Virus record (IMG/VR): IMGVR_UViG_3300025853_000289
Coordinates: 1-35,770 of that record
Direction: 5' to 3' (one strand)
Origin: a virus
DNA: 35,770 bases
Below the pieces are notes generated by a model. The model worked only from the letters and a program-made list of their open reading frames with translations. It was not told the origin of the DNA and did no database searches. Within the stretch, counting starts at the first letter, position 1. Each line of letters opens with the position of its first letter. Positions 1 to 35,770 of this stretch are shown here, piece after piece. A program made the position numbers and the translations under genes.

Positions 1-311
1 CTACTCAAGGGGCAGTTTTTTTTATTGATTGGGGAAAAAGAGGTGGAACAAAAGGCACTGGACACGTCGGTTTTACAAATTACGTCGAGGGCAGTAAAAT
101 TAATACGATTGAGGGAAATTTTGGCGACTCTGTAAATTTTGGCTGGAGAAGTCTGGATCAAATTGATGCTTTTATCCACGTGGAAACTCTGGGAGGAGAA
201 AAAACAATCGGCTCTTTCAATCTGGCAAGTGTTGGCAATGGTGTAAAGGTTGCAACTGCTTTGGTTGGTGGTTATTTAGTTTGGAATCAATTTTTAAAAG
301 GTAAATTTTAA
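1..311 (+). CDS. CHAP-type peptidoglycan hydrolase, C-terminal part (truncated by window start)
   Basis: Open from the first base, with codons starting at position 3. The product is almost the same as the C-terminal 103 residues of the complete protein at 34459-35049. It keeps the catalytic-type His in GHVGF and the IEGN segment that normally supplies the third catalytic residue. It lacks the N-terminal part with the Cys. The C-terminus is a membrane segment (about VATALVGGYLVW) followed by KGKF. It differs from the right-hand copy mainly by silent changes and a few substitutions in the membrane segment. The role inferred from the family is peptidoglycan cleavage during entry or lysis. The truncation is due to the window edge, not to gene decay. 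It lies 9 bases upstream of the leader-tagged gene at 321. Confidence 0.8.
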   Translation, partial: TQGAVFFIDWGKRGGTKGTGHVGFTNYVEGSKINTIEGNFGDSVNFGWRSLDQIDAFIHVETLGGEKTIGSFNLASVGNGVKVATALVGGYLVWNQFLKGKF

Positions 312-426
312 GGTAAAATTATGGATGCAAAAACATTATTAGGACTTGGTGCAATTGGAGGAGCAGTCTATCTGGCAACAAGTAAAAAAGCTCAAGCAAA
401 AGTGAAAAAAACTACTGGATTGAGTA
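1..426. repeat. Left copy of end repeat, block A (matches 34739-35164)
   Basis: Bases 1-426 align without gaps to 34739-35164 (constant offset 34738) with about 17 differences counted by hand. Many of them are silent. The block covers the hydrolase C-terminus and the first 35 or so codons of the leader-tagged gene. Similarity stops abruptly just after the codons for GLS. The mismatches rule out a simple exact assembly overlap. Confidence 0.85.
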
Positions 427-902
427 GTAAAGTAATAAGAGTACGTGGAAATGGCGATAAGTTAAGAAAGATAAAATTAAAAATACACGCTAAAGAAAAT
501 TATATTACTCCAATACCAAAAAAATGGATTAAAAAGTTAGAAAAAGAAGAAGTTAGCATAAGAGTAAAAAATCCATTACAAAAAATAGTGAATCAATTTT
601 GGCATAAAAATAATTTTGAAAAATTATTAAATGAACTTCCAGATAGAACTCCAGAGGAAAGAAGTACTATTGTAAGACTTAATCGTAAAGATAAACTTTA
701 TAATTGGTTAAATAGCAATGGTTATTATTTAGAAGCAGTCGATAGCAAAGGACGAAATTTTGGTAAATTTGATGACTTTATGTGGAAAAAAGATCAAATA
801 CTTTTTGGAAGTAAAAAAGAAAAAATGGAAAGATTAAGAGAACAAAATAAGGGCAAAAAATATATGCAAGATTTGACAACTGGTAGAAGATTTATAGGTT
901 AA
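321..902 (+). CDS. Leader-tagged late protein, cargo variant 1 (unknown function)
   Basis: 193 residues. Residues 1-35 form the leader also found at 24811, 33546 and 35059: MDAKTLLG, a hydrophobic Gly/Ala stretch (GAIGGAVYLAT), a basic stretch (SKKAQAKVKK) and TTGLS. The leader looks like a short membrane segment with a positively charged flank. The remaining 158 residues are very basic and match nothing I recognise. They contain Lys/Arg-rich helices and end in TTGRRFIG. In the right-end copy (35059-35415) the same leader carries a different, shorter domain, so this is a replaceable cargo slot. The upstream neighbour is a cell-wall hydrolase and the downstream neighbour a membrane-anchored protein. 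I infer a virion component, inserted in or associated with a membrane, whose C-terminal domain varies between strains. Start: ATG at 321. Confidence 0.8.
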   Translation: MDAKTLLGLGAIGGAVYLATSKKAQAKVKKTTGLSSKVIRVRGNGDKLRKIKLKIHAKENYITPIPKKWIKKLEKEEVSIRVKNPLQKIVNQFWHKNNFEKLLNELPDRTPEERSTIVRLNRKDKLYNWLNSNGYYLEAVDSKGRNFGKFDDFMWKKDQILFGSKKEKMERLREQNKGKKYMQDLTTGRRFIG

Positions 903-905
903 AAA

Positions 906-1261
906 TTGAACTTCAACACACTCATAGGATTTTTAACATTGATCATTATAGTATTTTTGATGTCTGCTTATGGTGGCTATCAATATGCTAAAATGACTAC
1001 TGGTGTGGAATATATTGAAGATATAGACACTTTAATATTGCCAATAATAGTTCCAAACGACACTATCCACGAGTACCACTCAACTACCAAAATTGTTAGT
1101 GAAAATTTTGAGGATAGTACTAAAATAAATTTGTTGGTAGATAGTATTTCAGGGCTTTATGCTAAATTAGAGAGCTTGAAAGTCAAGCAAATTGCTATTC
1201 TTGACACTATTTTTCCAAAGTCAAAAGACACTCTTTATCTGGAATTTAACAAAGTTACTGA
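906..1261. repeat. Left copy of end repeat, block B (matches 35415-35770)
   Basis: Aligns without gaps to the last 356 bases of the window with about six differences by hand. It begins exactly at the start codon of the membrane-anchored gene. Blocks A and B are therefore separated by 479 bases here and by 250 bases at the right end, the difference being the cargo gene. Confidence 0.85.
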
Positions 1262-1424
1262 TGTATTCTCCCCTATTTATTTGAGAAGATCTGTTTATGA
1301 AATACCAATTGAACAAAAAATTCTTTATATTCCTTGCGACAAACATCATCACTCATTTTGGGTAGATATTGGAATTGGAACTGGATCTTTTGGATTAGGT
1401 TATTTGATTGGAAATATAAAATAA
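906..1424 (+). CDS. Membrane-anchored extracytoplasmic protein (spanin- or virion-like, function unknown)
   Basis: 172 residues. Residues 5-27 are a single strong membrane segment (IGFLTLIIIVFLMSAYGGYQ), followed by a long hydrophilic region rich in Asp, Thr and Ile and a short helical stretch (about 75-100). The C-terminus has a His-rich patch (DKHHHSF) and ends in a weakly hydrophobic Gly-rich segment. The start is TTG; the right-end copy has ATG at the same place, which supports this start. Position after the hydrolase and cargo genes and before a terminator is compatible with an inner-membrane spanin subunit, but there is no lipoprotein partner in another frame. A virion membrane protein is equally possible. 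I do not recognise the family. Confidence 0.75.
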   Translation: MNFNTLIGFLTLIIIVFLMSAYGGYQYAKMTTGVEYIEDIDTLILPIIVPNDTIHEYHSTTKIVSENFEDSTKINLLVDSISGLYAKLESLKVKQIAILDTIFPKSKDTLYLEFNKVTDVFSPIYLRRSVYEIPIEQKILYIPCDKHHHSFWVDIGIGTGSFGLGYLIGNIK

Positions 1425-1448
1425 AGCCCTCGATTGAGGGCTTTTCTT
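1423..1448. terminator. Bidirectional rho-independent-type terminator
   Basis: Stem AAAGCCCTC / GAGGGCTTT with a GATT loop, followed by a T-rich stretch on the plus strand. The A-run on the left gives a T-run on the minus strand. It separates the convergent genes ending at 1424 and 1466. The same stem sequence is reused at 4146-4168. Confidence 0.85.
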
Positions 1449-1465
1449 TTTAAGAGAAAGGAAAA

Positions 1466-2065
1466 TTAATAATACCAACTTTTATATTCAGGTTTTCCCT
1501 CCCATTTGTGAAAGTGATAATAACTTTCTGGCTGACTTAAATATCCATCTTTATTTACAATGTGTTTATATTCTTTCCCATCCACAATAAAAGCATCTTT
1601 TTTTGGCATAACTTCACACGCCATTCCATTACTATTTCCACTGCCTTCCACCATCTCTTGACTGATTTGTTTTGTCTTAATTGTTCTTTTTGTTATTCCA
1701 ACGACTTGATAAAAACTTACATTTGTCTGCTCATAACCCCAACTATTGACAATAATATCTCCAATTTCGTAAAAATCACTTGCATTTACATTTTTGTTTT
1801 CCAGAGCTATTCTTTGTTTTCTCTCTTGTCTGTCTTTTATTCTATCTTTCATCTCTTTTTCTGTTTTCTTTGCGTAATCAAGAGCTTTCTCATAATTATT
1901 AAATCCATAATTATACAATATCTTGTAAGGTCTAAATCTTGCTTTTGGTGTCAATTGTCTGACTTCAACTGCATTAGTAAATCTTTTGTGGTTTATTAGT
2001 TCTTTTATATGTATTTCATATTTATCAAAGACTAATATATCTTTTGTGATTGGTTGTTGGTACAT
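1466..2065 (-). CDS. Hypothetical protein of phage/plasmid type
   Basis: 199 residues, soluble. A very basic helical region lies in the middle (about 65-95, EKEMKDRIKDRQERKQR), followed by a beta-rich part with GDIIVNSWGYEQTNVSFYQVV and TKRTIK. The second half resembles small proteins common on mobile elements and phages that share a SWGYEQTN..FYQVV core; their function is not known to me. It is the second gene of a two-gene minus-strand unit behind 2111-2440. Both genes have the same leader sequence (35 bases). The start at 2065 is supported by AGAGAGGA about 7 bases upstream. Confidence 0.7.
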   Translation of the reverse strand: MYQQPITKDILVFDKYEIHIKELINHKRFTNAVEVRQLTPKARFRPYKILYNYGFNNYEKALDYAKKTEKEMKDRIKDRQERKQRIALENKNVNASDFYEIGDIIVNSWGYEQTNVSFYQVVGITKRTIKTKQISQEMVEGSGNSNGMACEVMPKKDAFIVDGKEYKHIVNKDGYLSQPESYYHFHKWEGKPEYKSWYY

Positions 2066-2097
2066 TTTGTTTTCCTCTCTTTTTAAAAATGATTACA
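2063..2097 (-). repeat. 35-bp repeated 5' leader, copy 1
   Basis: The 35 bases directly upstream of and including the start codon of the 1466-2065 gene are identical to 2438-2472. On the minus strand they contain TGTAATCATTTTTAAA, then AAAGAGAGGAAAACAAA and ATG. The AGAGAGGA element is the ribosome-binding site. Identical leaders imply shared translational control or a recent duplication. Confidence 0.85.
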
Positions 2098-2110
2098 ATA
2101 TTTTTTTTAA

Positions 2111-2440
2111 TTAAATAACTTCTTCTATTTTCAATCTGGCAATATAATTTTTTAAGTTTTTATGAGTATTTTTACTTTCTTTTATAAATTCATCTGCTTT
2201 TCCAACTGCTTCCCAGTCTGGTAATTGCCTTATCATTATATTTTCATTTAGCCACTTATCTACATCTTTATTAAATCTTTCAATTTTCAAAATTGCTTCT
2301 TCATAAGTCCTAAACACTAACCACTCATCATCTCTCATTCTAAAAACTTCTTTAACTCCAGCACAAAAAGCACCGAAATAATAACTTGCTAATCTTTTTT
2401 GTGTGGTGGGATTGATTATTACATAATATGTGTTTTGCAT
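2111..2440 (-). CDS. Hypothetical protein
   Basis: 109 residues, no membrane segment and no motif I recognise. It has a short beta start (YYVIINPTTQKR), aromatic residues in the middle and a helical charged C-terminal half. It is the first gene of the small minus-strand unit, separated from the next gene by 45 bases holding the repeated leader. The start at 2440 has the AGAGAGGA ribosome-binding site in the repeated leader. Expression probably comes from the promoters at about 2486-2517 and/or 2666-2697. It is possibly an early regulatory or host-takeover protein, but that is inferred only from position. Confidence 0.65.
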   Translation of the reverse strand: MQNTYYVIINPTTQKRLASYYFGAFCAGVKEVFRMRDDEWLVFRTYEEAILKIERFNKDVDKWLNENIMIRQLPDWEAVGKADEFIKESKNTHKNLKNYIARLKIEEVI

Positions 2441-2472
2441 TTTGTTTTCCTCTCTTTTTAAAAATGATTACA
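2438..2472 (-). repeat. 35-bp repeated 5' leader, copy 2
   Basis: Identical to 2063-2097. It carries the ribosome-binding site AGAGAGGA of the 2111-2440 gene and its ATG. Confidence 0.85.
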
Positions 2473-2485
2473 TAGTTAATACTCT

Positions 2486-2518
2486 TATAAACTAAAAAAG
2501 TTTCAGTAATAGTAAAAA
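2486..2518 (-). promoter_or_regulatory. Degenerate minus-strand promoter with conserved TGAAACTTTTT spacer
   Basis: On the minus strand: TTTA, spacer containing CTGAAACTTTTT, then TAGTTTAT. The -7 element lacks the final G of TAnnTTTG and the -33 is TTTA, so it is weak by consensus. The TGAAACTTTTT core is shared with the two good promoters at 8998-9029 and 12393-12423. It would start transcription about 40 bases before the gene at 2440. Confidence 0.4.
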
Positions 2519-2590
2519 TATTTTAGTATTTTATTAATTTTTTTTAGTGATTTTTAGTAAGTTCATATTTGGAGGGTATTTACATATAAT

Positions 2591-2627
2591 AAAAAAACCT
2601 TGCTAAATCTCACGACTTGACAAGGTT
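2591..2627 (-). terminator. Terminator-like hairpin in a long leader (attenuator or small RNA end)
   Basis: On the minus strand AACCTTG, an 18-base loop, CAAGGTT and then a T-run (seven Ts including the last two stem bases). It lies between the promoter at 2666-2697 and the gene starting at 2440. A transcript from that promoter would end after about 70 nt unless read through. This stretch (2441-2744) holds no gene. Confidence 0.5.
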
Positions 2628-2665
2628 AATCTCAATTAATTTTTGAGGATATAAATTTATTACTA

Positions 2666-2697
2666 CAAAGCTATGAAATTTTTTTTATAAAAACAAA
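2666..2697 (-). promoter_or_regulatory. Minus-strand Bacteroidetes-type promoter
   Basis: On the minus strand TTTG (2694-2697), 20-base spacer, TAGCTTTG (2666-2673). This matches the TTTG-N19..21-TAnnTTTG consensus. It is back to back with the plus-strand promoter at 2705-2736, the two -33 boxes being only 7 bases apart. Confidence 0.6.
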
Positions 2698-2704
2698 ATA
2701 ATAT

Positions 2705-2736
2705 TTTGTATTACTGATATTTTTTTAGTATTTTTG
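2705..2736 (+). promoter_or_regulatory. Plus-strand promoter giving a nearly leaderless mRNA
   Basis: TTTG (2705-2708), 20-base spacer, TATTTTTG (2729-2736). Transcription should begin near 2740, while the ATG of the RadA-like gene is at 2745. No ribosome-binding site fits between them, so translation would be leaderless or nearly so. Confidence 0.6.
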
Positions 2737-2744
2737 GCTTAACT

Positions 2745-3425
2745 ATGCAAACACAACAACTAAATAAAGTTATAAAAGATAAATCAATTCCTACGCCTAT
2801 GGATCATAGGTATAGGAAATGGTTGTTTATGTTGCCTTATGATGATCCATTTGTAATGTCTGTTTCTGGAGAAGCATTTGCTGGAAAATCCTCGTTTTTA
2901 TTGAGGTTTATGTCAAGACTTTGTGGCAAAAATTCCAGAAATAAGCAAGGAGATAGATGTTTATATCTGAATATTGAAGAGCCACTCCGACGTGGCAAGA
3001 CTATTCAACAAAAATGTCGTACAATGAGATTATCTCCAGTTAGTTTGCAGTATATTGATATTATTGATGATGTTGGTGCTGATTTTTATTCTGAATTAAC
3101 TAAAATTTTGGAACAAGGCAATTATAAATATGTTGTAATTGATTCAGTTTCAATGATAGCTGGTGCTTCCACAAATAAACATAAAGAAATGTGGGATTAC
3201 ATTCAATCACGTCCAGAGAGCTTTATTGTGGTTTTACACTATACCAAGTCTAAAAAAGGGAAAATGCAAGGTCCGACAATGTGGGAGCATAATCCAGATA
3301 TTGTTGTTTGGTTAGCAAATGATGGTACTCGATCGGTAGCTTCATTCAAAAAAAATAGATATTTGGGAGATAAGCCCAGATTAGCTTTTGATACTTATAA
3401 GGAGGAGGTTGTAAGTGTATTTTGA
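2745..3425 (+). CDS. RadA/Sms-like RecA-fold ATPase (short form)
   Basis: 226 residues. Walker A is GEAFAGKS (42-49) and Walker B is VVIDS (130-134). The region after it follows the RadA/Sms pattern: HYTK (165-168), GP (176-177), EH (181-182), D185 and KNR (203-205), comparable to the H-T-K...GP..LEH..D...KNR signature of RadA. LYLNIEEPLRR (73-83) corresponds to the LYVSGEES segment of RadA. It lacks the N-terminal zinc finger and the C-terminal Lon-like domain, so only the ATPase core is present. In the family the activity is ATP-driven branch migration/DNA unwinding in recombination. A role in phage replication or recombination is likely. It is first in a four-gene operon and overlaps the next gene by 11 bases. 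A packaging role cannot be excluded, but the motifs are not of the FtsK/HerA type. Confidence 0.75.
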   Translation: MQTQQLNKVIKDKSIPTPMDHRYRKWLFMLPYDDPFVMSVSGEAFAGKSSFLLRFMSRLCGKNSRNKQGDRCLYLNIEEPLRRGKTIQQKCRTMRLSPVSLQYIDIIDDVGADFYSELTKILEQGNYKYVVIDSVSMIAGASTNKHKEMWDYIQSRPESFIVVLHYTKSKKGKMQGPTMWEHNPDIVVWLANDGTRSVASFKKNRYLGDKPRLAFDTYKEEVVSVF

Positions 3426-3756
3426 TAATTGCAAAACTGCCGAAGAAGTGGAAAAATTGGCAAAAGAATTAAAAGTCGCTAATCATCCAGATAAATTTTC
3501 TGATCCAGTTGAGAAAGAAATCCAAGAGGAAATTTTTAAAGAAATTGAAATTGAGAAAGATAAAAAATATAAAGAATTAGCCGAAAAAGAGAAGTTATCT
3601 TTTGAAAAATCACTAAAAAAGCCACTTGATTGGACTGAAATTAAAAAAAATATGTCGCCTGAAATGAAAGAATCTGGTAAAAAAATTGTTACAGAAACAA
3701 TAAATTTAGCTGGTGGAATTTTATCTAACATTATTAATAAAAATATTTGGAAATGA
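3415..3756 (+). CDS. J-domain-like (DnaJ-type) small protein
   Basis: 113 residues, GTG start at 3415, overlapping the ATPase gene; the sequence AAGGAGGAGG just upstream is an unusually strong ribosome-binding site. Residues 3-50 read FDNCKTAEEVEKLAKELK, then NHPDK with HPD at 24-26, then a charged helix. This is the helix-HPD-helix layout of a J domain, in which HPD stimulates the ATPase of DnaK-type chaperones. The remainder is a Lys/Glu-rich helical region and an amphipathic C-terminal segment (INLAGGILSNIIN). Phages use such proteins to recruit the host DnaK in replication or assembly. The partner is inferred, not shown. Confidence 0.6.
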   Translation: MYFDNCKTAEEVEKLAKELKVANHPDKFSDPVEKEIQEEIFKEIEIEKDKKYKELAEKEKLSFEKSLKKPLDWTEIKKNMSPEMKESGKKIVTETINLAGGILSNIINKNIWK

Positions 3757-3757
3757 A

Positions 3758-3976
3758 ATGAATTTAGATCATATCTTTGAAGATAATAAATTTTTAAAAT
3801 ACTCAAAATTAGAGCCAATTACGAGGCGAGAGAAAGTTTTTTTTGAATTAGGGTATTTTAATGGATATGTTGATTGTGGCGATGCTGATGCAGTCCTACC
3901 ATATCCAGAAAATAGTATTGATGAAGAAGTTTGGAATATTCGCAGAAAATATTTTCAAGATAATGTTGAGGACTGA
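3758..3976 (+). CDS. Small hypothetical protein
   Basis: 72 residues when started at ATG 3758, one base after the stop of the J-domain gene. An in-frame ATG at 3713 would overlap that gene by 44 bases and is less likely. The product is acidic and aromatic-rich (FFELGYFNGYVDCGDAD, then PYPENSIDEEVWNIRRKYF) and has no motif known to me. It is in the operon with the RadA-like and zinc-ribbon genes. Confidence 0.6.
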   Translation: MNLDHIFEDNKFLKYSKLEPITRREKVFFELGYFNGYVDCGDADAVLPYPENSIDEEVWNIRRKYFQDNVED

Positions 3977-3978
3977 TT

Positions 3979-4146
3979 ATGCCAATATTTGAATATAAAT
4001 GTAAAAAATGCTCAAGAAAAGAGGAAATTTTGCAAAAGAAAAAGCAAATTTTTGATTGTGAGTGTGGTGGAAAAATGTTACCGATTGTTTCTTGCTCCAA
4101 TCCAGTCTTCAAAGGATTTGGATTTTATAAAACTGATTATAAATAA
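3979..4146 (+). CDS. FmdB-type zinc-ribbon protein
   Basis: 55 residues. It begins MPIFEYKCKKC, with Cys8 and Cys11, followed by DCECGGKM with Cys27 and Cys29, and ends FKGFGFYKTDYK. This is the compact FmdB/CxxC zinc-ribbon family pattern (MP.YEYKC..C ... C..CGG.M ... KGSGWYKTDY). The family is described as putative regulatory; the molecular function is not established. The ATG at 3979 lies two bases after the previous stop, with GAGGAC just upstream. It is last in the plus-strand operon and is followed directly by a terminator. Confidence 0.8.
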   Translation: MPIFEYKCKKCSRKEEILQKKKQIFDCECGGKMLPIVSCSNPVFKGFGFYKTDYK

Positions 4147-4168
4147 AAGCCCTCATTCGAGGGCTTTT
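4146..4168. terminator. Bidirectional terminator between convergent genes
   Basis: Stem AAAGCCCTC / GAGGGCTTT, loop ATTC, T-run on plus and A-run on the left. It overlaps the stop codons of the converging genes ending at 4146 and 4153. Twenty bases (4151-4170) recur exactly at 5152-5171. Confidence 0.85.
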
Positions 4169-4473
4169 ATTAATTCTTCTTTTGGTAGCGTGTTTCCATA
4201 TTTAGCTTCTAATTCTTTTAATATTTTTTCAGCAATTGATCTTTGAAAGCAATCTGTAAATTTTACTTTTAAAAGTGGAAAATGTTTTTTTAGTTCAAAT
4301 AACATTGCATTGTTCCCAATCGTTTTAAGCATTGATGGATAATCTTCTATTAAATAGTCTATCGGAATATAAAAACCTAATATTTTGCTATGGCTTGTTA
4401 CAGCATAAGGGACATTTTTTAGTGAATTTAATTTTGCTCTAAATTCACGATTATTTATTGACTTAATCTCCAT
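4153..4473 (-). CDS. Phd/YefM-like antitoxin-fold protein (tentative)
   Basis: 106 residues. The N-terminal 40 residues (INNREFRAKLN, then VPYAVTSHSKILGFYIP) follow the Phd/YefM pattern: a helix with F-R-x-x-L, then a strand-turn-strand where T/S-H-S-K replaces the usual T-R-x-G-K. The C-terminal part is helical. No RelE/Doc/YoeB-type toxin is recognisable next to it; the upstream gene (overlap 11 bases) is a zinc-ribbon protein of unknown role. It may be an orphan antitoxin-like DNA-binding protein. It is the last gene of the long minus-strand block. Confidence 0.45.
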   Translation of the reverse strand: MEIKSINNREFRAKLNSLKNVPYAVTSHSKILGFYIPIDYLIEDYPSMLKTIGNNAMLFELKKHFPLLKVKFTDCFQRSIAEKILKELEAKYGNTLPKEELIKALE

Positions 4474-5122
4474 TTCCCTGCACCTTGGTTACTTGTGGTG
4501 GTCGTCCTGAAAAGTCAAGTTCTGGCTTTTCCTTTGTTAATTCTTTTAGCCAGTTATTTAATAACATCTTGTCATTAGAGTTTAGTAAATCTTTTCTTAA
4601 AAAAGTTCTTGGGATTGTTACATAGTCATATTTTGTGCCTCCTCTTACTTCGGCTACGATTCTAACAAAGTATTCAAACTCGCCTTTATAAGCATAAACA
4701 TTTATTGCTACTGCTATCATAGGATTTTCTTGCATTAAATTAAATACAAATGGTTTTATCTCATCTAAATAAAATGATTTAATATGTTTTATATCTGCTT
4801 CTCCTATTCCTGCATTAAACACAAAATTAAATAATTCAACTTTTTTGTCTAAATTATTAAATTTCCAAAATCTTTCCACTTCTTTAAAATTTGGAGAAAG
4901 CGATTTGCTATTGTAATGATTAGCAACGTCTTGCCAATCTGATTCTTTCGGAATGGATTGAGAACAATCGCAACTACTATCAAAATAAACTTTATTAGTA
5001 GTGTGGTTAAAATTATATCCAATTGGTGCTGAACAAATCGAGCAATCTCTTATATTCCAAAACAAAATGTTATGTTCGATTGCTTGAGCTTCCATTTCGT
5101 CTGGTGTTTTTATATCTCTCAT
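4463..5122 (-). CDS. Hypothetical phage protein with N-terminal zinc-binding Cys pairs
   Basis: 219 residues. Residues 27-53 hold two Cys pairs, CSIC (27-30) and CDC (51-53), separated by GYNFNHTTNKVYFDSS. This resembles the N-terminal zinc-ribbon-like region of small phage proteins from several hosts. The rest is mixed alpha/beta with no recognised motif and a Pro-containing tail (SGRPPQVTKVQ). Upstream it is separated by the partial terminator repeat at 5151-5171. Function unknown. Confidence 0.6.
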   Translation of the reverse strand: MRDIKTPDEMEAQAIEHNILFWNIRDCSICSAPIGYNFNHTTNKVYFDSSCDCSQSIPKESDWQDVANHYNSKSLSPNFKEVERFWKFNNLDKKVELFNFVFNAGIGEADIKHIKSFYLDEIKPFVFNLMQENPMIAVAINVYAYKGEFEYFVRIVAEVRGGTKYDYVTIPRTFLRKDLLNSNDKMLLNNWLKELTKEKPELDFSGRPPQVTKVQGNGD

Positions 5123-5150
5123 TTTTTATCCTGATTTGGTTTAAAATTGT

Positions 5151-5171
5151 GCCTCATTCGAGGGCTTTTAT
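5151..5171. repeat. Second copy of terminator sequence (half terminator)
   Basis: Bases 5152-5171 are identical to 4151-4170. Here the left arm lacks the AAAG extension, so the stem is short and imperfect (GCCTC against GAGGGC), and there is no T-run in the minus direction. It probably arose by duplication and may act as a weak terminator or RNA-processing hairpin after the 5168-5701 gene. Confidence 0.6.
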
Positions 5172-5701
5172 TCTTTAGTGATATAACCTTGTTTTAAAAA
5201 ATATTTAATAATATATTCATTCAAATCTTTTCCATTTTCGATTGCATCTGCAACATCGCTTAAAAAATTATAATTTATCGGTGGCATACCTAATGACATT
5301 AATATCATTCTTTGACTTTTTTTATAGACTGGTTTGAATAATGCTTTTGGATCACTAATTATTTTAAATGGTTGTATCTTTGAATCTTTAAATATATCAT
5401 AATAAAATTCATATAAATAGTTGTTATTTTTTTTCTTTAGTAATTTACTTCTCAAGATTTCCCTTGTATGTAAATCATAATGTTCATCTTTAATTTCAGA
5501 AACTTTTATTATCATAAATTTATAATATAATTTTTTATTCATTTCAATCAACATAACTGATAAAGCAGTTGTTGTCCGATGTGGCTCTGGTATTTTTTTC
5601 CAAAATGGGATTATTTCTTGCAATTTAATCTCGTGTTCAGAATATCCAGAGCTTATAAGTTCGTGTAATATTATATTCATACTTACGCATTGTTTATTCA
5701 T
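5168..5701 (-). CDS. Hypothetical protein
   Basis: 177 residues, soluble, rich in Lys and aromatic residues (KKNNNYLYEFYYDIFKDSK), with a helical C-terminus. It overlaps the ParB-like gene by 8 bases and is translated right after it, which suggests the two act together. No family recognised. The start at 5701 is the first in frame; a second Met eight codons in (MNIILHEL) is an alternative. Confidence 0.6.
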   Translation of the reverse strand: MNKQCVSMNIILHELISSGYSEHEIKLQEIIPFWKKIPEPHRTTTALSVMLIEMNKKLYYKFMIIKVSEIKDEHYDLHTREILRSKLLKKKNNNYLYEFYYDIFKDSKIQPFKIISDPKALFKPVYKKSQRMILMSLGMPPINYNFLSDVADAIENGKDLNEYIIKYFLKQGYITKE

Positions 5702-6449
5702 TAATTTTTTGTTTGTAAAAATCTACAAAATTGATGCAGTTCTCTTTTCTTGTCTTATAATTATAAATATGCTCTAACATAGCCAGACCTTGCTCATACG
5801 TCGCACACTTATAATAATTTGCACGTCCGTAATTTTTACATTTGTGGAGCATATTTGAATGGTCGTAGTCTGGATGAACAAAAATTCCTTTAATTAGTGC
5901 CAATATTTCAGATCGTGTCGTAAGTGATTTAAGTCCTAAATTTTTTATAATTTCTTCATATTTGTGGTAGTTTAGATAAAATGTGTCTTCATTAAATACC
6001 AAATCTCCAGTCCTGACGATAGATGGAATGGAGCTTCGAGATATTTTTGGATTAGAAAATAATATTAATATCTGATGTTGCAATCCAGTCATTTGCATAG
6101 CATCTGATAAAAGAATATAATCTCTTATCCCCTTATTTGCATAGTGGTTGATATAATCTGGAGCAGTCCAAGATTTTTGATATTTATTTATGTTGATCAT
6201 ATCTTTATCGTCCATATCAACAATAATATATGCAAAAGGTAAATTTAAAAATTTACAAGCCATAAATCTATGTTGTCCATCTCTTATCCTCATTTTTTTA
6301 TCTACAAATGCAGGATTTGGAATATAGTGTTTCTCCATTGACGAAATTAACTTTTTTAAATGAGTGTTGTTAATTTCTCTATTTGTTTTCAAAATACTAA
6401 ATTGATCGTAGTCTTTAGTATATTGAATTTCGTGTTTTATGATATTCAT
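5694..6449 (-). CDS. ParB-like N-terminal domain protein
   Basis: 251 residues. FSILKTNREINNTHLKKLISS (16-37) is followed by NPAFVD and then IRDGQHRFMA, with DGQHR at 57-61. This is the ParB/sulfiredoxin-fold box II-like motif of phage ParB-like proteins, where a conserved Gly-x-His-Arg or Gly-Gln-His-Arg binds nucleotide. After it comes NKYQKSWTAPDYINHYANKG (about 88-107), also typical of phage members. There is no obvious C-terminal HTH. The family includes CTP-dependent DNA-binding proteins and nucleases; which applies here is not visible. Ribosome-binding site AGAGGGGA lies just upstream. It sits in the early block. Confidence 0.7.
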   Translation of the reverse strand: MNIIKHEIQYTKDYDQFSILKTNREINNTHLKKLISSMEKHYIPNPAFVDKKMRIRDGQHRFMACKFLNLPFAYIIVDMDDKDMININKYQKSWTAPDYINHYANKGIRDYILLSDAMQMTGLQHQILILFSNPKISRSSIPSIVRTGDLVFNEDTFYLNYHKYEEIIKNLGLKSLTTRSEILALIKGIFVHPDYDHSNMLHKCKNYGRANYYKCATYEQGLAMLEHIYNYKTRKENCINFVDFYKQKINE

Positions 6450-6477
6450 AATTCCCCTCTAAAAATTTATAAATTTT

Positions 6478-6702
6478 TTATATGTCCACCTTATTCAAAT
6501 TATTATAGATCATATACAATTGAATAGCGTTTAAGCCCTTTATTTCGCCAAATTCATTAATTAGCACTTGACAATATTTACTATGTTGGTGCTGATCGGC
6601 TTGAGTGTCATCACTTAATATTGCCACTCTTTCGACAATTAACTCGTCCAGCTCTCTTTGTAGCTGATCTGGTGTTTTATCTGATTTCTTATGTAAAGTC
6701 AT
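6478..6702 (-). CDS. Small hypothetical protein
   Basis: 74 residues, helical, with two charged helices and a His/Gln-rich turn (DDTQADQHQHSKY). It overlaps the gene upstream (6689-7045) by 14 bases. No family recognised. Confidence 0.55.
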   Translation of the reverse strand: MTLHKKSDKTPDQLQRELDELIVERVAILSDDTQADQHQHSKYCQVLINEFGEIKGLNAIQLYMIYNNLNKVDI

Positions 6703-7045
6703 AAAATTTTAACTCTTTTGATATTGGAATAACATCTGATTCTTCAAATATTTCTCTCCATCCATCTAACATTGGGATTATTCTTTCAAAGTTTGAGTAA
6801 TAAATCTCAAATTCTTCTTCGAAGGGCTTTGTTACTTTTTGCAATTCTTCCAAGAAATAATCTATTACAATAAAGTTTTCAATTTCTTCTGGAGCATAAA
6901 TATAGATTATATCTTTTGTTTCATAAAACATATTATCAAAGAAGCAAAACAAAAAGATTGGAGGCATAATTTCCAAACTCGTACCATCTTTTAGTATTGT
7001 TTTGATGTCTGCATTTAATTTATTGATTAATTCTCTTTTATCCAT
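6689..7045 (-). CDS. Hypothetical acidic protein
   Basis: 118 residues, very acidic (many Glu and Asp), with hydrophobic/aromatic patches (PPIFLFCFFDNMFYETKDIIYIY). It shows no motif I recognise. It follows the zinc-ribbon gene by one base, so it belongs to the same transcript. Strongly acidic early phage proteins are sometimes DNA mimics or inhibitors, but there is no specific support here. Confidence 0.55.
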   Translation of the reverse strand: MDKRELINKLNADIKTILKDGTSLEIMPPIFLFCFFDNMFYETKDIIYIYAPEEIENFIVIDYFLEELQKVTKPFEEEFEIYYSNFERIIPMLDGWREIFEESDVIPISKELKFYDFT

Positions 7046-7046
7046 T

Positions 7047-7268
7047 TTACCACCTTTGAATAGGGCAAGACTGCTCTGCCCATTTAGTTTTTAAAGATAT
7101 TTTACAGCCACACAATCGACACTTATTTCTGAAAAGCAAGTGGAATTGATTGTGTTCGCAATTTTCACAAATTTTTAGTCTGTTTTGTCGAGTAGCGTCG
7201 TCCACTTGTTTAGCTCCTGCTTCAATATGCTTTACCAGAGCTTTGGAAAAGGATTTGATCACTTCCAA
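7047..7268 (-). CDS. Phage zinc-ribbon protein (CxxC...CxxCGC...CP)
   Basis: 73 residues. The N-terminal half is an amphipathic helix. The second half has Cys34 and Cys37 (RLKICENC), Cys50, Cys53 and Cys55 (NKCRLCGCK) and Cys68 (SCPIQRW). This layout, with a Lys-rich stretch between the last cysteines and a final CP..W, is common in small phage proteins of many hosts. Structural zinc binding is likely; the biological role is not known. Confidence 0.65.
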   Translation of the reverse strand: MEVIKSFSKALVKHIEAGAKQVDDATRQNRLKICENCEHNQFHLLFRNKCRLCGCKISLKTKWAEQSCPIQRW

Positions 7269-7507
7269 CCTCCATCATCCGAAGTTCTCAAGCTATGGAT
7301 ATATTCAAAGTTTTTGTCAAATTCTTTATAGTCTTTTTTGTAAAGTTTGTATGCTTCGGCAACTGGAGTATTTTCATCACAAATTTTTATCCAGAATGTT
7401 GAAGTAGCTTTGTATTTACCCTTTTCTTGTGAATACCACTCATAAAAATCTTCTTTTGTGATTCGTGGCTTCGGCTTTAATATTTTTTTTAGTATGAAAT
7501 TAATCAT
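7259..7507 (-). CDS. Small hypothetical protein
   Basis: 82 residues. A basic N-terminus (NFILKKILKPKPR) is followed by aromatic-rich helices (EDFYEWYSQEKGKYK) and an acidic/aromatic C-terminus. It overlaps its downstream neighbour by 10 bases and its upstream neighbour by 4 bases (ATGA), which indicates coupled translation. No family recognised. Confidence 0.55.
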   Translation of the reverse strand: MINFILKKILKPKPRITKEDFYEWYSQEKGKYKATSTFWIKICDENTPVAEAYKLYKKDYKEFDKNFEYIHSLRTSDDGGWK

Positions 7508-7713
7508 TTTTCCACCTTTACAAATTTTCGTCCTGACTGGACTGCATTGATAAAATTTTGAATATTGTAATATCTAATCTCGTAAGGTTTGCCTAATTCT
7601 GTGTGTTTCTTGCCCTCCACTTCGATTTCTTGCTCTACTCGAACAAAATCCCCAAGTTGCACAATAAAAATTGATTCTACGCCAAGCAAATCGCTATTTT
7701 GATTGTTCTTCAT
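7504..7713 (-). CDS. Small hypothetical protein
   Basis: 69 residues, mainly beta by composition (GDFVRVEQEIEVEGKKHTE), with a short helix near the end (NIQNFINAVQSG). It overlaps the small membrane-peptide gene upstream by 20 bases and the gene downstream by 4. No family recognised. Confidence 0.5.
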   Translation of the reverse strand: MKNNQNSDLLGVESIFIVQLGDFVRVEQEIEVEGKKHTELGKPYEIRYYNIQNFINAVQSGRKFVKVEK

Positions 7714-7831
7714 ATTTTCCTTTGTAAAAATGTAGCATTTTTTCTAAAAATTCCATTCTTTTTTGAGCTTTATAATTTACGATAATTTGGAATATCATTA
7801 TTGCAATTATAATTAATAATAATATTGTCAT
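7694..7831 (-). CDS. 45-residue single-span membrane peptide
   Basis: The product starts MTILLLIIIAIMIFQIIV and continues with a charged amphipathic helix (KAQKRMEFLEKMLHFYKGK). One membrane segment covers residues 2-18. The ATG overlaps the stop of the 7828 gene in an ATGA arrangement, and the 3' end overlaps the next gene by 20 bases, so it fits the operon exactly. Function unknown; small early membrane peptides of phages may alter host envelope functions. Confidence 0.6.
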   Translation of the reverse strand: MTILLLIIIAIMIFQIIVNYKAQKRMEFLEKMLHFYKGKYEEQSK

Positions 7832-8349
7832 TCTTGCTCCTCTAATTTTGTTTGATTCATATTAAATTCTTGAGTAAAATACGGCTCTGGATTGTTTTGG
7901 AGTTTATCAGTAAAATAGGTTTGATAAAGATTTGCCAGAGCCGAATCTGGATATAATTTAATAAATAATTCAAGAGATTTTTTGAGATTTAAGTTATATT
8001 TTAGATCAAAATTTTTAGTCATATAGACAATTGTACTCCAATTTTTCTTAAAAATATTTGCAATTGCTACTTTAGTGTAACCTCTATAAAATAGATCCAT
8101 ATAGATAATTTTACGACAATTTATAATTAGCTCTTTTCTGCTGATAGATCTTAATTTGTCATAATCAATCCCACTTAACTCAAGAAATCTTTTATATCTT
8201 TTCAGTACCTCTATATCTGTTTTTTCTATTTCTTTGACTTTTTTTCGGTAATCTGGGATCAATATTTCAGTTAATTTCTTAATATTCATATTAATATTAA
8301 TATCAATAACTTTGATCCTATTGGCTAATATTTGATTGTAAGTAAGCAA
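7828..8349 (-). CDS. DnaA C-terminal-like helix-turn-helix protein
   Basis: 173 residues. Residues 70-113 (SRKELIINCRK, then YRGYTKVAIANIFKKNWSTIVYM) resemble the DNA-binding domain of DnaA: a helix, then a helix-turn-helix ending in a [ST]-T-[IV]-x-[YH]-x-x-K/N pattern as in DnaA's DHSTVIHA. There is no ATPase domain. Short DnaA-HTH-like proteins are frequent in Bacteroidetes phages. A role in replication control or transcription is inferred. The C-terminus is helical and polar. Its stop is coupled to the membrane-peptide gene (ATGA). Confidence 0.45.
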   Translation of the reverse strand: MLTYNQILANRIKVIDININMNIKKLTEILIPDYRKKVKEIEKTDIEVLKRYKRFLELSGIDYDKLRSISRKELIINCRKIIYMDLFYRGYTKVAIANIFKKNWSTIVYMTKNFDLKYNLNLKKSLELFIKLYPDSALANLYQTYFTDKLQNNPEPYFTQEFNMNQTKLEEQE

Positions 8350-8354
8350 TTAGT

Positions 8355-8456
8355 TTATCCAACAATAGATTTAACACAAGCTACAATAAAAATACTTGCA
8401 CCAATTCCAAATAGAAATATAATTCCACCAACTAAAATTTCAAGTTTCTTTTTCAT
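8355..8456 (-). CDS. 33-residue single-span membrane peptide
   Basis: Product: basic start MKKKLEIL followed by one hydrophobic segment (VGGIIFLFGIGASIFIVAC) and KSIVG. Its ATG overlaps the stop codon of the HTH regulator gene (ATGA at 8453-8456), so translation is coupled. It ends six bases before the next gene starts. This is the second very short membrane peptide in this operon. Confidence 0.55.
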   Translation of the reverse strand: MKKKLEILVGGIIFLFGIGASIFIVACVKSIVG

Positions 8457-8926
8457 TCTTCATCTCCTTTGATTTCCAAGTCATCTGGAGGAGTATTATC
8501 CCCTCCTTGACTTGTTTTATCCTCATCTGGATTCTGGGGGGAAGCCAGTTCAGATATTTTTATATTTAATTTTTCAATTTGATTTTCAAGCTCTTTAATC
8601 TTTTGATCTCTGGCTATAATATCCTGATGTAATTTTTTTTTATTGTGAGTTATGGCATTGTTGTAAGTAACAGAATATACATAATCATTAAAGTTAGTAT
8701 TTGGAAATTTTTGATAAAAAGCTAATTCCAATGTTTTAAAATCATTTCTATTTAATTTTTTTGTTGTATCTCCATTCAATTTGTTATCCAGCCACCTTTC
8801 AGATCTACCAATTAATTTAGAATATTGTCTATAATTCCATCCAATTGACTTTATAATTTCTGGTATAGTGGTGTGGTAGTCCAGATTTTCGGTAATAAAC
8901 TTGTTTATTTTGTTCTTTTCAGTCAT
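8453..8926 (-). CDS. HTH regulator with coiled coil and acidic tail
   Basis: 157 residues. Residues 22-70 form a helix-turn-helix of the lambda-repressor kind (NYRQYSKLIGRSERWLDNKL, where the recognition helix follows LIGRS). Residues about 95-128 are a coiled coil (RDQKIKELENQIEKLNIKIS). The C-terminus is acidic and Pro/Gly-rich. This fits a dimeric DNA-binding regulator. It is the first gene downstream of the promoter at 8998-9029 and heads the long minus-strand operon running to 4153, so it may control it. Target sites are unknown. Confidence 0.6.
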   Translation of the reverse strand: MTEKNKINKFITENLDYHTTIPEIIKSIGWNYRQYSKLIGRSERWLDNKLNGDTTKKLNRNDFKTLELAFYQKFPNTNFNDYVYSVTYNNAITHNKKKLHQDIIARDQKIKELENQIEKLNIKISELASPQNPDEDKTSQGGDNTPPDDLEIKGDEE

Positions 8927-8997
8927 TATTTAGTTAAAAGTTAGTTGATGAAAGTTGATTGAAAGTTTTTAAAAGTATTTTGATAGTTGTTAATATG

Positions 8998-9029
8998 CAA
9001 ATTTACTAAAAAAGTTTCATTATAGCAAA
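8998..9029 (-). promoter_or_regulatory. Minus-strand promoter with conserved spacer
   Basis: On the minus strand TTTG (9026-9029), 20-base spacer, TAAATTTG (8998-9005). The spacer holds TGAAACTTTTTTAG, shared with 12393-12423 and 2486-2518. It precedes the 8926 gene by about 70 bases. Confidence 0.7.
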
Positions 9030-9060
9030 TTTTTTTTATGGTTTTTATGAATTTTTTTTA

Positions 9061-10473
9061 TTAAAATTCGGATTCTTCATTGTCATCTTCAAAATGGCTT
9101 GTGTTTGTTTCTTGGATCGAATGATTAAATGTGTCTAATTTTGTAAGATTATGAGTTTTTGGATTTGAATATAAAAATTCTGATCCAGTTCCATCTCCAT
9201 TTCTGTTTTTTGCTAAAATTATTTCAGTAATATTGTGAGAACTTAATCTGTTCCTATTAATTTCAATTTCTTTTTCCCCATAATATTCTGGTCTATGTAT
9301 AAAAATAACCGAATCAGCATCTTCTTCAAATGCTCCTGACTGCTTTAAATTACTTAAATCTGGTTTTTTACCTGCTTGTTTGGTAGTTTCTCTGTTTAAT
9401 TGTAGTAATTCAATAATTGAAATATTATATTCGAGGGCTATTTGCTTTGTAAAATTTGAAATAAAAGTCATTTCAATTGTTTTACTCTCCATTGACCTTT
9501 CAACTTTCATCAATCCCACGTGATCAATTACTATATATCTTAAATTAAATTTCTTGATTAATTCTTTTATTCGAGATTTTAATTTTTCAGGAGTAAGTGA
9601 TGGTATCATTTCCACGTGATATGTATTTTTCAAGTCGTGAATTGTTCCTAAAAAATCAAATACTTTTTTTTCTTCGTCTAAAGTTAATTCACCCTCTTTC
9701 AATTGCCTTGTGTTTATTCCAGTATGGATTTGAATATGTCTAAACATTGATTGTTCAGGTGTCATTTCGAGAGTAAAATATGCTCCAACGTGTGATTCTT
9801 TTATACTCCATTTGTAAGTTAATATTTTTGCCAAATGAGATTTTCCCATCGAGGGTCGTCCTGCCACAATAACAACATCTCCCCTTTCAATTCCACCAAG
9901 TCTTTTGTCTGTTTCAGCCCAGCCAGTATATAACCGATCATTGTTTTTATTGTCCATTCTTTTCAAAATTTCATCATAAATTATTTTAGCAAGTTCAGTA
10001 CCATAATAAGATTTTGATGTTTTAAATTCAATTGAATTTTCAAGATCGTGGATGGTTTGATAAATTGTTGATGTGATTTCTTCGTTGCTTTCAATGTCTT
10101 TATATAGTTTGTAAGCAATTGAAATACCTTGCCTTTGCATATATTTTTCAATTAAGATTACGCAATGGACTTGGAAATGAGCAGTTGCTGGAATTTCTTT
10201 GTTGATTTGAGCTAAATATTTCAATGGTACTTCATTTTCCAACTTATCTTTTTTTATATATTCATAAACAGAAACTAAATCAATATCAATATTCAATGAA
10301 AACATTTTTGTAAATATTTCAAAAATTATTTTATGTTTAGAGTTGTAAAAATGATCTGAAGTAATGCCTAATTCGGTAATTTTCATAAAAGTATCTTGTT
10401 TCCACAATATCGCTACAATTACTATCTTTTCTGATTCAGGTGCGTTTGGTAAAGGTTTATTTCCTAATTTCAT
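9061..10473 (-). CDS. dnaB: Replicative DNA helicase, DnaB type
   Basis: 470 residues, near normal length for DnaB. The N-terminal helical domain (about 10-150, PNAPESEKIVIVAIL and DHFYNSKHKIIFE) is followed by the RecA-fold ATPase. Walker A is GRPSMGKS (205-212). Walker B is in YIVIDHVGLM, and the C-terminal signature is LNRE...KKPDLSNLKQSGAFEEDAD followed by FIHRPEYY. It unwinds DNA 5' to 3' at the phage fork as a hexamer. The upstream gene is the likely initiator/loader, and the two overlap by 4 bases. The polar tail after about 440 is typical of phage versions. No primase is recognisable, so priming probably uses the host enzyme. Confidence 0.95.
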   Translation of the reverse strand: MKLGNKPLPNAPESEKIVIVAILWKQDTFMKITELGITSDHFYNSKHKIIFEIFTKMFSLNIDIDLVSVYEYIKKDKLENEVPLKYLAQINKEIPATAHFQVHCVILIEKYMQRQGISIAYKLYKDIESNEEITSTIYQTIHDLENSIEFKTSKSYYGTELAKIIYDEILKRMDNKNNDRLYTGWAETDKRLGGIERGDVVIVAGRPSMGKSHLAKILTYKWSIKESHVGAYFTLEMTPEQSMFRHIQIHTGINTRQLKEGELTLDEEKKVFDFLGTIHDLKNTYHVEMIPSLTPEKLKSRIKELIKKFNLRYIVIDHVGLMKVERSMESKTIEMTFISNFTKQIALEYNISIIELLQLNRETTKQAGKKPDLSNLKQSGAFEEDADSVIFIHRPEYYGEKEIEINRNRLSSHNITEIILAKNRNGDGTGSEFLYSNPKTHNLTKLDTFNHSIQETNTSHFEDDNEESEF

Positions 10474-11366
10474 TTTCTACCCTTTAAATATTGATCTGTA
10501 AATTTATTTAAGACTGTGTAAAGTTTACCCACTTTATATCCAGTTTCCATTTTATCATCTAATTCAGAGGCAATCTGGACTAAAGTATATTTATCCACTC
10601 TATTTAAAAGTATATTTTCTTGTTCTTCTGATATTGGAGTTAATTTTTTTAAATGAATTGACTTTTCTTTGATCCATCTTTGAAAAAAAGAATTGTGAGT
10701 GAGTGTGTCAGGCGAAAGATTTTTCGCCACACTCTCCTTTCCTTTACTTTCCTTTCCTTTCCTTTCCTTTCCTTTATCAAAAATGCCCGACTTTTCGCCA
10801 TCTATGTCGGGCAGAGTGTTAAATTTGTCGGACGAAGTGTAGTTTATTAAATCTTTAAAAGTCATAGTTGCCAACTTATCCACGTTAATTTCTAATGACT
10901 TATAAAGAATAATGCAATTTGTTTTATCAAAACTATAAATATATACTTTTAACCTATCTCTTGTAATAAACTCATAGATTTCAGCAAAGTTTATTAATAA
11001 ATATTCATTTATCAATTCAATTTTAATTCTGGATTTCCCAGCATCAAGAAATATTTTCTGAATAGATTTGCTTGTAAGAATATTATATTTTTCAAATAGC
11101 TCTTTATTAAAAAGTCCAACTTCAATACATTTTTCAACAATTTTTTTTATTTCATCCACTTCAATATGGTAAGTGTCAGAAATTGAATAAATATTTTCTT
11201 TAGTAAATTCTAAAAAATATCCATTATCATAAATTTCAGTTAAAATCTGTAAATATCTTTGTGGAGCTATCTCATTAATTTCTTTTCGGAGAGTAATTAT
11301 TTTTGAGTCTTTCCAAAATTTCATTGATAATGGAAAGTAAAGAAGTCCAGCAGTATTATAAGCCAC
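10470..11366 (-). CDS. Replication initiation/loader protein, Lin1244/Lin1753 (DUF4373) N-terminal type
   Basis: 298 residues. The N-terminus (YFPLSMKFWKDSKIITLRKE, then QRYLQILTEIYDNGYFL, then VEKCIEVGLFNKELFEKYNILTSKSIQK) matches the DUF4373 domain of phage replication proteins, a winged-helix related to DnaD/RepA. The middle carries a KGKERKGKESKGKES linker encoded by a pentanucleotide tandem repeat. The C-terminal domain (about 225-298) is helical, DnaD-like, and probably contacts the helicase encoded next. The overlap with dnaB (4 bases) supports a joint role. The linker-coding DNA with two flanking hairpins may be the replication origin. Confidence 0.75.
   Translation of the reverse strand: MAYNTAGLLYFPLSMKFWKDSKIITLRKEINEIAPQRYLQILTEIYDNGYFLEFTKENIYSISDTYHIEVDEIKKIVEKCIEVGLFNKELFEKYNILTSKSIQKIFLDAGKSRIKIELINEYLLINFAEIYEFITRDRLKVYIYSFDKTNCIILYKSLEINVDKLATMTFKDLINYTSSDKFNTLPDIDGEKSGIFDKGKERKGKESKGKESVAKNLSPDTLTHNSFFQRWIKEKSIHLKKLTPISEEQENILLNRVDKYTLVQIASELDDKMETGYKVGKLYTVLNKFTDQYLKGRK
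10701..10734. other. Hairpin inside the replication gene (candidate origin element)
   Basis: Inner stem GGCGAAA / TTTCGCC with loop GATT, extended outside by GAGTGT / ACACTC across a small bulge. It is unusually GC-rich for this DNA. It flanks the pentanucleotide array on one side. Confidence 0.6.
10736..10775. repeat. Pentanucleotide tandem repeat (CCTTT)x8, one unit changed
   Basis: Eight units of CCTTT (AAAGG on the coding strand), the third being ACTTT. It lies within the replication protein gene. The unit length is not a multiple of three, so gain or loss of one unit would shift the frame. It is also a plausible iteron or unwinding element. Confidence 0.9.
10785..10812. other. Second hairpin inside the replication gene
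   Basis: Perfect 7-bp stem GCCCGAC / GTCGGGC with a 14-base loop. Together with 10701-10734 it brackets the pentanucleotide array. Confidence 0.55.
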
Positions 11367-11388
11367 GTGATCCCCCAGAATATTTTGA

Positions 11389-11610
11389 TTAAATTTTATA
11401 TATTTTGTCAGCAGGAACTAAATAATTAAATTTAGTTTTAACATCATTAAAGTCAAGCATAGTAATTTTAGCACATAAGTCATTATAAACTTTTTTATAG
11501 CCCTTTAATATATATCTATAAGGTTTTACTAAATTGTTATTATCAACTTCCCTACATTCAATTGTAACTGATACAATTGTGCCTATCTTAAATCTTTTAA
11601 TTTTATCCAT
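11389..11610 (-). CDS. Small hypothetical protein
   Basis: 73 residues, mostly beta by pattern (IGTIVSVTIECREVD, YRYILKGYKKV), suggesting a small barrel. It is in the replication operon, two bases after the previous stop. No family recognised; a nucleic-acid-binding barrel is a possibility only. Confidence 0.55.
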   Translation of the reverse strand: MDKIKRFKIGTIVSVTIECREVDNNNLVKPYRYILKGYKKVYNDLCAKITMLDFNDVKTKFNYLVPADKIYKI

Positions 11611-11612
11611 AT

Positions 11613-11864
11613 TTAATTTAAGCTAATATTTGGTTTAACATTTAATTTTTGAGCATATTCTAAAATGTCAATTAATCTTGTCAATCGGTTTATTTGTAAG
11701 TCTATGTTTTTATCGGTAGGTCTGGCAAGTCGATCTTGTCTTAATTTTACAATTAAATTTTTATATTGACTTATGTAATCTTTAAAATCGTAATCTAAAA
11801 GCAAAAGTTCAAAAGATCCAATCGTTTGATTAATAAGTGTTTGGAGAATTTGGTTGTTATCCAT
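11613..11864 (-). CDS. Small hypothetical helical protein
   Basis: 83 residues, all-helical by composition (SQYKNLIVKLRQDRLARP, then LQINRLTRLIDILEYAQKL). Its ATG overlaps the stop of the preceding 44-residue gene (TAATG), and AGAGAGGAAAAATTA provides the ribosome-binding site. No family recognised. Confidence 0.55.
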   Translation of the reverse strand: MDNNQILQTLINQTIGSFELLLLDYDFKDYISQYKNLIVKLRQDRLARPTDKNIDLQINRLTRLIDILEYAQKLNVKPNISLN

Positions 11865-11998
11865 TAATTTTTCCTCTCTGGTTGGTTAATTAATAATTTT
11901 TCTAATTCAATTATAATTTTAGTATAATTTTCTAAAAATTTCAGTCCTGCAACTGCAATGATTTCAGATGTTAAAATATTTTTATATTTAATTTTCAT
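11864..11998 (-). CDS. 44-residue small protein
   Basis: Product starts MKIKYKNILTSEIIAVAGL and continues as a hydrophobic/amphipathic helix (KFLENYTKIIIELEKLL). Both ends overlap neighbours by one base in TAATG junctions (start in the stop of the HTH gene, stop in the start of the next), so the reading frame fits tightly into the operon. Function unknown. Confidence 0.5.
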   Translation of the reverse strand: MKIKYKNILTSEIIAVAGLKFLENYTKIIIELEKLLINQPERKN

Positions 11999-12297
11999 TA
12001 ATTTAATGGTTTGAAGATGTTTGTAATTCTTAAATCATTAAAATTATTTGGAAAATCAATATGAAATAGTTGATCTGCAAATTCGGATATTGACTTTCTG
12101 GAGATTTTAACTCCTTTGGTAGAGTTTACTGCTTTTAAAACTCCATACTTAATCAAATCAATAATTTTAGGTTTATCAATCCTTAATATTTGACTTGCCT
12201 CCTCAATAGTAACTATTTCACTTGTTTTTAGTTTAAATTTTCTATCCTGATTGGCTAAATATCTTAATGCTTCTTTCTCAAAGTTTTGATTTTCCAT
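11998..12297 (-). CDS. Excisionase-family HTH DNA-binding protein
   Basis: 99 residues. Residues 28-73 (IVTIEEASQILRIDKPKIIDLI, then YGVLKAV, then VKISRKSISEF) match the MerR/excisionase-type winged helix (HTH_17). It is the first gene of the replication operon, next to a region that looks like an attachment site. It could be a recombination directionality factor or an early regulator. No integrase is found in the window, so an Xis role would need an enzyme supplied by the host or another element. Transcribed from the promoter at 12393-12423. Confidence 0.65.
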   Translation of the reverse strand: MENQNFEKEALRYLANQDRKFKLKTSEIVTIEEASQILRIDKPKIIDLIKYGVLKAVNSTKGVKISRKSISEFADQLFHIDFPNNFNDLRITNIFKPLN

Positions 12298-12392
12298 AAC
12301 ATTTGACTATTTTTGTGAAATAAATATGTAATTCTTTAGTATTATAAAGAGTAAGTGTTAATATTTTTTATAATACTCAGATTATTTTACTG

Positions 12393-12423
12393 CAAAACTA
12401 TGAAAAAGTTTCAATATATCAAA
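12393..12423 (-). promoter_or_regulatory. Minus-strand promoter of the replication operon
   Basis: On the minus strand TTTG (12420-12423), 19-base spacer containing TTGAAACTTTTT, TAGTTTTG (12393-12400). It lies about 95 bases before the excisionase-like gene and has the same spacer core as 8998-9029. Confidence 0.7.
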
Positions 12424-12512
12424 ATAAATTTTCAACAATTTTTAGTGATTAAAATGAAAAACAAAAACTACATAAAGGCAAACTCTTATTTTTTAAATAA
12501 TTTAGATGAGTT

Positions 12513-12530
12513 GCTCCATATAAAAATGGA
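12513..12530. other. Small inverted repeat in the non-coding region
   Basis: CTCCAT / ATGGAG with loop ATAAAA. No good T-run follows, so it is not a clear terminator. It may be a protein-binding site. Confidence 0.4.
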
Positions 12531-12554
12531 GTAAAATTTATTTTTAAATAAAAA

Positions 12555-12572
12555 TGCACTAAAAACGCACCA
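12555..12572. repeat. Arm-type-like repeat, copy 1 (TGCAC-n-AAAAA-n-GCACCA)
   Basis: 18 bases differing at two positions from 12797-12814. Each copy itself contains two GCAC elements separated by an A-run. The pair brackets the tRNA-like segment at 12701-12746, as arm sites bracket a core in phage attachment sites. The surrounding stretch 12298-12814 has no gene. Confidence 0.55.
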
Positions 12573-12700
12573 CTTTTTTTCAACACTTACACCTCACAAC
12601 ACTTCATAATACTTTTAACTATATTGAAGCAATTTACCCACGATTGTTTGCAAACATAATATTTTCAATGAACTAACTGAAAAATAATAAGTTATTTTTA

Positions 12701-12746
12701 GTACACACAAAAGGATTTGAACACCAAACTTTCTGATCCGTAGTTG
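12701..12746 (-). other. tRNA 3'-half-like segment, attP-core candidate
   Basis: On the minus strand it reads CTACGGA (an anticodon-loop form, anticodon ACG, Arg), TCAGA (3' anticodon stem), a variable-loop-length stretch, then GTTCAAATCC (T-loop-like) and ends TGTGTAC. The matching 5' anticodon stem is absent and the T stem is imperfect. A tRNA half with no 5' half is what an attachment site retains. This is inference from pattern only. Confidence 0.4.
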
Positions 12747-12778
12747 TTGGATTTTTCTTTGTAAATGTAGTATATTTG
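12747..12778 (+). promoter_or_regulatory. Candidate late promoter
   Basis: TTG (12747-12749), 21-base spacer, TATATTTG (12771-12778). Transcription would begin near 12783 and run into the virion block. It is the only consensus-like plus-strand promoter I see between 12300 and the first late gene. Confidence 0.5.
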
Positions 12779-12796
12779 TACATTGTTGTTTTACAA

Positions 12797-12814
12797 TGCA
12801 CCAAAAATGCACCA
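12797..12814. repeat. Arm-type-like repeat, copy 2
   Basis: See the copy at 12555-12572. This copy ends directly at the ATG of the first late gene and lies in the predicted 5' leader, so a protein bound here could block late transcription or translation. Confidence 0.55.
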
Positions 12815-13072
12815 ATGAAAAAACTTCACGAAAAAAAAATCATCACAATTCAAGCAATTCAATTACTCTGGGAAAGAAATCCAGACTCTTCTCTTTATCA
12901 AATATCAAAATTAATCTATTCGACTGCAAGATCTAAAAATATAAAACTTGGATTCTCCTGCAAAAATTTCAAATCTTTTTACGACTCTGTTTTAAAATTT
13001 TCAAAAAATTCAGTTAGTCCACTTCTTATAAATCCCAATATTTTGAACGAATTAGAGCAATCCGAAGTATGA
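12815..13072 (+). CDS. Hypothetical protein, first gene of late block
   Basis: 85 residues from ATG 12815 (an in-frame ATG at 12776 lies in the promoter and is unlikely). Basic and helical: ITIQAIQLLWERNPDSS, then YQISKLIYSTARSK. The pattern hints at a DNA-binding protein but I cannot name a family. Being first behind the late promoter, it could regulate late genes or be a minor virion protein. Confidence 0.5.
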   Translation: MKKLHEKKIITIQAIQLLWERNPDSSLYQISKLIYSTARSKNIKLGFSCKNFKSFYDSVLKFSKNSVSPLLINPNILNELEQSEV

Positions 13073-13109
13073 CAATTAAAAATGAGTGTCTTATATAGTA
13101 GGTATTGTT

Positions 13110-13262
13110 ATGCTTAATGAAGTAGTTAGTTATTCAGATAAGGAATTTATGTCAATGAGAAAAATTGGCAAAGATCCTTTATTGAAAAGCAAACGCAATG
13201 AGGAGTACCAATTAAGGAAATTATTACCTAAAGATATATTAAAAAAATTTAAAAGGAAATAG
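13110..13262 (+). CDS. 50-residue basic protein
   Basis: The product is strongly basic (MSMRKIGKDPLLKSKRN, then LRKLLPKDILKKFKRK). It ends two bases before the next gene, which supports its reality. The ribosome-binding site is weak (GTAGG). Possibly binds nucleic acid; function unknown. Confidence 0.45.
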   Translation: MLNEVVSYSDKEFMSMRKIGKDPLLKSKRNEEYQLRKLLPKDILKKFKRK

Positions 13263-13264
13263 TT

Positions 13265-13456
13265 ATGTCTTGTTGTGGTGGAATGTCCGATGCTCCTGCA
13301 AGTAGCACTTCTGGAGGTCCAACTCCAAACTCAAATGTAGGCACTTTTAATCAAAATTCAATGGCTGGTGGCGATTGGAAAAATTGGTTATTACTGGCTG
13401 GTGTTGGTGTTGGTGGCTTTATAGCTGGTAAGAAAATGAAAAAGAAAAGAAAATAA
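13265..13456 (+). CDS. Small virion-type membrane protein (MSCCGGMSD start)
   Basis: 63 residues. It starts MSCCGGMSDAP, followed by a Ser/Gly/Pro/Asn-rich segment, one membrane span at about 40-55 (WLLLAGVGVGGFIAG) and a terminal Lys/Arg cluster. The Met-Ser-Asp following two Gly belongs to the G-[LM]-S-[DN] motif seen across the late block. Small size, one span and a basic tail are typical of minor membrane proteins of membrane-containing phages. It shares its last base with the next start (AATG). Confidence 0.65.
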   Translation: MSCCGGMSDAPASSTSGGPTPNSNVGTFNQNSMAGGDWKNWLLLAGVGVGGFIAGKKMKKKRK

Positions 13457-14085
13457 TGTATAGAGATGCAAATAATATCTCAATGGGATTGTCGGACAAA
13501 GTAGTTCCTCCTTTGGAGCAAGATTTCTGGCAACAAACTCTTTTTTTTTGGGGAGTAATTGCAAATTCTTACTACGAAAGAACAATTGCTCATCTGGTTA
13601 CTGCTTTAAATTGGAATGATGGGATCTGGAATTGGGTATCTGGATCAATCGATTGGCGAGAAGTAGCATCGATTGTAAATACTTATGGAAATTTAGTAGT
13701 AAAAAAAGAAATTCCTATTTATGATTTAAGCAAATTGACTAAAGAGCAACAAAGTAATGTTGTAGATAAAGTAAGTCAAGGAAGTGGATTTAATCCAAAA
13801 TTGACAAAAAGAGTTTTGGATCAATTGTATTATTATACAAAAGATGGAACTATAAAATTTGACGGAATATTAAGACCATCAAATAATTCATTGTATTTAA
13901 AAAACAACTCTATTCCAGATGAATACAAAAATAGTTCAAAAAGTCAAGATCCAGATTCAAATTTATTTTCGGCAATTGGATTGCCAACTTGGACTGGAAA
14001 AGCAATAGTAATTACTGCATTTGTAGGATTAGGAGTTTATGCCTTAACTCAAATAAATACTTCTGCGAAAATTTTAAAAGGTTAA
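13456..14085 (+). CDS. Late membrane-anchored protein, C-terminal span
   Basis: 209 residues. Near the N-terminus is MGLSDKVVPPLEQ (10-22) with the GLSD motif. The middle is soluble, with Trp-rich (NWNDGIWNWVSGSIDW) and polar regions. Residues about 182-197 are a membrane span (AIVITAFVGLGVYAL) and the end is basic (AKILKG). Not recognised by family. Probably a virion protein anchored by its C-terminus. Confidence 0.65.
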   Translation: MYRDANNISMGLSDKVVPPLEQDFWQQTLFFWGVIANSYYERTIAHLVTALNWNDGIWNWVSGSIDWREVASIVNTYGNLVVKKEIPIYDLSKLTKEQQSNVVDKVSQGSGFNPKLTKRVLDQLYYYTKDGTIKFDGILRPSNNSLYLKNNSIPDEYKNSSKSQDPDSNLFSAIGLPTWTGKAIVITAFVGLGVYALTQINTSAKILKG

Positions 14086-14089
14086 GAAA

Positions 14090-14296
14090 ATGACTGAATT
14101 AACAAAAAATCAAAAAATTGCTTATTCAACAGTTGCTACTGGAATTGGTGGTGTTGCTTCTCATTATGGAATTAAGAATTGGAAAAAAAATGGTTGGTGG
14201 AAGACGTTGGCAGTTTTAGGAATTATGCAAACAACTGGAGGGCTTTATACATTTGCAACGACTGTAACTGCTCCGAATAATCAACTTGCTAAATAA
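14090..14296 (+). CDS. Small two-span membrane protein
   Basis: 68 residues with two hydrophobic segments (about 13-28, VATGIGGVASHYGI, and 38-58, TLAVLGIMQTTGGLYTF) separated by a Lys/Trp-rich loop (KNWKKNGWWK). No motif known. Its stop overlaps the next start. It is one of several small membrane proteins in the late block. Confidence 0.6.
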   Translation: MTELTKNQKIAYSTVATGIGGVASHYGIKNWKKNGWWKTLAVLGIMQTTGGLYTFATTVTAPNNQLAK

Positions 14297-15129
14297 TGAA
14301 GTCAAAATCAAGAAATATAACTGCTAAAAATCACGATGGATTGATTGATCAAATAATTAGAGAAATATATTCTATTGATCAAGTGGCTACAAACAATCCA
14401 ATAGTAAAAAAAAAAGCTAACGAGTTGAGAGGCAGTTCAAGATCTGATACAATTAAAAAGTGCTTTGATTATGTTTGGAAGTCTGTAAGTTTTTGTGATG
14501 ATCCTAAAGGAATGGAGCATATTACGTCGCCTTGGCTCTTAATATCAGGGCAGAAAACTTGTGAAGATTGTGAAAGTATGGTTTTACTTATTTCTTCATT
14601 ATTAAGAATTAATGGAATTACGACAAGATATAAAGTGATTTCTTGGAAAGATCCAAAAGATTTGAGATTTACTCATATTGTTTTGGAAGCAAAAGATGGA
14701 AGTAGATGGATTGTTTTAGATCCGACAATGAAAAGTGCTGGTTTTAATCACACAGTAAAAGCAAATAGAACAAAATTATATAGGTCGCCAATGCCAGAAT
14801 TAGAATTAAAAACTTTGTCAGATAAACCTTGTGCTTGTAAAGGGTCTTGTAATAGATGCTCTGGATTAAGGAAAGGTATGCCTGAAATTAATATAAATAT
14901 TGGAAATCAACACTCAAATAGTCAGTCTGGAAGTAATAATATTGATGTAACTCAAAGATTATTGCACCAATTAGGTGTAAAAAATCCAAATGAAAATGTT
15001 GTTGTTGATGAAGTTCTTGAAAAAGATAAAATCACTTTGCCAGATGCAGTAAATGGACGAGGTCATAAGCAATTATATTCAACAATTACTGCTGGAGAAA
15101 AAATTTACAAGTACCCTGAAAGGTATTAA
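14296..15129 (+). CDS. Transglutaminase-like cysteine protein
   Basis: 277 residues. The core reads TCEDCESMVLLISSLLRINGI (88-108), THIVLEAKDGSRW (126-138) and VLDPT (140-144). It provides the Cys (Cys92 by spacing to the Arg, or Cys89), His127 and Asp142 of the transglutaminase/protease fold. A second Cys cluster (CACKGSCNRCSG, about 179-190) resembles a small metal-binding knuckle, and a Gln/Asn/Ser linker leads to the C-terminus. Possible roles are cross-linking of virion proteins or proteolytic processing. As the only clear non-cell-wall cysteine enzyme in the late block, it is a candidate to act at the recurring GLS motifs, but that is speculation. Confidence 0.7.
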   Translation: MKSKSRNITAKNHDGLIDQIIREIYSIDQVATNNPIVKKKANELRGSSRSDTIKKCFDYVWKSVSFCDDPKGMEHITSPWLLISGQKTCEDCESMVLLISSLLRINGITTRYKVISWKDPKDLRFTHIVLEAKDGSRWIVLDPTMKSAGFNHTVKANRTKLYRSPMPELELKTLSDKPCACKGSCNRCSGLRKGMPEININIGNQHSNSQSGSNNIDVTQRLLHQLGVKNPNENVVVDEVLEKDKITLPDAVNGRGHKQLYSTITAGEKIYKYPERY

Positions 15130-15132
15130 AAA

Positions 15133-16671
15133 ATGAAAAACATTCAACATTGGTCGGCTTTAAAAGAATTGCACGTTTGTTATGATATAACGACTGCAAA
15201 TTCTTCGGCTTTGATAAATGGATCGGCTCTTTTTTATAATGAAAAAACGGATAATTTAAAAAGCCCAACTGGTTTTGGAATGTTTAAAGATAAAGTTGGA
15301 AATTTAATTGTAGTTGCTGATGAAAATACTAAACAATCAAAAACTTTGCTTAAAGGAGAATTGTTAGGTTTTAATAGCTCAAAAGAATTATGGTCAAACT
15401 GCCCTATTATTCAAGTTGGTCAAACAATTAGAAATATTTGGGGAAATAACAACAATACAAGGACAGACAGGGCAAAATTGATTAATAAAGGTGTTGTGAG
15501 TGGTGGATATTTTGGAAATTGGAAATTTAGAAAGCCAGATTATAATAAAAATTTCTTTGAAGTTCTTGAAAAAATTGAAAATAATAGAGAAAAGCACGAC
15601 AATCCAATAATTATTTATTGGAGTTATTCGGAAGCAAATTCATTAACAGATGTGCTTGGCTATGCTTTAGCAATTGCGAGTTCCTTTGCAGGACCTTTGA
15701 ATATTGATCCAAAGTTTATCGAACAAGCTGGAACGTTAATAAAAATTTGGTCAAAAGGCGACAAAACTGCTCAAAACAATAATATTTTTAAATCTTTGGC
15801 AATGACTTCTGAAATATTGTTGCCTGAATGGACGAAAGGAGCTACTGCAAAGTGGGGTAAAATTAAAAACGATATTACTGGAAAGTTGGAAGATGGTTGG
15901 ATTTTTGGAAAATATATTGATCAAGCAAAAACTGGTTATGAGTCGATCCAACAAAATTTTGCTGGAAATTTAGTAACTCAATTTTCATCAATTACTGGAG
16001 TAGATAAAGCAGAAACTATAAAGTTCTTAAATAATATTGCTTCTGGAAAATTTGATCAAGTAGTTGATTTAAGAAAAATCAATGGATCTTTAGCAAATGC
16101 AAATAAGACTTTTTCTGGTGTGGTTAGTTCTTATACAAATGAAATCTTAAAAAGAAAAATGACTGGGCGATCTGGAGGAGAAAATTTACTTTCAGAACTT
16201 TCAGAAAGCATTTCGGTTTATCAAGTTCCTGCAATAAATAATTTATTTCAGTCTGGAAGTGCTGGAACAATTTTGCAAGGTGTGATTGGAGTAGATAAAC
16301 TAATTCCAGAAATAATAAAACGTGAAATATCTGACAATAGATTGACACAAAATAATTTAGTGGGATTAATAGCTTCATCATTTGGCTATGTTGGTCCAGA
16401 AGATAATTTTGATGAAATGACTTTAAGTGCTTTGATAAAACAAGCATCTAAATATGCCAGTAACAAAATTCCTTTTGTTCTTCCAGACACAATTCCAATT
16501 GGCAAAAGAGAAAAATTTGCAATTGAAATTAAGAAGTCAGTTGGTGCTGATGTAATTGGTTATCAAGATAATTGGGATTATGACACAAATTTAAGAAAAA
16601 TGATGCCTCTGGGGATTGCAGTAGCAGTTGGTGGAGGTATATGGTATGCAAAGAAAAATAAACTTTTTTAA
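15133..16671 (+). CDS. Large late protein with C-terminal membrane span
   Basis: 512 residues, no family recognised. The N-terminal part is beta-rich (about 1-170), the middle is helical and polar, and residues about 490-505 form a membrane segment (LGIAVAVGGGIWYA) followed by KKNKLF. The layout (long ectodomain, C-terminal anchor, lysines) repeats that of the smaller neighbours. Possibly a membrane-bound virion protein such as a vertex or DNA-delivery component. It follows the transglutaminase-like gene by 3 bases. Confidence 0.6.
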   Translation: MKNIQHWSALKELHVCYDITTANSSALINGSALFYNEKTDNLKSPTGFGMFKDKVGNLIVVADENTKQSKTLLKGELLGFNSSKELWSNCPIIQVGQTIRNIWGNNNNTRTDRAKLINKGVVSGGYFGNWKFRKPDYNKNFFEVLEKIENNREKHDNPIIIYWSYSEANSLTDVLGYALAIASSFAGPLNIDPKFIEQAGTLIKIWSKGDKTAQNNNIFKSLAMTSEILLPEWTKGATAKWGKIKNDITGKLEDGWIFGKYIDQAKTGYESIQQNFAGNLVTQFSSITGVDKAETIKFLNNIASGKFDQVVDLRKINGSLANANKTFSGVVSSYTNEILKRKMTGRSGGENLLSELSESISVYQVPAINNLFQSGSAGTILQGVIGVDKLIPEIIKREISDNRLTQNNLVGLIASSFGYVGPEDNFDEMTLSALIKQASKYASNKIPFVLPDTIPIGKREKFAIEIKKSVGADVIGYQDNWDYDTNLRKMMPLGIAVAVGGGIWYAKKNKLF

Positions 16672-16685
16672 AATTAGGTAGAAAA

Positions 16686-16874
16686 ATGGCAAAAGCAAAA
16701 ACTACAAAAAAAGCAGAAATAAATTCTGTTTATACTTTGAAAGCTGATCCAACTTATAATGAGTTCTGGTCAATTTTTAAAGGTAAGAAAAGAATATTTC
16801 GCAAGAGATCAAAAGAAACTTGCGAAGCAATCTTGAGTAGATTACAAGCTAAAGAGTTGGCTAAATTAGGGTAA
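16686..16874 (+). CDS. Small basic protein
   Basis: 62 residues, rich in Lys and Arg (MAKAKTTKKAE, KGKKRIFRKRSKET). There is no membrane segment. It could bind DNA in the virion or act in assembly. No family recognised. Confidence 0.55.
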   Translation: MAKAKTTKKAEINSVYTLKADPTYNEFWSIFKGKKRIFRKRSKETCEAILSRLQAKELAKLG

Positions 16875-16877
16875 AAG

Positions 16878-17171
16878 ATGGAATCATATTCAGACTTGCC
16901 GAAACTAACTCAACAAATTGTAAAAGAGGAAGTTTTCAAAGAAGTACGCAATCTTGACTTAAAAAAAGTGGCTTCTCAACTGGTAATGGGTAAAACTAAT
17001 GCGTTGGAAGATGCAATGTTTTCGGCAGTTGGAAAATCGACTATTCGAGTTTGTGGAACTGGAGCTAAATATGAATTAGGTTCGTATTTGAAAGAGTATG
17101 CACCTTATTTAATTGGGCTTGGCATAGCGACTTTAGGATATTTTGCTTATCAAAAAGAATGGAATAAATAA
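16878..17171 (+). CDS. Small late membrane protein, C-terminal span
   Basis: 97 residues. A helical soluble part is followed by a membrane segment at about 75-91 (YLIGLGIATLGYFAY) and QKEWNK. The stop overlaps the next start (AATG). Same topology as its neighbours. Confidence 0.6.
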   Translation: MESYSDLPKLTQQIVKEEVFKEVRNLDLKKVASQLVMGKTNALEDAMFSAVGKSTIRVCGTGAKYELGSYLKEYAPYLIGLGIATLGYFAYQKEWNK

Positions 17172-19324
17172 TGGGTAACACTCCAAACGAAAATTGGAAT
17201 TTATTAATTACTGGTCAATCTGATCAGTTTATTAATGGTATGTGGGATGCTTTGGGCTTATCCACTTACTATAATGCTAATAATTATCCATTTTCAACTG
17301 GTGGCTATTTTCTTGACAGAAAAAACAACTCTAAATGGATCAATACTCAATTTTTAAATAAATACGATAGCAAAACAACTAAAATTCTTGACAAATGGAC
17401 TATGACAATAAAAGTAGTTCCATCAATAAATGTAGTAAAAGGCAGTTCAAGAGATACTTTTATTTACGACATAATTTATTTTGCCTTTTCAAATGTTCTT
17501 ACTGGTGGTGTTTTCTTTGCCGAAAGGAAAATCAAGTTAAAAAATGTTAATGTTAGATTTAGAAAAGCAAGTAATGGAGCTGAAATATTTGATACTTGGG
17601 GAAGATTTACAACAAAATCAACAACATTAAATTCAGTTGATTTTTCAAATGGTAATATTTCAAATTGGATAAAAAGCTATTCAAATAATGCAATTTATAA
17701 TTTAGTTCCAACTTTAGAGCCAAAGAAAATGGGATTAATTGTTGATCCTGCAACTGCTTTAATCGGTGTTGGTGTCGGTACAAAATTAGGATTAAATATT
17801 CCAACAGGTGTTAAAAATATCAATGATGTATCGGCATATTCTGGTAGATGGACTAATTTACTTGGTGGACTGATTTATAAATTTACTCCACAAGTTATGA
17901 GTTATATGCGAGTAGGCACTCCTACTTCAAACTTGGGAGATTTTATCAAAGAGATGCAATCTTACAATGGTATTAAAAATGTAAAAACTCTTTTTTTTAA
18001 AAATGCTCTTTGGGATGGAGAATATAAGATTACAACTGAAAATGGGATTGAGTTAAAAGACAGATTTTTTACTCCGTTAAAAAACAGTACTAATGCTACA
18101 ATTATGCAAGTGTTTGATTATTCTCTGGATAATAAGACTTATGCTATTGACCAAATCAATACTGAAATAGTTATTTATCCAATCAAAATTGAAAAAATCA
18201 CAAATAATGTAAATACTGGTGGTGGAAGTTCTAACAATTCAAATACTGGTGGCAATAGCTCAACTGGTGGTGGCACTCAAGGAGGTAGTGCAGGAGGCAA
18301 CTCCTCAAATCCCTCTGGTACTGGTGGGTCTTCTAATTCTGGGAGCAGTAGCTCTCAAGGAAATGACTTGATAAGGAGATTTGATGCAATGAAGTCTGGG
18401 CTTTGGCAAAAATTAAAGCAAAGTTATGTTGATGGTAAAGATTATTACACAGATCCAGATGGGAATGTTTATGAAATTATATTGCTGAATGGTACTGATT
18501 ATTTGAGAAAAGTTAATAAAAGTTCTTTGACAAAAAATAAAATTGATGTTACTGGCAAAAAATTTGATTGTGGCGAATTGGCTTTTTGCAACGCAAAATA
18601 TAAAAATTGCCCTCAAGCAATTTATTTACCAGAAGATTATGTTGATTACAACGCAATGGCAAAAGATTTTGGTGGATCTTATATTGTGGATGGAGATTAT
18701 ATCCAATTTGCAAATGGTAAAATTTTTAAAAATGTTGGGCTAACAAGACCAATACTTTGTCCAGAGGGTGTTCACACTTCCCCACCGATTGAGAAAGTTA
18801 ATACTGATGATTTGCCTTGTTGTATTCAAAAATCTGAAAATGGTGGCTTGGTTTATTTCTGGAAAGGAAAAACTTATCCAGCTAAAAAAACAACAGAAAA
18901 TAAATTTATTGCTGATTTAGGCGAGGGTTGGAGATTTATTGTTGATTGTGTTCCAGTAGAGCCACAAAAAGAGCCAGAACCTTGTGATAATTTTATTAGA
19001 GAATTAAGTCAGTTGCAAGAAAAAAATAAAAATTTGCAGAATGAAATTAAAGATTTGCGAAGTCAAAATAATAAAAATTCATCTATGACAGAGGAACTTG
19101 AAAGATTAAGATCTGAAAATCTAAAATATGAAAATGATCTGATTAAAAATTTTAGTCCTGAAAGAGAAAATGAATTAAAATCGGCTTTGACTGATGCAAA
19201 ACAAAGAGAAAAAGAATTAAGAGAGGAAATTAATTTTTTAAAAAACAATGATAATGTGGGCTATGAAAATCATTGCAATTATTGTTGTGAATGTGAGTAT
19301 GAAAGAAATTGTTGTGAGTATTAA
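17171..19324 (+). CDS. Large multidomain late protein: beta domain, Gly/Ser/Asn linker, coiled coil, Cys-rich end
   Basis: 717 residues. Residues 1-345 form a beta-rich domain (with LGLS at about 28). Residues 347-397 are a low-complexity Gly/Ser/Asn linker. About 398-600 is a Cys-containing domain. About 606-695 is a coiled coil (ELSQLQEKNKNLQNEIKDLR and more). The last 20 residues hold eight cysteines (NHCNYCCECEYERNCCEY). It is probably a fibre or spike trimerised by the coiled coil; disulfide or metal binding by the Cys cluster would be unusual for a cytoplasmic protein. No named family. It is the longest gene in the first half of the late block. Confidence 0.6.
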   Translation: MGNTPNENWNLLITGQSDQFINGMWDALGLSTYYNANNYPFSTGGYFLDRKNNSKWINTQFLNKYDSKTTKILDKWTMTIKVVPSINVVKGSSRDTFIYDIIYFAFSNVLTGGVFFAERKIKLKNVNVRFRKASNGAEIFDTWGRFTTKSTTLNSVDFSNGNISNWIKSYSNNAIYNLVPTLEPKKMGLIVDPATALIGVGVGTKLGLNIPTGVKNINDVSAYSGRWTNLLGGLIYKFTPQVMSYMRVGTPTSNLGDFIKEMQSYNGIKNVKTLFFKNALWDGEYKITTENGIELKDRFFTPLKNSTNATIMQVFDYSLDNKTYAIDQINTEIVIYPIKIEKITNNVNTGGGSSNNSNTGGNSSTGGGTQGGSAGGNSSNPSGTGGSSNSGSSSSQGNDLIRRFDAMKSGLWQKLKQSYVDGKDYYTDPDGNVYEIILLNGTDYLRKVNKSSLTKNKIDVTGKKFDCGELAFCNAKYKNCPQAIYLPEDYVDYNAMAKDFGGSYIVDGDYIQFANGKIFKNVGLTRPILCPEGVHTSPPIEKVNTDDLPCCIQKSENGGLVYFWKGKTYPAKKTTENKFIADLGEGWRFIVDCVPVEPQKEPEPCDNFIRELSQLQEKNKNLQNEIKDLRSQNNKNSSMTEELERLRSENLKYENDLIKNFSPERENELKSALTDAKQREKELREEINFLKNNDNVGYENHCNYCCECEYERNCCEY

Positions 19325-19345
19325 CAAATTTAAAAGGAAAACGCT

Positions 19346-19849
19346 ATGTATGTAAGTGGTACAAGTGCAATTCCAAAATCAATTTCGCTTTCTGATGGTG
19401 GAATACTTGATGTCTGGTTAGACAAAGGCAGGGATTTAATCAACAAAAAAAACAAAGAAATTGACGAGGGAATTGAAAAAGTAGAGGAACAGATCAAAGA
19501 GGTTGTTCCAGAAGTAGATAAGGAAAAAGAGGGAATTGTAACGAAAGTTAAGAGAAAATTCAATGACGCTGATCCATTATTAATTGGTGGAATTGGTGCT
19601 GGAGCTTCTTGGATGATTTTCAAAACTGGACCTTTGACAACTGCAATTGTAGGTGGATTGTGTTATTTAGGGAAAATGCAATTAGACAAATCTGGTGGTT
19701 TATCTGATTCATTTGCTCAAAGTGAAATGATCCAAGACTCGAGAACACCGAATGGAACTGTTCTTTATAAAAACAAGAATAACGGAAGACTTTACTCAAT
19801 AACTGGATATGACAATATGGGAGTTCCAGTTTATACTCAATATTCATAA
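19346..19849 (+). CDS. Late membrane protein with GLSD motif
   Basis: 167 residues. An acidic/basic helical region (about 28-72, KKNKEIDEGIEKVEEQIKEV) precedes a hydrophobic segment at about 77-112 (LLIGGIGAGASWMIF, TTAIVGGLCYLG). This is followed by DKSGGLSDSFAQ (about 115-126), where the motif sits just after the membrane region as in the leader proteins. The C-terminus is a beta-like segment (VLYKNKNNGRLYSITGYD). Ribosome-binding site AAAAGGAAAA. No family recognised. Confidence 0.6.
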   Translation: MYVSGTSAIPKSISLSDGGILDVWLDKGRDLINKKNKEIDEGIEKVEEQIKEVVPEVDKEKEGIVTKVKRKFNDADPLLIGGIGAGASWMIFKTGPLTTAIVGGLCYLGKMQLDKSGGLSDSFAQSEMIQDSRTPNGTVLYKNKNNGRLYSITGYDNMGVPVYTQYS

Positions 19850-19866
19850 GGAAATAGGAGATTTTT

Positions 19867-20451
19867 ATGTTAAAAGCATTGACAAACGGACTATCTGAAA
19901 TATTCAAAGGTCCAACATTAAAAACAGTTGCTCAATCTATTGGGGCAGTTCTGGTAAGTAAAAACTTGGCTGGAATTACTCAATATGGATTAAGCAAAGC
20001 TGGTCAAAATGTAGATTTATCTGGTCCTATTCCTGCCCTTTCATCTGCAATTTTAGTTTCGGCAGTTTGCTATGGGAAAGGTTGGAAAACTGCTGGGACA
20101 ACTACATTAGCATTTGCTGGTGGAGAGCAAATTTTACACTACTGGAATAAAACTTTGGCAAGTTCATTGAATCAGCCATTAGTTCTTCCTGCAATCGCTG
20201 GATCATCTTCTTTGGCAGATGGAATTTATAGTGCTACTCCGACTATGTCTGATGGTCAAGAAGTGGTACAAGTTCCAAACGAGCAAGGTATTATGATCCC
20301 AACAACTGTACAAAGTGATAATTCGGCTGGAATGAGTGATTATGCAAGTAATCTTTCAAAATTTAGACAAAATAGTCAATTTAAAACAACTCCAACTATG
20401 TCTGATGGAATGGAATGGATGGATACAGATGTTTATTCAAGATTTAATTAA
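19867..20451 (+). CDS. Late membrane protein with repeated PTMSDG motif
   Basis: 194 residues. It starts MLKALTNGLSEIF. Several Gly/Ala-rich hydrophobic segments cover about 15-105 (SIGAVLVSKNLAGI, ALSSAILVSAVCYG, TTTLAFAGGEQIL). The polar tail contains TPTMSDGQEVV, AGMSDYAS and TPTMSDGMEWMD, that is, three copies of a [TG]-M-S-D element. It is located directly before the capsid candidate. Probably an inner virion membrane protein with processing or binding sites in its tail. Confidence 0.6.
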   Translation: MLKALTNGLSEIFKGPTLKTVAQSIGAVLVSKNLAGITQYGLSKAGQNVDLSGPIPALSSAILVSAVCYGKGWKTAGTTTLAFAGGEQILHYWNKTLASSLNQPLVLPAIAGSSSLADGIYSATPTMSDGQEVVQVPNEQGIMIPTTVQSDNSAGMSDYASNLSKFRQNSQFKTTPTMSDGMEWMDTDVYSRFN

Positions 20452-20479
20452 TTTTTTTCAATATTAAGGATTTATAGCG

Positions 20480-21130
20480 ATGTCAATAGATCAACAAAGA
20501 CTTCAACTTCAAGCAGTTGGAGCGCCAAAAATGGACGACAACTATGTCGTAGTACCGAAGACGGTAAGAGATACAATTTTTGTGGATGGTGGAGCTTCTT
20601 TTGAGCCAAGCAATCAATTATTTACTTCTGCAAGTAAAAATGATGCTTATAAAACACCCGGATTTCCGTCAAACTCACAAGCGTTTAGTATTCAAGGAAT
20701 TAACATTAAACCTTATGTGTTATTCTCGACTACTGATTCAACTGATGAAGCATCTGCAAGACAAACTTATGCTTCTTTCTTGGAAAATGCTTATGTAAGA
20801 TTACAAGTTGAAGGATCTGAAATCTTAAATGAGCCACTTTCAAATTTAGTACCTTTTTATTCTGTGGTAGAAGCATCTGCAACAGACGAAGCAGCAGCTT
20901 GGACTAAAGTGGAAAGAAGAAACGCTGATCAAGGTTATAAATTACCAGAGCCAATTGTTTTAGGTGCTGGAACTACATTCCAATTCCAATTCAATGTTAA
21001 TGGTACATTTACAACAGAAGCAGTTGGAACTACTAACTTTATGACTTGGCCAAATTCTGGTCTATCGTCTTCAAAAGGTTATGGAGTTATCTTTGATTTG
21101 AAAACACTTCAAATTAGAGAAAGAAGATAA
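20480..21130 (+). CDS. Capsid-like protein (major capsid candidate)
   Basis: 216 residues, no membrane segment, predominantly beta by pattern (AFSIQGINIKPYVLFSTTD, AYVRLQVEGSEI, TTFQFQFNVNGTF, YGVIFDLKTLQIRERR). Pro/Gly loops lie between the strands. This size and strand density suit a single jelly-roll capsid protein of a tailless virus. The gene stands alone between a ribosome-binding site (AAGGAT) and a large terminator at 21138-21190, consistent with strong expression as its own unit. The motif SGLSSSKGYG lies near the end. I cannot name a homologous family, and it could be an abundant decoration protein instead. Confidence 0.5.
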   Translation: MSIDQQRLQLQAVGAPKMDDNYVVVPKTVRDTIFVDGGASFEPSNQLFTSASKNDAYKTPGFPSNSQAFSIQGINIKPYVLFSTTDSTDEASARQTYASFLENAYVRLQVEGSEILNEPLSNLVPFYSVVEASATDEAAAWTKVERRNADQGYKLPEPIVLGAGTTFQFQFNVNGTFTTEAVGTTNFMTWPNSGLSSSKGYGVIFDLKTLQIRERR

Positions 21131-21137
21131 AAAATAG

Positions 21138-21190
21138 GGTATTCGAGAGGGTCAGACTGCAACTCTGATTCCTCTCTCCTACCCCTTTTG
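21138..21190 (+). terminator. Strong three-part terminator hairpin with tRNA-anticodon-like tip
   Basis: Nested stems GGGTA/TACCC, GAGAGG/CCTCTC and TCAGA/TCTGA. The tip loop is CTGCAAC and a CTTTTG tract follows. The tip has the form of an anticodon arm (5-bp stem, 7-base loop, U before GCA). The whole is too short for a normal tRNA and has the usual position of a terminator. Confidence 0.75.
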
Positions 21191-21238
21191 TTTGCAACTA
21201 ACAAACTAATAGTAACACTATTATATTAAAAAAATATT

Positions 21239-21619
21239 ATGAGCAAATTGAAATTAAATTTTGCAGATTATTCCGAAGCATTAGATTGGGTTGAGTTAAA
21301 AGCAAAAAACTTTAAATCTTTAAATGAATTTTATGCATCTGATGAATACAAATCGGCATATCCATTAATTCGAAAAATGTATGAAGTTGAACGAGCTAAT
21401 TTTGTAAAAAAAGCAAAGACGGAACTAAAAAAAGCAAAATTAAAAATTTCAGATAAGGTAATGTATGACTTTGTAAGCCCATTTTTTAATGTTACTCAAT
21501 ATACTGGAACAATTGTAGAAAGAAATGGCATCCCCTATGTAAAGTTAGATGCAGGACAAAAAACAATGTCTGGTAAAAAATCGGTAAGATGGCATAAGGG
21601 CTTTGTAAAAATTAAATAA
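21239..21619 (+). CDS. Hypothetical late protein
   Basis: 126 residues. The helical, basic N-terminal part (YSEALDWVELKAKNFKSLNEF) is followed by a beta segment (YTGTIVERNGIPYVKLDAG) and a basic end. It lies between the terminator at 21190 and the double-domain capsid candidate. No family recognised. No good ribosome-binding site precedes it. Confidence 0.55.
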   Translation: MSKLKLNFADYSEALDWVELKAKNFKSLNEFYASDEYKSAYPLIRKMYEVERANFVKKAKTELKKAKLKISDKVMYDFVSPFFNVTQYTGTIVERNGIPYVKLDAGQKTMSGKKSVRWHKGFVKIK

Positions 21620-21658
21620 ATAAAAAATTGTAAAAAAATCTGAAATAGGATATTTAAA

Positions 21659-22774
21659 ATGAAATTAGAAAATATAAATGATATTATTAAAAACCTTAAT
21701 AATATGCAAATGTACCACTACAATAAGACTGGTACAATCTCATCTGGAAATACTACTACTTCCTTAACTTTCAAAACAGACAATATGGACCTATGGTGCA
21801 TAATGCCTTATGTTGCCCTAACAAATGCAAATGGTCAAGCAATCGACGAATCTGAAATTGATAGAAATTTAATCAAAATGAATATTAAAGTATTAAATGG
21901 AAATAATCTTTTCGGAGATTATAATTTCACTTTAGAAAGTTTCAATGAAATGTATTTGTCAGAGCAATTTCAGGGCTTTTTAGTTGAGGGAAATTCCACT
22001 TATGAAATTACCTTTACTGGATTGAATATTCCAGCTTCAACAAATGTAGATATGCCTTATTCAGTTTCTTTTAACTTTGTTGGCTATCAATTAGGATTTC
22101 CAGCAAACGCAGGTTGGAACGCACAAAGACAAAAATTAGATTTTAGATATGGTCAAATAAGACAATATTCTATTTCTGCAAAGTCTGGCAATTCAACTGC
22201 TGATCAAAACACAATTAGAACTACTTTGCAAGGTCAAATAATTGACACAATGAGAGTTGATGTTATTGATGCAAATGGTAAAGTAATCACAGAAAAAGAT
22301 ATACAAGATGAATTTGTAATTAATTTTAAATACAATCAAAATCAAATTATGTTTAATAATATGCCTTTGCGAGTATTCAATAAAATTACAAGATCCAAAA
22401 GATTTAGAAGACTTTATTTAGATGCCAATACTGATTATACAATTGATGTACTGGGAACTTCAAACACAAATTATTCTGCTCAAAGATTAGCTTTTGACGC
22501 TATGACTGCCGATTTTGTAGTTGGCGACACAATTACTGGTGGAACTTCATCGGCAACTGGTGTAATAGTTGAAAAAGTAGGTACTGGTGCAACTGGATAT
22601 TTTATTTTAAAGTCAGTAACTGGAACTTTTCAAGACAATGAAACAATTACTGGAGCAATTCAAGGATCTGCAACTGCTGATGGTATTTTATCAACTTCCT
22701 TGAATGTTTATCCATTGACATTTAACTTCAAATTTGATGGTTATCAAATGGGAGTAGCTCCAAATGTTCGATAA
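21659..22774 (+). CDS. Beta-rich protein of two tandem related domains (double-barrel capsid/vertex candidate)
   Basis: 371 residues. Two halves carry the same ordered motifs. First: F95-N96, S101, F104, NSTYEIT (112-118), F138-N-F-V-G-Y-Q-L-G146. Second: F240-N241, S246, F249, NTDYTID (257-263), F357-K-F-D-G-Y-Q-M-G365. The second half has an extra segment at about 275-345 with VGDTITGGTSSATG and QDNETITGAIQG, a type of beta repeat found in phage structural proteins. Two stacked beta barrels in one chain is the plan of double jelly-roll capsid proteins, though sequence alone does not prove that fold. It overlaps the next gene by 11 bases, so the two are made together and may assemble together. 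Confidence 0.55.
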   Translation: MKLENINDIIKNLNNMQMYHYNKTGTISSGNTTTSLTFKTDNMDLWCIMPYVALTNANGQAIDESEIDRNLIKMNIKVLNGNNLFGDYNFTLESFNEMYLSEQFQGFLVEGNSTYEITFTGLNIPASTNVDMPYSVSFNFVGYQLGFPANAGWNAQRQKLDFRYGQIRQYSISAKSGNSTADQNTIRTTLQGQIIDTMRVDVIDANGKVITEKDIQDEFVINFKYNQNQIMFNNMPLRVFNKITRSKRFRRLYLDANTDYTIDVLGTSNTNYSAQRLAFDAMTADFVVGDTITGGTSSATGVIVEKVGTGATGYFILKSVTGTFQDNETITGAIQGSATADGILSTSLNVYPLTFNFKFDGYQMGVAPNVR

Positions 22775-23405
22775 TAATACGCCAATTTATTTAAGTGGAA
22801 TGCGTGAAAAGTACCCAAATACTTTTTATGCCACTTATTTAACATCAAAATCTGGAGTAACAATTACAGATGCTGATAATGGCTTAATTGCTTACTTACA
22901 AGCTATGGCAGATGCCACAACAAGCCCAGAAGTAAGAAGTTTAACTCCTTTTTCAGATCTAACTCCATTGAAATCTAAAAACTGCTTATTTGTGCATCAA
23001 GTTAGCTTTTTTGCTTTTGATCCAACGATTGCTGGTTTATCTGCAACTGCTGATGTAATTATAGGATCTCAATTAATTGATGGAACGACTGTAACAAGGT
23101 CATATCCACAATCAAATTACTTGAATGGTGCTATGCCAGTGGTTTTCCAGCCAAATTTTTTCCGTCCTGCGATTACAATTGATGGAGAATTAATCAATCA
23201 AGGGTTTATCAATGGTCCTGCTGGATCTGAAAGCAATAAAGGTTTTAAATCACTTGGTATTCCAATGAATACTTGCATAAATGTAGGAAAAGAAGTAGAA
23301 AGAGTAAGCAATATTGAAATTTCAACTGCATTTGCTCAATACGTTTCAGAAGAAAGTACATATCAAAATTATCCAGTTCAAGCAATAGTTGAATTTTGGG
23401 TTTAA
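22764..23405 (+). CDS. Late structural protein, capsid-associated
   Basis: 213 residues, beta-rich with Pro-rich loops (NCLFVHQVSFFAFDPTIAGLS, then ATADVIIGSQLIDG, then PVVFQPNFFRPAITIDG) and an aromatic end (VQAIVEFWV). There is no membrane segment. The overlap with the two-domain capsid candidate suggests a partner protein such as a penton or second capsid protein. It carries AGLSATAD. Family not recognised. Confidence 0.5.
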   Translation: MFDNNTPIYLSGMREKYPNTFYATYLTSKSGVTITDADNGLIAYLQAMADATTSPEVRSLTPFSDLTPLKSKNCLFVHQVSFFAFDPTIAGLSATADVIIGSQLIDGTTVTRSYPQSNYLNGAMPVVFQPNFFRPAITIDGELINQGFINGPAGSESNKGFKSLGIPMNTCINVGKEVERVSNIEISTAFAQYVSEESTYQNYPVQAIVEFWV

Positions 23406-23429
23406 AATTTAAAGAGAGGAAAAATTATT

Positions 23430-24236
23430 ATGACAAAATTTGAAAAAAATAAAAATTACAAAATTGGAAAAGTTGATCCAAAAGAAAGCCAGAATGATGC
23501 AATAGTCTGGAAAGGTCGTCCAACTTCACTTCCATCTGAAATATTAATTTCGCAATGTGATGGTACTTTTGAAGATTGGGTAATGAATGGAGATCACAAT
23601 TTTAAACAAGGAACTTTACTTCATTTGTGCAAAATCGAAGACGGTGTGGATGTTTATGTAACTGAAATGACTGTACCAGCAAGAAATGAAGATAGTGTTG
23701 ATAGTTTGGCAGACAATCCAAATTATGATTTTTTTGCTCCAAATCCAGCACAAAATTTTTATTCAGATCGTGCAATGAAAAGAGAAATGGAAGCTCAAAA
23801 TAATAAAGTAATAGAAGTATTAGAAAATCAATTACATTCAGCAAATGATGAAATAAGAAGACTTAATGATGAAATAGCAAGGTTAAAAAAAGAAAGTGAA
23901 TCTGGACTTTCAGACAATATTTTAAATAGAGTTTCCAGAGAAGAATCTGAAAAAAGATGGAATTGGGAAAAAGAAAATCTAAATGAAAAGATCAATTCTT
24001 TATCACAAAGAGTGAAAGAACTTGAAAAAGAAAATAAGGGCTTGTCTGATGAGGTAATTCCACAACAACAACAAGCAATGTTTAGTTTGGTGGCTCAAGT
24101 ACTGCCACAACTTCCGTCAATTTGGGCGAGTTTCAAAAATGCTGGTCAATCCCCTGCTCCTCAAATGGTGCAAGCACAACAAGCTCCAAATCAAACAATT
24201 CCAGATTCAGATTTAGATGGAGTTCCAAATGGTTAA
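23430..24236 (+). CDS. Late coiled-coil protein with two GLSD motifs
   Basis: 268 residues. The N-terminal domain (1-100) is beta-like, with LLHLCKIEDGVDVYVTEMTVP. About 110-205 is a coiled coil (LENQLHSANDEIRRLNDEIAR; LNEKINSLSQRVKELEKEN) interrupted by SGLSDNI and ending in KGLSDEVIPQQQQ. A hydrophobic stretch follows (AMFSLVAQVLPQLPSIW), then a Pro/Gln tail. The ribosome-binding site AAAGAGAGGAAAAA is strong. It could be a scaffolding or spike-base protein; the motifs at both ends of the coil would allow removal of the coil by processing. No family recognised. Confidence 0.6.
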   Translation: MTKFEKNKNYKIGKVDPKESQNDAIVWKGRPTSLPSEILISQCDGTFEDWVMNGDHNFKQGTLLHLCKIEDGVDVYVTEMTVPARNEDSVDSLADNPNYDFFAPNPAQNFYSDRAMKREMEAQNNKVIEVLENQLHSANDEIRRLNDEIARLKKESESGLSDNILNRVSREESEKRWNWEKENLNEKINSLSQRVKELEKENKGLSDEVIPQQQQAMFSLVAQVLPQLPSIWASFKNAGQSPAPQMVQAQQAPNQTIPDSDLDGVPNG

Positions 24237-24528
24237 AATAGCAAAAGACACACCGAAAGAATTGATTAATCTTGGAAAAAGATTACAATTCGCAGGAACA
24301 AAAGATGATGTTCTGGCAAAAGTGAAAGATTTAAAAAATATTGCAGTTAATTATGTTCCAATTAGGACTACGACTCCAGTATATATGGATTTTAATATTA
24401 ATGCAAAGTTCCAGCCACTTGCTAATTTAATTTCAAAATTAGACTTTAGCAAGGTAAATAAAACTTTAAGATCAATAGGACTTACTTACATTGAAAATTA
24501 TTTGAATAAACAAGGATTTTTAAAATGA
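24229..24528 (+). CDS. Small hypothetical late protein
   Basis: 99 residues from ATG 24229, which has GGAG six bases upstream; an ATG at 24217 in the same frame is less likely. Basic and helical (AKDTPKELINLGKRLQFAG). No family recognised. It overlaps its upstream neighbour by 8 bases and its downstream neighbour by 4. Confidence 0.55.
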   Translation: MVKIAKDTPKELINLGKRLQFAGTKDDVLAKVKDLKNIAVNYVPIRTTTPVYMDFNINAKFQPLANLISKLDFSKVNKTLRSIGLTYIENYLNKQGFLK

Positions 24529-24791
24529 AAAAAAGATATTATTATAAAATAGATAAAAAAACTAAAAGAAAATACGGTGGTTTTAACGTTGTTGCAAGTG
24601 TTTATGCCATAAGAAATGGGGAAATTAAAAGATTAGGCACTACAAAATGGAATACTAGTATGAGTAAAGGGGAATATTCCGAAGTTTATGATTTTTTAAA
24701 AAGCAAAAAGTTGGTAACTGCAAAAGAATACAAAGAAAATAATGGTTATTATATGTATTCTAAATCAAAAATAATCATTGATAGTTTGTAA
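24525..24791 (+). CDS. Small basic protein
   Basis: 88 residues, Lys/Tyr-rich (MKKRYYYKIDKKTKRKYGG). The pattern is of two or three strands and a helix (EYSEVYDFLKSKK). The start overlaps the previous stop (ATGA). It lies directly before a leader-tagged gene. Function unknown. Confidence 0.55.
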   Translation: MKKRYYYKIDKKTKRKYGGFNVVASVYAIRNGEIKRLGTTKWNTSMSKGEYSEVYDFLKSKKLVTAKEYKENNGYYMYSKSKIIIDSL

Positions 24792-24810
24792 ATAAGAATG
24801 GATTTTTAAA

Positions 24811-25335
24811 ATGAACTCAAAAACATTATTAGGACTTGGTGCTATCGGTGGAGCAGTTTATCTTGCCACCAGCAAAAAAGCTCAATCAAAAGTAAAAAAA
24901 ACTACTGGATTGAGTGATAGCACTAAAGATCCAGCTAAAATAAAGAAATTAAGAGAAATTGTAAAAGAGCATCAATATAAAAGAATAAGTGGAAAAATCG
25001 TAGATGTGCAAACTGCAAATATGATTTTACAAGTTTATGACAATCTTCCAGCTGATAAGAAGAAAGACTATGCGAAAAAATCAATTCCAGAAATGGCACG
25101 AACTGGATGGAGTATTTTAAGCAAATCTCAATCTGGATTGAGTGGTGGAGAATATAAAAAATATGGAGATGGCAAATGGGAATATTTAGTCAAAGCATAT
25201 AGTAAAGGAAAAGTATGGTATTATCATTTAACACCAACAAAAAAATATGCAGAGGAAATAAAAAAAGACTTTCTCTCACGATCTGAAATTGACAAAGTAA
25301 CAATAAAAAAACAAAAGTGGAATACTGGGGTATAA
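24811..25335 (+). CDS. Leader-tagged late protein, cargo variant 2
   Basis: 174 residues. Residues 1-36 are the leader (MNSKTLLG, GAIGGAVYLAT, SKKAQSKVKKTTGLSD). Its codons differ silently from the other copies, so the amino-acid sequence is what is conserved. The cargo starts with a helical domain (about 42-95) with LREIVKEHQYKRISGKIVDV, then TANMILQVYDNLPADKK and IPEMARTGW. This resembles a small domain seen in virion proteins of marine phages and large viruses (VD..TA..I..VYD.L). A second part follows SGLSGGEYKKYG with WEYLVKAYSKGKVWYYHL. Two GLS motifs therefore separate the leader, the first domain and the second domain. Function unknown. Confidence 0.7.
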   Translation: MNSKTLLGLGAIGGAVYLATSKKAQSKVKKTTGLSDSTKDPAKIKKLREIVKEHQYKRISGKIVDVQTANMILQVYDNLPADKKKDYAKKSIPEMARTGWSILSKSQSGLSGGEYKKYGDGKWEYLVKAYSKGKVWYYHLTPTKKYAEEIKKDFLSRSEIDKVTIKKQKWNTGV

Positions 25336-25336
25336 A

Positions 25337-25660
25337 ATGATCAACTACATCAAAAAATATTGGCAATGGATTGTTTTGTTGTTAGGAACTCTAACAATAC
25401 AATTTTTAGCACCAGACACTAAAATACTGACAATCATTAGTTTGATTGTACTTTTATTTGTTGTATGGTATAGATTGACTATTGAATCAATAAAATTCTT
25501 TGCTGAAAATAAAGCAATAAGAAGAATTTTTGCTGGATCTGATGATGAATTTTCAGTTATGGAAAGATTAGGACAAACTCAATTTTTAGGGGATATTGCG
25601 AAGTCAATTGCAATGATCATTGGAGCAATTATTTTAGGAGTTTATGTAATTTTAGTATGA
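25337..25660 (+). CDS. Three-span membrane protein (holin-like candidate)
   Basis: 107 residues with hydrophobic segments at about 11-26 (WIVLLLGTLTIQFLA), 29-48 (ILTIISLIVLLFVVWY) and 88-106 (IAMIIGAIILGVYVILV). Short charged loops lie between them. It overlaps the secreted CHAP hydrolase gene by 4 bases, a position typical of a holin, but the sequence is not from a holin family I recognise. Confidence 0.5.
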   Translation: MINYIKKYWQWIVLLLGTLTIQFLAPDTKILTIISLIVLLFVVWYRLTIESIKFFAENKAIRRIFAGSDDEFSVMERLGQTQFLGDIAKSIAMIIGAIILGVYVILV

Positions 25661-26250
25661 TTTTACTTATTTACATATTGACTTTATTTTCTTTCTCTCA
25701 AGAGAAATTTATGGTAATGACAAGTTCGGAGCAACTCCTCTCTGCTTCTGAACGTTATTGTCTTTCGGTAATCGGCACTATCGAAGCCACTGGCAATAAC
25801 GATGGTGTCATTATCGAAAATATTATTAAAACTGGAGGAGGTTTAAAGGGCTATCCATATTGTTATTACTATCAATATTGGGCTTATGAGATGGCTACTC
25901 AAGAAATCAATAAAACTGCTTGTACAAAAGTAAAAAATCCAATGGTTAAGTCTGGATCAAGTCAAGCAATGTTTAATTATGCTAAAAAATTGAATAAGAA
26001 AGTTCCATACGAAGTTAAAAAACACGATTTAATTGTTTGGAAATCTGCAAAAAGCTGGTCAGGTCATATTGAAAGAGTGAAAGAAGTTTTAGGTGGTGGT
26101 TATGTGATGACTTATGCTGGAAACACAAACAATGGATTGAGTGGATCGCAAAGAGAGGGCAATGGAATTTTTATAAGAAAGAGGAATATTAATCATCCAC
26201 TTTCAAGAATATTAAAAATAAGAGGTTTAGTCGGTTATGAATGGTTGTAG
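25657..26250 (+). CDS. Secreted CHAP-type endolysin
   Basis: 197 residues. The N-terminal hydrophobic segment (ILLIYILTLFSFS) looks like a signal peptide or signal anchor. Catalytic-type residues follow the CHAP order: Cys69 in GYPYCYYYQYW, His137 in SGHIERV and Asn156 in TYAGNT. It should cut the peptide part of peptidoglycan in the periplasm. Next to a multi-span membrane protein, so these two may form the lysis pair. The motif NGLSGSQREG (159-168) lies in the catalytic domain, so not all GLS occurrences need be processing sites. Confidence 0.7.
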   Translation: MILLIYILTLFSFSQEKFMVMTSSEQLLSASERYCLSVIGTIEATGNNDGVIIENIIKTGGGLKGYPYCYYYQYWAYEMATQEINKTACTKVKNPMVKSGSSQAMFNYAKKLNKKVPYEVKKHDLIVWKSAKSWSGHIERVKEVLGGGYVMTYAGNTNNGLSGSQREGNGIFIRKRNINHPLSRILKIRGLVGYEWL

Positions 26251-27298
26251 TATAATTAATGTCTTTACCCAAAATGGATTGACAAATTCAGGTGGTGGTG
26301 GAGGTGTTTCAGATGGAAAAGTTAAAGTTGATGTCCTTGCAACTGCTGATTATCTTGGTGCAACTGGCTCGACTGGAGCTTTGAGAGTAGATTCCACTTT
26401 CGACTATGTTGATGGTGGAAATTTCGTTACTTTGGGCTTGGCTGATAATTCTGTAACTACTGCAAAACTTGTTGATTTGAATGTAACTACTGGAAAATTA
26501 GCTGATACTTCAGTAACAACTGCTAAAATATTAAATAGTAATGTAACACTTGGTAAAATCGAAGATATTGCTACAAACCATTTTTTAGGAAGGCACGCAG
26601 GTGGGTCTGGTGCAGTTCAACAAGTTTCAGCAAGTCAAGCAAGGACTATTTTAAATGTAGAAGATGGAGCTGATGTAACAGATAATGCAAATGTAATAAC
26701 TGCTTTAAATAATATTGCTGGAGTTTCAGAGGGTGATGTATTATATTTTAATGGAACTGATTGGGTAAGATTAGCACGTGGAACTGATGGACAAGTTTTA
26801 ACAGCAACTGCAACTACAGTTAATTGGGAAAATGCATCAAGTGGGTTTGCAGATCCAATGACTACGGAGGGAGATATTATTTATCGTTCTGCAGGTGGTA
26901 CAACACGTTTAGCAGTTGGAACAAATGGACAAGTATTAAAGAGCAACGGAACAACAATTAGTTGGCAAAATGAAAGCAGTGGTGGTGCTACGTGGACGAC
27001 TGCAACAGCTTCAACTTCTTTAGCTAATAGTATTGATTTATCTGTTAATTATTATGTAGAAGTTGCAGGCGATGCTGATTTTAATTTAACAGCAGTAGAT
27101 CCAACAGATTTACAAACAGGAATTAGACATTTATTAGTATTTATTCCAAGTGGTGCAACAAGAACAGTAACAAACGGATTAACTTCAATGGATAACTTTG
27201 GAGGTGCAATTCCAGTTACTACATCTGAACGTTTAGTATTGGAAATATTTAAAGATGATACAGGTAATATTAATATAGCTGGAAGTGTAGTGTCGTGA
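26237..27298 (+). CDS. Fibre/receptor-binding protein with phage fibre repeats
   Basis: 353 residues. Residues 60-130 are rows of TTAKLVDLN/TTGKLADT/TTAKILNSN, a short beta-helical fibre repeat. Then GDVLYFNGTDWVRLA..GTDGQVLTAT and EGDIIYRSAGGTTRLAVGTNGQVLK are the widespread phage fibre modules. The C-terminal part (about 260-353) is a globular beta domain. There is no collar or tail gene nearby, so it is probably mounted on a capsid vertex. It overlaps the endolysin gene by 14 bases. Confidence 0.75.
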   Translation: MNGCSIINVFTQNGLTNSGGGGGVSDGKVKVDVLATADYLGATGSTGALRVDSTFDYVDGGNFVTLGLADNSVTTAKLVDLNVTTGKLADTSVTTAKILNSNVTLGKIEDIATNHFLGRHAGGSGAVQQVSASQARTILNVEDGADVTDNANVITALNNIAGVSEGDVLYFNGTDWVRLARGTDGQVLTATATTVNWENASSGFADPMTTEGDIIYRSAGGTTRLAVGTNGQVLKSNGTTISWQNESSGGATWTTATASTSLANSIDLSVNYYVEVAGDADFNLTAVDPTDLQTGIRHLLVFIPSGATRTVTNGLTSMDNFGGAIPVTTSERLVLEIFKDDTGNINIAGSVVS

Positions 27299-28803
27299 TA
27301 GGTCGTAGTTATATAAAAAGAAAAAAAATATATTTTAAATTAGACAATAGTTCGTCAGATAGTTCTATTAATAATATTGCGGTTACTGCCAATTCATTAA
27401 CTTACGGTGTAAATGAATTTAATCAAAGTAACAGTGCAGGCTCTTTTAATGGCACTTCGACTAGAATTAATTTTAATAACACAACCGACGATTTTTTTAA
27501 AACTAACTTTTCTTTTATATATTGGATAAAACCAACATCGTCTTCCACTTTTTACAGACCATTTAATTCAGACAGCGGAGGGGCATCAAACACGGCTCCT
27601 TGGTTTCGAACGTCCTTAGCATCATCGCAATATTATTTTGGTATTGGTTCTAATGATTTTAATATCGGTATTACTGGTGGGACAGTTGATACAAATTGGA
27701 ACTCGTTCGGAGGTATATGTTCAGGTAATGGAACGACCTCAAATATAGAAGCGTTTGTAAACGGCTCTTCAATAGGAACAGCAAGCGGAACTCATAGAAA
27801 TATAAATAGTAATAAATATGTAAGTATTGGGGTTTTAAGATACCAACCAAGTACGTATTTAAACTATTATTCAGGATTAATGGATAATATAATTGCTTAC
27901 GATATAGCAATTCCAAAGGGAGCTTTAAAAATATTAAATAATGAAAAAGGAAGAATAGGTTTACCTAAAAAACTATTATTAGATAATTATTCAGGTAGTG
28001 CAGTTGCTTATTCATTAAGAAAGTTAAGATATAATTATTCAGGTTCAACAATAAGAGTAAGACGTGCAAGTGATAATGCAGAGCAAGATATTGGATTTGT
28101 TAGTAATGAATTAGATACGACTTCATTAGCAAGTTTTTGCAGTGGAACAAATGGTTTTGTAACGACTTGGTACGACCAAAGTGGAAACAATAGAAATGCT
28201 ACTCAATCCACTACTGCAAATCAACCTAAAATTTATGATAGTTCGACAGGTGTTTTATTAGAAAACGGAAAGCCGACTTTACAATTCGACGGCTCTAATG
28301 ATAGTTTAGGGTTAGGGACTGCAATAACAAAGCCAGCTAGATATTCTATTTTTCAAACATTAAAAGCATCAGCTACAGGAGTTACATATAATGTTTCAGG
28401 TTCTGTAGCAAGTAGTGGTGCGGCTTTAACAGGGTGGGGTGGTTTTAGATTTAATACATCTAATAAAAACAGCACATATTGGGGAGATGGTAGTTCTTAT
28501 AGGATATACGAAACGAGTTCGACTTCGCAAGATACTAACCAAAATATATATAATATTTTATATGATAGTGGGTTAAATATTTACATTTATAAAAACAATA
28601 GTTCATTAACTCTTAATCTAGTTGGTGGTTCAGCTACGACTTCTGCAGGGACTACGTATGGATATAGCATAGGTTTAATCGGAGAATTAACCAGCGGGTA
28701 TTTTAATGGCAATATTCAAGAACATATTATTTATACTTCTTACGAGGGTGCTAATGTGAACGGAATAAATACTAATATAAATTCATATTACGGAGTTTAT
28801 TAA
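27295..28803 (+). CDS. LamG-like/arabinofuranosidase-like adhesin
   Basis: 502 residues, GTG start overlapping the previous stop (GTGA). The N-terminal part (about 15-215) is a concanavalin A/LamG-like sandwich (GSFNGTSTRINFNN, FSFIYWIKP, NSFGGICSGNG, YYSGLMDNIIAYD). The second part (about 235-350) has AYSLRKLRYNYSGSTIRVRR, then DIGFV.NELD and TTWYDQSGNNRNATQ. This is a domain common in Flavobacteriia phages and related to the alpha-L-arabinofuranosidase B catalytic fold, and it ends in another sandwich (LQFDGSNDSLGLG). Probably binds or trims host surface glycans. Part of a fibre cassette that may be exchanged between phages. Confidence 0.7.
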   Translation: MIGRSYIKRKKIYFKLDNSSSDSSINNIAVTANSLTYGVNEFNQSNSAGSFNGTSTRINFNNTTDDFFKTNFSFIYWIKPTSSSTFYRPFNSDSGGASNTAPWFRTSLASSQYYFGIGSNDFNIGITGGTVDTNWNSFGGICSGNGTTSNIEAFVNGSSIGTASGTHRNINSNKYVSIGVLRYQPSTYLNYYSGLMDNIIAYDIAIPKGALKILNNEKGRIGLPKKLLLDNYSGSAVAYSLRKLRYNYSGSTIRVRRASDNAEQDIGFVSNELDTTSLASFCSGTNGFVTTWYDQSGNNRNATQSTTANQPKIYDSSTGVLLENGKPTLQFDGSNDSLGLGTAITKPARYSIFQTLKASATGVTYNVSGSVASSGAALTGWGGFRFNTSNKNSTYWGDGSSYRIYETSSTSQDTNQNIYNILYDSGLNIYIYKNNSSLTLNLVGGSATTSAGTTYGYSIGLIGELTSGYFNGNIQEHIIYTSYEGANVNGINTNINSYYGVY

Positions 28804-29024
28804 TGTTGGGATATACATATCAAACTGAACAAGAGGCAATTAATGCAAGGCAACAATGTGCCGATTATAAAGGTTTGCCAGTGCCGAATGGAACTTCTAT
28901 TTATTGGGTTAATTATAGCTTTAGTCAAATAGATAACTTCTATTACATTATTTATGATGAGGGTGTAGAAGTAGTATTAGGTGAGCCGATTACATTTGAA
29001 ATAATTACAGAGGAAATATTATGA
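28803..29024 (+). CDS. Small fibre-cassette protein
   Basis: 73 residues, aromatic-rich (GTSIYWVNYSFSQIDNFYYII). Helical N-terminus and beta C-terminus. It overlaps both neighbours by 1-4 bases. Probably a fibre accessory protein by position; family unknown. Confidence 0.55.
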   Translation: MLGYTYQTEQEAINARQQCADYKGLPVPNGTSIYWVNYSFSQIDNFYYIIYDEGVEVVLGEPITFEIITEEIL

Positions 29025-29596
29025 TTTTTGATAATATATTAAATATTTACACAACAACACCAATAAATCAAATACCAGAAAATGAAAGAGGTGTTAGGTA
29101 TATCGAATTGACTGCTGAACAAGTTGAAAGGTATAATAATTGGGTTTCTAATATCGGTGGGTCTGTTCCTAATAATTGGATATTAACAGGTGAAGGCATA
29201 GACTATAATTCTGTATTAACAGAAAAGCAATTAAAAGAGGCAAAAAACTCTAAATTATCCGAGTTACAAGCTAATTATCAAAGTAAATTAGATGAAGGCT
29301 ATACTTATAATTTATTTACTTTTAATTTAGATGAAAACACAAAAGGTAATATAGGCGATTGGATTAGTTTAAACACTATTTCAGGTGGTGCAATAACAGA
29401 TTATTATATAACAGATAGTTCTAATAATCAAAGGCAATTTACAGCTCAACAATTTGCAGAGTTTGGAGTAGGTTTTGGAACTGTTTATGCTACTTTGAAA
29501 AGTGCTTTTTCTAACAAAAGAAATGCAATAAATAATTCAACAACAATAGAAGAACTAAATTCTATAAATATTGCTGATTTTAATGTTGAGGAATGA
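29021..29596 (+). CDS. Fibre-associated protein, DUF4376-like
   Basis: 191 residues. Residues 70-190 (LKEAKNSKLSELQANYQSKL, then YNLFTFNLDENTKGNIGDWI, then RNAINNSTTIEELNSI) follow the pattern of DUF4376-type proteins of tail-fibre operons: a helix ending in K..EL, a beta hairpin, and a C-terminal helix pair. Such proteins are usually chaperones or fibre caps. It ends the fibre cassette. Confidence 0.6.
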   Translation: MIFDNILNIYTTTPINQIPENERGVRYIELTAEQVERYNNWVSNIGGSVPNNWILTGEGIDYNSVLTEKQLKEAKNSKLSELQANYQSKLDEGYTYNLFTFNLDENTKGNIGDWISLNTISGGAITDYYITDSSNNQRQFTAQQFAEFGVGFGTVYATLKSAFSNKRNAINNSTTIEELNSINIADFNVEE

Positions 29597-29603
29597 TAAC
29601 TAT

Positions 29604-29873
29604 ATGGCTGATCAAACAAGTTTATTAAAAGATGCTTTTTTTTGGGCAATTGGAATATTACAAGTCATAATTCTTGGAATTGGAACTTGGTTAATTCAAG
29701 GAAAAACAAAAGCCGAAACAGATATAAATGCAATGAAAACTGATATTGCACTTATAAAACAAGATATAATCTCAAAAAAAGATGAGTTAAAAAAAGTAGA
29801 TGATAAACTTGACAAAATAGAGCAATTATTAATTAAAATTCAATTGAAATTAGGTGTAAATAACGACGAATGA
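29604..29873 (+). CDS. Single-span coiled-coil membrane protein
   Basis: 89 residues from ATG 29604; the ATG at 29571 overlaps the preceding gene. A span at about 10-28 (FFWAIGILQVIILGIGTWLI) is followed by a Lys/Asp coiled coil (TDINAMKTDIALIKQDI, KKVDDKLDKIEQLLIKI). This resembles phage holin-like or hemolysin XhlA-type proteins. Its stop overlaps the lytic transglycosylase start (ATGA), which supports a lysis or entry role. Confidence 0.6.
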   Translation: MADQTSLLKDAFFWAIGILQVIILGIGTWLIQGKTKAETDINAMKTDIALIKQDIISKKDELKKVDDKLDKIEQLLIKIQLKLGVNNDE

Positions 29874-30376
29874 CAGAGAAACAAGTACATAGTTTAGCCC
29901 TCCAAACTGCAAATTGGATGAAGCAAAATAAATATAATTGGGTTGATCCTTATAAAATTGCTGATATTGTTACTGCTATTTGCTTTGTGGAATCAACTTA
30001 CAATCCAAAGGCAAAAAATACTCGTAGTTCGGCAAAGGGTCTTATGCAAATGACTGATCCAGCTAAAAAAGATGCTGAAAGGTGGCTCAGACTTCCAACT
30101 GCCTCGACTAATGAAATGTACAATCCAGTTTATAACTTAAAATTGGGTACTATGTATTTTTTGCATCAATACAAAAGATATAACTTTGATTTGAAAAAGT
30201 CAGTAATTGCATATAATCAAGGACATTACAATCCAAATGCTGATGGATTGGATTACTGGGCAAAATTTCAGAAAGCATACAGACAAAGATCTCCACAAGT
30301 GGCAAGTTTCAATCCACTTCTGGCGATTTTACTCGTTGGTGGTGCAATTGGAACTTGGTGGTATTATAGAAAGTAA
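29870..30376 (+). CDS. SLT-type lytic transglycosylase with C-terminal membrane span
   Basis: 168 residues. ICFVESTYNP carries the catalytic Glu41, then GLMQM (57-61) and AYNQG (about 114-118), the three marker motifs of the SLT/goose-type lysozyme fold. The C-terminus is a membrane span (LLAILLVGGAIGTWW) followed by YYRK. It cleaves glycan strands of peptidoglycan. A membrane-anchored muralytic enzyme in the virion block resembles P7 of PRD1-like viruses in concept (known for that group; homology here not shown). Confidence 0.85.
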   Translation: MTEKQVHSLALQTANWMKQNKYNWVDPYKIADIVTAICFVESTYNPKAKNTRSSAKGLMQMTDPAKKDAERWLRLPTASTNEMYNPVYNLKLGTMYFLHQYKRYNFDLKKSVIAYNQGHYNPNADGLDYWAKFQKAYRQRSPQVASFNPLLAILLVGGAIGTWWYYRK

Positions 30377-30406
30377 TTTTTTTTAATTTTTTAAAGAGAG
30401 GAATTT

Positions 30407-30664
30407 ATGTCTAATAAACAAAAAATAACAAAAATCGAAAATCCAACAATGAATGAAGCAAGAGCAAAAGAAATCTTGGAACAAGCTGAAAAGCAAAAAC
30501 AAGAAAAATTGCAGTCAGTAATGACACAAATTAATGATATAATTGATCAGTCAGGAACAAGATTAGGAACAATCCTCACAAAAAGCTCTTGGCTACAATT
30601 AGGAGAAAGATTTTTGAATGGAGAGGAACAAATTATATTGCAATCAAATTTGTTTATAAAGTAA
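30407..30664 (+). CDS. Small hypothetical helical protein
   Basis: 85 residues, soluble, with a charged helix (NEARAKEILEQAEKQKQEKLQ). It has the conserved AAAGAGAGGA ribosome-binding site five bases before ATG, so it should be well translated. No family recognised. Confidence 0.6.
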   Translation: MSNKQKITKIENPTMNEARAKEILEQAEKQKQEKLQSVMTQINDIIDQSGTRLGTILTKSSWLQLGERFLNGEEQIILQSNLFIK

Positions 30665-30676
30665 TAGGAGGCAATA

Positions 30677-30895
30677 ATGCCAAAGAAAAGAAAAAAAAGA
30701 GTGTCGGCAGTTTGCGAAGTCGCTGGTAGAAGTTTAGTTAAAACTGGTAATCCATATTCTGCCAAACAACTTTCAAAATGTGGATGGAGAAAAAAAGGTG
30801 CAAAAGCTCAAAGAAGTTCTGCAATGAAAAAAGCGTGGAACACTTCTCCAAAATTGAGAGCAAGAAAATTAAAAGCAAGATTAAAAAGGAAATAA
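30677..30895 (+). CDS. Highly basic DNA-binding-type virion protein with Cys motif
   Basis: 72 residues, about a third Lys/Arg, ending LRARKLKARLKRK. Residues 13-35 read CEVAGRSLVKTGNPYSAKQLSKC, shown here as C-E-V-A-G, L, S-A-K-Q-L, C. The same order C-x-[VI]-A-G..L..S-A..[KQ].L..C occurs in the leader-tagged kinase at 33546 (residues 42-64). Probably condenses or coats the genome inside the virion; the Cys pair may bind metal or form a disulfide. It lies directly before the large polyvalent protein. Confidence 0.65.
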   Translation: MPKKRKKRVSAVCEVAGRSLVKTGNPYSAKQLSKCGWRKKGAKAQRSSAMKKAWNTSPKLRARKLKARLKRK

Positions 30896-30898
30896 AAA

Positions 30899-33541
30899 AT
30901 GGTGGATTTTTTAGAAGAATTAGTAAATGATTACAACAAAAAACTTCATAAACTTTCGGAAAATGAAGCTAAAGAAATAAAAAATGAGATTTTATCCATT
31001 GCCAAAGACTTGGAAGTGGATATTTCTCGTTTATTTGCTGATTTTGACAAAAAATCTGCCACTCCTCAAAAAAACGACGCACAGAAAAGTCCTACAAAAA
31101 GAGTTTCGAGGGTAAAACGTCCTGCAAGTCTAAAAAAAGAAAAGACTGCTCCAGAGCCAAAAAAAGTCGAAAAAAAAGCAAGTGGGGGAAAAGAAAGATC
31201 TACAAATATAAAACCTATTAGAAAGTTAGGCACTGGGAGTAATGTTTATTTTGAAAGTAAAAAATATAGAGTGAATGAGGACACTTATGGGAATGGTCAA
31301 TATGTTTTGAATATTACAGAATATAATCAAACTATTCCAAGCCATAACATTAAATTTAAAAACTTGAAAGATGCTATTAAAGTGGCTAAAGAATTGGAGT
31401 ATGAATATCCTTTTGGGGTACGTTCAAATTTTAATTACGAAGATTTTTATAATACATATATTCTTAAAATTCGTAAGCCATCACCAGAGCCAAAGAAAGT
31501 GGAGAAAAAAGCAAGTGAAGAAAAAGAAAGAAAAATTGATGTTAGTGGGATAATTACATTTTCTGAATATGAAAAAGCATCCAAAGGTTATGGATCGGAC
31601 AAACTACCAAAAGAATTTAAAATTTTAGAATATTCTGTGACGATGGCAAATAGATTGTGCCAAGATAATAAGAATGTTCTGTCTTGTAATTTAGCATTTG
31701 GAGGTTTGAATAATCCAAATGGACCATTTAGAGAGGGAATTACTTATGCCTATTCAAAAAAGAATAGAAATTTAAGTTTATTTAAAACTTTAAAATCTGG
31801 TGCATTGAAAATATTAAATATTGTCAAAGATGGTGGATTGCCAGTTGATAATTTTATTGAAATGGTGCAAAGTGCTGAATACCAAGAGCCAAAAAAAGTA
31901 GTAAAAAAATCTGCTCCGAAAGGGAAAGTAATTGTTGGAAATAGTGGTATTCTGGAAACTCCATCACAAGAAATTCCAAGTAAATATGTAATTATGGAAC
32001 TTGATGATGTGATCCAATCACACGACGAAAGGACTTTTGACTGGAATCCTAAATATCCAAAACAATGTCAAGAAAGAGATTACAAAAAATCGGCTGAAAA
32101 AGATAAGGTATTAAGTTATTCATCTAATTTCAAGCCATATCATTTTATAAATGATAGTCCAGAAGCAATGACTGGTCCGTCCGTTGTTTCAAAAGATAAT
32201 GTTGTTTTAGGTGGTAATGGTCGTATAATGATGTTAAAAAGAGTTAAGCTCTTGAACAATTATGACAAATATATTGACTATTTAAAGCCACGACTCCAGA
32301 TGTTTGGATTTTCAGATAATACCGAATTTAAAAAAATGAAATATCCAGTTTTAGTGAGAATGATTAATGCTGAAATGGATAGATGCAGTTGGTATTCCAG
32401 AATTTTAAATGAAACTTTATCCAGAGCCAAAGATCAAAATACAAATAGTTTAAGTTTAGCAAAATCATTAAGCCAAAAAGGATTTGAGGAAATTGCTCAA
32501 ATATTTGAGGGCGAGGATGATGAAACTTTCAATCAAGTTGTTTCAAAAGACAAAAATCAAAAAGTTGTGATTGATGTCTTGCGAAAAAATGAAATTATTA
32601 CAAGTTCAAATAGTCCAATTTGGCTGACAAATGACGGAAATCTTACTCCTGCTGGAAAAAATAATTTAGAAAATTTATTACTTGCAAAAATTCTTCCATC
32701 CGAAGAATTGATCGAGGGTGCTAAAGATTATACAAATAGAATTTTAAAAGCTATTCCAGTGCTGACTAAAATCCAAACTTTGTCAAAAGAATTTGATTTG
32801 TTACCATATTTGAGAGATGTTATCAAGTTTGAAAATATTAGAAGAACGCAAGGGGTATCAATTAAAGAGTTCCTTAATCAAGAAAGTATGTTCGGAAATG
32901 CTGAAATGCCTGATAATTTGGTGGCTATGCTTTGGTTGTCATTAAAAAGTGGTGTAAATAAATTTAGAGATATTTTAGAAAGTTATTATGTATCTGCCAG
33001 AAATAGCACTCAAGGGGATTCGATGTTTGGCTATGATCAAGAAGTTACTCCAGAAAGTATTTTAAGCACTTTGGTTGCAAATAGAGGTTTATCTGATAGA
33101 ATAAAATTAAGCACTCGTGTTGTTGATAGTGATGTGATTAAGAAAGGGAATGAAATACACGGATTTACTGGAAAAGATTGTAAATATTATTATGTAGCTG
33201 GATCAAAATTCAACAATGGATCAACTTCATTTTTAAAAACTGCTATGAATAGATTGTTGGCTTATAACAGAAAACACTCTGATCCTCAAGCTAAAATCTA
33301 TAAATTTACAAATAAAAGTAAAGCAAATGCAAAAATGAGAGAACTACTGAAAATGAGTGGTTACTTCTCAAATAAAAGCAAAAATGTACAACTTACACTT
33401 GCAAATAAGCCAAAAAGAACTTATAAAAAAACAAGTGGATTGAGCAATAAAGTTGTTAATCATCTGAAAAGTGCTAAACAAGTGGCGACAAGTAAGAAAT
33501 TAACTTTTTCTCAAAAATTAAGAAAATTACTGGAGTATTAA
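30899..33541 (+). CDS. Large polyvalent-type protein with DdrB/ParB-like domain
   Basis: 880 residues, the largest product here. About 60-115, 190-210 and 335-350 are Lys/Pro linkers with repeated PEPKKVEKKAS. Two small beta domains lie between them. About 360-500 contains TGPSVVSKDNVVLGGNGR (about 425-442) and YPVLVRMI (about 481), the ParB-superfamily DdrB-type pattern with G-N-G-R. The rest is mostly helical, ending in a basic region with TSGLSNKV; another motif, NRGLSDRI, lies in the middle. DdrB-like domains are common in polyvalent proteins packaged with phage and ICE DNA, acting on host or own DNA. A DNA-processing function is likely but the catalytic residues are not certain. Confidence 0.65.
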   Translation: MVDFLEELVNDYNKKLHKLSENEAKEIKNEILSIAKDLEVDISRLFADFDKKSATPQKNDAQKSPTKRVSRVKRPASLKKEKTAPEPKKVEKKASGGKERSTNIKPIRKLGTGSNVYFESKKYRVNEDTYGNGQYVLNITEYNQTIPSHNIKFKNLKDAIKVAKELEYEYPFGVRSNFNYEDFYNTYILKIRKPSPEPKKVEKKASEEKERKIDVSGIITFSEYEKASKGYGSDKLPKEFKILEYSVTMANRLCQDNKNVLSCNLAFGGLNNPNGPFREGITYAYSKKNRNLSLFKTLKSGALKILNIVKDGGLPVDNFIEMVQSAEYQEPKKVVKKSAPKGKVIVGNSGILETPSQEIPSKYVIMELDDVIQSHDERTFDWNPKYPKQCQERDYKKSAEKDKVLSYSSNFKPYHFINDSPEAMTGPSVVSKDNVVLGGNGRIMMLKRVKLLNNYDKYIDYLKPRLQMFGFSDNTEFKKMKYPVLVRMINAEMDRCSWYSRILNETLSRAKDQNTNSLSLAKSLSQKGFEEIAQIFEGEDDETFNQVVSKDKNQKVVIDVLRKNEIITSSNSPIWLTNDGNLTPAGKNNLENLLLAKILPSEELIEGAKDYTNRILKAIPVLTKIQTLSKEFDLLPYLRDVIKFENIRRTQGVSIKEFLNQESMFGNAEMPDNLVAMLWLSLKSGVNKFRDILESYYVSARNSTQGDSMFGYDQEVTPESILSTLVANRGLSDRIKLSTRVVDSDVIKKGNEIHGFTGKDCKYYYVAGSKFNNGSTSFLKTAMNRLLAYNRKHSDPQAKIYKFTNKSKANAKMRELLKMSGYFSNKSKNVQLTLANKPKRTYKKTSGLSNKVVNHLKSAKQVATSKKLTFSQKLRKLLEY

Positions 33542-33545
33542 GAAA

Positions 33546-34457
33546 ATGGATGCAAAAACATTATTAGGAATTGGTGCTATCGGTGGAGCAATCTATCTGG
33601 CTACAAGTAAAAAATCAACAACAAAAAAAACAACAAGAAAAAGTACAAAAATCTCAAGAAAAAAACAATGCAGTATTGCTGGATCAAAATTGAGGATTGA
33701 ACAGACTTCGAGTGCTGGAAAAAAATTAAATAATTGCAAAACTGGTGGCTTGAGTAATGGATTAAGTGGAGTTTATGACAAAGGTATTTTTAAATGTGTT
33801 TTTATGGCTGGTGGAACTGGTAGTGGAAAAAGTTATACTGCAAAAGAATTATTAGGAGTTAGATCAAATTCATTTGTTCATAGTGGATTGAAAATAGTCA
33901 ATTCTGATTTAGCTTTTGAAAGAGGATTAGTTGAAGCCAATATCAATGCAAAAGAATTGGCAAAAATTGAAAAAGAAGATCCTATTTTGTGGGCTAAAAT
34001 TGGAGCTGGAGAGGACTCAATACGTGGTAGAGCTAAAAAGATAACTAATAAGCAACAAAGTTCTTATGAAGCTGGTAGATTAGGGCTGATTGTGGATGGT
34101 ACTGGAGATGATTACGATAAAATGTTAAAGAAAAAAATGTTAGCTGAAAAATTAGGTTACGATTGTGCAATGATTTTTGTTAATACTTCATTAGAAGTTT
34201 CTTTAAAAAGGAATAGAAATAGATCCAGAAGTTTGCCAGATTCATTAGTTAAGGAAAAATGGTATTCTGCACAAAAAAATATTACTAAATATAAAAAATT
34301 ATTTGGTGCTAATTTTTATCTTGTGGATCGTAGCTCTGATAGTCCTGCTGATCCAAGAATACAAAAAGCAATTGATAGGTTTATCCAAAAACCTGTTCAA
34401 AATCCAATTGGAAAAAGATGGATTGCTAACGAATTGAAAAAGAAAAAAAGAGGTTAA
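33546..34457 (+). CDS. Leader-tagged P-loop kinase (zeta-toxin/AAA_33-like)
   Basis: 303 residues. Leader at 1-23 (MDAKTLLG, GAIGGAIYLAT, SKK), then a basic segment, the Cys motif QCSIAGSKL...SAGKKLNNC (41-64) and TGGLSNGLSG (67-75). From about 80 comes a P-loop kinase: Walker A GGTGSGKS (89-96), IVNSD at about 118, a helical region and RNRNRSRSLP (about 220-230), the Arg-rich loop typical of zeta/polynucleotide-kinase-like enzymes. In that family the substrate is a nucleotide sugar or nucleic acid. Here the enzyme may travel in the virion and act on entry. The leader plus two GLS motifs suggest release of the kinase by cleavage. No epsilon antitoxin is next to it. Confidence 0.7.
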   Translation: MDAKTLLGIGAIGGAIYLATSKKSTTKKTTRKSTKISRKKQCSIAGSKLRIEQTSSAGKKLNNCKTGGLSNGLSGVYDKGIFKCVFMAGGTGSGKSYTAKELLGVRSNSFVHSGLKIVNSDLAFERGLVEANINAKELAKIEKEDPILWAKIGAGEDSIRGRAKKITNKQQSSYEAGRLGLIVDGTGDDYDKMLKKKMLAEKLGYDCAMIFVNTSLEVSLKRNRNRSRSLPDSLVKEKWYSAQKNITKYKKLFGANFYLVDRSSDSPADPRIQKAIDRFIQKPVQNPIGKRWIANELKKKKRG

Positions 34458-34458
34458 A

Positions 34459-35049
34459 ATGTCATCGACTTTCGGAGAGAGATTAATTTATAATGCAAGT
34501 CAATGGAATGGATGTAAAGAGGATAAAAATACTCCGAATAGATCCAAATGTGTTGATAAAATTAAGTCATATTTTGGTGGAGAGCCAACTCCTGATCCTT
34601 GGTGTGCTGAATTTGTGTCAATGATTGTTGATGAAACTTGTAAAGATTTCGCAGTTCAAAATCCTTTACCTGCAACAAAATCAACTCACTTATTTTTAGC
34701 AAATGCAAAAAAATCTAATATTGCAGTCAATAAAATTGCTACTCAAGGGGCAGTTTTTTTTATTGATTGGGGAAAAAGAGGTGGAACAAAAGGCACTGGA
34801 CACGTCGGTTTTACAAATTACGTCGAGGGCAGTAAAATTAATACGATTGAGGGAAATTTTGGCGATTCTGTGAATTTCGGCTGGAGAAGTCTGGATCAAA
34901 TTGATGCTTTTATCCACGTGGAAACTCTGGGAGGCGAAAAAACAATCGGCTCTTTCAATCTGGCAAGTGTTGGCAATGGTGTAAAGGTTGCAACTGGGCT
35001 TGTTGCTGGTTATTTAGTTTGGAATCAATTTTTAAAAGGTAAATTTTAA
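34459..35049 (+). CDS. CHAP-type hydrolase with C-terminal membrane span (complete copy)
   Basis: 196 residues. Cys49 in PDPWCAEFVS, His115 in TGHVGF, and Glu131/Asn133 in TIEGNF complete a CHAP active site. After about 175 comes a membrane segment (KVATGLVAGYLVWNQ) and KGKF. It has no signal peptide, so it differs from the endolysin at 25657 and may be a virion-anchored entry enzyme. The C-terminal half is repeated at the left end of the window. Confidence 0.8.
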   Translation: MSSTFGERLIYNASQWNGCKEDKNTPNRSKCVDKIKSYFGGEPTPDPWCAEFVSMIVDETCKDFAVQNPLPATKSTHLFLANAKKSNIAVNKIATQGAVFFIDWGKRGGTKGTGHVGFTNYVEGSKINTIEGNFGDSVNFGWRSLDQIDAFIHVETLGGEKTIGSFNLASVGNGVKVATGLVAGYLVWNQFLKGKF

Positions 35050-35164
35050 GGTAAGAAAATGGATGCAAAAACATTATTAGGGCTTGGTGCGATTGGAGGA
35101 GCAATCTATCTCGCAACAAGCAAAAAAGCTCAAGCAAAAGTGAAAAAAACTACTGGATTGAGTA
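34739..35164. repeat. Right copy of end repeat, block A (matches 1-426)
   Basis: Matches 1-426 base for base with about 17 differences and no gaps. The match starts at the window's first base and stops just after the GLS codons of the leader. Confidence 0.85.
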
Positions 35165-35415
35165 ATAAGCCAAAGAGAAAAAGAAAAGTTGGACTTAATG
35201 AGGAAGCTCTGATTTTCAAAAAGACAAAAGACTCTGATTTAAGAATTGGGAAAGAAGTGTTATATCCATCTGTTCACGGAAATATTGATGTTGGTCTTGA
35301 CACAAATTACAAGAAAGGGAAAATTAAGAAAATTACTAAAGATTATGGAATTAAAGAATATCACGTTGGAAGTGGTCTTTATTTAGCAAAAGATTTAGTT
35401 TTAATTAGGAAATAA
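35059..35415 (+). CDS. Leader-tagged late protein, cargo variant 3
   Basis: 118 residues. Leader MDAKTLLG, GAIGGAIYLAT, SKKAQAKVKKTTGLSN, then about 80 residues of beta-rich, basic cargo (DSDLRIGKEVLYPSVHGNIDVG; GKIKKITKDYGIKEYHVGSG), perhaps a small SH3-like barrel by pattern. It sits in the same place as the 193-residue variant at 321 but the cargo has no resemblance. The stop overlaps the next start by one base (TAATG). Confidence 0.75.
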   Translation: MDAKTLLGLGAIGGAIYLATSKKAQAKVKKTTGLSNKPKRKRKVGLNEEALIFKKTKDSDLRIGKEVLYPSVHGNIDVGLDTNYKKGKIKKITKDYGIKEYHVGSGLYLAKDLVLIRK

Positions 35416-35770
35416 TGAACTTCAACATACTCATAGGATTTTTAACATTGATCATTATAGTATTTTTGATGTCGGCTTATGGTGGCTATCAATATGCTAA
35501 ATTGACTACTGGTGTGGAATATATTGAAGATATAGACACTTTAATATTGCCAATAATAGTTCCAAATGACACTATCCACGAGTACCACTCAACTACCAAA
35601 ATTGTTAGTGAAAATTTTGAGGATAGTACTAAAATAAATTTGTTGGTGGATAGTATTTCAGGGCTTTATGCTAAATTAGAGAGCTTGAAAGTCAAGCAAA
35701 TTGCTATTCTTGACACTATTTTTCCAAAGTCAAAAGACACTCTTTATCTGGAATTTAACAAAGTTACTGA
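35415..35770 (+). CDS. Membrane-anchored protein, N-terminal part (truncated by window end)
   Basis: The first 118 residues of the protein complete at 906-1424, nearly identical, with ATG instead of TTG at the start. N-terminal span IGFLTLIIIVFLMSAYGGYQ. Cut by the end of the window. Confidence 0.8.
   Translation, partial: MNFNILIGFLTLIIIVFLMSAYGGYQYAKLTTGVEYIEDIDTLILPIIVPNDTIHEYHSTTKIVSENFEDSTKINLLVDSISGLYAKLESLKVKQIAILDTIFPKSKDTLYLEFNKVT
35415..35770. repeat. Right copy of end repeat, block B (matches 906-1261)
   Basis: 356 bases, about six differences from 906-1261, no gaps, running to the last base. Confidence 0.85.

Follow-up and report, generated by a model that had tools for sequence, protein, structure and literature searches.

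The gene at positions 21659 to 22774 of the window (the whole stretch of DNA analysed, a virus contig of 35,770 bases) encodes a 371-residue protein, and the open reading frame is real as originally called; the antisense strand of the same segment, read in one frame, is interrupted by many stops. The features of the gene, all on the + strand, are as follows.

21659..22774, +, 371-aa protein with two tandem copies of a predicted jelly-roll-type domain (repeat alignment, AlphaFold2 of copy 1)
21698..22108, +, domain 1, residues 14-150, with at least eight strands and a helix between strands F and G (AlphaFold2 prediction)
22070..22095, +, motif FNFVGYQLG of copy 1, predicted strand I (motif search)
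22139..22771, +, domain 2, residues 161-371, a homologue of domain 1 (29% identity) that carries an insert
22451..22696, +, the insert, a GTSSATG module, residues 265-346, in the predicted HI loop of domain 2 (tblastn)
22727..22752, +, motif FKFDGYQMG of copy 2, predicted strand I (motif search)

Residues ~14-150 and ~161-371 share 29% identity when the two copies are aligned, and the half-against-half local alignment scores 74, above the maximum of 63 reached in 1000 shuffles. With the best of five split points taken, comparison of the halves gives a z of 6.2 (p 2e-4) for the whole protein and of 13.4 (p ~2e-8) once the insert is removed, and BLASTP of the halves recovers two segments (E 0.002 and 0.018). 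The window holds two instances of the signature FxFxGYQxG, at 22070 and 22727, and none turned up in 100 shuffles of it; the two copies also have in common the motifs ANG..I.E..I, FN....S..F and N..Y.I. The predicted internal duplication is thereby confirmed at the level of sequence. The half-homology statistics and the duplicated signature therefore also bear out the short alignment first proposed (residues 95-146 with 240-365), but the repeat is larger than that alignment, taking in almost all of the chain.

AlphaFold2 modelling of domain 1, with copy 2 as the sole other row of the alignment, gave a pLDDT of 79.2 and a pTM of 0.74, the five models ranging from pLDDT 51 to 79 with only two of the five above 70. 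Strands in the model lie at residues 18-28, 33-40, 44-55, 72-78, 88-91, 107-109, 113-121 and 134-145, with a helix (92-100) between the fifth and the sixth, an arrangement that fits a beta sandwich with the jelly-roll strand order B to I and an FG helix. The conserved segment for this helix, FN....S..F, is also present in domain 2 in the two-row alignment, and domain 2 probably has the same fold. Structure prediction of both halves had been put forward as a check; copy 1 does come out as jelly-roll-type with an FG helix, whereas the full-length protein modelled without an alignment reached a pLDDT of just 40, and the Foldseek matches of that poor model are meaningless.

Structure matches of domain 1 in the PDB are mostly to jelly rolls, none of them below E 1e-3. 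The highest TM-score shown is 0.51, to chain 6oj0_A of Sulfolobus polyhedral virus 1; other matches are to BcsB domains, nucleoplasmin cores, Ena fibres, PliG and small plant-virus capsids, all of which we take to be sandwiches with the jelly-roll fold, and the list also includes a short STIV chain, an SH1 chain, vertex proteins and unrelated jelly rolls. In the viral library, the top TM-score listed (0.61, rmsd 3.2 Å) belongs to the 256-aa protein I1ZBI0, which carries no name in the structure-match table and for which we found no identity in the papers. Salisaeta icosahedral phage 1 (SSIP-1) is a poorly understood icosahedral phage with an internal membrane, and its virion protein gp47 is likewise 256 aa long; by this equality of length I1ZBI0 is likely to be gp47, which would then probably be the source of the best structural match. 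SSIP-1 gp47 may itself be a two-domain protein, its halves showing a weak internal repeat in the same repeat test (p 0.009), but it differs from the 371-aa protein in having no insert.

That insert, placed between N..Y.I and FxFxGYQxG of copy 2, was correctly predicted, although its size is ~80 residues (265-346) and not about 70. Searched alone by tblastn it matches the neck protein of Rhizobium phage RHph_I3_18 (57% identity, E 9e-18), as well as Microcystis, Methanomicrobiales, Pelagibacter and Vibrio phage proteins, some of them annotated as head-closure proteins. The best reading is that of a mobile module outside the barrel proper, and the strand order predicts that it sits in an outward-facing HI loop. 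The likeness to the tailed-phage neck and head-closure proteins is confined to this GTSSATG module (up to 57% identity over ~80 residues), which here, unlike there, appears to lie inside a jelly-roll domain, and in a virus without detectable tail genes. If its predicted location is right, a surface module would be common to tailed-phage neck proteins and a tailless virus.

No full-length relative of the 371-aa protein was found in viral contigs, which were searched with the whole protein, with the repeat-half alignment and with a sub-segment, nor by tblastn in phages and plasmids, and because of this no deep alignment is possible; four DNA-motif matches in viral contigs were attributed to chance. 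Sequence comparison links the protein to no known capsid protein; there is no match to those of PRD1, PM2, FLiP and STIV, and none to sphaerolipovirus proteins among PDB sequences. Comparisons with SSIP-1 gp45 to gp47 by Smith-Waterman, HMM and hhalign were not significant, and gp47 ranked below chance-level matches.

The ends of the contig overlap (34739-35168 with 1-430 at 96%, and 35410-35770 with 901-1261 at 98%), and between the overlaps lies a variable gene encoding 193 aa at 321-902 and 118 aa at 35059-35415; the two ends thus hold different versions of one gene, so the assembly merges two strain variants. Two other contigs span the end junction, and together with the 96-98% overlap they indicate that the genome maps as a circle of ~34.7 kb, in keeping with the circular genome of about 35-45 kb of an SSIP-1-like phage. 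The genes of most interest for its affiliation, all rightwards, are these.

2745..3425, +, AAA_25/KaiC-like ATPase, homologue of SSIP-1 gp40 (BLASTP 2e-7 over 202 aa; Pfam AAA_25 in both)
14296..15129, +, transglutaminase-fold protein, homologue of SSIP-1 virion protein gp34 (BLASTP 2e-8; both match Pfam Transglut_core)
20480..21130, +, 216-aa protein, candidate single-barrel capsid or penton protein (gene order, at the position of SSIP-1 gp45/gp46)
22764..23405, +, 213-aa protein, a further capsid or penton candidate (position only)
26237..29596, +, fibre-like genes, likely involved in host recognition (matches to DUF4376 and to PHROG families of tail fibres and virion proteins)
29870..30376, +, SLT lytic transglycosylase with a C-terminal membrane anchor (Pfam SLT 5e-18; hydropathy)

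Two SSIP-1 virion proteins thus have homologues in this genome, gp34 (2e-8) and gp40 (2e-7), of which gp40 is a predicted packaging ATPase (PMC4124505). A search for an FtsK/HerA-type ATPase yielded only the AAA_25/KaiC-like gp40 homologue. None of the scanned proteins has a family match to an HK97 capsid, portal, terminase or tail tube, and the genome does not look like that of a tailed phage (Caudoviricetes); traces of that kind are confined to the fibre-like proteins, a single weak match to a tail-assembly chaperone and, in the kinase at 33546, a weak match to a terminase-like P-loop. By hydropathy, many of the small proteins have one terminal membrane anchor, as SSIP-1 proteins do. Within these searches, this genome occurs only in metagenomes, and genome contigs scanned with the transglutaminase and gp45/gp46 alignments yielded no match. 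The best-supported placement is as a relative of SSIP-1, that is, an icosahedral, tailless phage with an internal membrane. The two resemble each other in circular DNA (presumably double-stranded here), the homologous transglutaminase-fold and ATPase virion genes, the small membrane-anchored proteins and a cluster of beta-rich proteins; they differ in that SSIP-1 has an integrase and none was found here, and their capsid candidates have no detectable sequence similarity.

The order of the genes at 19867, 20480, 21659 and 22764 resembles that of SSIP-1 gp44 to gp47, although the sequence alignments are not significant. The 216-aa protein gives a weak colinear hhalign match to a gp45/gp46 profile (P 0.047), and the 213-aa protein has no family match; the capsid candidates as a group show no sequence signal to gp45, gp46 or gp47, and the 371-aa protein has the structural match to the protein of gp47 length. 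SSIP-1 has two paralogous proteins of ~210 aa in this region, gp45 and gp46, whereas the present genome has one 216-aa gene and a separate 213-aa gene. We note that gp45 and gp46 (SSIP-1 coordinates 34635-35959; z 17) represent a tandem gene duplication adjoining gp47.

The 371-aa protein had been proposed to be a double jelly-roll capsid protein, and this is supported in part. In support, one half is predicted to be jelly-roll-type, the other half is its homologue, the insert lies at a predicted HI loop, and the genome resembles that of a tailless icosahedral phage related to SSIP-1; no sequence match to the capsid proteins of PRD1, PM2, FLiP or STIV was found. Double jelly-roll capsid proteins have an FG helix in both domains, which is characteristic of Bamfordvirae, and their BC, DE, FG and HI loops face outward (PMC9719478). 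Like PRD1 P3, PM2 P2, FLiP and STIV B345, the 371-aa protein would have two beta-barrel domains per chain (of 270-400 aa), a predicted F-G helix and an insertion in an outward loop, but it lacks sequence similarity to them and its genome encodes an AAA_25/KaiC-like ATPase (Pfam); we do not claim membership in the double jelly-roll capsid family. Using the same repeat test, no repeat is readable in the PRD1 P3, FLiP or STIV capsid proteins, and that in PM2 P2 is marginal (p 0.02), so the duplication here is unusually well preserved if this is a capsid protein of that kind. The single jelly-roll viruses (Sulfolobus polyhedral virus 1; HCIV-1, HHIV-2 and P23-77) offer a different comparison, with the best PDB TM-score (0.51, to Sulfolobus polyhedral virus 1, which has single jelly rolls in VP4 and VP10; PMC8459092), an internal membrane (predicted here) and an association with SSIP-1 in the literature; the two equal domains in one chain set this protein apart from both single-barrel subunits and stacked VP4-type barrels.

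In the reading that we prefer, and to which we give roughly an even chance, the protein is a building block of the shell of an SSIP-1-like phage that has double-stranded DNA and an internal membrane but no tail, and it would contribute two upright barrels and a surface decoration. Tandem duplication of a single ancestral jelly-roll domain would have given rise to it, both copies being kept in one chain. If PRD1-lineage shells are a guide, the two barrels of each chain would be set vertically in a pseudo-hexagonal capsomer, their BC, DE, FG and HI loops on the outer face, and the ~80-residue HI-loop module of copy 2 could then form a small tower or decoration on the virion surface. The fibre-like genes elsewhere could supply host recognition, leaving the 371-aa protein for the shell. 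The duplication (z 13.4), the domain model (pLDDT 79), the prevalence of jelly rolls among the structure matches, the superposition on I1ZBI0, the predicted FG helix, the two homologues of SSIP-1 virion genes, the many small membrane-anchored proteins and the lack of tail genes favour a shell role. Weighing against it are the lack of sequence homology to capsid proteins, the two in five models above pLDDT 70, the presence of vertex proteins and unrelated jelly rolls among the structural matches, none of which reaches E 1e-3 in the PDB, and a codon bias that is neutral, as the 21659-22774 gene does not stand out in this marker of major capsid genes. SSIP-1 itself is moreover reported to have two major capsid protein types (PMC6356626), is placed with the two-protein, vertical single-barrel viruses (PMC4958249, PMC5332951, PMC6356626), and has its capsid fold (T = 49) marked as uncertain, 'single jelly roll?' (PMC6260650).

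It is because of these descriptions of SSIP-1, with two capsid proteins that are probably single-barrel, that a spike or vertex role stands as an alternative: the 371-aa protein, with its two jelly rolls in tandem, would belong to the vertex, penton or spike, and the shell would be built from single-barrel proteins such as those at 20480-21130 and 22764-23405. The HHIV-2 spike is indeed composed of several jelly rolls end to end (PMC6414509), short STIV and SH1 chains are among the PDB matches, and the insert is shared with neck and head-closure proteins; set against this, the genome has separate fibre-like genes at 26237-29596 and the conserved FG helix is a trait of capsid proteins, and we regard a vertex or spike role as rather unlikely. 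The two capsid protein types of SSIP-1 (PMC6356626) could instead suggest that the protein is the larger member of a pair of major capsid proteins, with stacked barrels like sphaerolipovirus VP4/VP17 and the 20480-21130 product as the small partner, a layout with which the gene pair is compatible; VP4 has one jelly roll atop another and alternates with the single-barrel VP7 (PMC6414509). The halves of the 371-aa protein are nearly equal and have the same helix motif, however, which fits equivalent positions better than a base and a tower, and with no sequence link to sphaerolipovirus proteins among PDB sequences such a partnership appears improbable. Least of all do we favour a minor or non-capsid beta protein, an adhesin or decoration for which an alignment of only two rows had produced a misleading jelly-roll call: such sandwiches are common beyond capsids, as the BcsB, nucleoplasmin and PliG matches illustrate, but the gene sits in a structural gene cluster and the best viral superposition is with a protein of gp47 length, making this very unlikely.

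A more specific form of the shell reading, which we hold to be doubtful, makes the protein the major capsid protein of an SSIP-1-like lineage, a double jelly roll close to its ancestral state whose sequence still reveals the fusion of two identical single barrels. If so, the SSIP-1-like phages would fall between the single-barrel and double-barrel virus groups, and a major capsid protein of this type would bear on the origin of double-barrel capsid proteins from single-barrel ones. SSIP-1 has stood largely alone since 2012, and the present genome provides a probable relative, with a putative capsid-type protein whose domain duplication is clear enough to read from its sequence.

Other parts of the genome contain further features. 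The fibre-like proteins at 26237-29596 have tailed-phage tail fibres as relatives, yet no tail genes are detectable here, and the same region also has an arabinofuranosidase-like match and DUF4376. The 880-aa protein encoded at 30899-33541 combines lysine-rich repeats with a ddrB-like ParB domain. An N-terminal membrane segment, MDAKTLLGLGAIGGA..YLATSKKAQ, recurs in four proteins (318-429, 24808-24919, 33543-33654 and 35056-35167), where it is fused to different domains, including the zeta-toxin/polynucleotide-kinase-like ATPase at 33546. Finally, the tripeptide GLS is present 18 times in the predicted proteins compared with 4.2 expected (maximum of 13 in 500 shuffles), and is found in the + strand structural genes (321-35415), often within TTGLS or SGLS, and is absent from the replication genes on the - strand; it is possibly a processing or sorting site.
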